Shown one piece after another: positions 1 through 48,003 of a stretch of 48,003 nt of DNA. The stretch covers positions 1-48,003 of IMG/VR virus record IMGVR_UViG_3300022822_000030. One strand, written 5' to 3'. Position 1 is the stretch's first letter. Each line of letters opens with the position of its first letter. The translations under genes and the position numbers were made by a program. Below the pieces are notes generated by a model, which searched no databases, had not been told where the DNA came from, and saw only the letters and a program-made list of their open reading frames with translations. This DNA comes from a virus.

Positions 1-581
1 AATGTTGGATTATTTTGAATTGCATCATCAACATATTTTTTGTTTGTTAACACATCGTCGTGTGTAACTTGATCTTCATAGCTAGTAGTACCAGATACTT
101 TAACAACTCCTGTTCCCTGACCAATCAATGTCAAGTCTCCGGCGTCTGTTATACTATCTGTAATTATTTGTCTTAATTTTAAACGACTGTTTTGGAATGT
201 ATAAGCGTCTTCGGCGCCGACTAGTTTCCATCCGCCTGCGGTTGCTCCTAGTTCTAAACTTGGAAATGTCTGTGCTGTTGGTATAGCAATATTCTCATCC
301 CAAAGTAAAGAAGCGTCATCAGCTGAACCTCGATCAATTCGGATTCCGGAAATAATTAATGATACTCCGTCGCCTCCTTCACCTTTGTTTAGCGTGATAA
401 CGTTGTCTTCAATTTCTAATTGTGTTGCAGCAACATAGACAGTTTCCCCTTCAACTAGTAATCCGCCAGTTACAATAACCGTACCTGAAGGTCCAGTATC
501 TAGAGTAATTGTACCTCCGGATACTGAATCTCTAATGGCTTGTATATTATAATCGCCGTTGACTCTTAAAAACTGTCCCAT
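1..581 (-). CDS. tail-fibre-like structural protein, 3' end cut by window edge
   Basis: The frame opens with ATG at 579-581 and stays open to the left edge, giving about 193 residues of the N-terminal part. The visible protein contains a module typical of T4-like phage fibres: a VxGGLLVEGETVYV stretch, then a DNVITLNKGE motif and a SGIRIDRGS...DASLLWDE motif. Near the cut end is a TNKKYVDDAI sequence, like the ATKEYVD motifs that mark repeat boundaries in the fibre genes at the right of this window. It follows the 131-residue gene after 14 bp, so the two are probably co-transcribed from the late promoter at 1060-1067. The fibre-like assignment rests on these motifs; which fibre or appendage it forms cannot be told. 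Confidence 0.75.
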   Translation of the reverse strand, partial: MGQFLRVNGDYNIQAIRDSVSGGTITLDTGPSGTVIVTGGLLVEGETVYVAATQLEIEDNVITLNKGEGGDGVSLIISGIRIDRGSADDASLLWDENIAIPTAQTFPSLELGATAGGWKLVGAEDAYTFQNSRLKLRQIITDSITDAGDLTLIGQGTGVVKVSGTTSYEDQVTHDDVLTNKKYVDDAIQNNPT

Positions 582-595
582 GTTGTAATCCTAAA

Positions 596-991
596 TTAAA
601 CGATTGCTGTTAGTACAATGTAGTCTGCTGATGAGTCATTTTCTAAGTACCAATTGTACTTAACGCCGTCGAAGTCTGTAGCTACACGTTTAGTAATCTT
701 AGCAATTTGTTTGGTATTATTAAGTCCGTTTCCGCCAACATAACCAGTGATACGCATTTCGCCGTATGCATTAGGTTCATCAGATACTACAGTTGCAGTA
801 ACATATGATGAAGTTGTACCAATGTTTCCTACTTGAGTAACTACGAAAGTTTTTGCGCCACGTTGCTTGAGAATAACACCGTCTGTTCTTAACGATGCAT
901 CAAAAAACTCAACTCTTACACCAGTAGCTGTAGTAGCACCAGTTCCGATAACATCAACTCCGTTTACATCTTTTCTTAATGGACGTCCCAT
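596..991 (-). CDS. small putative virion protein, unknown function
   Basis: This 131-residue protein starts MGRPLRKDVNG and is rich in Gly, Thr and Val, as in a small beta-structured virion protein. No catalytic motif, signal peptide or membrane segment is visible. A good ribosome binding site (AAGGAG) precedes the ATG, and a late-promoter octamer lies about 70 bp upstream at 1060-1067, so expression with the late structural genes is likely. Its downstream partner is the fibre-like gene at 1-581. I do not recognise a named family with certainty; a structural role is inferred from promoter type, composition and neighbours. Confidence 0.6.
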   Translation of the reverse strand: MGRPLRKDVNGVDVIGTGATTATGVRVEFFDASLRTDGVILKQRGAKTFVVTQVGNIGTTSSYVTATVVSDEPNAYGEMRITGYVGGNGLNNTKQIAKITKRVATDFDGVKYNWYLENDSSADYIVLTAIV

Positions 992-1059
992 TTTGTTTCT
1001 CCTTAATTTGACGTTCTAGGTCTACGCAGAGGGATTCTGCATAAATCTTCTTGACTCTT

Positions 1060-1067
1060 TATTTATC
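1060..1067 (-). promoter_or_regulatory. T4-type late promoter (GATAAATA)
   Basis: On the minus strand this reads GATAAATA, one mismatch from the T4 late consensus TATAAATA. It overlaps the stop codon of the 89-residue gene. It would start a leader of about 60 nt ending in AAGGAG before the 131-residue gene at 991. Confidence 0.6.
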
Positions 1068-1332
1068 CACGACTAAGCATTGCCATTAGCTCAATTTTTT
1101 CAACTGTGCTTAGTATTTGATTAATAGTGTCTATTTCTTTTTGTGCTTTTTCTAAATAGGCTCGACTTTTAGTTTGTCTATGCTGTACCATAATAATACT
1201 ATGTTGCTTTATGCGATTTTCAATCATATGTTCTATCTGATTAACATCGTGAGTAAACATAGGAAAGCGTTTACGCCATATACTAAACTGCTCACGCATC
1301 TGTTTAAAGTCGTTGTCTGATTCTATTTGCAT
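1063..1332 (-). CDS. small helical protein of unknown function downstream of gp23
   Basis: The 89-residue product is charged and predicted helical, with a run of Lys, Glu and Gln residues and hydrophobics spaced as in a coiled coil (residues about 45-85). The pattern FSIWRKRFPMFTHDV near residue 16 is distinctive, but I cannot attach a function to it. The gene lies beyond the gp23 terminator (1350-1373), so it is likely read from its own promoter. A CTTAAATA octamer ends 5 nt before the ATG, and there is no Shine-Dalgarno sequence, so its message could be leaderless. The next gene starts after the late promoter embedded in its stop codon. Confidence 0.6.
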   Translation of the reverse strand: MQIESDNDFKQMREQFSIWRKRFPMFTHDVNQIEHMIENRIKQHSIIMVQHRQTKSRAYLEKAQKEIDTINQILSTVEKIELMAMLSRG

Positions 1333-1336
1333 TAGG

Positions 1337-1344
1337 TATTTAAG
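1337..1344 (-). promoter_or_regulatory. candidate late promoter (CTTAAATA) abutting the start codon
   Basis: Minus-strand CTTAAATA lies just after the gp23 terminator and ends 4 bp from the ATG at 1332. With the T4 spacing (octamer at -13 to -6), transcription would start within 1 nt of the start codon. The octamer has two differences from TATAAATA, so this is only a candidate. Confidence 0.35.
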
Positions 1345-1349
1345 TCAAC

Positions 1350-1373
1350 AAAAAAGCCCCGAAGGGCCTTTTT
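1350..1373 (-). terminator. intrinsic terminator after gp23 (UUCG tetraloop)
   Basis: On the minus strand AAAAAGGCCC pairs with GGGCTTTTTT around a TTCG tetraloop closed by C-G, giving a 10-bp stem with one G-U pair and ending in a T run. It lies 25 bp beyond the gp23 stop codon and would end the long leftward head operon. Confidence 0.9.
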
Positions 1374-1398
1374 GAATCTTTCTTCTTGTTTCTAAGAA

Positions 1399-2568
1399 TT
1401 AAGCAAAACGTAGGTTTGCGCTAGTTACAGCAACAGTACCTAGGTAATCAGCTGCGTTACCTAAAGAAGATGCTGTGTTTGTCAACTCAACATAACCATA
1501 GCGTGTCATGAATGACACCACTGGTTCGAATGTTGATGGATCTAACACTACACCAGAACTCATTAGAGGAATGTAAGGGCAGTAAAATGCCGCTGCATCT
1601 GACTCAGATGAACCTTTGTAACCTACTAATACGTTGTCGTCAGTAGCATAGCCGTTAACATAAATCTTCATTGCACTGTTCAATGTACCAACAAACTTTG
1701 TGTTTGTAGGAGCTTCGAATGTACCTTCTGTTGTACGAGCAAATGCGCTTGTAGTAGCAGATTGTAGAAGAGTTAGAACTGTTGGAGATACAACAGCCCA
1801 GTTACCAGCACCACGACGTGTGCGTTGAGCAATCAAGTTAGCAGTACGATTGATTTGAACAGCTAAAGCAGCGTGCTCGTCACCAACGAAAGTTGCAGTA
1901 CCAGAAACAGCAGCTTGGTCGTATGTTAATACGATACCAGACAAGCTCTTCAAGCTAGCAATAACTTCTTGATCAATTTCAGCAGTAATTTCTTGCGCCA
2001 AAGCAGCCATAATTTCTGCTTCGATGTCAATACCCTGTTGGGCTTGTGCATCTTGTGCAGACTCAAACGTCCAGCGAGCTGACAATTTACGTGTCTTAGC
2101 TTCAACTGTCTGTTTCAAGATTTGAATGCTTAGTCTGTTACCAGCACGACCTTCTAAAGCTGCTGTACTAGCTGCTTTGTCAGATGCTGAACCGGAATAG
2201 CCTTCGGCGATCTTGAATGGGCTTAGTGCCTCATCACCAGCTGTGATGTCAGTACCGGCTGCGCTGTTAAAGCTATCTGCATAGCGAACACGCAAGGTAT
2301 GGATCTGACCAACTGGGCCAGTCATTGGTTGTACACCTACTAACTCGTTAGCGATAACGGTAGGCATTACACGTCTGATCACTGGAAGGATCACACGATT
2401 TAAAGTTGCAACGTTGCCAGCGGATGTAGCTCCAGCAGTAGCACTCTCAGCCAAATACTTGCGGGTATTTTCTAAAGTAGTAGCCATTACTGAACGCTTG
2501 TTACCTTGAAGACCTTCTAGAAGGGCGTCTTTGGTTTCCGACCAGCGTGACTCGAGTAATTGTGACAT
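1399..2568 (-). CDS. 23: major capsid protein gp23
   Basis: This 389-residue protein matches the T4 gp23 fold signature. Residues near 50-95 carry the VIxPVIRRVMPTVIANELVGVQPM region, followed by GQIHTLRVRY, the counterpart of T4 'NLIAFDICGVQPMNSPTGQVFALRAVY'-type sequence. The C-terminal part has the YVNGYATDDNVLVGYKG and AAFYCPYIPL blocks. It is shorter than T4 gp23 (521). The N-terminal propeptide ends in YLAE/S at residues 38-42, which fits the (L/I)xE site cut by the gp21 protease, so residues 1-41 are probably removed on maturation. It is the last gene of the head operon, 11 bp after gp22, and is followed by a strong terminator. It forms the hexameric shell of the head. Confidence 0.97.
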   Translation of the reverse strand: MSQLLESRWSETKDALLEGLQGNKRSVMATTLENTRKYLAESATAGATSAGNVATLNRVILPVIRRVMPTVIANELVGVQPMTGPVGQIHTLRVRYADSFNSAAGTDITAGDEALSPFKIAEGYSGSASDKAASTAALEGRAGNRLSIQILKQTVEAKTRKLSARWTFESAQDAQAQQGIDIEAEIMAALAQEITAEIDQEVIASLKSLSGIVLTYDQAAVSGTATFVGDEHAALAVQINRTANLIAQRTRRGAGNWAVVSPTVLTLLQSATTSAFARTTEGTFEAPTNTKFVGTLNSAMKIYVNGYATDDNVLVGYKGSSESDAAAFYCPYIPLMSSGVVLDPSTFEPVVSFMTRYGYVELTNTASSLGNAADYLGTVAVTSANLRFA

Positions 2569-2579
2569 TATAGTTCTCC

Positions 2580-3674
2580 TTAAACTTTTAGTCCCGCAAG
2601 CCTGCGGATGTCAAATATTTCAGCAGTTTTTTCTTCACTGCTAAATTGTTGTGCCTGATGTTTATTGCCTGTAATTTCTTTGCCTTCGGTCAATGCTTTC
2701 TTGGCCGGAGTTCCACCATTCATTACTGCTGGTAGATACTTGTCAAAAGCTGCATTTAGCTTATCTGTTTGTACTGACTCTAATAGTTGGCTCATTACTG
2801 AACGCTTATCACCACCTAATGGTCCTAACAACTCGCCTATAACTGCTGTGCGCTTTGCGGATTCTTTAATGATTCTTAATTCAGTTTTATTGCTTTCTAC
2901 TAATTTTTCTGTTTCTGCAACAATCTTTGCTGCTTCTTCTAATTCCATTTCTTTCTGTGCAACTACCTTTAACAGGCGTGCAGTTTCAGATTTTTCATTT
3001 AGATGACTTGCAGCAAACTCGCTTGCGAATGATTCAAAAATTCTGCGACCAAAGTCGTTTCTGCGAGCAGAGTTGATATCTTCTTTCAACTGAGTCATTT
3101 CAGATTTCAATCCCTTAGAGACTGTTTCTTCAATGATTTGTGCTGAACGAGCGATGAAATCTTTCCTGACAGCTTCAAACTTAACTCTACTATCACGTAC
3201 TAGACGTACTTTAGTTTCAGCTAAATCTTTCTTGTCGCTGTGGAATTCTGCGATTTCTTTCGCTAGTGAGTCCACAATAAAAGACTCTAATTTTTCAACG
3301 TTGCCTGCAACTGCGTTACGGTCTTCGTGTAATTCTGCAATTTCTTTGCGTAGATTATTTAAGATAAATGATTCCATAGTGGCCGCATCATCTTTCATTT
3401 TTCTAGCGTATTTTGCACGGGCTTCGATAAGTCCTTGACGGTCTTCAGCAAGTTCTGTTAGCTCTGCGGTTAAGCGATCAGCTAACATTCCTTCAACAGC
3501 TTCAACCATTGCGGTTTTATCGTGCGCATATTTCTGCGCAAATTCTTCACGTAGTGTAGCAGTGACTTGATCACGAGATTCTTGAATCTGCGTATTCCAA
3601 GCAGTTTCAATCTCCGATTTGATGTCCTCGGAAATCACATTGTTTTCAAATAATTGTTTAACGAAATCTAGCAT
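2580..3674 (-). CDS. 22: prohead core scaffolding protein gp22
   Basis: The 364-residue product is almost entirely charged helix, as expected of the major scaffold around which gp23 assembles. T4 gp22 is 269 residues, so this is enlarged. Residues 100-119 and 129-148 form a 29-residue-period repeat (ESFI...L.KEIAE.H.D), with a more distant copy at 64-79. Towards the C-terminus, residues 290-313 (KRSVMSQLLES...DKYLP) are the conserved gp22 tail. The segment MSQLLES is identical to the first seven residues of gp23. It lies between gp21 and gp23, in T4 order, with short spacers and AGGAG-type ribosome sites. It should be degraded by gp21 during head maturation. Confidence 0.93.
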   Translation of the reverse strand: MLDFVKQLFENNVISEDIKSEIETAWNTQIQESRDQVTATLREEFAQKYAHDKTAMVEAVEGMLADRLTAELTELAEDRQGLIEARAKYARKMKDDAATMESFILNNLRKEIAELHEDRNAVAGNVEKLESFIVDSLAKEIAEFHSDKKDLAETKVRLVRDSRVKFEAVRKDFIARSAQIIEETVSKGLKSEMTQLKEDINSARRNDFGRRIFESFASEFAASHLNEKSETARLLKVVAQKEMELEEAAKIVAETEKLVESNKTELRIIKESAKRTAVIGELLGPLGGDKRSVMSQLLESVQTDKLNAAFDKYLPAVMNGGTPAKKALTEGKEITGNKHQAQQFSSEEKTAEIFDIRRLAGLKV

Positions 3675-3687
3675 GTGATTCTCCTTT

Positions 3688-4323
3688 TTATTTGAGATCC
3701 TTGATGATTTTCACCAAGCTCTCTGCTATATATCTTTGTGCCTGTGGGTTGCCTTGTACTTCTAATGCCATTTTAAATGCCTGATAGCCACCTGTGTTAT
3801 TCATCAAGTGCTCATATACTGGAGTTGGGTAAGCTCCGGGTGCGCTTGGCTGCGCAACAATGTCAACAGTGATAATTTCAAATCCCTGGACATTGCCGCC
3901 ACCGTCTACTTCGCCGGATCCTCTTGAACTTACACCCAACTTAACTCCTGCCGTCAACATGGATTCAATTAATTTACCCATTGGTGTTGGCAAGATTTTT
4001 AGTTTTCCGTAGCCGTTAGGACCATCCATCCACATCTTGGTAATCATATGACTAACACGATCTAGATTAATTTTTAAATCCTGAGGATGATCAACTTCAC
4101 CTAGCACAGAGTAACCACCAGAGATCTGTTCGTTGAGCGTTTTGACAGCCCTGCCAATCTCTTGAGAAGAATAAACACGTTGATTTGCATTGCGGATATC
4201 ACCTTGGATGCAAATCCCGTTGAGATGTAACGACTTACCGCCGTTACCATCTTCTTCGCTCTCAAGAACAATCTTAGCCTGATCGTAACTTAAATGTTCT
4301 GCTAGAGTAAATTTTTTCACCAT
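3688..4323 (-). CDS. 21: prohead core maturation protease gp21
   Basis: This 211-residue protein is the T4-type (U9/S80-like) serine protease that cleaves scaffold and shell proteins after (L/I)xE. The likely catalytic residues are visible: His79 in GEVDHP, Ser132 or Ser133 in GVSSRGSG, and an Asp at 154 in ITVDIVAQPSAPGA. The length is close to T4 gp21 (212). It sits between the acidic core protein and gp22, matching T4 order. Probable targets seen here are gp23 after residue 41, gp22, and perhaps the basic protein at 11610-12176. The start at 4323 is fixed by an ATG 9 bp after the previous stop codon, with an AGGA motif upstream. Confidence 0.95.
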   Translation of the reverse strand: MVKKFTLAEHLSYDQAKIVLESEEDGNGGKSLHLNGICIQGDIRNANQRVYSSQEIGRAVKTLNEQISGGYSVLGEVDHPQDLKINLDRVSHMITKMWMDGPNGYGKLKILPTPMGKLIESMLTAGVKLGVSSRGSGEVDGGGNVQGFEIITVDIVAQPSAPGAYPTPVYEHLMNNTGGYQAFKMALEVQGNPQAQRYIAESLVKIIKDLK

Positions 4324-4332
4324 TCGGTCCTA

Positions 4333-5169
4333 TTATCTACGACCACGGAAAAGACTTTGGCCATCAGTGGAACCTTCCGCTGCGCCCTTTTTCTCAGCAC
4401 CATGACCTGACTCTTTCTTGGAGAAAGCACTACCTGCTTTTCCGCCTGGGACATTGATGTTACCTGTATTTTGTTCTTTTGGATTACCTTTTAACAGACC
4501 GTTGCCTTTTAATGCACCTGTCTCTGAACCTTCGCTACCGTTACGGCCGCTTAGGATGTTAGCAGTTGTACCACCCATATCATTCTTACCAGCTACTGGG
4601 GACTTGCCGCCGTCAGCTTTTTCGGATTGACCTTTCTTTTCTGCGCCGTGACCTGCTGGAACTTTCTCAACATATTCACGCACTGTTTCTAGATCAAAGT
4701 CATCTTTCATTTCCATTTCGTCGCCCATGTCGTCGCTGTCGTCAGCCATGTCGCCACCTTTCAATGCATCAAACTTAGCTTGTAGTTCATCTACAATACT
4801 GTCTAGATCTTGGAATAATTCTTCTTCGGACTTTTCTTCGTCATCTTCTTCTGGACCCATGTCCATATCTAAATCACTTTCTAGATCGTCAGTTGCGTCG
4901 CCGCCCATTTCGTGATCGCCTTCATATGCGATATCTTCGAAGTTTTCATCCATCTTGTCTTCTTCAGCATCTTCATCTTCAGCTGCTTCGTCCATTTCTT
5001 CTTCGTCTTCGTCTTCTTCTTCTTCTTCAGAAATTTCGGAATCGATTAGATTTTCGTAAATTTCACGTGAAGCAGCAACTACGTATTCGTGGAATAGTTC
5101 TTCTGCTTTAGCTTGGTCTTCGTTAACTAGATGCGCTAGCATCTGTTCTAAAATATTTTTGTCTGCCAT
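4333..5169 (-). CDS. 67: acidic prohead core protein, gp67-like, enlarged
   Basis: The first 45 residues form a helix with KAEELFHEYVVAASREIYENL, resembling the N-terminus of T4 gp67 (short helix with KLFAEAMAART), followed by a very acidic tract at residues 44-75 and further acid-rich stretches to about 160. T4 gp67 is only about 80 residues; this is 278. The extra C-terminal half is Gly/Lys/Ser-rich and holds two copies of GHGAEKKG (173-180 and 255-262). The gene is directly upstream of gp21, as expected for a core component. A good AAGGAG site precedes the ATG, and a candidate late promoter lies at 5205-5212. The gp67 assignment is by N-terminal similarity, acidity and position. Confidence 0.75.
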   Translation of the reverse strand: MADKNILEQMLAHLVNEDQAKAEELFHEYVVAASREIYENLIDSEISEEEEEDEDEEEMDEAAEDEDAEEDKMDENFEDIAYEGDHEMGGDATDDLESDLDMDMGPEEDDEEKSEEELFQDLDSIVDELQAKFDALKGGDMADDSDDMGDEMEMKDDFDLETVREYVEKVPAGHGAEKKGQSEKADGGKSPVAGKNDMGGTTANILSGRNGSEGSETGALKGNGLLKGNPKEQNTGNINVPGGKAGSAFSKKESGHGAEKKGAAEGSTDGQSLFRGRR

Positions 5170-5204
5170 GTTATGTTCTCCTTCAAGATTGTTAGGCTGT
5201 AGTA

Positions 5205-5212
5205 TATTTAAT
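5205..5212 (-). promoter_or_regulatory. candidate internal late promoter (ATTAAATA)
   Basis: Minus-strand ATTAAATA lies in the 63-bp gap before the gp67-like gene. It would give a leader of about 30 nt containing AAGGAG. The gap is unusually long for this operon, which supports a regulatory site, but the octamer is imperfect. Confidence 0.35.
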
Positions 5213-5232
5213 GCGTAGATTTAAAACCGGCG

Positions 5233-5883
5233 TTAAATGATAGTTTTTTGATTCGTTTGATCTGAATATGCAGTTTCTGGAAATTTTTGTTCAAATTGAC
5301 TAAAACTTATATGGCTAAGATTACCTAGCTGATTTCCAAGTTTATCTGGAATAAAAGCAGTTGTCGGTATAACTCTATAAAATTTAATACCTTTAAACTC
5401 TTTAATAACTTTTTCCGTCTGACTTAACCAGTTTCCATGAAAAGTTGCTGCGTCTGTTGATTTTTTGTAGTTAAATGTATCTGCATACACATTGTTAAAC
5501 TTTCCAGCAATACCTTGATAGTCAAACCCTAAAATGTAAACTTCTTTATGGCCTTGACTTGCAGCATGCCATAGTGCTGTTGGACCACTTGACCAACCTT
5601 TATGAGGTGTAAAGAAATTTATACCTGCTTTAGAGCTAATACCTTTATTAGGATTAGTCCATACCTGGTGTGTCTTATGATAGCCAGACTCAATAATCTC
5701 ATTAACCATTTTAACATCTACTGCAATTAAAACGTGTGGTTCATATTCTCTATACTGGGCATTACATCCGTAAACAATACCTTTAGGTAGCAGAGATTTA
5801 GGATCAACAGATAGTCTGCTGGTTCCATTTCCTAGTACAAATGCTGGAGTATTATTCGGCTGCTGCTTCAACTGGGATACCAT
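5233..5883 (-). CDS. DUF115/MptE-like Rossmann protein, possible glyco-enzyme
   Basis: The 216-residue protein begins a Rossmann-like fold: strand-loop AFVLGNGTSRL (14-24), then GIVYGCNAQY (35-44), then VLIAVDVKM (51-59), and later WSSGPTALWHAASQGHKEVY (97-116) followed by ILGFDYQG (117-124). This arrangement is typical of the DUF115 / MptE-like / GT42 sialyltransferase-like superfamily, whose members act on nucleotide-linked substrates. No such gene exists in the T4 head cluster. Its ATG lies inside the last 32 bp of the preceding 80-codon gene, so translation is probably coupled. It sits between prohead core genes and is presumably co-expressed late. Superfamily assignment is from motifs; substrate and role are unknown. 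Confidence 0.6.
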   Translation of the reverse strand: MVSQLKQQPNNTPAFVLGNGTSRLSVDPKSLLPKGIVYGCNAQYREYEPHVLIAVDVKMVNEIIESGYHKTHQVWTNPNKGISSKAGINFFTPHKGWSSGPTALWHAASQGHKEVYILGFDYQGIAGKFNNVYADTFNYKKSTDAATFHGNWLSQTEKVIKEFKGIKFYRVIPTTAFIPDKLGNQLGNLSHISFSQFEQKFPETAYSDQTNQKTII

Positions 5884-6094
5884 ACATCTGTTGGATAAAC
5901 CCTTGCTCTGAATTTTCTTCTGCTTGGTGCGCTTCAGATTGTAACCTAAGCTGATTTATCTGTCTTAGTGTTAAGCGAATCTTGCGAGTGTCGCTTTTTT
6001 TCACAACTGAACTGTCTTTACTGTTATCGTATCTACGATCGTTAGCAAAGTCGTTATTTTCGTTGTTGAAATAAAAAAATTCTAATAGGAGCAT
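5852..6094 (-). CDS. small basic protein at the gp68 position, prohead core candidate
   Basis: This 80-residue protein has a disordered acidic/Asn-rich start and a basic helical segment (residues about 36-72) containing RKIRLTLRQINQLRLQSEAH followed by QQMYG. It lies directly after the portal gene, where T4 has its small prohead core genes 67 and 68, so a gp68-like core role is plausible, but the sequence alone does not prove it. No Shine-Dalgarno motif precedes the ATG. A minus-strand ACTAAATA octamer ends 5 bp before it, so this may be a leaderless late message. Its 3' end overlaps the next gene by 32 bp in another frame. Confidence 0.6.
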   Translation of the reverse strand: MLLLEFFYFNNENNDFANDRRYDNSKDSSVVKKSDTRKIRLTLRQINQLRLQSEAHQAEENSEQGFIQQMYGIPVEAAAE

Positions 6095-6099
6095 ACTTG

Positions 6100-6107
6100 T
6101 ATTTAGT
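6100..6107 (-). promoter_or_regulatory. candidate late promoter (ACTAAATA) abutting the start codon
   Basis: Minus-strand ACTAAATA lies in the 14-bp gap after gp20. At T4 spacing, transcription would begin at 6094, exactly the A of the start codon of the 80-residue gene. It has two mismatches to TATAAATA. Confidence 0.35.
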
Positions 6108-6108
6108 C

Positions 6109-7812
6109 TTATACTGCTGGAGGTTCTTCTGCAGGTGCCTGGGCTGCTGCGCCTGCTTCGGCTGCTGCTGCCATATCATCAGGAGCTGTTTCATCTTGGG
6201 CGCCTAAATCAGCTGACATACCGCTTGGAGTAATACCTGCTGATCGCATCTCGCTTGCTGCATCTGTGGATGCTTTTAGCTTGTTGCCGTTTTCTTCGCG
6301 CCATAATGTTTCGTTTTCTACAATCTCTTCCTGAGTAAGACCAAGATATCGTTTCATAGCAAAACGTTTGCTCATATGTGGAATTTCTTGCACCTGCGCA
6401 AACACTCCAACACGAGTAGTATCAAGTTCTGCTTGACGGTAAGCAGCAAAGTTTTGCGGAGGATTAAATCTTAAGTCAAACAAACTTGAATCAATATTGA
6501 TGCCTTGGTGCTGCATCCATAACTTAAATTCTAAGTCGAATGTTTCGACAACCATTGCCTGCAACCGTTCGCAGTACTTGTTAAATCGTAGTTCTTGAAT
6601 GTATGCTGTGCCAACTTTGCCATCGGCAACTGAGTTACTTGATTCTTCAACACCTGTTGGCAAGTAAGCACTGGGAATTCTCAACGCACGGAATAACTTG
6701 TTAGTAAAGAAGCGTAAGTCAGTAATTTCACCTAGGTTAGTACCGCCTGGTAACGTTTCTACTTTTGATCCGCGACCTTCTGCTGTCTGCGGAAAGAAAT
6801 AATCTTCGTTAGTGCTTAATGGATTATAACTTGAGTCAACAATGTTTGAACCGCCGCCACTAGCACTAGGAATGCGGCGCTGCTGTATTTCGTTTTTAAC
6901 ACGTTCAACAAAGCTCATGGCCATGTGTGCTGGCATATTACCCACGTCAACATAGAAAATCCTACGTTCAGGCGCACGTTGAATACGATAGATAATAATT
7001 GCATCTTCCAGCAATTCTTTTTGCTTGTAAACTTTGAATACTGATTCTAGCAAGCTATTGCCGAAAGGATAGTTTCTATCTAGTCCTTCACTTAATGAAA
7101 TATGCACAACATCTTTTGCATCAACGCAAAATTCGTTTGAAGCATTTTGAAAACGTGTACCAGGAGACTGTCCCATATCACCAACCATACCGCGTCCAAA
7201 TCCGCCACCTGTGGTGTAAGAGCTTGTACCGCTAGGGCTAGTGTTAGATGTTCCGTGTGGAGTAACCGCAACTAGATTTGCAAAGTTGAAGTTCATATCT
7301 TTAATAACATACTGCTCAGGAACTTTACCTTCGCTTTCGTTTACAATAATTTTGCTTACTTTGGCAGCATCAACAAATAGCCATTTTTTAGTTTCAGGAT
7401 CACGTACAAAGAAACAGTCGCCGTATTTGAATGCATTACGCACAATGCGGAATATACGTGTTTCAAATTGTTGTTGCTTGACCCACTTCTGCAGGCTGTC
7501 TTTAATTAGTTTAACTTCAGTGCTAGTCGGCTTGCCGCGGAAGTGTGTACTAAACGGTGTTTCGTTTTCTTTATCGCGCTGTGTACAAAATTCAGCAAGG
7601 ATATCTAGTGCAGCGTTAACTTCACTGTCCATATCCATTGTGTCGTATTGAATATACTTTTCAATACGGTTCGGACTACCTGCGTATACATCTGGCAAGT
7701 AGCTTGAGTAATTAGTACGAGCTGGCCCGGGTCTCCCTTGGCCGCCCAATGGACTCATTGATCCTGATTGATTCGATGTGTCTACTGGGGTGAAGTATTT
7801 TTTCCAACTCAT
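6109..7812 (-). CDS. 20: portal vertex protein gp20
   Basis: This 567-residue protein is the dodecameric portal at one head vertex, through which DNA is packaged and to which the tail attaches (T4 gp20 is 524). Diagnostic blocks include RIEKYIQYDTMDMDSEVNAALDI-type sequence near residue 50, RIVRNAFKYGDCFF near 120, and AIIIYRIQRAPERRIFYVDVGNMP near 270. The region EVTDLR/ITDLRFFTNKLFRALRIP-like near 365 and the YLPTG...SVADGKVGTAYIQE loop follow. The last 60 residues are Ala/Pro/Glu-rich and look disordered. It begins 15 bp after the tape-measure-like gene and leads the core and capsid genes. Confidence 0.96.
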   Translation of the reverse strand: MSWKKYFTPVDTSNQSGSMSPLGGQGRPGPARTNYSSYLPDVYAGSPNRIEKYIQYDTMDMDSEVNAALDILAEFCTQRDKENETPFSTHFRGKPTSTEVKLIKDSLQKWVKQQQFETRIFRIVRNAFKYGDCFFVRDPETKKWLFVDAAKVSKIIVNESEGKVPEQYVIKDMNFNFANLVAVTPHGTSNTSPSGTSSYTTGGGFGRGMVGDMGQSPGTRFQNASNEFCVDAKDVVHISLSEGLDRNYPFGNSLLESVFKVYKQKELLEDAIIIYRIQRAPERRIFYVDVGNMPAHMAMSFVERVKNEIQQRRIPSASGGGSNIVDSSYNPLSTNEDYFFPQTAEGRGSKVETLPGGTNLGEITDLRFFTNKLFRALRIPSAYLPTGVEESSNSVADGKVGTAYIQELRFNKYCERLQAMVVETFDLEFKLWMQHQGINIDSSLFDLRFNPPQNFAAYRQAELDTTRVGVFAQVQEIPHMSKRFAMKRYLGLTQEEIVENETLWREENGNKLKASTDAASEMRSAGITPSGMSADLGAQDETAPDDMAAAAEAGAAAQAPAEEPPAV

Positions 7813-7827
7813 TATATTATCCTATTA

Positions 7828-10416
7828 TTAGACGCTGGCAAATAAGTCACCGCTCAATCCTTGCTGCACTGTAAGCTGTCTATCTTGAACATCTTTCATG
7901 TTCATATTTACTTTTATTAACTGCTCCAACTTAGTATTTAAGCTAGCAAGTAATGATTCTGCTGATTCTTGAGTAGGTGCCGCAGCAGTAGCAGCGCCTC
8001 CTGAGTTCTTCATCTCTGCTTTGTCTGCTTTAGCTTTAACTTCAGCTTCTTTTTTATTTTCAATATCTTTCTTTCCGGCTTCAGCTGTAGACATACCGCC
8101 TGATTTTGGTCCTCCGGCAATTGCTACTTCAGATTTCAACAAGTCTAAACTATTGTTTGTATTAAAATTAGTCTTTGCTTGTGCTGCCTCGGCTTTATCG
8201 TTTTCAACACCAATTTTCTTAGTATGACTATCTTTTAGTCCAATAAGTTTTTTATCTATTTCAGTTTTCTTTTGCTCTCTGGCTTCTTTCTTTGTTTCAC
8301 TGCTTCGTTCGTTAGCTACCCCTTTTCTTTCTGCATCTCTAACTTTTTCTTTTTCGTCTAATGCTTGTCGTTCAGCTGCTACTTCTTGTTGTTTAAGTTT
8401 AACTGCTTTATTTGCATCACCAAATGTAATTTTATCAAGTACTGCTAAAAATCCGTCTTGCAACAATAGAAAGAATCGTTTTAAATTATCTCCGACTGCA
8501 TCAAGTGCTGTGCTAAATGACCAACCAGTATCATAGAGCTGTTTAAATCCTGCAATAAGTGCAACAACACCTGCAACTATACCAATAATTGGAAGAGTAA
8601 GCAAAGATAGTGCCGTTGTGGCTAAAAAGGATGCTGCAGATTGTGCTAGAGTTGCGGCTGTCGTTATAGCTAGATAGCCTCCATATATTGCTAATGCTGT
8701 ACCTAATCCCAAAAATATTGGCATCAGATTATCAGCAATAAATGTTCCTATACGTTCAAACATAGGCATTACATAGGTGCCTATTAGATTAGCAATGTCG
8801 TTAAACACGGGTACAACATAGTCGTTAATAGCTGATGCCATTAGTTGCAACACTGGAACAATATCTACCAACACAAATGCTGCCAAAGTTAGGAAAGCTG
8901 GGTACAGGCTATCTCTAATAAAGTTTCCAATACTTTCAAATATTGGTTTTAAATTTGTTACAAGATACATACCAACTTGTGTAATAATATCGCTAAAAAT
9001 CATAAAGGCAGGTAACACATAAGTTGTTACTAGATCGGCAACAATTTTAAATGCTCCCATTAATACATCAAGCATACCACTTCCAGCTAATGCCATTGAA
9101 AAAGCGTTTCCAATTTCTGCAAGACTTTGCTGAAACTTTTGCATCTTCTCATTCATCTTGTCAGTGTTCTTTGCAGCTTCGCCCTGTTGTTCCCCTGCTT
9201 TCTTCACACCGTCTGTGGCAATTTGGTAAGTGGCTGCAAGTGCATTAGTGGTTCCTGCAAGACTAGCATCGGCTGCTGCTGCACTTTTAATATTTTTTAG
9301 ATTCTTTGCACCCTCTTCCTTCATTTTATTGTTAAGAGCGTTACGTTCTGCATCAGTAACCGCTTCACCACGCTGCATCTTCTGTTGCATAGTAGTTAAC
9401 ATAGCCGCCGACTGAGGCAATTGCGCTAACAACTTTTGATTCTCTTCAGTAGTTGCTGTACCGTTGGCCAACATATCTTTGGTAAAGTTCTGCAACGGTT
9501 CTGGCAATCCGAGAACAGTATTTCTAAAAGACTTTTGTACTTCTTCGTTCTGTCCAGCCATTGCTGCTTGGAACTGTGCATCTTTAGCCAGTGTTGCTGC
9601 TTGTGCTTCTTTAGCAGAACGTTCTTCGCCGGTAATCTTTGCAAGGCCGTCCATCTCTTTTAGATATGTCCTTGCACCTTGTGCTAGTTGAGCATTAGTC
9701 TTACCGCCAGACAACCCTTGGCTTCTTAATAACGCACCATATCGAATAAGACCGCCATTAATTTCTTGACTACTCATACCTAGTGCATATAACTCCGAAC
9801 TAGTTGACCGTACTGATTTTGAAACTTGTGCAAAGTTTTTAGCACCATCTTCGGTAGTTGTACCAAAGGCCATCAAGCCGGCACCGTTATTTTTAATTAA
9901 TGATCCAAATTCTGCCATGTTCATGCCAGCTTGAGATGCTGATGCAGAGAAACTAGCCATGCTTCCACCGAAACTTGCTCCGCCGCCTGCGGCATTTACA
10001 AATGATTTAGTAACTCTATCAGCTGCGCCAGCAACTGCTCCAAATGCTCCACCTACTAGGCCGCCCACAATTGGTAACTGTTTAAATATATCAGCTGCAT
10101 CTGTAATTGAACCATCTAACTGAGCGAACTGGCTAACAGTGCTGGTTAGTTTATTACCTAGAGTAAAGAACCCTCCAACAACACTACTGATACCAACTGT
10201 TAGTCTTTTAAAATGATCAGTGCTAGCTTTCCGGTTACCGTTATCTTCTTTCTGATTTTTATTTCGATCTCTCTGATTCTTTTCGTCGTCTTTATTACCT
10301 TTTCCACCTTTCATTCCCTTAATAGCACTGACTAACTCTCGTAAGGTGGCTTCAGACGCTGCATTCTTAGCTTCTACATTTCCTATGCCTGGTATATCAA
10401 TTGTTACTGATGCCAT
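7828..10416 (-). CDS. tail tape-measure-like protein
   Basis: The 862-residue product has the make-up of a tape measure protein. Residues about 40-65 are a very charged, lysine-rich linker, 90-400 are Gly/Ala/Ser-rich helix, 430-650 are strongly hydrophobic, and 660-800 form a charged coiled coil. Between residues about 488 and 568 a 15-residue unit starting with proline repeats five times (for example PVFNDIANLIGTYVM, PMFERIGTFIADNLM). The C-terminus (LEQLIKVNMNMKDVQ...LSGDLFASV) looks like an ordinary virion protein tail. T4 uses gp29 (590) for this job; sequence similarity to gp29 is not evident. The gene is first in the leftward late operon and is divergent from the gp26-like gene, which fits tail tube assembly. 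Confidence 0.7.
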   Translation of the reverse strand: MASVTIDIPGIGNVEAKNAASEATLRELVSAIKGMKGGKGNKDDEKNQRDRNKNQKEDNGNRKASTDHFKRLTVGISSVVGGFFTLGNKLTSTVSQFAQLDGSITDAADIFKQLPIVGGLVGGAFGAVAGAADRVTKSFVNAAGGGASFGGSMASFSASASQAGMNMAEFGSLIKNNGAGLMAFGTTTEDGAKNFAQVSKSVRSTSSELYALGMSSQEINGGLIRYGALLRSQGLSGGKTNAQLAQGARTYLKEMDGLAKITGEERSAKEAQAATLAKDAQFQAAMAGQNEEVQKSFRNTVLGLPEPLQNFTKDMLANGTATTEENQKLLAQLPQSAAMLTTMQQKMQRGEAVTDAERNALNNKMKEEGAKNLKNIKSAAAADASLAGTTNALAATYQIATDGVKKAGEQQGEAAKNTDKMNEKMQKFQQSLAEIGNAFSMALAGSGMLDVLMGAFKIVADLVTTYVLPAFMIFSDIITQVGMYLVTNLKPIFESIGNFIRDSLYPAFLTLAAFVLVDIVPVLQLMASAINDYVVPVFNDIANLIGTYVMPMFERIGTFIADNLMPIFLGLGTALAIYGGYLAITTAATLAQSAASFLATTALSLLTLPIIGIVAGVVALIAGFKQLYDTGWSFSTALDAVGDNLKRFFLLLQDGFLAVLDKITFGDANKAVKLKQQEVAAERQALDEKEKVRDAERKGVANERSSETKKEAREQKKTEIDKKLIGLKDSHTKKIGVENDKAEAAQAKTNFNTNNSLDLLKSEVAIAGGPKSGGMSTAEAGKKDIENKKEAEVKAKADKAEMKNSGGAATAAAPTQESAESLLASLNTKLEQLIKVNMNMKDVQDRQLTVQQGLSGDLFASV

Positions 10417-10442
10417 TAAATAAATTCCTGGTAAACTGCGTA

Positions 10443-10450
10443 CATAAATA
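10443..10450 (+). promoter_or_regulatory. T4-type late promoter for gp26-like gene (CATAAATA)
   Basis: CATAAATA is one mismatch from TATAAATA. At T4 spacing, transcription would start near 10456, giving a leader of about 29 nt with GGAG at 10475-10478 before the ATG at 10485. Confidence 0.65.
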
Positions 10451-10466
10451 CGTTATAACACTATTG

Positions 10467-10474
10467 TATTTATC
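10467..10474 (-). promoter_or_regulatory. T4-type late promoter for the head/tape-measure operon (GATAAATA)
   Basis: Minus-strand GATAAATA is one mismatch from TATAAATA. Transcription would start near 10461 and run left through the tape measure, portal, core and capsid genes to the terminator at 1350-1373. It faces the plus-strand late promoter at 10443, so the two start sites fall within about 5 bp and the transcripts overlap. Confidence 0.65.
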
Positions 10475-10484
10475 GGAGAAAAAT

Positions 10485-11351
10485 ATGAATCAAAATGTAA
10501 ATATACCGCAAACGCCAAAATTAAATCCTTTGGCTAATTGGTATAGACAGCCTAAAATCTATGTGAGATTGCCTAGTCAAGGTCGATTCTATCCCCCAGG
10601 TGCATTAGACGTTAGTGCAAACGAAGAATATCCTGTATACTCAATGACTGCCAAAGACGAGTTAATGTTTAAAACTCCTGATGCACTGTTAAGCGGGCAA
10701 AGTACAGTTGAAGTTATTAAAAGTTGTATTCCTGCTATTTTAGATCCCTGGGCAATGCCCAGTATTGATCTAGACTTTGCACTCATTGCTATCCGCATCG
10801 CTACCTACGGCGAAAACATGGAAGTTAGAGTAGACTGTCCACATTGCAAAGAAGAAAATACCTACGATATCAACCTGTCAGACTGGATTGGTATCTTTAG
10901 CCAATTTACTTACAATTCAATTGTAGAAGCTGGGCCGCTAAACGTGCATGTGAGACCTTACAACTATAAAGAAGTTACAAAAGCATCAATTAAAACACTA
11001 GAGCAACAGAAGATCTTTGGCATTATTAACAATGAAGAAATCAGCGATGAGCTAAAGTTAGAAAAGTTTGGTGAAAGTTTTGTTAGACTAACTGAACTCA
11101 CTGTTGATATTATTGCAGATTGCATTACACATATTGAAACACCAGACGGATCCACTGACGATAAAGTTCAGATCAAAGACTTTATTAATAATTCATCTAA
11201 AGATGTGTTTGAAGCTATCCAAATACACATTACTAAAATTAAAGATACTATAGAGTTTAAAGCAAAAGATGTCCAATGCGGAGACTGTCATAAGGAGTTC
11301 TTACTACCTGTGACAATGGACCAATCAAATTTTTTCGCAGTAAAATCTTAA
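10485..11351 (+). CDS. 26: gp26-like baseplate hub/tail assembly protein, zinc-ribbon type
   Basis: The frame is open from an upstream ATG at 10401, but ATG 10485 is chosen because GGAG precedes it by 6-7 nt and the late promoter lies between the two. The 288-residue product resembles the T4 gp26 family (T4_baseplate, PF12322): RQPKIYVRLPSQGRFY (21-36), then an all-helical middle. Two CxxC pairs, Cys118/Cys121 (CPHC) and Cys265/Cys268 (CGDC), suggest a zinc ribbon. The gene ends in SNFFAVKS, encoded over A AAT TTT TTC, a -1 slip site leading into the following 67-codon ORF. T4 gp26 (208 residues) is a hub component. The neighbouring divergent tape measure gene suggests a role in tail assembly. 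Confidence 0.85.
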   Translation: MNQNVNIPQTPKLNPLANWYRQPKIYVRLPSQGRFYPPGALDVSANEEYPVYSMTAKDELMFKTPDALLSGQSTVEVIKSCIPAILDPWAMPSIDLDFALIAIRIATYGENMEVRVDCPHCKEENTYDINLSDWIGIFSQFTYNSIVEAGPLNVHVRPYNYKEVTKASIKTLEQQKIFGIINNEEISDELKLEKFGESFVRLTELTVDIIADCITHIETPDGSTDDKVQIKDFINNSSKDVFEAIQIHITKIKDTIEFKAKDVQCGDCHKEFLLPVTMDQSNFFAVKS

Positions 11352-11375
11352 ACAGCCCTTTGCCGGAGATTTTAC
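11327..11375 (+). promoter_or_regulatory. programmed -1 ribosomal frameshift signal
   Basis: Two overlapping canonical heptamers in the gp26-like frame, A AAT TTT (11327-11333) and T TTT TTC (11330-11336), are followed after 6 nt by a perfect 9-bp inverted repeat: GTAAAATCT (11340-11348) and AGATTTTAC (11367-11375). The zero-frame stop (11349-11351) lies in the loop. The loop segment CCCTT (11356-11360) could also pair with AAGGG (11405-11409) to make a pseudoknot. A slip would give a 359-residue fusion. The stem is AT-rich, so its strength is uncertain. Confidence 0.7.
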
Positions 11376-11563
11376 AGATAGCCAAACGGATGGAGTCTGA
11401 GGTTAAGGGAATCAAGAAAGACGTTCTCAAAATGTGTTGGTACATGAGAGGTCTTTCTTATAGTGAAGGCATGAATCTAAGTCATGATGAAAGAGAAATT
11501 GTTGCTGAGATTATTAAAGAAAACTTAGAGACTACAAAGAAAACTAACTTACCTTTCTTTTAA
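11360..11563 (+). CDS. -1 frame extension of the gp26-like gene (ORF67)
   Basis: This short ORF begins with a TTG (11360) that has no ribosome site, yet the frame is open further upstream through the slippery site at 11327-11336. It lies exactly in the -1 frame of the gp26-like gene. Read as a frameshift product, it adds 75 residues after NFF, starting RSKILNSPLPEILQ. The extension is helical and contains KMCWYMRGLSY, DEREIVAEIIKENLETTKK and a C-terminal LPFF. Such helical extensions made by frameshifting are typical of tail assembly chaperones encoded next to tape measure genes. Separate initiation at TTG or at the internal ATG at 11390 is possible but weakly supported. A bidirectional terminator follows. 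Confidence 0.7.
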   Translation: MPEILQIAKRMESEVKGIKKDVLKMCWYMRGLSYSEGMNLSHDEREIVAEIIKENLETTKKTNLPFF

Positions 11564-11568
11564 TCATA

Positions 11569-11595
11569 AAAAAGCCTGCTTAAAGCAGGCTTTTT
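11569..11595. terminator. bidirectional terminator between convergent genes
   Basis: AAAAAGCCTGCT pairs perfectly with AGCAGGCTTTTT (12 bp) around a 3-nt loop, with T runs in both directions. It lies between the ends of the convergent ORF67 and the 188-residue gene and can serve both. Confidence 0.92.
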
Positions 11596-11609
11596 GTTGG
11601 CTGTATATA

Positions 11610-12176
11610 TTACTTTTGACGGAACAATGTAAAGCCTTCGGCAACTACTTTACCGCTATTAACTTTACTTTGAGTCTGCATAGCTGGTTGAGCTGGTTGA
11701 GCTGCTGCTCTGCCAGTAACTCTAACTGGATTTTTGCGTACAGGAGCCGGCGCTGTCATTGAAGTTTGTAGCATAGCAAGAATTTTCTGTTTCTCGCTAG
11801 GCTTTAAAGTGGCAATGGCCTGCTGTGCTTGTTTGTACCCAGATGCTGCTGCCATTGGTGCTGCGTTCTTAGGAGCTGCTTTCTTAGGAGCTGCTTTCTT
11901 AGGAGCCGTAACTTTAGCATATTCATCGTCATATGCTTTTTTCACAGCTGGATCTTGTTCTGCATCTGGTTCTGCATCTGGAACATCACCTGCAATGTTT
12001 GCAGTAGAAGTAGCTTTACCTTTTTGGTACGCTTTCTTAACGCCACCTGCAATGCCGCCAATCATACCAACGCCTTTAGCAACCCCGCCAATGCCCTTAG
12101 CTAGTCCACGACCAATAGCACCTAACGGTCCTTCTTCAAGTTCTTGTGATTCAGTTAAGATTTCAGTTAGTCGCAT
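11610..12176 (-). CDS. basic Ala/Lys/Pro-rich protein, candidate internal head protein
   Basis: The 188-residue product starts MRLTEILTESQELEEGPLG, which holds two possible gp21 cleavage sites (ILTE/S at residues 6-10 and LEE/G at 13-16). This resembles the cleaved capsid-targeting peptides of T4 internal proteins. A Gly-rich helix follows, then a histone-H1-like segment (residues about 90-107) with repeats of AAPKK encoded by three near-identical 15-bp units (plus-strand positions about 11870-11910). A Pro/Ala/Arg-rich tail ends in EGFTLFRQK. The composition suggests DNA binding in the head. It has its own late promoter (12226-12233) and the shared terminator at 11569-11595. The family is not recognised; the role is inferred. 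Confidence 0.6.
   Translation of the reverse strand: MRLTEILTESQELEEGPLGAIGRGLAKGIGGVAKGVGMIGGIAGGVKKAYQKGKATSTANIAGDVPDAEPDAEQDPAVKKAYDDEYAKVTAPKKAAPKKAAPKNAAPMAAASGYKQAQQAIATLKPSEKQKILAMLQTSMTAPAPVRKNPVRVTGRAAAQPAQPAMQTQSKVNSGKVVAEGFTLFRQK
11868..11910 (+). repeat. 15-bp tandem repeat inside the basic protein gene
   Basis: Nearly three copies of TTCTTAGGAGCTGCT lie head to tail (plus-strand reading). They encode the APKKA units of the minus-strand basic protein and could expand or shrink by slippage. Confidence 0.75.
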
Positions 12177-12192
12177 TTTAATTCATTCCTAG

Positions 12193-12773
12193 GCATATGT
12201 TATAATCTTTTTCAGATCTATAGTTTATTTATTACAATAATGAGCTAAAGCTCATTTGCTTTTTCGCTCACGCTCAAAGCACTTCTTTTATTTAACAGTA
12301 TTTTAAGAGATATGTTATTAATGCAATTAAGTATTATGCAGATTGTTCAGTCACACTTAGCCCTTGCGGGCTAAGAAAATCTAGCATTATGCGAGTTGCA
12401 CAGTACACAGTAGCGTTAGAACTATAAGCATTGCTGCTTGCGTAGGCGGTTATCCGGTACCTACTCATTCCGTCTTAATAATAACGGCGAATTACTATGC
12501 ACACGCTATCGCACATAGTAATCGTGGGTCTCTCTCCCATCTTTTAGCCTTTTTTAATATTCTCTTTATAAATCAAACCGGTTGTACGTAGGCGTATCCG
12601 ATCGTCGTCCTGTTAAGGATAGTGATTTATAACCTCTTCACCAAGTAGAGATTCCTTACCGTCACACATCAGAACGGATTTGGGGCACAGTTATAGTCGC
12701 CGGTGCGGGCTTTTTTGGTGATTAAATGCCTGGATTTGTTGAAATTGTCTGTGCCTAGCGGCAATGGTGTTGC
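12193..12773. other. 580-bp structured non-coding region, candidate ncRNA
   Basis: No convincing gene lies here. Instead there are several inverted repeats. AATGAGCT/AGCTCATT is at 12239-12256. CTTAGCCC-TTGC-GGGCTAAG is at 12356-12375. ATTACTATG/CATAGTAAT is at 12491-12499 and 12514-12522. TTATAAATCA/TGATTTATAA is at 12566-12575 and 12623-12632, enclosing TCCT-GTTA-AGGA at 12608-12619. GGCACAG/CTGTGCC is at 12684-12690 and 12749-12755. An imperfect direct repeat CGTAGGCG(GT)TATCCG lies at 12441-12456 and 12587-12600. A second imperfect repeat of about 25 nt containing CATTATGC or TATTATGC recurs after 54 nt (near 12332 and 12386). Nothing fits a tRNA or tmRNA. The strand of any RNA is unclear. 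Confidence 0.5.
12226..12233 (-). promoter_or_regulatory. late promoter for the basic protein gene (AATAAATA)
   Basis: Minus-strand AATAAATA is one mismatch from TATAAATA. Transcription near 12220 would give a leader of about 44 nt with an AGGA motif before the ATG at 12176. Confidence 0.6.
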
Positions 12774-13208
12774 TTAAATTTTGGGTTTTTTGAGGATATG
12801 TGAGCCGTGAACTCGAACCTGTATGTGACCGTTGTACCAGTCAGTAGATTCTAGAACTTTGTGTTTAAATTGTTCTCTTGCCTCGATGTAGCTGCATTCT
12901 GATTTGTTTTTGCAGTAAAATAGAATTTCTCTGGTGAAGTTATTTTTGCCTAAAGTCTTAATATCTGCTGTAAGCGCATCGCTAGAACCATAATAGTCCT
13001 TCCAATCGCTTTCAATCTTGCCTCTAATTTTCTTTTTTTTCTTAGTGCCGTTCTTAAGTGTAACTGTTTTATAAGTTGTTTTTGCGAACTTTGCTAGTTT
13101 TTTGCCTATATACTTGCGCCCAGAGATGACATTGGTAATAAGATATACGAAACCGATATAATCTTCGGAGATTGCAGTAATTTCTTTCTTCTTATAGTAC
13201 CATGTCAT
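12774..13208 (-). CDS. GIY-YIG family endonuclease, probably free-standing homing type
   Basis: The 144-residue protein carries the GIY-YIG signature as GFVYLITN (19-26) and RKYIGKK (31-37). A later DYYGSS (71-76) is followed by the catalytic glutamate candidate Glu109 in CSYIEARE. A lysine-rich insert (about 50-65) lies between the two halves. T4 phages carry free-standing Seg nucleases of this type, and similar small ones occur in many T4-like phages. The start codon overlaps the previous stop codon in an ATGA arrangement, so it is co-translated with the gp47-gp46 early operon. It borders the structured non-coding region at its 3' side. Substrate is unknown; it could also be a repair-type nuclease. 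Confidence 0.82.
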   Translation of the reverse strand: MTWYYKKKEITAISEDYIGFVYLITNVISGRKYIGKKLAKFAKTTYKTVTLKNGTKKKKKIRGKIESDWKDYYGSSDALTADIKTLGKNNFTREILFYCKNKSECSYIEAREQFKHKVLESTDWYNGHIQVRVHGSHILKKPKI

Positions 13209-13438
13209 CGAGTACTTATTTTAGGGGGTCTTCCTACCATGCCTTTCCTGGCTGCTTTACGTTCGTCTCTTTTTGCCTGTATTTCTGTGCGCCTTAAACT
13301 TGCCTCATTGCGTATCTCACTCAGCCAATATCGTGCTCTAACACCAGCACTATCTGAACCTCGATGTTCAAAGCGATCCTGATACTTAAAGTATTCCTGA
13401 AAAGCGTGGATCATACGATCATGACTGTCTGTACTCAT
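13205..13438 (-). CDS. small charged protein of unknown function downstream of gp46
   Basis: The 77-residue protein is helical and very charged: HAFQEYFKYQDRFEHRGSD (11-29), then ARYWLSEIRNEASLRR (35-50) and a basic tail with repeated Arg/Lys (AKRDERKAARKG). The basic tail suggests nucleic acid or protein binding, but no family is recognised. It starts directly after the gp46 stop codon and its own stop overlaps the nuclease start (ATGA), so all are translated from one early message. Confidence 0.7.
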   Translation of the reverse strand: MSTDSHDRMIHAFQEYFKYQDRFEHRGSDSAGVRARYWLSEIRNEASLRRTEIQAKRDERKAARKGMVGRPPKISTR

Positions 13439-15220
13439 TTATTGTACTATCTCTACGTCGTTGCTGTAAGTGGTAAAGCCGCCTTCTTTTATTACTTTGA
13501 GCACATGATTTACTCGACTGGTTAAATCATCACGGTGACTGATCAAGAACACATTCTTATCACGCTCGCGAGTCATCTTTTTAAGTACACTAATAGAACT
13601 TTCAACACCGCTAGCGTCCATACCGCTATCAACAAGCTCGTCAATAAACAATAAGTTGATACTATGATATAAGTTTTCCCACACATCACGGAATGCCCAG
13701 CTCATACTTAGAATTAATCGATTACGTTCACCACGTGATAAGTTATCAAAGTCTAGATCTTGGCCTAACTGTGTAATAATAACACTCAAGTCATTCTGGA
13801 ATTCAACGATATGTGGCAACCCAATCTTATCGAGGTAATATGTTAGGCGTTGATTCAAGTGCGCTAAGTTTTGATCAATAATTCGTTTGCGTACAAAACT
13901 ATCTTTATTTGTTAGCAACTTGTGCAGGAACTCTTGATGCTCTTTGATGCGGTTAGCTTCATTTACAGCTTGCCAGTTAATTTCCTGAACCGCACTTTTC
14001 TTAAGTTCGTTAATCTGTTCAAGATACGGATTATTATCACCTTCTTTAATTTCTAAATCTTTAATTAACCCGTTGATAGTATTCTTATGATTAAGTGCTT
14101 CCTCTAAGCTGTCGTACTGTACTCTAGGACAATCACCCAATTCACCAATTTCTTTCAAGGCAAATTCAGTGTCCATAATTATTTCCCCGGCAGATTCGAA
14201 GTTAACAGTAGCTTCTTCGAGATCTTTAAGTTTACCGGAAAGTACAGACTCATGTTTTTCATCGTGAAATTCTTGTCCGCAGGCATGACATTGGTGATTT
14301 TTAAGAGTAGCAATTTCAGCAGTTAGCTTATCGAATCGTTTTGTATCTTTATCTTGTTCTAATCGAGTGCGTTGCATTGCGCTAGTTAAATCGTTAATGT
14401 CTTTACGTTTTTCATTGTAGAGAGCAAGAGCCTTATGATTAACAATTTCAACTTCTGGATCAATAGTACTAAGCGTGTCAATGCTCTTTAAAATATTTTC
14501 GATATTTTTTTCTTTAGTCTCATCCCACAGGCGCTGTTTTCGTTCTAGCGCATCGATACTCTGCTGTATACGCTCGTTGGACACTTTGATAGTTTCAATG
14601 CGAGTGTTTTCTGTCGTAATTGAATCTTTGCTAATACGGATAGCTTCTTTAAGGGTTTCTGCTTTTTCAGAAAGTAAAGTAATGCCCAATAACTGCTCAA
14701 TAATGCTGCGTTGTTCACCAGCTTTCATAGACAAGAACGGTTCGGTGTAAGTGTTCAACGCCACAAGATGCTTAAACATATCGTGACTCATGCCCATCAT
14801 TTCTTCGATGGCTTTTTGTGTTTCACGACTATCACCTTGACTTTCGTCTAGGTCTTTAAGATATTGTTCTTGACCATTGATACTAAATTTGAGTACGTTA
14901 GGTTTACGGCCACGTTCAATATGATACTCTTGACCATCTTTGTCAAATGTCAGGGTAACTAACATACCCTTACCGTTAATCTTGTTAACTAGATTATCTT
15001 TTTTGATGTTAGTAAGAGCAGTTCCATAAATGCCATAGCTAAGGCCGTTAATAATAGTAGTCTTACCAGTACCGTTGCGAGCACCACTATCATCTCCACC
15101 AAGGTCTAAGTTTTCACCGAGTACAAGTGTAAGCTGGCCTTTGTCAAAACTAATAGCCTGGGTTTGATTGCCCACACTCATAAAGTTGCGAACGGTTAAA
15201 TTCTTTATCTTAATTGTCAT
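13439..15220 (-). CDS. 46: recombination endonuclease subunit gp46 (Rad50-like)
   Basis: This 593-residue ATPase pairs with gp47 to resect DNA ends for recombination-dependent replication (T4 gp46 is 560). The Walker A motif is GARNGTGKTT (46-55), with an insertion before it relative to cellular Rad50. Long coiled coils (about 180-310 and 320-430) flank a zinc-hook CxxC at residues 311-314 (CHAC). The signature LSRGERNRL lies near 494-502, the Walker B LLFIDE at 523-528, and an LISHR switch histidine near 560. The ATG overlaps the gp47 stop codon by 4 bp, giving equal expression of the two subunits. Confidence 0.97.
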   Translation of the reverse strand: MTIKIKNLTVRNFMSVGNQTQAISFDKGQLTLVLGENLDLGGDDSGARNGTGKTTIINGLSYGIYGTALTNIKKDNLVNKINGKGMLVTLTFDKDGQEYHIERGRKPNVLKFSINGQEQYLKDLDESQGDSRETQKAIEEMMGMSHDMFKHLVALNTYTEPFLSMKAGEQRSIIEQLLGITLLSEKAETLKEAIRISKDSITTENTRIETIKVSNERIQQSIDALERKQRLWDETKEKNIENILKSIDTLSTIDPEVEIVNHKALALYNEKRKDINDLTSAMQRTRLEQDKDTKRFDKLTAEIATLKNHQCHACGQEFHDEKHESVLSGKLKDLEEATVNFESAGEIIMDTEFALKEIGELGDCPRVQYDSLEEALNHKNTINGLIKDLEIKEGDNNPYLEQINELKKSAVQEINWQAVNEANRIKEHQEFLHKLLTNKDSFVRKRIIDQNLAHLNQRLTYYLDKIGLPHIVEFQNDLSVIITQLGQDLDFDNLSRGERNRLILSMSWAFRDVWENLYHSINLLFIDELVDSGMDASGVESSISVLKKMTRERDKNVFLISHRDDLTSRVNHVLKVIKEGGFTTYSNDVEIVQ

Positions 15221-16227
15221 AGGTTTCTATAAATGTCCAACAACATACCTTTGTCAAATGCATCGCTTTCGATAGCATTAATTTGATTCATAACAATTGT
15301 ATCTACACTTTCAAAGCTAATATCAATTGGAACAGAATTTGATTCTATTTCTACTTTTTCGGGGATTAACATCAACTCACGTAATTTGTACTGAGGAATA
15401 AACTGCTCTTTGATAAAGTTTGCTTCTTCGAACGTAATAGGCAAGTCGATAGTCACACGGCAATGCATCTTCTCACGTAGAAGTCCTTCTGGGTCGTCAA
15501 TAATCTGACTCAGCTTGTAGGTTCTAAACGTGGGCTGCCCTGGCCATGTATGATATTCGGGCTCATTGCCCCACTCTAGAATCATCATACCGCGAACATC
15601 GTCACCTGCATCGGCATAATTATGGGGGAAAGCATTGCCAATGTAGGTTACATTGCCTTTACTCTGTCGCTTATGAAAGTGTCCGCTGAATACATACTCT
15701 TGTCCACTAAAGTGACTAGCTTGCAACGTTCCGTGATCTGGCATCTGCACCATGGCGTTCATATAGAACAATGGCAACTCTAAGTGTCCAAACACATAGC
15801 GGCTTTTAAGTTTAGAAACTCCTCGCCACTCGTCGCCTATTAGCCAAGGCATAATAGTAACATCACCTTCTGTTAATTGATCTCTAACAGGAATAATGTT
15901 AGGAAACAGTCGCATAAATTCGATGCTATTAATTTCACGCTTGTCTTTGTAGAACAGATCGTGATTGCCTAGAATAAAATAGACTTTTTCAAAACTTTTG
16001 CTCAGCTTCTCTAAGTTGCTCACAGTATAATTCATAGTACTAACGTCTGTAGTACTGCGATTATGATGCCAGTCTCCTAGAAAGATTGCAGTTTCGCAAC
16101 CTTGTTCTTTAGCAGTGTCACAGAACCAAGATACGAAATCTTCGCAATCTTGATTATGTGTACGACTACCACTTTTAAGGCCAAAGTGAATATCTGTGAA
16201 ACAAGCGACTTTTTTAAACAATGACAT
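15217..16227 (-). CDS. 47: recombination endonuclease subunit gp47 (Mre11-like)
   Basis: The 336-residue nuclease is nearly the same length as T4 gp47 (339). The metal-binding phosphoesterase motifs are in place: FTDIHFG (Asp12, His14), FLGDWHHNR (Asp52), ILGNHD (Asn88-His89-Asp90), GHLELP, and SGHFHKRQ. It acts with gp46 on double-strand ends during replication and host DNA breakdown. It is the first gene after a perfect sigma-70 promoter (16244-16272), with AGGAG 8 nt before the ATG, so early expression by the host polymerase is expected. Confidence 0.97.
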   Translation of the reverse strand: MSLFKKVACFTDIHFGLKSGSRTHNQDCEDFVSWFCDTAKEQGCETAIFLGDWHHNRSTTDVSTMNYTVSNLEKLSKSFEKVYFILGNHDLFYKDKREINSIEFMRLFPNIIPVRDQLTEGDVTIMPWLIGDEWRGVSKLKSRYVFGHLELPLFYMNAMVQMPDHGTLQASHFSGQEYVFSGHFHKRQSKGNVTYIGNAFPHNYADAGDDVRGMMILEWGNEPEYHTWPGQPTFRTYKLSQIIDDPEGLLREKMHCRVTIDLPITFEEANFIKEQFIPQYKLRELMLIPEKVEIESNSVPIDISFESVDTIVMNQINAIESDAFDKGMLLDIYRNL

Positions 16228-16243
16228 AGTATCTCCTAATATT

Positions 16244-16272
16244 ATTATACAGGGTTAAAGACAAAATGTCAA
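16244..16272 (-). promoter_or_regulatory. perfect consensus sigma-70 early promoter
   Basis: On the minus strand TTGACA (16267-16272) is followed by exactly 17 bp and then TATAAT (16244-16249). The -35 begins immediately after the gp55 stop codon. It would drive gp47, gp46, the 77-residue gene and the GIY-YIG nuclease. Confidence 0.88.
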
Positions 16273-17121
16273 CTAGTCGTTATCGCCAACAGGAGGTGTA
16301 GCTGAAATAGTTGCTCCACCGCCTCCGGACCCACTGTTCTGCCTACTCCAACTTGGGTTCATTCCGTTCATTTCAAGAATATCATCTCGAATGTTTTGAT
16401 TACGCTTCTCAATATTGATAATGCGAACAAAACTGTTAGTAACAGCAGCGGTATAGTAAGCAAACGGGTTATCACTTTTGCTTTCATCAAATTGTAAACC
16501 TATCTGGGTGAGCTGAAGGATTGCTTGACCGCGCATTTCATCGTTGTAAGTATAGCCACGAACGTTTCCTCTGGTCGCATATCTTTCACATAATTTTAAA
16601 AACATGCGAGCTAGATTGTTAGTCATTTGCCCGTGTTCTTTATTAAACACTCCTGTGGTAAAATCACCTTTCCAGTGGCTCTTACCAACTAAGATTAGGT
16701 TATTATTAGCATCAAACTTCCAGTGTTGGAACGGAGGAAAATTCACTTTTTCGTGACTATCGGCAGTATTTTTTAAAGTCTTCTTACGACCCGGAGCAAG
16801 CGGAACATGTACAAAGGTCATAACTCTAAAAACTACATCATCTTTCTTGATAGTTTTATAGTCGATTTCGAATTCTTTAGAAGGTAACTTTTTACCACCT
16901 GCAAGTACAGCAGCTTCGTGAGCTAATTTAGCTAATCTTGATGCTCTATTGCGTTTAGCTTCCGCTATTGTACGAATATTGATCTTTTCTACATTTGGTA
17001 TAATCATATCATAGTCTGCGTATTCGGGCGCAGAGTAGGTACAAAATGTGTTTTTGCTTCTGTGGATCTCTTTTAATAGATCTTTGTTAGTTAGATACTT
17101 TATTTTGGGTACGGTATTCAT
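16273..17121 (-). CDS. 55: late-transcription sigma factor gp55, enlarged
   Basis: The core at residues about 165-245 matches T4 gp55: NNLARMFLKLCERYATRGNVRGYT, MRGQAILQLTQIGLQFDE and NPFAYYTAAVTNSFVRIINIEKRNQ parallel T4's region that binds core polymerase and the late -10 element. The N-terminus (PKIKYLTNKDLLKEI) also parallels T4's KPKYNYVNNKELL. Between them is an insertion of about 130 residues absent from T4 (282 versus 185 in total). The T4 C-terminal SLDFLYE clamp-binding motif is not present; the protein ends in a Gly-rich GSGGGGATISATPPVGDND. It switches host polymerase to the TATAAATA-type promoters seen in this window. A TGCTATTAT extended -10 lies upstream (17147-17155). Confidence 0.9.
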   Translation of the reverse strand: MNTVPKIKYLTNKDLLKEIHRSKNTFCTYSAPEYADYDMIIPNVEKINIRTIAEAKRNRASRLAKLAHEAAVLAGGKKLPSKEFEIDYKTIKKDDVVFRVMTFVHVPLAPGRKKTLKNTADSHEKVNFPPFQHWKFDANNNLILVGKSHWKGDFTTGVFNKEHGQMTNNLARMFLKLCERYATRGNVRGYTYNDEMRGQAILQLTQIGLQFDESKSDNPFAYYTAAVTNSFVRIINIEKRNQNIRDDILEMNGMNPSWSRQNSGSGGGGATISATPPVGDND

Positions 17122-17146
17122 TATATAAGGATCTCCTGTTACTAAT

Positions 17147-17155
17147 ATAATAGCA
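17147..17155 (-). promoter_or_regulatory. candidate extended -10 promoter for gp55
   Basis: Minus-strand TGCTATTAT fits an extended -10 (TGnTATnnT) for host sigma-70, 26 bp before the gp55 start, with AGGAG between. No good -35 is seen, as allowed for extended -10 promoters. Confidence 0.45.
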
Positions 17156-17167
17156 CATTTTTAATGA

Positions 17168-17175
17168 AATAAATA
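17168..17175 (+). promoter_or_regulatory. late promoter for the baseplate operon (AATAAATA)
   Basis: AATAAATA is one mismatch from TATAAATA. Transcription near 17181 would give a leader of about 21 nt with GGAG before the ATG at 17202 and could continue through the long rightward structural region. Confidence 0.65.
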
Positions 17176-17201
17176 GAGTATAGCGGAGATATTTAACCAA
17201 A

Positions 17202-18350
17202 ATGGCACTATCTATAAATCCTTTGGCACAACTGATTTCAACAGCGACATCTAGTATTGCACAGGCAACAAATGAAGCAAATGCAGCTCTACCAGGTATA
17301 GGGGATGCGTTCTCAAAAGCTAACCTAGACGCTAAGATCGGAAGACTAAGCGGAGAAATTGGTAGCGGGTTAAACGGAATGACCACAGGGGCTAAGGGGT
17401 TACTATCTACAGCAAGTTCATCACTTAATGGAGTTGGCGGCTCTATCGGAAATGCCCTTGGACAGATTAATACCACAGGACTCGGCGGACTAGGCACTAG
17501 TATCCAAAGCTCAGTAGCAGGCGGTATTAGTAGTCTACAAACGGCAGTTGGGGCAACTAGTAATATTACAGCGGATATTTCCGGCACACTTAACAAACTA
17601 GCAGGCGGTAATCTCGGCGGCGGATTACAAGCTCTTGCTGGAGATATTAGTAAAGCAGCAGGCATGCTAAACAATTTTCTAAGCCTAAAACGTGGAGCTA
17701 ATTTACCAGCCGGTGGCCAGCTATTCACTCAAAACGGACAAGCTATTAAATTACAAGCTAGTGCCAAAAACGATTGGCGTGTAAGATTAAATGCTAACTG
17801 GACATTATTTGACAGTCCGCTGTTTAGCCTGTTGGAGAATACCGGCGGTGTTGTGTGGCCTTACTTGCCTAACATCACAGTTTCTACTAAAGCAAATTAT
17901 AATTCAGTAGAAACTACTCACAGTAACTATCCTACACAGGGATATAAAAACAGTGTAGTTGAAGACATCTCTATTGTTGGAGAGTTTACTTGCGAAACAG
18001 AAACAGATGCCGCTTACTGGATAGCAGCAACTACATTTTTTAAGACCGCTACAAAGATGTTTTTTGGACAAGGAGCTAATGCAGGTAATCCTCCAATCAT
18101 TTGCAACCTAAGCGGATATGGATCAAGTGTATTTGATTCAATTCCTGTTGTAGTAAAAAGTTTTAGCGTAGACCTAAAAGATGATACCAACTATATTCAG
18201 TGTAACACCTTTGGAACTAATACTTGGGTACCAGTAGTTAGCACTATTTCAGTTACAGTAAGTCCAATTTACAACAGAGCAAACTTGAGAAAGTTCAGCC
18301 TAGCAGATTATGCCAAAGGCAAAGTAGCATCAAGTACAGGATATATCTAA
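17202..18350 (+). CDS. baseplate tail-tube cap protein, gp48/gp54-like
   Basis: The 382-residue product has a low-complexity Gly/Ser/Ala/Leu N-terminal half (residues 1-165) and a folded C-terminal half with WRVRLNANW (about 183-191), an ETDAAYWIAATTFFKTATKMFFGQG segment like the tube-protein fold, and a VPVVSTISVTVSPIYNRANLRKF C-terminus. This C-terminal pattern resembles gp48 and gp54 of T4 (364 and 320 residues), which cap the baseplate hub and start tail tube growth. It is first in the rightward baseplate operon, next to gp53. Whether it is gp48 or gp54 is not decidable by eye. Confidence 0.65.
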   Translation: MALSINPLAQLISTATSSIAQATNEANAALPGIGDAFSKANLDAKIGRLSGEIGSGLNGMTTGAKGLLSTASSSLNGVGGSIGNALGQINTTGLGGLGTSIQSSVAGGISSLQTAVGATSNITADISGTLNKLAGGNLGGGLQALAGDISKAAGMLNNFLSLKRGANLPAGGQLFTQNGQAIKLQASAKNDWRVRLNANWTLFDSPLFSLLENTGGVVWPYLPNITVSTKANYNSVETTHSNYPTQGYKNSVVEDISIVGEFTCETETDAAYWIAATTFFKTATKMFFGQGANAGNPPIICNLSGYGSSVFDSIPVVVKSFSVDLKDDTNYIQCNTFGTNTWVPVVSTISVTVSPIYNRANLRKFSLADYAKGKVASSTGYI

Positions 18351-18351
18351 T

Positions 18352-18651
18352 ATGGCACAATATAAATCTACAAGTCCGTGGGCAGCTACAAGACAAAACA
18401 ATCTATATTTGGAATTACTAGAAATTAGACCTGTACCTGCTGAACCCGACGATTTTAAATATACGATCGAAAATCAGTATAGGCATCGGCCTGATTTGTT
18501 AGCCTATGATTTATACGGTAATGTAAAATTATGGTGGGTATTTGTTCAACGTAACATGAGTGTTTTACGAGACCCAATATATGATTTTGAACCAGGAACA
18601 ACCATTTTCTTGCCTAAAAAATCTAATCTAGAAAAATATCTAGGAGTATAA
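18352..18651 (+). CDS. 53: baseplate wedge protein gp53, short form
   Basis: The 99-residue product shares the gp53 core: YRHRPDLLAYDLYGNVKLWWVFVQRN (43-68) aligns with T4's VANAIYGNPQLYWVLLMCN block, then a DPIYDFEPGTTIFLP segment resembling a LysM-like end. T4 gp53 is 196 residues, so only the core domain is kept. In T4 it joins wedges into the hexagonal baseplate. It begins 1 bp after the previous stop codon. Confidence 0.82.
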   Translation: MAQYKSTSPWAATRQNNLYLELLEIRPVPAEPDDFKYTIENQYRHRPDLLAYDLYGNVKLWWVFVQRNMSVLRDPIYDFEPGTTIFLPKKSNLEKYLGV

Positions 18652-18652
18652 A

Positions 18653-20989
18653 TTGGCATTATTTAGAGATCTTGGTACAGCAGCATTAAACATTGTTAAA
18701 CCGGACGGAACAAATATTATTAGTTCCGGACTGTCTTCTCTGGTAAGTATCGGGTCGGCAGTACGTACAACCTTAGAGAATCCAGCAAGAGCTACTGACA
18801 AACTAGTTGATGGCGTTAGTAAGGTAGCTACTGATCCTAACAAGCCGTTATCTGTAGTGACTAGAAATCTTCCAAGCGTGATTAAGAATCCCTTAGAAAA
18901 ATTCGCATCAGTTAATTACATGTGGACATTAGCATGTCTAACTCCTAAACAACTTAATAATCCGTCCTTGTATAGAAACAATGATCAAGTGTGGACAAAT
19001 GACAGTTATATAGATGATAAAACTGGTAACACATTCAGTTCAACTGTGATATTTTCTTCCGGCGGTCGATTTGATAGTCAGCGAACTAAAACAGCTAGTG
19101 GATCTCCTGAATACTATATTCAGAATTTTGTTATGAAAACTACTGTTGGTGCAAACAGTAAAACTGGTAATAGTAACGCATTTAAATTTGAATTTGATAT
19201 ATATGAACCACACAGCATGGGACTGTTGTTACAGAGTCTTCAAGTAGCTGCAAACACTGCTGGATATATCAACTATCTTAGTAATGCTCCTTATGTTTTA
19301 AAATTAGACTTTATGGGATGGGACGATCTAGGTCTTGGTTACAAAGCAGTAAAATCAAAATACTTTGTTCTTAGACTAACCTCGTGTAAGTTTAGCGTTA
19401 ACGAAGGCGGCAGTACTTATAAAGTAGAAGCTGTTCCGTATAATCATCAAGGGTTTAGTGATGATATCAATACTGCCTACACTGACTTAAAATTAGTAGC
19501 GTCTACTCAAGGAACTGTTGAAGAAATACTATCTACTGGACCAGAAAGTTTGCAAGCAGTTCTTAACAAAATTGAACAGAAGTTAGTTGCTGATAAACAA
19601 GTTGGAGTGGCTGATCAATATGAAATTCAGTTTCCAAAAGACTCTTCTTCCTTTCAGCGAGCTAATGCTCCAGTAGGAACACAAAAAGCAACATCAAGTC
19701 CCGGCCAGCTAGCAAAAATAGTAATAGCTGGAAGTAATACTGAAGTAGTAGCTGCTTTTAATAAAAACGAAATTGGCGGTTCAAGTTTAGGATTTAGTCA
19801 AAGTAGTGGCGGCAACATGACCTTTAAGAAAGCCGGCGATCAGTATGACGCTAAGACCGGAGTTGTTAAACGAGACAACATGACTATTGATCCTAAAAAC
19901 AGATCATTTCAATTTAGCCAAGGACAAACACTTACCGCAATTATTAATCAGGTAGTAGTCAGTTCTAAGTATGCACAAGATGCAGTTACCAGTGTGAAAA
20001 ATCTTAAGGATGGGTTTATTAAGTGGTTCCGTCTTGATGTACAAATTGAACTACTAGACTTTGATGCACTAACTAGCGACTTTGCTAAGAAAATTACATA
20101 TCGAGTAGTTCCGTATTTCGTACATCATTCTATATTTTCTAATCCTAATTCAGTACCCATTGGATATCCAAAGTTGCTAGGTAGAATTTGTAAAGGATAC
20201 GAATACATATACAGCGGTCAAAACGTAGATGTCCTTAAGTTTGACATAAAAATTAATAATATGTTCTATACTGGTATTCAACCAGGTAACCCTGCAGATG
20301 CTTCTACGGCTAGTAACCAAGATCAAAAGGGTGTAGCAGCAGAACAGCCTAAAGAGTCAAGAGTTGCCGACGGCGGATCAAGAGCTGCACAAACAGCTAA
20401 CCTAGGAAGATCTAGACCTAAAAAGACTCCAGAACAGATAGTAGCAATGAAAGGCGGCACTGGCGATTCTAACACTGAGCGACAGGTAGCGGAACAGTTT
20501 CATAGAGCATTTACACAGAGCCAAGCAGAGATGGTAACTGTTAATTTGGAAATTTTAGGGGATACCTATTGGGTAGTAGATAGCGGACAGGGAAACTATT
20601 TTGCCGCTACTGTAGAACCGCAAGCACAAATTACAGAAGACGGTACAATGAATTACGAAAGCGGCGATGTTTTCATTTATTTGACCTTTAGAACTCCAAT
20701 TGATATTAATCAAGAAACAGGATTATATAATTTTCCTAAAGCTGAAAGTCCATTCACTGGGATCTACAGGGTAACTATGTGCGAAAATATATTCAGCGAC
20801 GGTATTTTTAAACAAAAACTAACTTGTATTAGAATGCCAGGACAGCCAGCTGACTATGCAGACAGCCCAGCAGAGATTAAATCAGATCTCAGAACAGATC
20901 CAGCCAATGCATTATCTATTAAACTTGGCCCAGAAGAAAAACCTAAAACATCCGTAATAGATAATACGCCACCAGTGGATTACACATAA
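18653..20989 (+). CDS. large baseplate hub candidate (gp27 position), TTG start
   Basis: The gene starts with TTG, supported by AGGAG at 18642-18646 with 6-nt spacing; the first in-frame ATG comes only 92 residues later. The 778-residue product is beta-rich. Residues about 90-260 contain NYMWTLACL, FKFEFDIYEPHSMGLLLQSL, VLKLDFMGWDDLG and SKYFVLRLTSCKFSVNEGGSTYKVEAVPYN, which look like two hub beta-barrel segments. Residues 440-550 contain KNLKDGFIKWFRLDVQIELLDFD, and the end is Pro/Lys-rich. It is immediately upstream of the gp5-like spike, the place where a gp27-type hub would be expected. T4 gp27 is 391 residues. The hub role is from position and size, not clear sequence identity. Confidence 0.6.
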   Translation: MALFRDLGTAALNIVKPDGTNIISSGLSSLVSIGSAVRTTLENPARATDKLVDGVSKVATDPNKPLSVVTRNLPSVIKNPLEKFASVNYMWTLACLTPKQLNNPSLYRNNDQVWTNDSYIDDKTGNTFSSTVIFSSGGRFDSQRTKTASGSPEYYIQNFVMKTTVGANSKTGNSNAFKFEFDIYEPHSMGLLLQSLQVAANTAGYINYLSNAPYVLKLDFMGWDDLGLGYKAVKSKYFVLRLTSCKFSVNEGGSTYKVEAVPYNHQGFSDDINTAYTDLKLVASTQGTVEEILSTGPESLQAVLNKIEQKLVADKQVGVADQYEIQFPKDSSSFQRANAPVGTQKATSSPGQLAKIVIAGSNTEVVAAFNKNEIGGSSLGFSQSSGGNMTFKKAGDQYDAKTGVVKRDNMTIDPKNRSFQFSQGQTLTAIINQVVVSSKYAQDAVTSVKNLKDGFIKWFRLDVQIELLDFDALTSDFAKKITYRVVPYFVHHSIFSNPNSVPIGYPKLLGRICKGYEYIYSGQNVDVLKFDIKINNMFYTGIQPGNPADASTASNQDQKGVAAEQPKESRVADGGSRAAQTANLGRSRPKKTPEQIVAMKGGTGDSNTERQVAEQFHRAFTQSQAEMVTVNLEILGDTYWVVDSGQGNYFAATVEPQAQITEDGTMNYESGDVFIYLTFRTPIDINQETGLYNFPKAESPFTGIYRVTMCENIFSDGIFKQKLTCIRMPGQPADYADSPAEIKSDLRTDPANALSIKLGPEEKPKTSVIDNTPPVDYT

Positions 20990-20990
20990 T

Positions 20991-22589
20991 ATGTCACAAC
21001 AAAAACGTAGCTCAGTAGCAGTAACAGACAAAAAAGATATCGGCGCAGGGCCCTACTTGGCTAAAATTATTAGTCACTTAGATCCAAGTTTTATGGGAAG
21101 TTTAGAAGTTACTTTACTTAGAAATCAAGGAAACACTATTGGCGAGGATACACAAACATACATTGTAAAATGTGCCCAGCCATTTTATGGGTACACTGCC
21201 TATGAGAACATGGGACAAAATACTGCTACTGACGGAAAAGTTCCAACAATTGAAGCGTTTAACGATACTCAAAAAAGCTATGGTATGTGGTTCGTACCAC
21301 CAGATCCGGGAGTAACAGTATTAGTAGTATTTGTTGATGGAGATCCTAGTCAAGGATATTGGATTGGATGTATACCTAGTAGATTTGCTAATAATATGGT
21401 TCCTGCAATCGCAGGGTCAACACAAGTCGATATGGACAAGGCGGACAAAGACAAATATAATACTAAACAGCCATTGCCAATTGCAGAACTAAATCGTAGA
21501 TTGAATGCAAAAGACCAGTCAGTTGACATTGATAATAAAAAGAGGCCATTACACCCTATTGCTGAAAGATTCTTAGAACAAGGACTAGTAGAAGATGATG
21601 TCCGGGGAGTTACTACTTCAAGTGCTAGACGTAATACTCCTAGCATGGTATTCGGAATATCTACTCCAGGACCACTAGACAAACGTAGCCAAGCAAAGAA
21701 AGCAAGATTAGGAACATTGTCAAGCCAAACAACTGCAACAGTTCCAGTCAGCAGACTAGGCGGAACACAGTTTGTCATGGACGACGGCGACGATCGTTAT
21801 CAACGTGCAACGCCAGCAGGAGGTCCAACAGCCGGCCCTGTAAAGTATGCAGATGTACTTGCCGGCGAAAAGGGCGATCCTACTATTCCGTACAGCGAAT
21901 ACTTCCGTATCCGTACAAGAACCGGCCACCAACTGCTAATGCATAACAGCGAAGATTTAATCTACATTGGAAATGCTAGAGGTACATCATGGGTAGAACT
22001 GACTAGCAATGGTAAAATAGATATCTATGCTGCCGATAGTATCAGTATCCATACTGAAAATGATTTAAACATTAAAGCAGCCCGTGATATTAACATGGAA
22101 GCTGGCCGCAACATTAATATCAAAACGTTGTCTGGGCAAATGCATGTTGAAACTGCAACAAATTTTGAAGTATTTGCCAATGCTGATGGCAAAATTACTA
22201 TAGGTAAGAATCTTGATATACTTGTAGGTGCAAATACAAAAGTATCTCAAGTAGGAACATTTGATCTTAATTCAGGCGGTGATAACAAATTTAGTACTTC
22301 TGGAAACACTAGTATAGGTAGTGCAGGGGATCATAAAGAAACTGCGGCAACTATTAACATGAACAGTGATCTTGCTGCTGATCCAGCAGTAAATGCCGAC
22401 TTCGTTAGGCCGTTACCGTTACATGCTAATCCAGTAACGAGTGGTGATAGGAATTGGGCATCAACAAAATATCAGTCAGGTACCACAAACAGTATTATGA
22501 AACGCATACCTATGCACGAGCCTTGGCCGCTGCATGAGAATCAAGCACCTAACTTATTAACTCCGGATAACACGGATAGGGACGTATAA
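20991..22589 (+). CDS. 5: baseplate central spike, gp5-like, without lysozyme
   Basis: The N-terminal 130 residues form an OB-fold-like region (PYLAKIISHLDPSFMGSLEV, FVPPDPGVTVLVVFVDGDP), as in T4 gp5 and VgrG. After a disordered linker (about 140-290), residues about 295-440 are a regular beta-helix with short repeats (DIYAADSISIHTENDLNIKA, DINMEAGRNINIKT), the needle that punctures the outer membrane. The C-terminus has IPMHEPWPLHENQAP. T4 gp5 carries a lysozyme domain between these parts; none is visible here, and no catalytic E-x8-D-x5-T pattern is seen. It starts 1 bp after the hub candidate and is followed by gp25. Confidence 0.85.
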   Translation: MSQQKRSSVAVTDKKDIGAGPYLAKIISHLDPSFMGSLEVTLLRNQGNTIGEDTQTYIVKCAQPFYGYTAYENMGQNTATDGKVPTIEAFNDTQKSYGMWFVPPDPGVTVLVVFVDGDPSQGYWIGCIPSRFANNMVPAIAGSTQVDMDKADKDKYNTKQPLPIAELNRRLNAKDQSVDIDNKKRPLHPIAERFLEQGLVEDDVRGVTTSSARRNTPSMVFGISTPGPLDKRSQAKKARLGTLSSQTTATVPVSRLGGTQFVMDDGDDRYQRATPAGGPTAGPVKYADVLAGEKGDPTIPYSEYFRIRTRTGHQLLMHNSEDLIYIGNARGTSWVELTSNGKIDIYAADSISIHTENDLNIKAARDINMEAGRNINIKTLSGQMHVETATNFEVFANADGKITIGKNLDILVGANTKVSQVGTFDLNSGGDNKFSTSGNTSIGSAGDHKETAATINMNSDLAADPAVNADFVRPLPLHANPVTSGDRNWASTKYQSGTTNSIMKRIPMHEPWPLHENQAPNLLTPDNTDRDV

Positions 22590-22590
22590 C

Positions 22591-23028
22591 ATGGCCAATA
22601 AATTATATAATCAAAAAACTGTTGCAGTTAATAAAGCATCGGTCGGCGATGCAGGAGGCAGCTTTGCCTACAAAGGATTTAGTTCAAGCGAAACTAAAAA
22701 GAACTTTAAGCTCTATGATATAGACTTAGTCAAACAGGATTTACTCAATCATTTTTATATCCGTAAGGGTGAAAAATTAGAAAATCCAGAGTTTGGTACA
22801 ATTATCTGGGACATGCTGTTCGAACAATTTACTGAAGATGTAAAAAATATGATTGCCAAAGATGTTGAGGACATTATCAATTATGATCCTCGTATTGCGG
22901 TAAATCAAGTACAAATAGATAGTACTGACCAGGGTATTAGAATACAAGCAGATATTACATATATACCCTTTAACATTAACGAGCGCATGAGTTTTAATTT
23001 CGACAAGGACAATTCCGTCATTAACTGA
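22591..23028 (+). CDS. 25: baseplate wedge protein gp25
   Basis: The 145-residue product matches the GPW/gp25 family (PF04965). It has the family's ENPEFGTIIWDMLFEQ block (about 64-79), then VEDIINYDPRIAVNQVQI, with a short beta end. It starts the sheath and links wedges to the hub in contractile tails; T4 gp25 is 132 residues. It lies directly between gp5 and gp6. Confidence 0.95.
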   Translation: MANKLYNQKTVAVNKASVGDAGGSFAYKGFSSSETKKNFKLYDIDLVKQDLLNHFYIRKGEKLENPEFGTIIWDMLFEQFTEDVKNMIAKDVEDIINYDPRIAVNQVQIDSTDQGIRIQADITYIPFNINERMSFNFDKDNSVIN

Positions 23029-23044
23029 GCACATTATTTTGTTT

Positions 23045-23052
23045 GGTAAATA
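23045..23052 (+). promoter_or_regulatory. candidate late promoter before gp6 (GGTAAATA)
   Basis: GGTAAATA lies in the 42-bp gap between gp25 and gp6. It would give a leader of about 13 nt holding AGGA with 7-nt spacing to the ATG. It has two mismatches to TATAAATA. Confidence 0.35.
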
Positions 23053-23070
23053 TGATTATAGGACTGAAAG

Positions 23071-26000
23071 ATGACAACGACAACAAGACAAAATAACTTA
23101 ATTTTAAACCAAGATTGGACTAGAATCTATCAGACGTTTAGTAATGCTGACTTTAAAAGTTACGACTTTGAAAATTTACGTCGTGTCATTATTACCTATC
23201 TCCGTGAAAACTATCCGGAAGATTTTAACGATTATATTGAGTCATCTGAGTACATGGCTCTTATTGATGCTGTTGCATTTTTAGGTCAAAGTCTTGCTTT
23301 CCGTATTGATCTAGCATCAAGAGAAAACTTTATTGAGCTTGCAGAGCGTAAGGAAAGTGTCCTACGTCTTGCTCGTATGTTAAGCTACAACGCCAAAAGA
23401 AACATCTCTTCTAGCGGTCTTTTAAAATTCTCTACAGTTACAACTACCGAAGACATTCTTGATAGTAACGGTAAAAACTTAGCACAGCAAATTATCTCTT
23501 GGAACGACCCAACTAACACTAACTGGTTAGAACAATTCATAACTGTGTTAAACTCTGCAATGGCAGATAATACAGAGTTTGGTCGTAGTCAAGGTAGTGC
23601 AACTATACAAGGCATTCCTACAGAACAATATAGATTGCGTAGCACCAGCACAGATGTTGCAGTTTACACATTTAACAAAACTGTAGCCGGCCGCGGCATG
23701 GCTTTTGAAATTGTAAGCACGTCATTTAATGGTAGCACCAGCATATACGAAGAACCGCCGGTTCCTGGTAATCAAGTAGGATTTGTCTACCGTAATGACG
23801 GCAAAGGGCCTGGTAGTTCTAACACTGGTTTTTACTTGATGTTTAAACAGGGCAGTTTAGAGCTTGCAGACTTTAATATTGAAGTTCCTACAACTAATGA
23901 AACAGTCTCAGTTGACAGTGTTAACATTAATAACAATGATGTATGGTTATACAGCCTAAGCTCAACAGGCACACAACTAAATGAATGGACTCCGGTATCT
24001 ACGTTACTAGGTAACAATATTGCCTACAATAGTCTAAGTCAAGATATTAGAAATATCTACTCAGTTGTTACTAAAGAAAACGACCGTATTGATTTAAAAT
24101 TTGCTGATGGAGTATACGGTAATATTCCACAAGGTGCATTTAGAGTTTACTATAGAGTTAGTAACGGATTATCATATACTATTGCACCGGCAGAAATGCG
24201 CGGTATTAACATTGCAGTTCCTTATACTAACAAACAAGGAGTACAGCATACATTAACTATTGGGCTAGCATTGCAGTCAAGTGTATCTTCAAGTGCAGCT
24301 TCTGAAGATATTGACACTATTAGAACAAATGCACCTGCGGTATATTATACACAAAATAGAATGATTACTGGTGAAGATTACAATCTTGCACCGTTATCAA
24401 GTAGCCAAGATATTTTAAAAATTAAAGCAGTTAATAGAACAAGTAGCGGAATTTCTCGCAACTTTGAAATTATTGATGCCAGCGGAAAATACAGTTCAGT
24501 TAATGTATTTGCAAATGACGGATTCTTATATAAAGAAGAAATTGAAAGAGCATTGACTTTTAACTGGTCAAACCGAATAGATATTATTAATTTTATTAAG
24601 CGTAGTGTTGAGCCTGTATTTACAGACACCGATGTTTATAACTTCTACATAACTAATTTTGATAAAATAACATTCACTGAAACTAACACTGTATGGGAAC
24701 AAACAACAACTCAAGTAAATCTTACTACCGGGTATTTTAAAAACTCAGTAGACCAATCGTTATTCCAAGTTGGCACTTATTCTACTAATAATTTAAAATA
24801 TGTTAAATTTGGTGCGTTGGTTAAATTTGTTCCTCCTACAGGTAAAGCATTTAAGAATGGACAAATTGTAGACATTAACCTTGCAGATTCGTTGCAAACT
24901 GATCGACTGTGGACCAAAGTAATTAAAGTTGTCGGCGACGGTACAAATTCTGGCAGAGGTATATTAACATCGGGACTAGGTCCTGTGTCGTTTAGTGATA
25001 CTATTCCGTCTGGAGCAATAGCTCAGCGTATTATTCCAAAATTTGTAAATGATCTGCCTGCTGCATTAGAATCGGAAATTGTTAATCAAGTATCTCAAAA
25101 TTTAAATTTTGGACTGCGATTTGAAGTTGAAGCATCAACATGGAATATTATCACTTCATCTAACCTAGATTCAGTTAGTGACTTTAGTTTAGGACGTTCA
25201 GGTGACACTACTAGCAACAATTTAGATGCATCATGGATAATTGCATTTATTAGAGAAGCAGATCAATATAGAGTACGGATACGAGGCCTAGACTATATTG
25301 CTGGTAGTGTTGAACAAAATAGATTTTACTATGATGTTAACCAAAAACAATACAATAATCAAGTTGGCGCAGTTGTAAAAGATACTGTAACAATTTTAGG
25401 AATCAACACAGTTAGCGATGGATCAGGTAGTGCTATCAAGCAGGATTTCGCATTTGAAGTTACCGATACTATTAAATTTGACGATGGATATGAAAGTGCA
25501 AAAGAAATCAAAGTTGCATTTTCAGATATTGACAGCGACGGCGTTATTGATAATCCTGAGCAATTTGAACAGATTATAGGTGAAGATGCAGATTTAAATT
25601 ATCTATTCTTCCAAGAAGTAACAGATTCTGCAGGAAACACAACATACGAATTGGTTGATAATTCTTCTAATAATATCACAGTGGTACAGAAAGAATCACT
25701 AGTTAACGTTAATGATTATGCCAACGGCAATTTAATTTATTTTTATGACTTTGCAGAAAATCGTGTTAAGCGAGTAAACAAAGTTACTAACACATTGATA
25801 TTAGAAAGCTCCTACAAAGGAGTAGTTGGTAGAGATAAATTAAAATTCCAATACGTGCATAACGCTAGTGTTGATCGCCGAATTGATCCTAGCGTAAGTA
25901 ATATTATTGATGTATTTTTAATGACTAGAAGTTATGATACTGCTTATAGGATTTATCTAGCAGGCGGAAGTACAGAACCAGAAGCACCTAGCAGCGATAG

Positions 26001-26451
26001 TTTGCAAATAACGTTTGGTACAAATCTAAATGCGATTAAATCGATCAGCGATGAGATTATATATCATCCGGTAACCTACAAAGTATTATTTGGCAGCACT
26101 GCGGCAGCGAATCTACAAGCACAATTTAAAGTAGTTAAGAATCCTAATAAAGCAATCAACGACAACGACCTCAAAGTAAGAATTATCACAGCTATTAATG
26201 AGTTCTTTGATATAAACAATTGGGACTTCGGAGATAGATTTTACTTAAGTGAAATGAACACATATATACTAAACCAAACAGCACCAGACATTAGCAATTT
26301 AACAATAACACCAAGACAGGCTAGTTTAGCATTTGGTAGTTTATTTGAAATTCAAAGCGGGCCTGACGAAATTTTAATCAGCGGCGCAACAGTAGATGAT
26401 GTAGAAATAGTGTCAGCAATAACAACCGCCGAAGTCGGTTCTAGCGTTTAA
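23071..26451 (+). CDS. 6: baseplate wedge protein gp6, enlarged
   Basis: The 1126-residue protein is much longer than T4 gp6 (660). The N-terminal 110 residues carry the conserved gp6 signature: SYDFENLRRVIITYLRENYPEDFNDYIESS, MALIDAVAFLGQSLAFRIDLASRENFI, and ESVLRLARMLSYNAKRN. Further family-like blocks include VVTKENDRIDLKFADGVYGNIPQG (about residue 340) and YYTQNRMITGEDYN (about 425). A middle insertion (about 550-950) is beta-rich and accounts for the extra length. The C-terminal region (NEFFDINNWDFGDRFYLSEM) is also typical. gp6 forms the ring that ties the baseplate wedges together. It starts 42 bp after gp25. Confidence 0.93.
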   Translation: MTTTTRQNNLILNQDWTRIYQTFSNADFKSYDFENLRRVIITYLRENYPEDFNDYIESSEYMALIDAVAFLGQSLAFRIDLASRENFIELAERKESVLRLARMLSYNAKRNISSSGLLKFSTVTTTEDILDSNGKNLAQQIISWNDPTNTNWLEQFITVLNSAMADNTEFGRSQGSATIQGIPTEQYRLRSTSTDVAVYTFNKTVAGRGMAFEIVSTSFNGSTSIYEEPPVPGNQVGFVYRNDGKGPGSSNTGFYLMFKQGSLELADFNIEVPTTNETVSVDSVNINNNDVWLYSLSSTGTQLNEWTPVSTLLGNNIAYNSLSQDIRNIYSVVTKENDRIDLKFADGVYGNIPQGAFRVYYRVSNGLSYTIAPAEMRGINIAVPYTNKQGVQHTLTIGLALQSSVSSSAASEDIDTIRTNAPAVYYTQNRMITGEDYNLAPLSSSQDILKIKAVNRTSSGISRNFEIIDASGKYSSVNVFANDGFLYKEEIERALTFNWSNRIDIINFIKRSVEPVFTDTDVYNFYITNFDKITFTETNTVWEQTTTQVNLTTGYFKNSVDQSLFQVGTYSTNNLKYVKFGALVKFVPPTGKAFKNGQIVDINLADSLQTDRLWTKVIKVVGDGTNSGRGILTSGLGPVSFSDTIPSGAIAQRIIPKFVNDLPAALESEIVNQVSQNLNFGLRFEVEASTWNIITSSNLDSVSDFSLGRSGDTTSNNLDASWIIAFIREADQYRVRIRGLDYIAGSVEQNRFYYDVNQKQYNNQVGAVVKDTVTILGINTVSDGSGSAIKQDFAFEVTDTIKFDDGYESAKEIKVAFSDIDSDGVIDNPEQFEQIIGEDADLNYLFFQEVTDSAGNTTYELVDNSSNNITVVQKESLVNVNDYANGNLIYFYDFAENRVKRVNKVTNTLILESSYKGVVGRDKLKFQYVHNASVDRRIDPSVSNIIDVFLMTRSYDTAYRIYLAGGSTEPEAPSSDSLQITFGTNLNAIKSISDEIIYHPVTYKVLFGSTAAANLQAQFKVVKNPNKAINDNDLKVRIITAINEFFDINNWDFGDRFYLSEMNTYILNQTAPDISNLTITPRQASLAFGSLFEIQSGPDEILISGATVDDVEIVSAITTAEVGSSV

Positions 26452-26473
26452 CAGAGTATTAAGAAGATAAAAT

Positions 26474-29400
26474 ATGGCAGATAAAAAATTCCCTCAAAGC
26501 GGTTTACCAATCAGAAAAACTGTTGAATTGTTACCAACAGTTTTTAGATCAGACGCGAATGACAAATTCATGTCGGCAGTGGTTGATCCGTTAGTTCAAC
26601 CAGGCACCTTACAAAAGTTAGTAGGATATGTTGGAAGACGCTATGGAAATACATACAACGGATCTGATATCTATATTGATACTGATAATACACTACGTAG
26701 CAGATATCAGTTAGAACCTGGAGTAGTTTCTAGAACCAATAACACTGTAGACAGTTTCTACGATTATCTCGATTTTAAAAATCAATTACAGTTCTTTGGA
26801 AATACAGAGGAACGTGACGACTTAATCACAGGCCAAGAACACTACAGTTGGAATCCTCCTATTGACTGGGACAAGTTTATTAACTATCGCGAATACTACT
26901 GGGAACCTAGTGGACCACCAGCGATACCAGTATTCGGTCAATCAGCAAAAATTATTAGCACATACAAAGTTGCTCTCGGATTAAACTCTTTTATCTTTAC
27001 TCCTGATTCATTTACTAATAATCCAACAATTACACTATACCGTGGCCAATCATATAAATTTCAAATTAAAGCACCTAAAGAAGGGTTTGCAATTAGAACA
27101 AACTATGACACTGGCTCATTAATATTCAATCCAGCCCGCCCATATTCTGCAAACGAACAAGCGGTATATGATGGCAAACTATGGAAAGCTAAAGTAGCAA
27201 TTGCGTCTGGAGCCAGCAGTAGTATTACGCTTGGAAGTCAGGATTGGGAATTTATAGCACTTGTAGCGTCAGGCACTGCCCTTGACTATAGCATTGGTGT
27301 TACTAATAATGGAATTGAAAACGGAACCTTAACTTTTAAAGTACCGTACGACGCACCTGATGTATTATTCTATCAAAGTTTAATTGATCCTAACAAGTTT
27401 GGTAGGTTTCTAATTACTGATATTGAGGCAAACACAAAGATAAACATTGATAAAGACATCATTGGCAAAATAACCTACACTAGCAGCAACGGAATAACAT
27501 TCTCAAACGGCATGGTTTTAGAATTTAGAGGACAAGTTACTCCTTTAAAATATAGTCTAGACAGTTGGCTAGTAGAAGGAGTAGGCACAGCAATTACATT
27601 AACACGGTTTGCAGATCTTATTGTTCCTGTGTTGACAACAGATACTCCGGAAGTTGTATTTGATAATGAAGGATTTGATACTCAGCCGTTTGACGATGCA
27701 ACAACATATCCTGCACAGAAAGATTATATCACTATCAAACGTGATAGCAAAGATACTAATCCTTGGAGTCGTTATAACCGTTGGTTCCACCGAAATGTAT
27801 TAGAATATTCTTACACTTTACGAGGCGAAGATTTTTCAGCAACTGAATCTCAAAGAGCAAAACGTCCTATCATTGAGTTTAAGTCAAACATTCAATTGTT
27901 TAATCATGGTAGTATTTCTAAAGAAGTTGTAGACTATATTGATGATTATACAACAGATGTATTTTCTAAAATAGAAGGTAGTGTTGGCTACAACATTGAT
28001 GGAGAAAATTTATTTGAAGGCGCTCGAATTTTAGTAACTGCTGATACTGATATTCTTGCAAACAATAAAATTTACGAAGTTAACTTTATTACACATAATA
28101 ACAAAAAACGAATACATTTAGCAGAAACTACAGATTCTGATTCTGTAGCAGGCGCCGGAGTATTAGTACGTCGAGGTAAGAATAACGGCGGATTGATGTA
28201 TTATTTCAATGGATCAAGTTGGTTAGCTAGCCAAGCAAAAACAGCAGTCAACCAGCCTCCGCTATTTGATGTGTTTGACAGTAATGGAATAAGTTTTTCC
28301 AATACTGATACGTACCCTATAAATTCTTTTAACGGAAACAAACTATTTGCATACAAGATTGGAAACAGTATTGCGGACAAAGAATTAGGATTTAGTCTAA
28401 GTTACTTGAATATTGACAATGTGGGCGACATCCAGTTTGACTGGAATTGGGAAATTGATAATTTCACATACACTCTTGATCAATTAGAGTTGACTAAAAA
28501 TATATCTAGCGGATATTTCAAAATTAATCCAGACGATGTTTATTTAAACGGATGGACTAAAACTGATAATACATATATCCAGCCTATCATTGATAGTCAG
28601 GTCATTACCGAAGTAACTAACACTATAAAGTTAACAACTATTAACTGGGATAATGTTACTGATAATACTAATTTAATAATTAATTTCTATGTTAACCAAC
28701 AGCAAAAACAAGTAACGCCTATTACTAGAGAGCGCGGAGTATTCACTTTTGCAAATAATTTTGCAGTTGACGACGTTGTATATGTTAAAATAATTACAGA
28801 TTTGTCTCCAGATACCGGGTATTATGAAATGCCGGTTAGTCTTGAAAAGAATCCGTTAAATCAAGCATTAACAACTTTTACATTAGGCCAGGCAATTGAT
28901 CACGTAGCTGGATCAGTTGAGTTTGATACTAGATATTCTGGAAATATTCCAGGCATTTCTAATATTCGAGATCTAGATGACTACCAACCGTTTGCAAAAA
29001 GATTTTTAAAGCATTCTGGAATTGCACCGTTAGCAGTTAGTTTATTATGTGATAAAACTTCTAACATAATTAAATCAATTCAACATGCTAGAAAATCTTA
29101 TACAGATTTTAAAAATAATTTTATTGCTAGGTCTACTACTATAGATTATAACGATAACTTAATTAATTTTGTTGATGATATCATTACCGACTTAACCAAG
29201 ACAAAAAATGCAGATAGTGCATTTTCAAATTCTGACATGATTGGCAGCGGCGCATTTATTGCTATCAACTATACAGTAGAAGATACTGGAATTACAACAT
29301 TTGCATTATCAGAGAAATTTACACTAACTGAACTAAGCAACAGAGCAGTTTATGTTTACATAAACAATCAACAGTTATTGAACGCTACAGAATATGAATT

Positions 29401-32400
29401 TAATGCTACTTTTGGTTTTATAACTATTTTAGCTGACTTGGCAGAAAACGACGAAGTTGAAATTAGAGAATATATTTCGACAGCAGCAAACTATATTCCG
29501 TCAACACCAACATCAATGGGACTGTATAAAAAATACACACCAATGAAATTTGTCGATGATACTTACCAAGAACCTAGAGAAGTAATTCAAGGCCACGACG
29601 GTAGTATTACTGCCTCTTACGGCGATTTCCGTGATGATCTATTATTAGAACTAGAATACAGAATTTACAACAACATTAAGCAAGAATATAATACAGCTAT
29701 TTTTGATAATGATTTAGTAGTAGGCGGATACTACAGTAACGTATTGTATACTAAATCTCAATTAGACGGCATTGTTGTGCAAGAGTTTTTAAAGTGGGTT
29801 CAAAACACAAATATTAACTATACAATTAACGAGTATTTTGATAGTGAAAATTCTTTCACTTACACATACAGTAACATGACCGACCCATCTGGTACACAAA
29901 ATTTGCCAGGGTACTGGAGAGGAGTATACCAGTGGTTCTTTGACACTGATCGCCCACATCGTTGCCCTTGGGAAATGTTAGGATTTTCAGAGCAGCCAGT
30001 ATGGTGGGAAGCAGAGTACGGTTCTGCTCCTTATACTAGCGGCAACTTAATTCTTTGGGAAGACCTTGAAGCTGGCATAATCCGCAAAGGCACTACTGCT
30101 GGAACGTATGATAGATACAAGCGTCCTGGATTAACAACATATATTCCGGTTGATAGTGACGGTAACTTACTAAGTCCGTTAGACGCCGGGGTATCTAAAA
30201 ACTTTACATTGATAAACAACAGAGGAAGCTTCGTATTAGGGGATGTTAGCCCAGCAGAGTATGCTTGGAGATCTAGCAGCGAATGGCCGTTTGCTGTAAC
30301 ATTAGCAATGTGTTTAATGAAACCGTTTGAATTTATTACAGACAGCTTTGATAGGTCCAATACAACTACAAATATATTAGGGCAAACAATTAATTCTAAG
30401 ACAGGAGTGTTTTCAACTCTTAAAGATATTGTAATATCGACAGCTAGTAACGAACTAACATCTGGGCTAGTGAAATATGTCTCAAGTTATATTAGATCTA
30501 TTGGTGCAGATATTTCAGAAGTTAATACAAAGCTACGAAATCTTGATGTTAATTTATCTACTAGATTGTCAGGCTTTGTTGACAAAGCTCAACAAAAGTA
30601 TATTTTAGACAGCAAGAATCCAAGTGCAACTTCTAGTAACATTTACATTCCTGCAGAAAACTACGACATTATTTTTAATGTTAGTTCTCCGATCGCAAGT
30701 GTTTCCTATAGCGGAGTGATATTAGAAAAATCTGAAGGCGGATGGGTTATAAGTGGCTACGATAATATTCACCCGTATTTTAACTACTATCCAGCTGTAG
30801 CTAATCAAGCCGATCCTACAATCTCAGTAGGCGGAGTTAGTGAAACATTTACTGACTGGACAACAAATAAAACCTACAACAATGGACAGATAGTACGTCG
30901 GAATAATACATTTTATAGAGCATTAAGAACTCATAGTAGCAGTACGGTCTTTGATACAGCCCAGTGGAAAAAATTACCACAGTTGCCACTAGTTGGCGCA
31001 GTGGAAGCACAACGTCGTAGAACTTTTAATACTTTGAATCTTTCTAGACTCAGCTATGGTGCTAGATTAGATACTGTGCAAGAAGTAGTTAACTTTCTGC
31101 TAGGGTATGAAGCATATCTAAAATCTGTTGGGTTTACCTTTAATAGATACGATCCAGCAAATCAAGTTTCTCAAGACTGGACAACAAGCTGCAAAGAATA
31201 CATGTTCTGGACCAGACAGAATTGGGCAGTAGGGTCTCTAATTACATTAAGCCCAGGCGCAGAAAAATTAGATATTACAATTCCAGTAGGAGTTGCTGAT
31301 AATATTCTAGATGGATTCTACAGTTACCAGTTATTAAAAGCCGACGGAAAACCGTTAGCTCCTAATTTTATTAACGTTAACAGAAGTTTTCAAAATATCA
31401 CAGTAGCGACTACTAATACTACAGAAGGTATCCATTACCTAACAGTATACTATGTGCTTAAAGAACACGTTGCTATTTTCTCTGATCGTACAGTATTCAA
31501 TGATATTATCTATGACAAGTCAACTGGGTATCGCCAGGATAGGCTAAAGACACAAGGATTCCGCACAGTTGATTGGGACGGGGATTACACTAGCCCTGGC
31601 TTTTTGTTTGATAACGTTAACATTACTGCCTGGGCTCCTTTTAATGATTATAAGTTAGGAGACATTGTTTCTTATAGAAGTTACAATTGGACTAGCCTTG
31701 TAAACCAATTAGGGTCAGAAACATTTAACAATACTAGCTGGACAAAACTAGATTCAACCCCGGAAAAACAACTAGTTGCAAACTTTGATTATAAGATCAA
31801 TCAATTTGAAGATTACTATAATGTAGATGCTGAAGGTACAGGTGAAAGCCAACGTGCTCTAGCACGTCACGCAGTTGGTTACCAGACTAGAGAATATTTA
31901 CAAACTCTAGCTGAAGATCCAGTAACACAGTTCCAATTATATCAGGGATTTGTTAGAGAAAAGGGCACAGCAAATGCAATTTCTAAAGTGTTTAATAAAC
32001 TAAGTCGTTCAACAGGAGACAGTATTGTACTCAATGAGGAATGGGCATTTAGAGTTGGCCGCGTCGGCGGAACAGATCAATTAAGAGAAATTGAGTTTGA
32101 ATTTTCAAAGAATAAATTTAAAATTGATCCCCAACCGTTTTTATTAACAGCTAATATTGATACAGCTATCACTGATCAATATTATAGAATCGCACAATCA
32201 AATTTTACAGTATCTCCTATAGACTTTACTTTTAATGTAACTCCTGTAGCATACAGCAATGGATTAGAAAAAACGGCTGGATATGTAAAAAATGATCAAA
32301 TAGATTTTATATTGAAATCTAGAGACGACATTTTAGATCTTGATATTAATAGTGTTGTAGAAAATGATCATATCTGGATCACATTTGATTCATACACCTG

Positions 32401-35400
32401 GACAGTTTTACGATATAACCAAGCACCACAACTTAATATTATTGACGTATCTCTAGCAGATGGGCAAGTAACAATTACACTGTCACGCCGTCATAGTCTT
32501 ATAGTTGACGACATTGTTGGGGTTAAGGAAATTCCTAATCTTACAGGATTTTTTAAGATTGTTGAAGTTGGAGATTATACATTAGTAGTTGAAGCAACCT
32601 CAACTACTGCACCTGAATTTGATGCTAGCACACTTACAACATTGTACACGTTGACTACTGCTCGTACTGCATCCTACGACACATTGGATCCAGAAGCAGC
32701 CGCATTATTAGTTAATGGCGCTAAACTGTGGGTTGACAACAACGGCAGTGACCTTTGGGAAGTTATTAGAAAAAATAAACAATTTGTAAACAAAGAATTA
32801 ACTGAGTATGGCATTACCACTCCTATTAATGCAGGAACTAAAGTTATCTATGATGACAATTTAAAACAGACTATATCTAGTATTCCAGGATCCGGATATG
32901 TAATGAGTTATATTGAATCACATAATGGTCTAACACTAAAACAAATTATTGCTCCTCTAAGCGGGTTCGAGTCAAATGTTGTTGGATCGTTTGGTAGCAA
33001 GATGGCGATAAGTCCAGACAGTCGTTGGTTAATCGTGTCATCACCATTGGCCAGCGGAATCAAGAGTAATTACCAGGGTGGTTTTTCATCAGCATCATAC
33101 ATAGAGGATGATATTGTTCTATATGCTGGTAGTTTATGGAAAGCAAACAAGGATATAAACACTAGCGATTACAGCACGATTGATCTTGATTCAGAAAATT
33201 GGGAACAAGCTAACTCTATTCCTGCACTATCGTCCGGAAGAGCTCCTGGATTTACTCAGCAAGGTATGATTTCTATTTACGAATGGAGTAACCAACAATG
33301 GAATATACATTCTTCATTTGTTAGCCCGCGTCCACAAGAATATGAATTCTTTGGCTCAGAAGTTGCAATTGGAGTAAGCGGCACAGAATATTACATGGCA
33401 GTCTCTGCAATCGGTTCACTAGAAAATCGAGGAAGAGTTTACCTATTTGAATACGACGGCGTAGAGTGGACACACAAAGAAAATTCTAGCTATGCTGGAA
33501 TCTATGATCCAACAGGAGCAACTAGTTACCCAGCAGGAACAATTGTTTGGTTTAACGAATCTTTGTGGCAGTCTCTAGAAGACCAACTAGGTGACGGCAG
33601 CTCTATTACTGTAGACTCACAACAGTGGACACAACTAGATCCAGTATCTACACATACCTCACTACCATCAAATATCTCCATTGACGATGATGGATCAACA
33701 TTAGCGCTTATAAATCTTACAGAAGAAGCTACTATTGGTATATTAGGCAACACGCAATTAGCAGAATTAATTAAAGTAGGAGACGAGTTCGGTACTTCGA
33801 TGACTATGAGCCGAGACGGTGGCATTCTTGTTATCGGTGCACCAAACAGCGACGGCCAATATTTTGCAAACTACAGAGGACAATGGAGAGCAGATGTAGA
33901 GTATGCTGAAAATGATGTAGTGAAGTCTGAAACACAATATTATAAATTAACAGATGCAACAAGCATTAACGACGACCCGTCAGGCAGTGGACTGCCTTGG
34001 ATTAATGTGGGCGATAGTACCACAGTATCATCTGGCAAAGTTTACATTTACCAACGGTCTACATTGGGAACATATGATCTCAAGCAGACAATCAATGCTG
34101 GATCGATGGTAGGGTTAAATGATATTACTACCGGCAATACAGAAATTAATGCAGGCGACCAATTTGGATTTGCTATTGATGTTGATTATTCAGGAACTAC
34201 ACTAGTAATAACAAGTCCTAGGGCAGACTTAAATCTTATAAATCAAGGCTCTGCTTATGTGTTCGAAACTGCAGGACTTGCAGCCCTCGAATTTAGATTG
34301 AAGCAAAAACTAGAAAGTTTTGAACAGTATGCTGATGAATGGTTCGGCCAAAGTATCTCTATTAGCTCTGGTACAGAAAGAATTGCCATCGGCGCAAAGA
34401 ATACTCCGTTTGTTAATGTCACAATGTTTGATACTCTAGATGGTACATCGTTTGATCAGTCGCTAACACGATTTATCGATGCAAAGGGATATGCAGGCGC
34501 AGTATATGTATTTGAAAGAAAAGCAGATAGCTATTTCCTAACTGAAAAATTAGAAGCAGAGTTATCGCCGTTTGAATCTTTTGGTAATAGCATAGATTGT
34601 ACTAGATCTGCAATAGCTGTAGGATCTCCCAGATTTGTTGCGCCGGTATTGTCTGGATCAGCATTTACATACCCTGGACAAAAGATAGGCACAGTTAGAT
34701 TGTTTAGAAAAGATGAAACTATCGAATCATGGGAAGTGTTATCAACTAAGCAAAAAATTGTTGACCTTGCAAAAATTCGAAGCATTGGGTTATATGACAA
34801 TGTCAAAAACACAAAAATTCAAGACATAGACTATGTTGACCATGCTAATTTAAAAATATTAAATTCTGCAGAACAGGAACTTGCATTCAAAACTCCGTTT
34901 GATCCGGCAGTGTACACACTAGGAACTGATGATCAAGTTGTTGAACCAACACAGTCATGGACTACTAAACATGTAGGTGAACTTTGGTGGGATTTGTCAC
35001 AAGCTAAGTGGATAGACTATCAGCAAGGCGATATTGCTTATCGAGTAGGCAACTGGAATACTCTTGCAGCAGGCGCAAGTATTGACATTTACGAATGGGT
35101 AGAAAGTTTACTGCTACCGTCAGAATGGAGCGGAGTTGCAGATACTAACGAAGGTATAGCCGAAGGTATTTCCGGACAGCCATTATATCCTAATGATAAT
35201 GTGTATTCAGTTAAAGAACTGTTTAATTCTAATACTGGGCTAGCAACCTCAACCTTATACTATTATTGGGTCAAGAGCAAAGTAACAGTACCTGAAAATA
35301 TGCCAAGCAGAAGAATATCAGCTGCATCAGTTGCATCATATATCAGTAGCCCAGCAGGAACCGGAACAGCATTTGTTGCACTACTAGATACAGACAAAAT

Positions 35401-38400
35401 ATTAACGTATAACTTTACCTCGGTTATCTCGTCTGATACAGCATTGTTGAATATTGAATATCGTAAAACCACTGATAGTTTAAATGCAATACACAACGAA
35501 TATCAATTGTTAACTGAAGGTGTAGCAGATAGCGTACCTACAAAACAGTTAGAAACAAAATGGATTGATAGTTTAATTGGTATAAATTTAACAGGTGACC
35601 GAGTTCCAGATTCTACATTATCTGACAAACAAAAATACGGAATAAGTTTTAGACCAAGGCAGTCAATGTTTGTTAACAATATAGCAGCACTGAAAGCAGC
35701 TATACAACGAGTTAATACTGTGTTGCAACAGGAATCGTTTGCAGATATTATCAATTTTAATAACTTAAATTTAATTGACCAAGCACCTAATGCTGTATTA
35801 AATCGCTATGATGTTGCAGTAGATACATACGCAGACTTATTATTAGTGGGTACAGCTAAAACTCGTCAAGCGACTTTATCAGTTAACATTGTAGACGGAT
35901 TAATCGATACTATTGATATTGTTAGTCCGGGATTTGGTTACAAGCCAACAGAATTAGTTAATCAATCAATTCCTGGAGTGTATGTTGGTCCAACGATTAG
36001 TATAACAGGTACAGGTACAGGAGCCACAGCAGCATGCCGCATTGATGGCCAGGGCAGAGTTATTGCAGTTGTAATAACTTCAAAAGGTAAGAAATATAGT
36101 TCAGCATCTGCAACAGTAAGACAGTTCTCGGTTTTAGTTAATAGTGATGCTACTTCTAATAATTTCTGGAGTATATATGCATGGGATGATGTAAGAAAAG
36201 TGTTCTTTAGAAGTATATCGCAATCGTATGACACAACACGTTATTGGAGTCTATCAGATTGGTGGAAAGAAGGATATACTCCAACAGACCGCATTGTTAA
36301 GGAAATTACAAATCTTTCAGAGTATCCTGCGATAACACATCTTGAGGCAGGAGATCTAGTCCGTATTAAAGAATACGGCGCTGGCGGATGGGCAGTCTTT
36401 GAAGAACTAACTAATTTGCAAAATACTAGCATTAATACATTTTTAGATAACCATCAACTAGTAGGTAGAGAAAAAGGTACTGTGGAATTATCTAGCAGTT
36501 TGTATGATATTACATCATCTGGGATTGGGTATGATACTGCCCAAACATTTGATGCTACTTACTATGATATAGGAAATTCTACCGAATTAAGAAATATTTT
36601 TGCGGCAATCAAAGAAAACATATTTATTGGCGACTATGCAATCGAATGGAACCGACTATTCTTTAATTCTGTAAGATATGCATTTGCTGAACAGACATAT
36701 ATTGACTGGGCGTTTAAAACTAGTTTCTTAACGGCTACTCATAATGTAGGTCCGCTAACGCAAAAACTTAATTACAAAAATGATAACATTGAAAGTTTCC
36801 AAGAATATATTAACGAAGTTAAGCCATATAGAACAACGGTAAGAGAATATATCAGCAGATACGACACAATAGAAGCGGCACCGTCTGCAATTTCAGATTT
36901 TGATTTACCTCCAACTTACTCAGTTGAAGCAGGAAAAATTGTTCCAGTAAACCAATACAGTATCGAATTGCAATCGTATCCGTGGAAATGGTGGACGGAT
37001 ACTAACGGATATTCTATAACAGCAATTACTACATATAAATCAGGTGCAGATTATATTTCAGCTCCTGCAGTATTAATTACCGGAACAGGTACGGGTGCAA
37101 CAGCGCAGGCATACATCTCAAACGGTGCAGTCTCTGGAATTAAAGTAACAAATCCGGGAATAGGATATACATTAGCGCCAACTGTTACATTAGTCGGAGG
37201 CAATCCAGCAAGTTCAGAGCAAGCAAAAGCGGTAGCATTCATTGGAGACTCGAAAGTTCGAACTTTCGATCTAACTATGAAATTTGATAGGATTAGCAAA
37301 ACAGGCCTGTTCACAACATTTTCACAGTCTCAGACACTTGTTGGAACTGGAAATGTTTCCGTGTTCAATTTAAACTATGCTCCAACTAGAGATAAAAGTA
37401 AAATTTCAGTTGTTAAAAATGGACAAGTTTTATTAAACAATCAATATTCTATTAGCTTATTCACTTCTACCACTGATACTTATAGTTTACTAAAAGGAAA
37501 GATCAGCTTCACAGAAATCCCAGCTAGAGGAGATAGTATTGTAGTTAACTACGAAAAGAATGATTCTTTACTAGACAGTGTTAATAGAATACAAAAATAC
37601 TATGCACCTACAGCAGGAATGAAAGGCAACGAGTTAACCCAGTTAATGACAGGTATTGACTTCGGCGGCGTGCAAATACAAGGTACAACATTCGATGTCA
37701 CTGGCGGCTGGGATGCACTACCATGGTTTACTGATAATTGGGATAGTGTTGAGTCGAGTGCAGATTATTATGTTGTATGCGACGGCAGTACTGTTAATAT
37801 TACATTACCGTTTGTTCCGGCCACAGGTCAAGAGATTAACATCTACATTAAAAGAGTAGGCGATCAAAGATCTATTAGAATTGACGATCCGGCATTTAAC
37901 AATCAAGTAGATTCGTCAACTTCATCAAATCCTAATGCAGAAATGCCAACCTTTATCGGCGACGGAGTTACTGCAACAGTTGATTTTGTAAATCAACTAA
38001 CTGACTTTCCTTACGTTGAAACTGCTGCCGGCGACATTTTAATATTCCGTCCGGTCGAAAGTGATGGATCTGTATCAATTAACGATGGTAATTTATTAGA
38101 CACTAATTTAAGCGGTGGCACACTAGCAAGTATGAGCGGCGCATATTCTACAGCTACCGGTATCACAGCAGACGAAATTTCAATAGACGGTGACAAATTT
38201 ATTAGTCCTGATCAAGTGCCTGCTACTGAAGAAAACGTACCAGGTCAGGTCCTAGATAGTGTAAGCATCAAAGTGTTTAACAACACATCAACTGGAGCTG
38301 CACCTTTACAGTCTAAAACTATCATAGCTGACGGTACTACTAAGTTATACACTATTGATTTGAATGTATTAGAAACAACGTCTGTATTAGTTTATGTTAA

Positions 38401-40261
38401 CAAGATTAATCAAGAAGATAGTTATACAATTGATTTTGTATCTAACCAAATTGAGTTTATAGTGGCACCTACCGCAGAATCAATAATCGAAATAATATCT
38501 GTAGGCATTGGTGGAATTGTATTGCTAGATTATCAAGAATTTGTGGCAGATGGCGAAACTAGTTTATTCTTAACAGCAGCAAATTTTGCAGATACAAGTT
38601 CAGTATTTGTAACAATAAACGGTCAGCGAGAGGATATTGGATTTACCAATAGTTCTGCGCTAACATCTACGACTAATAAAACATTAATCCAATTTGGAAC
38701 AAATCCAGAGTTTAGAGATGTTGTTAAGATTATTTGTTTAGGATCGTCAACGGTTACTGATTCTTCAGGAGTTTCGCTAGTACAAGTTCACAAACAGTCA
38801 TTTGAATTTGAAGGAAGTACTAGAAATTTTGACCTTGCAGAATTTGTTAATTTACCATCTGCATCAGCTGCATCGTCGATGATAGTAGAAGTTAATGGAG
38901 TTGCGCTACGTGGACCAGATACTAGCTATTATGTCTACGACGGTATTACTAATAAGTTTGTGCTAGGCCTTGACCCGGTAGAGAGTGCTGGTGCAATTTT
39001 AACAAGCAATATTAAATTGTTTGTGAATAATGTAGAACGCACAGTTATCCGAGACTATGTGTATGACGGCACTAATAAAATAATTACTATTACACCTGCA
39101 ATTTTAAGTAATGGCAATACTATTAGAATTGAAAATAATCTACGATCTGAATACTATGTAGAAAATAACAACATTGTTATTGCTGCTGGAGTTGAACTTA
39201 CATCAACTAATGAAACAGACAATGATATCATTGATGTTACTTGGTTTAGCGAATATCCAACTATGAGTATTATATCAGATGAGTTCACTGGAGGAAAAGT
39301 AAATTATTTCCTACAACGAACTCCGTTGTCAATTAATTATGTATGGGTGTACAAGAACGGAATACGATTAACTAAAGATATTGATTATTTCATCACGTTG
39401 CCAAGAGGATCTATCTACCTAACAGATAACAGTACTACTAATGATTTAATCAAAGTCGTAATGTTTGGGACTGATATTTATAAATTGCCAAGTGCTTATG
39501 AAATACACAAAGATATGTTAAACATCTACCGTTTTACTAGATATTCAATTAATTCTGTAACACTAGCTGTAGCATTAAACTATTATGATCAAACTATCAC
39601 AGTTACCGACGCTACTGAATTAACAGCTCCTATAGCATCTAGAAATATTCCAGGTGTTGTTGAAATTAATGGCGAGCGCATAGAGTATACACGGAAAGCA
39701 GGTAACGTATTGTCTCAACTAAGGAGAGGTAGTCACGGAACATCAATTGGCAATTTATATGCTATTGGGACCCCGGTAGTTGATCAAGGATCTCGAGAAG
39801 TTATTCCGTATAACGAAAGTCAAATTAGAGAAGACTTTATTAGCGACGGAAATACTATCTTAATTGGACCCCTAAACTATGTACCAGCTAAGTCTTCTAG
39901 AAATAACTGGGTACGTACTACAATTCCTACAACTTATGGACCATGCGACGAAATAGAAGTGTTTGTAGGCGGAAGACGATTACGTAAAGATCCGTTAGCT
40001 GTATATAATGAAATTAACGGTGCAAGTAGCCCAGGTGCAGACATTACATTAGAAGCAGAATTTTCAGTAGATGGATCTGCAGTAATTATACGACTTACTG
40101 AAGCCGTTTCTGCAGGAACTCGTATATCTATTATTAAACGAACAGGAAATTCATGGTATGATCGAGGTGAAGATACCGCTACTAGCGGGATTACATTGCT
40201 AGAAAACGCAACTCCTATTGCTAATTTCATAGCTAAACGCACAACGAAATTGCCTGAATAA
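26474..40261 (+). CDS. giant 4595-residue baseplate wedge protein at the gp7 position
   Basis: This single uninterrupted gene takes 29% of the window. It follows gp6, where T4 has gp7 (1032 residues), and its N-terminus (FPQSGLPIRKTVELLP, GTLQKLVGYVGRRYG) starts a wedge-like domain. Visible modules: CBM5/12-like units at residues about 220-263, 1460-1503, 1716-1761, 2202-2249, 2345-2390 and 2466-2513; an FG-GAP-type propeller at about 2170-2750 with repeated FG...lviGAP motifs; two GTGTGATA/GxGY modules at about 3136-3216 and 3516-3578; and at the C-terminus several beta modules with VxVYVNxxxxxxxY motifs. The last 200 residues include GERIEY, LSQLRRG and SWYDRGEDTATSG. No transmembrane or signal sequence is seen. 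It may combine wedge and host-surface-binding roles; the gp7 equivalence is by position only. Confidence 0.82.
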   Translation: MADKKFPQSGLPIRKTVELLPTVFRSDANDKFMSAVVDPLVQPGTLQKLVGYVGRRYGNTYNGSDIYIDTDNTLRSRYQLEPGVVSRTNNTVDSFYDYLDFKNQLQFFGNTEERDDLITGQEHYSWNPPIDWDKFINYREYYWEPSGPPAIPVFGQSAKIISTYKVALGLNSFIFTPDSFTNNPTITLYRGQSYKFQIKAPKEGFAIRTNYDTGSLIFNPARPYSANEQAVYDGKLWKAKVAIASGASSSITLGSQDWEFIALVASGTALDYSIGVTNNGIENGTLTFKVPYDAPDVLFYQSLIDPNKFGRFLITDIEANTKINIDKDIIGKITYTSSNGITFSNGMVLEFRGQVTPLKYSLDSWLVEGVGTAITLTRFADLIVPVLTTDTPEVVFDNEGFDTQPFDDATTYPAQKDYITIKRDSKDTNPWSRYNRWFHRNVLEYSYTLRGEDFSATESQRAKRPIIEFKSNIQLFNHGSISKEVVDYIDDYTTDVFSKIEGSVGYNIDGENLFEGARILVTADTDILANNKIYEVNFITHNNKKRIHLAETTDSDSVAGAGVLVRRGKNNGGLMYYFNGSSWLASQAKTAVNQPPLFDVFDSNGISFSNTDTYPINSFNGNKLFAYKIGNSIADKELGFSLSYLNIDNVGDIQFDWNWEIDNFTYTLDQLELTKNISSGYFKINPDDVYLNGWTKTDNTYIQPIIDSQVITEVTNTIKLTTINWDNVTDNTNLIINFYVNQQQKQVTPITRERGVFTFANNFAVDDVVYVKIITDLSPDTGYYEMPVSLEKNPLNQALTTFTLGQAIDHVAGSVEFDTRYSGNIPGISNIRDLDDYQPFAKRFLKHSGIAPLAVSLLCDKTSNIIKSIQHARKSYTDFKNNFIARSTTIDYNDNLINFVDDIITDLTKTKNADSAFSNSDMIGSGAFIAINYTVEDTGITTFALSEKFTLTELSNRAVYVYINNQQLLNATEYEFNATFGFITILADLAENDEVEIREYISTAANYIPSTPTSMGLYKKYTPMKFVDDTYQEPREVIQGHDGSITASYGDFRDDLLLELEYRIYNNIKQEYNTAIFDNDLVVGGYYSNVLYTKSQLDGIVVQEFLKWVQNTNINYTINEYFDSENSFTYTYSNMTDPSGTQNLPGYWRGVYQWFFDTDRPHRCPWEMLGFSEQPVWWEAEYGSAPYTSGNLILWEDLEAGIIRKGTTAGTYDRYKRPGLTTYIPVDSDGNLLSPLDAGVSKNFTLINNRGSFVLGDVSPAEYAWRSSSEWPFAVTLAMCLMKPFEFITDSFDRSNTTTNILGQTINSKTGVFSTLKDIVISTASNELTSGLVKYVSSYIRSIGADISEVNTKLRNLDVNLSTRLSGFVDKAQQKYILDSKNPSATSSNIYIPAENYDIIFNVSSPIASVSYSGVILEKSEGGWVISGYDNIHPYFNYYPAVANQADPTISVGGVSETFTDWTTNKTYNNGQIVRRNNTFYRALRTHSSSTVFDTAQWKKLPQLPLVGAVEAQRRRTFNTLNLSRLSYGARLDTVQEVVNFLLGYEAYLKSVGFTFNRYDPANQVSQDWTTSCKEYMFWTRQNWAVGSLITLSPGAEKLDITIPVGVADNILDGFYSYQLLKADGKPLAPNFINVNRSFQNITVATTNTTEGIHYLTVYYVLKEHVAIFSDRTVFNDIIYDKSTGYRQDRLKTQGFRTVDWDGDYTSPGFLFDNVNITAWAPFNDYKLGDIVSYRSYNWTSLVNQLGSETFNNTSWTKLDSTPEKQLVANFDYKINQFEDYYNVDAEGTGESQRALARHAVGYQTREYLQTLAEDPVTQFQLYQGFVREKGTANAISKVFNKLSRSTGDSIVLNEEWAFRVGRVGGTDQLREIEFEFSKNKFKIDPQPFLLTANIDTAITDQYYRIAQSNFTVSPIDFTFNVTPVAYSNGLEKTAGYVKNDQIDFILKSRDDILDLDINSVVENDHIWITFDSYTWTVLRYNQAPQLNIIDVSLADGQVTITLSRRHSLIVDDIVGVKEIPNLTGFFKIVEVGDYTLVVEATSTTAPEFDASTLTTLYTLTTARTASYDTLDPEAAALLVNGAKLWVDNNGSDLWEVIRKNKQFVNKELTEYGITTPINAGTKVIYDDNLKQTISSIPGSGYVMSYIESHNGLTLKQIIAPLSGFESNVVGSFGSKMAISPDSRWLIVSSPLASGIKSNYQGGFSSASYIEDDIVLYAGSLWKANKDINTSDYSTIDLDSENWEQANSIPALSSGRAPGFTQQGMISIYEWSNQQWNIHSSFVSPRPQEYEFFGSEVAIGVSGTEYYMAVSAIGSLENRGRVYLFEYDGVEWTHKENSSYAGIYDPTGATSYPAGTIVWFNESLWQSLEDQLGDGSSITVDSQQWTQLDPVSTHTSLPSNISIDDDGSTLALINLTEEATIGILGNTQLAELIKVGDEFGTSMTMSRDGGILVIGAPNSDGQYFANYRGQWRADVEYAENDVVKSETQYYKLTDATSINDDPSGSGLPWINVGDSTTVSSGKVYIYQRSTLGTYDLKQTINAGSMVGLNDITTGNTEINAGDQFGFAIDVDYSGTTLVITSPRADLNLINQGSAYVFETAGLAALEFRLKQKLESFEQYADEWFGQSISISSGTERIAIGAKNTPFVNVTMFDTLDGTSFDQSLTRFIDAKGYAGAVYVFERKADSYFLTEKLEAELSPFESFGNSIDCTRSAIAVGSPRFVAPVLSGSAFTYPGQKIGTVRLFRKDETIESWEVLSTKQKIVDLAKIRSIGLYDNVKNTKIQDIDYVDHANLKILNSAEQELAFKTPFDPAVYTLGTDDQVVEPTQSWTTKHVGELWWDLSQAKWIDYQQGDIAYRVGNWNTLAAGASIDIYEWVESLLLPSEWSGVADTNEGIAEGISGQPLYPNDNVYSVKELFNSNTGLATSTLYYYWVKSKVTVPENMPSRRISAASVASYISSPAGTGTAFVALLDTDKILTYNFTSVISSDTALLNIEYRKTTDSLNAIHNEYQLLTEGVADSVPTKQLETKWIDSLIGINLTGDRVPDSTLSDKQKYGISFRPRQSMFVNNIAALKAAIQRVNTVLQQESFADIINFNNLNLIDQAPNAVLNRYDVAVDTYADLLLVGTAKTRQATLSVNIVDGLIDTIDIVSPGFGYKPTELVNQSIPGVYVGPTISITGTGTGATAACRIDGQGRVIAVVITSKGKKYSSASATVRQFSVLVNSDATSNNFWSIYAWDDVRKVFFRSISQSYDTTRYWSLSDWWKEGYTPTDRIVKEITNLSEYPAITHLEAGDLVRIKEYGAGGWAVFEELTNLQNTSINTFLDNHQLVGREKGTVELSSSLYDITSSGIGYDTAQTFDATYYDIGNSTELRNIFAAIKENIFIGDYAIEWNRLFFNSVRYAFAEQTYIDWAFKTSFLTATHNVGPLTQKLNYKNDNIESFQEYINEVKPYRTTVREYISRYDTIEAAPSAISDFDLPPTYSVEAGKIVPVNQYSIELQSYPWKWWTDTNGYSITAITTYKSGADYISAPAVLITGTGTGATAQAYISNGAVSGIKVTNPGIGYTLAPTVTLVGGNPASSEQAKAVAFIGDSKVRTFDLTMKFDRISKTGLFTTFSQSQTLVGTGNVSVFNLNYAPTRDKSKISVVKNGQVLLNNQYSISLFTSTTDTYSLLKGKISFTEIPARGDSIVVNYEKNDSLLDSVNRIQKYYAPTAGMKGNELTQLMTGIDFGGVQIQGTTFDVTGGWDALPWFTDNWDSVESSADYYVVCDGSTVNITLPFVPATGQEINIYIKRVGDQRSIRIDDPAFNNQVDSSTSSNPNAEMPTFIGDGVTATVDFVNQLTDFPYVETAAGDILIFRPVESDGSVSINDGNLLDTNLSGGTLASMSGAYSTATGITADEISIDGDKFISPDQVPATEENVPGQVLDSVSIKVFNNTSTGAAPLQSKTIIADGTTKLYTIDLNVLETTSVLVYVNKINQEDSYTIDFVSNQIEFIVAPTAESIIEIISVGIGGIVLLDYQEFVADGETSLFLTAANFADTSSVFVTINGQREDIGFTNSSALTSTTNKTLIQFGTNPEFRDVVKIICLGSSTVTDSSGVSLVQVHKQSFEFEGSTRNFDLAEFVNLPSASAASSMIVEVNGVALRGPDTSYYVYDGITNKFVLGLDPVESAGAILTSNIKLFVNNVERTVIRDYVYDGTNKIITITPAILSNGNTIRIENNLRSEYYVENNNIVIAAGVELTSTNETDNDIIDVTWFSEYPTMSIISDEFTGGKVNYFLQRTPLSINYVWVYKNGIRLTKDIDYFITLPRGSIYLTDNSTTNDLIKVVMFGTDIYKLPSAYEIHKDMLNIYRFTRYSINSVTLAVALNYYDQTITVTDATELTAPIASRNIPGVVEINGERIEYTRKAGNVLSQLRRGSHGTSIGNLYAIGTPVVDQGSREVIPYNESQIREDFISDGNTILIGPLNYVPAKSSRNNWVRTTIPTTYGPCDEIEVFVGGRRLRKDPLAVYNEINGASSPGADITLEAEFSVDGSAVIIRLTEAVSAGTRISIIKRTGNSWYDRGEDTATSGITLLENATPIANFIAKRTTKLPE
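37250..37269. repeat. perfect 20-bp palindrome inside the giant gene
   Basis: TCGAAAGTTC followed by its exact reverse complement GAACTTTCGA. It lies in the coding sequence for the residues DSKVRTFDL, between a GxGY module and the next beta domain. It may simply be chance. Confidence 0.7.
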
Positions 40262-40264
40262 ATA
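40257..40264 (+). promoter_or_regulatory. late promoter abutting the next start codon (AATAAATA)
   Basis: AATAAATA overlaps the stop codon of the giant gene. With T4 spacing, transcription would start at 40270, the A of the next ATG, so the message would be leaderless from that start. Confidence 0.55.
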
Positions 40265-40269
40265 CATAT

Positions 40270-40932
40270 ATGGAAACACAAGAGACTAAAATGCCAGAAA
40301 ATACAGATCAAAATACTAAACAAACTCGCCCTAATGAAACGGGAGGCTTTCACTTTGAAGGTCACATTAAAATATTTGACCCTGAAACTGGAGAAGTTTT
40401 TCAAGATAAGCGAAATGCTATTCATTATGAAAACATGTCAGTGGCTATGGTACAAAGTTTATCAAACCAAGGGCAAGGAACAGTATATGAAATGTCATTT
40501 GGCACAGGCGGAACTACTGTAGATCCTACAGGACTTATTACATATCTGACACCTAATACTGTTGGAGTTAACTCTAGTCTTTATAATCAAACATATACAA
40601 AAGTAGTTGATCAAAATTCAACTAATAATGTTGATCCTATAAGAAATAAAATGGAAGTTCGCCATATTAGCGGTGCTACTTATAGCGATATCATTATTAG
40701 TTGTTTGTTAGACTATGGTGAGCCAATTGATCAAGAAGCATTTGATAACTCAATTAGTCTAAGCGGAAATTTTGTGTTTGACGAATTAGGACTTAAATCT
40801 TACAACCCAGACGGTATCGGAAAATTATTAACTCATGTAGTTTTTCATCCAGTACAAAAATCTTTAAACAGACTCTTACAAGTTGATTATACAATTCGTG
40901 TACAGAGCTTAACCGGCTTTACAGAGGTATAA
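40270..40932 (+). CDS. baseplate/fibre-associated structural protein, unknown (gp8 position)
   Basis: The 220-residue product has a polar N-terminal tail and a beta-rich body with FHFEGHIKIFDPETGEVFQDKRNAIHYENMS (27-57) and SLSGNFVFDELGLKSYN (163-179). No similarity to T4 gp8 (334) is evident, although it lies where gp8 would be, between the giant gene and the fibres. Two starts are possible: ATG 40270 has no Shine-Dalgarno site but coincides with the predicted late start; ATG 40291 (residue 8) has a weak AGAG 6-7 nt upstream. I keep the longer form. It is probably an adaptor between wedge and fibres, by position only. Confidence 0.65.
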   Translation: METQETKMPENTDQNTKQTRPNETGGFHFEGHIKIFDPETGEVFQDKRNAIHYENMSVAMVQSLSNQGQGTVYEMSFGTGGTTVDPTGLITYLTPNTVGVNSSLYNQTYTKVVDQNSTNNVDPIRNKMEVRHISGATYSDIIISCLLDYGEPIDQEAFDNSISLSGNFVFDELGLKSYNPDGIGKLLTHVVFHPVQKSLNRLLQVDYTIRVQSLTGFTEV

Positions 40933-40935
40933 TAA

Positions 40936-43083
40936 ATGCCATATACAGTTAAATTTACCGACAGCGACAATAAAACACCATTAACGGTGTTTGACAATAC
41001 TTCTAGCACAGACACTAGTTTAACATTTCCAGGCAGGAATGTTACCGGGTACGGGCAGATTATTGCAGAAAATTTCCTACACGTATTAGAAAACTTTGCT
41101 AGTGCCGACCAACCAATTAATCCAACTGAAGGACAACTTTGGTATGATAGTGGTAACGGATTTTTACAATTATTTGACGGAACTAATTGGAAAGCAGCTA
41201 GTAACATTCAAAAGAGTCCAAATGAACCGAGCGTAGAAACTTCTAAAGTTGGAGAACTATGGGTCGATACTACTAATCAGCAGTTACGTATCTATACAGG
41301 AACGCGATGGATTTTAGTTGGACCAAGCGAAAGTTCGTTAGACGGTCTACGATACGGACCTTCTGTGGAATCTATTATTGACTCAGATAACGCAACTAGA
41401 TCTGTATTAGCATTTTATATCGCTGACATTCCGGTAATTATTATTAGTAAAGATAGTTTCACCCCAAAAGTTACTATCTCTGGATACCCGCTAATCAAGA
41501 GTGGTATTAATATTAATATACCTGCAACTAGTGAAGAAATTACAAGCTTCGAAGGTGGATTCCTACCTAAGTATTATGGGACCTCATTAATTGCTAACGC
41601 ATTAAAAGTTGATTCAACTTACACTCCTACTGACACTTCAATTATTTCAGCTAGTAAATTTTTAAGATCAGATATTACTAATACTACTGATTTTGGAATT
41701 GTTGTTAAAAACAATTCGGGAGTAACACTTGGACTTGATGGAAACTTTAATATCTCAACTAGTGCCACTTCTGCTCGAATTTATAATTCAGCCGCAGGTA
41801 GTTCTGTAGATTTGCAAGTTAACCGAAACGGTATACCTACTACAATTTTGCGTGTGCTTGATAATAAGATAGGCATCAACAAAGCAGTTCCTGAAGAAGC
41901 ATTAGATGTTGATGGAAACATTACACTAAACGGAAATTTAATAGTAACAAACGCAACCGCTAGCACTAACTTTGGCAACGGCAGCATCCGCACACTAGGC
42001 GGATTAGCAGTTACTAAAAACGTATTAATTGGAGAAGGTCTAAACGTTACCGGGACTACTCAACTTAATGACTTGCAACCTGCAACTACTGATACCTATG
42101 ATAACGGAACATCACTAAAACGCTGGAACACTGTAAGAGCAAAAACCGTTATTGCAGACACTATCCGAGGTGTATTAGACGGCAACATTAGTGGAGATGC
42201 AAACAGAGCTATTAGTTTAAAAAATGTAACTACCTTTCAGTTAACTGGAGACGTAGTATCTCCGGCTATCCAGTTCGATGGACAAGTTGGCAGTTATACT
42301 AAAACATTTGCTACTTCACTAACTGCAAATATTATTTCAGCAAAAAGTAATCCTTTTCCTAACGTATCTAAGAAAACAGATTTTATATTAACCTACAGAG
42401 AATCTGAAGCAGCTAGTGTATCAAGTGGATTATTAAAACAAACTAGAGATACGTTTGTAGGCGATTTAGGTATACCAATTGGTGCTATCCTTCCGTATGC
42501 AGGAGGGTCTGTACCTTATGGATTCTTATTTTGTGATGGCAGCGAAATTGAACGCATTAAATATCCTGAACTATTTGACATTATTTCTACAACATACAAT
42601 GGTACAGCAGCTCTCAGTGGCGTAAATACATATAGATTGCCAGACTTACGAGGACGATTTCCGTTAGGTAGAGACAATATGGATAATGCTGGTACAGTTC
42701 CTAACAGTATCGGCGGGTATGTTGACGCAGGCGGTGGAACCGCTAGTCGGGTTCCAGACATTAAAGCACAGCAGTTAGGTGCCGATGCTGGTGCAAGTTC
42801 AGTGACATTATCCTTAGGAAATCTTCCAGATCACGAACACAGTTTACAAAATGCAGGCACACAGTATTCTGCAATCCGAGTTGATACCGCAATTAATCCA
42901 CCTGCAACAACTGGGTTTGGCCCAACAGCACCTGGACAAGCACAGTTCCTAAATACTTCTGGACCTATTAAGAAGCCAAGTTCCGATTTTACATTTAGTA
43001 CAGCAGTTGGTATAATGAATCCGTATCAAACATTAAATTACATTATTAGATCAGGTCCTCCTGCATTTACTACGGCGGTATAA
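40936..43083 (+). CDS. tail fibre/short-fibre protein with collar domain
   Basis: The 715-residue protein has an N-terminal baseplate-attachment module (residues 1-130) shared with the next three fibre genes: GRNVTGYGQIIAENFLHVLENFA, then GQLWYDSGNGFLQLFDGTNW and GELWVDTTNQQLRIYTGTRW. The middle is Thr/Asn/Val-rich fibre shaft. The C-terminal 210 residues are a Phage Tail Collar domain (PF07484): IPIGAILPYAGGSVPYGFLFCDGSEI (from about 510) and LPDLRGRFPLG, ending NPYQTLNYIIRS. This resembles the receptor-binding part of T4 gp12. It starts 3 bp after the previous gene. Confidence 0.88.
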   Translation: MPYTVKFTDSDNKTPLTVFDNTSSTDTSLTFPGRNVTGYGQIIAENFLHVLENFASADQPINPTEGQLWYDSGNGFLQLFDGTNWKAASNIQKSPNEPSVETSKVGELWVDTTNQQLRIYTGTRWILVGPSESSLDGLRYGPSVESIIDSDNATRSVLAFYIADIPVIIISKDSFTPKVTISGYPLIKSGININIPATSEEITSFEGGFLPKYYGTSLIANALKVDSTYTPTDTSIISASKFLRSDITNTTDFGIVVKNNSGVTLGLDGNFNISTSATSARIYNSAAGSSVDLQVNRNGIPTTILRVLDNKIGINKAVPEEALDVDGNITLNGNLIVTNATASTNFGNGSIRTLGGLAVTKNVLIGEGLNVTGTTQLNDLQPATTDTYDNGTSLKRWNTVRAKTVIADTIRGVLDGNISGDANRAISLKNVTTFQLTGDVVSPAIQFDGQVGSYTKTFATSLTANIISAKSNPFPNVSKKTDFILTYRESEAASVSSGLLKQTRDTFVGDLGIPIGAILPYAGGSVPYGFLFCDGSEIERIKYPELFDIISTTYNGTAALSGVNTYRLPDLRGRFPLGRDNMDNAGTVPNSIGGYVDAGGGTASRVPDIKAQQLGADAGASSVTLSLGNLPDHEHSLQNAGTQYSAIRVDTAINPPATTGFGPTAPGQAQFLNTSGPIKKPSSDFTFSTAVGIMNPYQTLNYIIRSGPPAFTTAV

Positions 43084-43096
43084 TTAGGTAGAAAAT

Positions 43097-44926
43097 ATGG
43101 CATATCAAGTTAACAAAACAGACGGCACTATTGTTGCTACAGTAGCAGATGGACAAATAGATACTCTATCAACAGATATAACTCTTATCGGTAAAAACTA
43201 TAGCGGATTTGGAGAAGCTCTTAACGAAAACTTTATTAAACTTCTCGAACATTTTTCAAGTACTGCTAGTCCGGTGCACCCTATTACCGGGCAACTGTGG
43301 TTTGATACGGCAGAAAATAAATTAAAAGTTTATAATGGTACTACATTTATACCAGTTAGTTCTGCTACAATTGCAAGCACACAACCCGGTACATTAGGAA
43401 TTGGCGATCTTTGGTTTAGTAGTACAGATGCTCAATTATATTTCTTTGATGGAACGACACCAATTTTATTAGGACCGGCTTATTCTGCTAGTCAATCGTT
43501 GAGTGGATTAAAAGTTGATAGTATTTTAGACACGTTAAACCAAACTCGTGTTATCACAAGTTTATATAATAACGGAATTTTATTAGGCATATTTGCTAAA
43601 GATGCATTTACTCCAAAAAATGCAATTATTGGATTTAGTGGAAACATCAGTCCAGGATTTAATGCTGGCAGCTTATCGGGATTAAAGTTTAATGTTACTG
43701 CAACTAATTCAGATAGTTTAGGTGGCGTGCCGTCTACTACCTATGTAAGAACAGATACTAACAATCAATTAAACGGTTCTCTAACTATTCAAGACGATCT
43801 TGGAGTTGTTATTGGATTGGCTAACGAGCTTATTTTACAAGTATCCAACGGAAACGTATTAATCGCAAATTCTTCATCAAACAAAAATATAACATTTCAA
43901 GTTAATAAAGATGATACAACTTCAGATGCAGCCATAGTAATATCATCATCGACTAGGGTTATTAACTTATATGAAGGCGCTACTGATAGTCAAGTCAATG
44001 TTGGCGGAAATTTAACAATTGCTGGAAACTTTACAGTTGAAGGAACAACAACTACAGTTAACTCTACAACATTAACAGTTGATGATAAAAATATTGAATT
44101 AGCAGCATCTAACAGTCCATCTAACGCTAATGCTGACGGAGGTGGAATCACACTAAAAGGTACTACTGATCACACCTTAACTTGGACTGATGCATCTCGT
44201 GCATGGAACAGTTCCGAACACATAAATTTAGTTACATCAGATTCAGTTCCCGCTCCGGAATACAAAATTAATGGTGTAACAGTACTTAATACTGATACAG
44301 TTTTTGTAACAAACTTTCCTAACGTTAATCAGCTTGGTACGCAATTATCAATTACTGTTGGACCGTATCCGTTAGGAGTTGCTGACCCGCAACTGCTGTT
44401 AGAAAATAATAGGATATCAACAGTACCTTCTGATCTTAATCTTGAGTTAGCACCAGACGGCGTAGGTAATGTTGCGTTAATTGGTGATCCTAGAATTATT
44501 GGTCTAGCTGATCCTGTTGATCAGCAAGACGCTGCTACAAAAGAATATGTTGATAATACTATAGAACTACGAAACTTATTGTTCAGCATGGACTTATCAG
44601 ACGGTAAGCCAAATAGTTACATTATTACCAACATTTTAAATAATCTTGCCCCGACTGCCTATTACAGAGTAGGAACAATTGCAAGAATTTTATGTACTAC
44701 GCTAACTAACAACACTGTGTCATTAGATTTAAATACATTGTTAGCAGCAGGTAAATCGACAGCAACTTTTAATACCCCGACAGGAACTGCACCGGCAGTA
44801 ACAAATTATTCAATCGGTACGGCTACGGTACCATCGCCGTCGATCACTACAACAAGAATTATTAAACAATTTTATTTGGGAGTAGGCGGTTGGGTATGGG
44901 TATCCGACACGATCCTTCCACCGTAA
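43097..44926 (+). CDS. tail fibre paralogue 2
   Basis: The 609-residue protein repeats the N-terminal module: GKNYSGFGEALNENFIKLLEHF, GQLWFDTAENKLKVYNGTTF, and GDLWFSSTDAQLYFFDGTTP. The shaft contains the common fibre motifs GNFTVEGTTTTVN, LTVDDKNIELAAS and a DQQDAATKEYVDN repeat-boundary motif (about residue 475). The C-terminal 130 residues form a distinct tip (FYLGVGGWVWVSDTILPP). It lies 13 bp after the collar-domain fibre. It likely makes a second fibre specificity or a connector in the fibre network. Confidence 0.85.
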   Translation: MAYQVNKTDGTIVATVADGQIDTLSTDITLIGKNYSGFGEALNENFIKLLEHFSSTASPVHPITGQLWFDTAENKLKVYNGTTFIPVSSATIASTQPGTLGIGDLWFSSTDAQLYFFDGTTPILLGPAYSASQSLSGLKVDSILDTLNQTRVITSLYNNGILLGIFAKDAFTPKNAIIGFSGNISPGFNAGSLSGLKFNVTATNSDSLGGVPSTTYVRTDTNNQLNGSLTIQDDLGVVIGLANELILQVSNGNVLIANSSSNKNITFQVNKDDTTSDAAIVISSSTRVINLYEGATDSQVNVGGNLTIAGNFTVEGTTTTVNSTTLTVDDKNIELAASNSPSNANADGGGITLKGTTDHTLTWTDASRAWNSSEHINLVTSDSVPAPEYKINGVTVLNTDTVFVTNFPNVNQLGTQLSITVGPYPLGVADPQLLLENNRISTVPSDLNLELAPDGVGNVALIGDPRIIGLADPVDQQDAATKEYVDNTIELRNLLFSMDLSDGKPNSYIITNILNNLAPTAYYRVGTIARILCTTLTNNTVSLDLNTLLAAGKSTATFNTPTGTAPAVTNYSIGTATVPSPSITTTRIIKQFYLGVGGWVWVSDTILPP

Positions 44927-44947
44927 TGAGAACCAGGAGCGCCTTAG

Positions 44948-47254
44948 ATGTCGTATATAATTAATAAATTTAGTGGACCGCAGTTAGTTGTCCTTGAAGA
45001 CGGGACAATTAATACGTCTACTAGCATTGGGTTGGTTGGCAGAAATTATGTTGGCTATGGAGAAACTCAGAATGAAAATTTTGTATTCTTATTAGAAAAC
45101 TTTTCTAATGATTCGGCGCCATCGAGGCCGATCCAAGGGCAAACGTGGTTTAACTCTACCAACAGTTTACTATACGTGTATAACGGAACTGCATGGGCTG
45201 TAGTCGGCGCAGCAATATTATCAGCTACTGCGCCAGAACAGCCAGCTAACGGTGCATTGTGGTTAGACAGCGATATCAATACATTAAACATCTGGAATGG
45301 TACTGCATGGGAATTTATCGGACCCGAAGTTGCTGAAGGATTTGACACTACTCGAGCAAAGTCTACTACTGTATTAGGTATTGATGGTAATCGGCATCCC
45401 GTCATACTATTGACTATTGACGGCACAGTAACAGCTATCTGTTCTACAAGTGCATTTACAATTTCACTATCTGAAACAATTGAAGGATTTTTAGATGTAG
45501 TAGCAGGCATTACAATGTCAACACTTCGAACATTTAAAGGCGATATTATAGGCAATGCTTCTAGTGCAAGTCAATTAGAAGAATTAAGAACAATTAACGG
45601 TATAGGATTCAACGGCACATCTGACATTATAGTGCAGGCCAGTACCTCTAATAATTTAATTAGAGGTGATTATTTAACTGGTTCTAATTTTAACGGATCT
45701 ATGCCGATTACATGGAGCGTTGATGCAAGCTCTGCAAATGTTATTGGAAAAGTTGTAGCAAGAAATAGCCAAGGCGGATTTGCTGCTGGGACTATCACTG
45801 CTGACCTAGTTGGCAACGTTGTGGGTAATGTGACTGCAACTACTGGAACTAGCGTATTTGATATAATACAAGCTACTCAAATTATTGGACCGGTATTAAG
45901 AGGAAATTCGTCTTCAGCAACAAGGTTACAGACAGGCAGGAATATTAACGGAACTTATTTTGACGGATCTTCAGATGTTACAGTTACCGCTGCCGCAGGC
46001 ACATTGACCGGCACAACATTAAATGGTGCAGTAACTACATCAAGTCTTACTAGTGTTGGAATTTTAACATCTCTTAAAACCGCAGCAACCGGAGTTGAAG
46101 TTGATAGTAGTATTAAAATGTTTACCGACACAGGCGGAATTCCTACGATTAGAGGATTGGCAAGTAATAAACAAATTAAATTTGACATAGTAGATACCCG
46201 TCAAGGAAATATCACAGACATTAGGTTTATTCCATCTGCTGATTCTCTAGCGTTAGGCGGCCAAGATAGTCCGGCTCTTATACCTACTACTGGAACTATT
46301 ACTAATTTAGGACACCCTACTGCTGTTTGGAATCAAGTGTATGCTAGCAACCTAGTTGGAAATGCAGATACTGCAACCTTAGCAGCTACTGCAACAAACA
46401 TAGCAGCCGGCGCAGCAGGATCTATCCCTTACCAGACAGCAGCTAGCACAACAAATTTATTGCCTGTCGGGATAGCTGGAACAGTGTTAACTGCCGGTGC
46501 AGCAGGTACATTATCTTGGCTAGCAATTGGTCAAGAGGCTCTATCAAGTGGAACACATTTAAGTTTTATTAACACAGTGAGCGGTTCGCCAGTATTGTCC
46601 TACAGTCTATCAACTCCGACAACGCTGTCAATTGATGCAACATCGTCTAATACTGCCGGTACAGTAGTTGCTAGAGATAGCAGTGGTAATTTTAGTGCAG
46701 GTACTATAACTGCTACAGTGTCTGGTAATGTTACTGGTAACGTAACTGGAAATTCAACTACTGCAACTCAACTGCAAACAGCAAGAACAATCAACGGTAC
46801 GCTGTTTAACGGTACATCGAATATTACTATCTCGGCTCCAGACACTACAAAAGTTCCGTTAGCAGGCGGCGCAATGACTGGGTATTTAACTTTGGTTGGA
46901 ACTCCAGTAGCCACTAACCATGCTGCTACAAAAGCATATGTTGACAGCAGGATACCACAGTATCAAATTATTTCAGGTTCCTCTTTTAGTACCTCAGGGT
47001 TTACTAATCAAGTTGGATCGTTCAATGATGGTGCTAACTACTTTGATTTATATCCACCGAGTGGAAAAACAATGGCTAATCTAGTGGCATTTATACCATC
47101 AATCCGCATGATTCACTTTGCAGGCGGCGTGAACGGAGACGACAGTTTACGATGCACATACTCATACCTTAGCGATAGAGTTCGAGTTTATGTACAAAAT
47201 ACAGAACAGCGATCTACACCAGCAGCAAACTACCTAGTAATTTGGAGTCAATAA
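44948..47254 (+). CDS. tail fibre paralogue 3
   Basis: The 768-residue protein starts with the same module (GRNYVGYGETQNENFVFLLENF, GQTWFNSTNSLLYVYNGTAW, GALWLDSDINTLNIWNGTAW). The shaft is rich in repeats of NGTxFxGTS and GNVTGN type, with GGAMTGYLTLVGTP and NHAATKAYVDS near residue 660. The last 100 residues (SGSSFSTSGFTNQVGSF to the end) look like a separate receptor-binding tip, with conserved aromatic and Asp/Asn residues. A good AGGAG site is at the start. The small gene directly after it is probably its folding helper. Confidence 0.87.
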   Translation: MSYIINKFSGPQLVVLEDGTINTSTSIGLVGRNYVGYGETQNENFVFLLENFSNDSAPSRPIQGQTWFNSTNSLLYVYNGTAWAVVGAAILSATAPEQPANGALWLDSDINTLNIWNGTAWEFIGPEVAEGFDTTRAKSTTVLGIDGNRHPVILLTIDGTVTAICSTSAFTISLSETIEGFLDVVAGITMSTLRTFKGDIIGNASSASQLEELRTINGIGFNGTSDIIVQASTSNNLIRGDYLTGSNFNGSMPITWSVDASSANVIGKVVARNSQGGFAAGTITADLVGNVVGNVTATTGTSVFDIIQATQIIGPVLRGNSSSATRLQTGRNINGTYFDGSSDVTVTAAAGTLTGTTLNGAVTTSSLTSVGILTSLKTAATGVEVDSSIKMFTDTGGIPTIRGLASNKQIKFDIVDTRQGNITDIRFIPSADSLALGGQDSPALIPTTGTITNLGHPTAVWNQVYASNLVGNADTATLAATATNIAAGAAGSIPYQTAASTTNLLPVGIAGTVLTAGAAGTLSWLAIGQEALSSGTHLSFINTVSGSPVLSYSLSTPTTLSIDATSSNTAGTVVARDSSGNFSAGTITATVSGNVTGNVTGNSTTATQLQTARTINGTLFNGTSNITISAPDTTKVPLAGGAMTGYLTLVGTPVATNHAATKAYVDSRIPQYQIISGSSFSTSGFTNQVGSFNDGANYFDLYPPSGKTMANLVAFIPSIRMIHFAGGVNGDDSLRCTYSYLSDRVRVYVQNTEQRSTPAANYLVIWSQ

Positions 47255-47255
47255 T

Positions 47256-47612
47256 ATGTATTATGTATGTATAGAGAACGCAGCAGTAACAAGTATTATG
47301 TCCTACGAGCCAGCAGTACCGAGCACAGTCAGTATTACCTTAATTACTGACGAGCAGTATGCTCAAATAATGGCGCAAACACACTATTTTAATGTTGAGT
47401 CGGCTAATGTATTATCTGTTTCTGCAGAAGTAATTACGCAAAAAGAAATAGAGATTACAAACGGCCAAGAAAGAGAATTTCTTAACAGCACAGACTGGAA
47501 AGTGTTGCGCCATATTAGACAAAAAGCACTAGGTATTACAACTAGTTTAACAGAAGAACAATACTTAACACTAGAGTCACAACGAGAAACAGCAGCCAGC
47601 AGAATCGTTTAA
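47256..47612 (+). CDS. putative tail fibre assembly chaperone
   Basis: The 118-residue product has a beta-like N-terminal half and a helical C-terminal half with REFLNSTDWKVLRHIRQKAL (74-93) and LTEEQYLTLESQRETAASRI. This matches the DxTDW...R-type domain of phage tail fibre assembly (Tfa/DUF4376-like) chaperones, which fold fibre tips. It starts 1 bp after the tip-encoding end of fibre 3, the usual place for such a helper. No other gene of this kind is seen here, so it may serve several fibres. Confidence 0.7.
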   Translation: MYYVCIENAAVTSIMSYEPAVPSTVSITLITDEQYAQIMAQTHYFNVESANVLSVSAEVITQKEIEITNGQEREFLNSTDWKVLRHIRQKALGITTSLTEEQYLTLESQRETAASRIV

Positions 47613-47621
47613 TTGGCTTCG

Positions 47622-47629
47622 AATAAATA
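47622..47629 (+). promoter_or_regulatory. late promoter for fibre paralogue 4 (AATAAATA)
   Basis: AATAAATA lies 27 bp before the ATG at 47656; transcription near 47635 would leave a leader of about 21 nt. It is one mismatch from TATAAATA. Confidence 0.6.
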
Positions 47630-47655
47630 CAACTACACTTTGGGACTATTGAATC

Positions 47656-48003
47656 ATGGCATATCAAGTAAATAATTTTAACGGAACGTTTTTAACATCT
47701 GTAGCAGACGGAACCATCGATTCCACTACAGATTTACGTTTCGTTGGTAAGAACTACGCAGGTTACGGCGAAGTGCAAAATGAAAACTATCTACATTTAA
47801 TGGAGCATTTTGCTAATACTACTCAACCTCCTAAAGCAGTTACCGGTCAAATTTGGTACGATAGTGCAAACAAAAAATTAAAGTTTTATAATGAGACAGA
47901 TGCAAAGTGGAAAGTTGCCGGCGGCGCCGAAGTAGCAGCTACTGCACCTAGCGGATTAGCAATAGGTGAATTTTGGTGGGATAGCTCTGCTAAACAGTTG
48001 TAT
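47656..48003 (+). CDS. tail fibre paralogue 4, 3' end cut by window edge
   Basis: The 116 visible residues repeat the same N-terminal attachment module: GKNYAGYGEVQNENYLHLMEHFA, GQIWYDSANKKLKFYNETD and GEFWWDSSAKQLY. The closest relative in the window seems to be paralogue 2, with an identical MAYQVN start. A late promoter lies upstream, so this fibre can be transcribed separately from the three before it. The shaft and tip lie outside the window. Confidence 0.87.
   Translation, partial: MAYQVNNFNGTFLTSVADGTIDSTTDLRFVGKNYAGYGEVQNENYLHLMEHFANTTQPPKAVTGQIWYDSANKKLKFYNETDAKWKVAGGAEVAATAPSGLAIGEFWWDSSAKQLY

Follow-up and report, generated by a model that had tools for sequence, protein, structure and literature searches.

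The stretch of DNA analysed here, referred to as the window, is a virus record of 48,003 bases which carries T4-type genes, stems from a marine T4-related phage and is probably a fragment. It encodes a portal protein belonging to PHROG 213. The gene under study resembles gp26 of phage T4. Its predicted protein matches PF12322 ('T4 bacteriophage base plate protein', E = 4e-17) in Pfam and PHROG 150 (baseplate hub) in the PHROGs collection. The start codon is preceded by GGAG at positions 10475-10478, and CATAAATA, located further upstream at 10443-10450, is presumably one base off the T4 late promoter consensus. The features of the locus are as follows:

7828 to 10416, minus strand: candidate (inferred) tape measure gene, 862 residues, divergent from and adjoining the gp26-like gene
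10485 to 11351, plus strand: gp26-like gene, short form (TAC-N; TAC, tail assembly chaperone), 288 residues, start ATG, stop at 11349-11351
11327 to 11333, plus strand: slip heptamer A AAT TTT, in phase with the gp26 frame
11330 to 11336, plus strand: slip heptamer T TTT TTC, in phase with the gp26 frame and overlapping A AAT TTT
11336 to 11563, plus strand: -1 frame extension, 75 residues plus stop (11561-11563), giving a long form (TAC-NC) of 359 residues
11340 to 11375, plus strand: stem-loop of 10 pairs, 11340-11349 pairing with 11366-11375
11569 to 11595, plus strand: hairpin with A- and U-tracts, likely transcription terminator, directly 3' of the extension stop

The hairpin behind the extension folds at -19.3 kcal/mol (z -4.99), and this strong structure together with its U-tract suggests that the transcript probably ends just past the extension; a consensus scan of 10300-11700 reported no terminator-like site, at this hairpin included. 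The divergent 862-residue neighbour had no match in Pfam or PHROGs and showed weak BLASTP similarity to its positional counterparts in PA5oct (E 0.006) and RaK2 (E 0.014), and is considered a candidate tape measure protein. The window holds one PF12322 gene; neither a second one nor a second copy of the -1 extension was found in it, and since the window is probably a fragment, the single copy says nothing on the whole genome.

The gp26-like gene ends in AAT TTT TTC GCA GTA AAA TCT TAA. Two overlapping, canonical slip heptamers had been proposed here in the initial annotation, and both are indeed present in phase, at residues 282-284 of the 288. Slippage on either heptamer would yield the identical product (...NFF-RSK...). 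To put these motifs in proportion, in-phase heptamers were counted across 16,227 codon positions, taken from the 35 ORFs that reach 100 codons or more when all six frames of the window are read. T TTT TTC was seen twice, A AAT TTT eight times and the general pattern X XXY YYZ 61 times. The combined 10-mer turned up a single time, at the end of the gp26-like gene. A lone heptamer carries little weight, and the claim is carried by what the related sequences have conserved. The related loci used for the window lineage were the best 80 of 359, which are 59-100% identical to the window protein; together with the window, and leaving out L001, which is the window itself, they comprise 69 distinct sequences. 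T TTT TTC is in phase in all of these 80 loci and both heptamers are in phase in 79 of them. The sole locus of the 80 without A AAT TTT (L047) has an Asn to Asp change and keeps T TTT TTC.

A codon alignment of the 69 distinct genes (from the best 80 of 359) contains 109 conserved degenerate columns. Only three of these are free of synonymous change, and these three are the slip codons: Asn is AAT in 68 of 68, the first Phe TTT in 69 of 69 and the second Phe TTC in 69 of 69 distinct genes of this set. Elsewhere in the same genes AAT and AAC are used in a ratio of 510:406 and TTT and TTC in a ratio of 683:138. The third base of the Ser, Ala or Thr codon preceding the slip is A in 68 of the 69 distinct genes, compared to 35% elsewhere. 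This wobble base would otherwise be free, and its being held as A suggests that the A AAT TTT heptamer, too, is under constraint.

The initial annotation had also described a perfect 9-bp hairpin starting 6 nt past the first heptamer. The position proved correct, and the nine pairs are extended by one G-U pair to ten; the spacer is 6 nt from A AAT TTT and 3 nt from T TTT TTC. In the window the stem has an energy of -10 kcal/mol (z -2.49), and 3 of 200 shuffled sequences fold equally well. Pairing was counted in 50 distinct 53-nt segments out of the 69 sequences (from the best 80 of 359). The ten pairs form in 92.8% of the 500 cells, and sliding the partner strand along gives a pairing of at most 51.8%. 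Both sides are changed in 27 cells of four pairs (shuffled mean 8.5), and the covariation score is 0.206 vs 0.131, with none of 500 shuffles, which ignore relatedness, scoring as high. Pair 18-45, for example, is G-C in 32 segments and A-U in 17. The number of further pair types in the stem, nine, is not above that of shuffles (205 of 500 reach nine). Each of the four outer pairs fails to form in 7 to 11 of the 50 sequences, and RNAalifold on the same alignment gave a consensus of four pairs only, at -0.38 kcal/mol. In L047, which has T TTT TTC only, the two outermost pairs are lost, placing the stem 5 nt past that heptamer. That the spacing follows the slip used is only a hint from this one sequence. 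The covarying stem is a defined element for reporter tests. Slippery heptamer, spacer and stimulatory structure, the components of a programmed -1 frameshift, are thus all present at the gp26 end, and the sequences make a -1 frameshift the very likely mechanism.

The -1 frame is open from 11336 across the gp26 stop, and both the 75 codons and the 359-residue fusion (284 gp26 residues through NFF plus 75) given in the initial annotation are correct. Three sequences (L038, L056 and L070) reach the contig end before the extension stop and were dropped, leaving 66 complete distinct sequences for the count of start codons. The extension is 75 codons long in 62 of these and 76 codons in the other four. 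For counts by codon position the four 76-codon extensions were left out as well and codons 15-74 of 62 sequences were used. This constant length counts as evidence; the absence of stops in the 62 is true by construction. Differences by codon position in the -1 frame number 24808, 14564 and 54088, and single changes over sequence pairs are 31723 synonymous vs 10743 non-synonymous, a ratio which is reversed in the other two frames. By these substitution patterns, the -1 extension evolves as a protein. An AlphaFold2 model of the extension is helical and confident (pLDDT 89.6), and in the model predicted for the short form the C-terminal eight residues have little order. An ordered extension behind a disordered tail of the short form would place the slip at a domain border. 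Pfam and PHROGs scans of the extension returned nothing.

An extension with its own coding constraint could also be a small gene in its own right, with termination-reinitiation or a weak internal start driving its translation. As had been noted before, it has no usable start of its own in the window: the TTG at 11360 is not preceded by a Shine-Dalgarno sequence, relatives vary at this Leu codon, and there is no ATG at the gp26 stop. An ATG upstream of the conserved MRG core is absent in 30 of the 66 extensions, and ATG, GTG and TTG are all absent in 11. In 16 of the 66 the core is preceded by a start codon of some kind that has a Shine-Dalgarno match of four bases or more, which speaks for a separate gene in a part of the lineage, but an ATG with such a match is found in only seven, at differing positions. 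No start codon is conserved for the extension in these 66 sequences (from the best 80 of 359), and on these start-codon and Shine-Dalgarno counts we rejected, as unlikely for the window lineage, a downstream gene that is initiated independently. Outside this lineage an ATG overlaps the gp26 stop in Phosso, Atu_ph07, 121Q, KVP40, phiM12 and Cr30, and a separate small gene is annotated in Phosso, Vibrio 2.275.O, 121Q, RAS14 and XacN1; all of the latter five have an in-phase slip. A separate gene needs neither an invariant T TTT TTC nor a frame that is open from the slip codon onward, both of which the distinct sequences show, and we regard this explanation as improbable, although it is the strongest of the alternatives to a ribosomal frameshift.

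A comparison with relatives had been suggested in the initial annotation, and heptamer, stem and -1 ORF all turned out to be conserved; among the relatives examined, none encodes the downstream frame as an independent gene without a slip site. Searches with gp26 of Phosso, S-PM2 and 121Q gave 84 loci (1, 80 and 3, respectively), S-PM2 and 121Q themselves among them, which amount to 65 distinct genes; the S-PM2 loci are the best 80 of 276. All 84 loci (80 of them being the best 80 of 276) carry T TTT TTC in phase close to the gp26 stop and, behind it, a -1 extension, which the contig end cuts in one of them. Among named phages, an in-phase T run (T TTT TTN) with an open -1 frame was found in 15, namely P-SSM2, S-PM2, HTVC008M, KVP40, phiM12, Cr30, phiW-14, Phosso, Atu_ph07, PA5oct, Vibrio 2.275.O, 121Q, RaK2, RAS14 and XacN1; vB_Pa-PAC2 differs little from PA5oct in this sequence. 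Three of 19 named phages do not fit: T4, Campylobacter phage CPt10 and Rhodothermus phage RM378. The surroundings were inspected for 9 of 62 matching phage records, and ten further named phages, including T4, were hand-picked and are not a sample. In RM378 (L112, around 2020-2243) a run of seven T precedes the stop of the gp26-family gene, and beyond that stop the +1 frame stays open for some 67 codons, the -1 frame being closed; a +1 or -2 frameshift is possible there. The number of PF12322 copies in 15 records, some of which are fragments, is two in T4 and CPt10 and one in the other 13, including RM378.

At nine annotated jumbo-phage loci the extension is listed as a separate gene in five, cut short in one and unannotated in three. 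The Atu_ph07 record (L084) carries an annotated 40-residue ORF inside the extension at 3430-3552, and the public annotations of PA5oct (L086) and RaK2 (L089) list nothing at the extension. Fold z-scores of the named phages are the best of four window lengths per phage and so are flattering. In HTVC008M and RaK2 no notable structure was found in the stretches folded 3' of the slip (best z -0.33 and -0.83, respectively). Long stems around an inner hairpin lie just past the slip in Atu_ph07 (L084; GGCTCTTTGT/ACAAAGAGCC, z -6.32, best of four windows) and in Phosso (L083; GGCTCTTG/CAAGAGCC, z -3.86, best of four windows). GGAG, GAGG or AGGA occurs upstream of the slip in 44 of 62 distinct S-PM2-type sequences (from the best 80 of 276) and in none of the 69 window-lineage genes (from the best 80 of 359), for which a slightly wider stretch was searched. 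The window lineage, having no Shine-Dalgarno-like element, seems to rely on the stem.

Transcriptional slippage is known for A/T runs, and RNA polymerase slipping on the T run could give a mixed mRNA from which the long form is made without any shift by the ribosome. The 16 sequences folded have runs of 6 to 8 T, which is compatible with such slippage, but the run is only six T long in 11 of them and is ended by C in all 69 window-lineage genes (from the best 80 of 359). The covarying stem and the upstream Shine-Dalgarno-like element of S-PM2-type sequences (44 of 62) fit stimulation of a ribosome rather than slippage of a polymerase, which we judge marginally less probable even than a separate gene. 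That the slip and the -1 frame are remnants of a broken in-frame fusion, such as T4 gp51 with the N-terminal part of the family and the C-terminal domain in one frame might bring to mind, or a sequencing error, is contradicted by the recurrence of the same arrangement in many contigs and isolates with purifying selection on both parts, and hardly merits consideration.

Programmed -1 frameshifting by the ribosome being the preferred mechanism, the identity of the protein pair can be addressed. PF12322 covers the window protein as well as T4 gp26 and T4 gp51, placing the window protein in the same Pfam family as both, and BLASTP links the two T4 proteins to one another (E 2e-6). Vladimirov, Gautam and Davidson are said to have identified chaperone genes of T4-like phages in 2022 and to have proposed a mechanism other than frameshifting; we take these chaperones to be gp26 and gp51. 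The tail assembly chaperone function of the frameshift pair had not been recognised in the initial annotation. Structure comparisons of the predicted gp26-like protein gave no match to solved structures at E ≤ 0.001 (none below 0.86), and those of the extension model nothing below E 6.0; when sequences of solved structures were searched by profile, the one match was at chance level (E 0.46). Among predicted viral proteins 41 matched at E ≤ 0.001, the best named ones being baseplate hub and hub assembly proteins.

The extensions were compared using hhalign with alignments of 1 to 66 sequences, so that all values are rough. The window extension clearly matches those of Phosso and Atu_ph07 (probability 98.9%) and those of Vibrio 2.275.O, 121Q, RaK2 and PA5oct (97%). 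Its comparison with the cyanophage extensions is not significant (1.4%, E 0.038), and no profile match to the C-terminus of T4 gp51 was obtained (E 0.39). The extensions of cyanophages and other T4 relatives do match T4 gp51 (85%) and CPt10 (96%). T4 has two separate genes, gp51 with the C-terminal part in frame and gp26 without a slip, whereas the window has one gene with a slip. We are confident, on sequence evidence, that the window gene is a TAC of the T4 gp26/gp51 family whose short and long forms arise via a -1 slip, and the two products are very probably the short and long chaperone pair of long-tailed phages. This suggests that the gene annotated as 'baseplate hub' is better named tail assembly chaperone.

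In phage lambda the slip sequence is GGGAAAG. The window differs from lambda in its slip sequence, in the covarying stem 3' of the slip and in the divergent orientation of the candidate tape measure neighbour. According to PMC5009743, lambda gpG and the minority product gpGT attach to the tape measure protein, and gpGT contacts the tail tube subunit through its T part. The window shares with that system a short protein with a minority -1 extension, a slip site close to where the first gene ends and a tail assembly gene (PMC5009743), and the kind of arrangement is already known from lambda G/GT. Most ribosomes would stop at 11351 and produce the short form of 288 residues. A minority would slip back one base on AAATTTTTTC, aided by the stem-loop just downstream, and continue to 11563, giving the long form of 359 residues, whose C-terminal domain is helical. 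If the pair works like gpG/gpGT, many short and few long copies would coat the tape measure protein, the added C-terminal domain would recruit tail tube subunits, and both forms would depart before the virion is completed. Slipping itself, its rate and the chaperone action are inferred, the last of these by analogy.

The same source describes the G-T frameshift as widely conserved among long-tailed phages and names T4 as an exception (PMC5009743). The sequences indicate that many T4 relatives, marine phages included, use a frameshift of the G-T type, and on this basis the T4 exception looks lineage-specific. The window gene resembles gp26 of the Kyanoviridae (S-PM2, P-SSM2) in the in-phase T TTT TTC, the -1 extension and the downstream stem, and differs from S-PM2-type sequences, which often have GGAG, GAGG or AGGA before the slip. 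A TAC frameshift is also described, in PMC12846349, for the Pakpunavirus Adele and the Andersonviridae. As in the window, a poly-T slip lies at the end of TAC-N and the open -1 frame is conserved family-wide; unlike the window, these phages belong to another phage family and use the motif GTTTTT, and the likeness is one of arrangement and not of protein comparison (PMC12846349).

PF12322 is taken as the TAC family of T4-like phages on the basis of the title of Vladimirov et al. 2022, the papers citing it and our own reading. Two of these citing papers are relevant here. PRFect (PMC10885494) cites Vladimirov for some T4-like phages having one short and one longer, fused gene and no frameshifting, and PMC12846349 cites Vladimirov for poly-T frameshift signals in the TAC-N genes of T4-like phages. 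Poly-T slips in T4-like chaperones may already have been reported by Vladimirov et al. 2022, and a prior description of the slip in T4 relatives is possible; the part of the open literature searched contained no detailed account of gp26 frameshifting. We lean towards the view that frameshifting is ancestral in the whole T4 superfamily and that the two genes of T4 are a derived duplication which replaced it. One slip sequence would have been kept while its helper changed: the stem alone with an added, overlapping A AAT TTT in the window lineage, a Shine-Dalgarno-like element with a stem in kyanoviruses, and another frame in RM378.

Downstream of the frameshift cassette and convergent with it lies a gene for a 188-residue protein (11610-12176, minus strand) with repeated stretches of the KKAAPKKAAP type, for which there was no PHROG match and a Pfam match at chance level only. 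Two large ORFs of the window resemble gp46 and gp47 as judged by eye. Near these genes a 144-residue protein is encoded (12774-13208, minus strand), which has PHROG 447 (labelled NAD synthetase) as its top match and weaker matches to homing endonuclease families.
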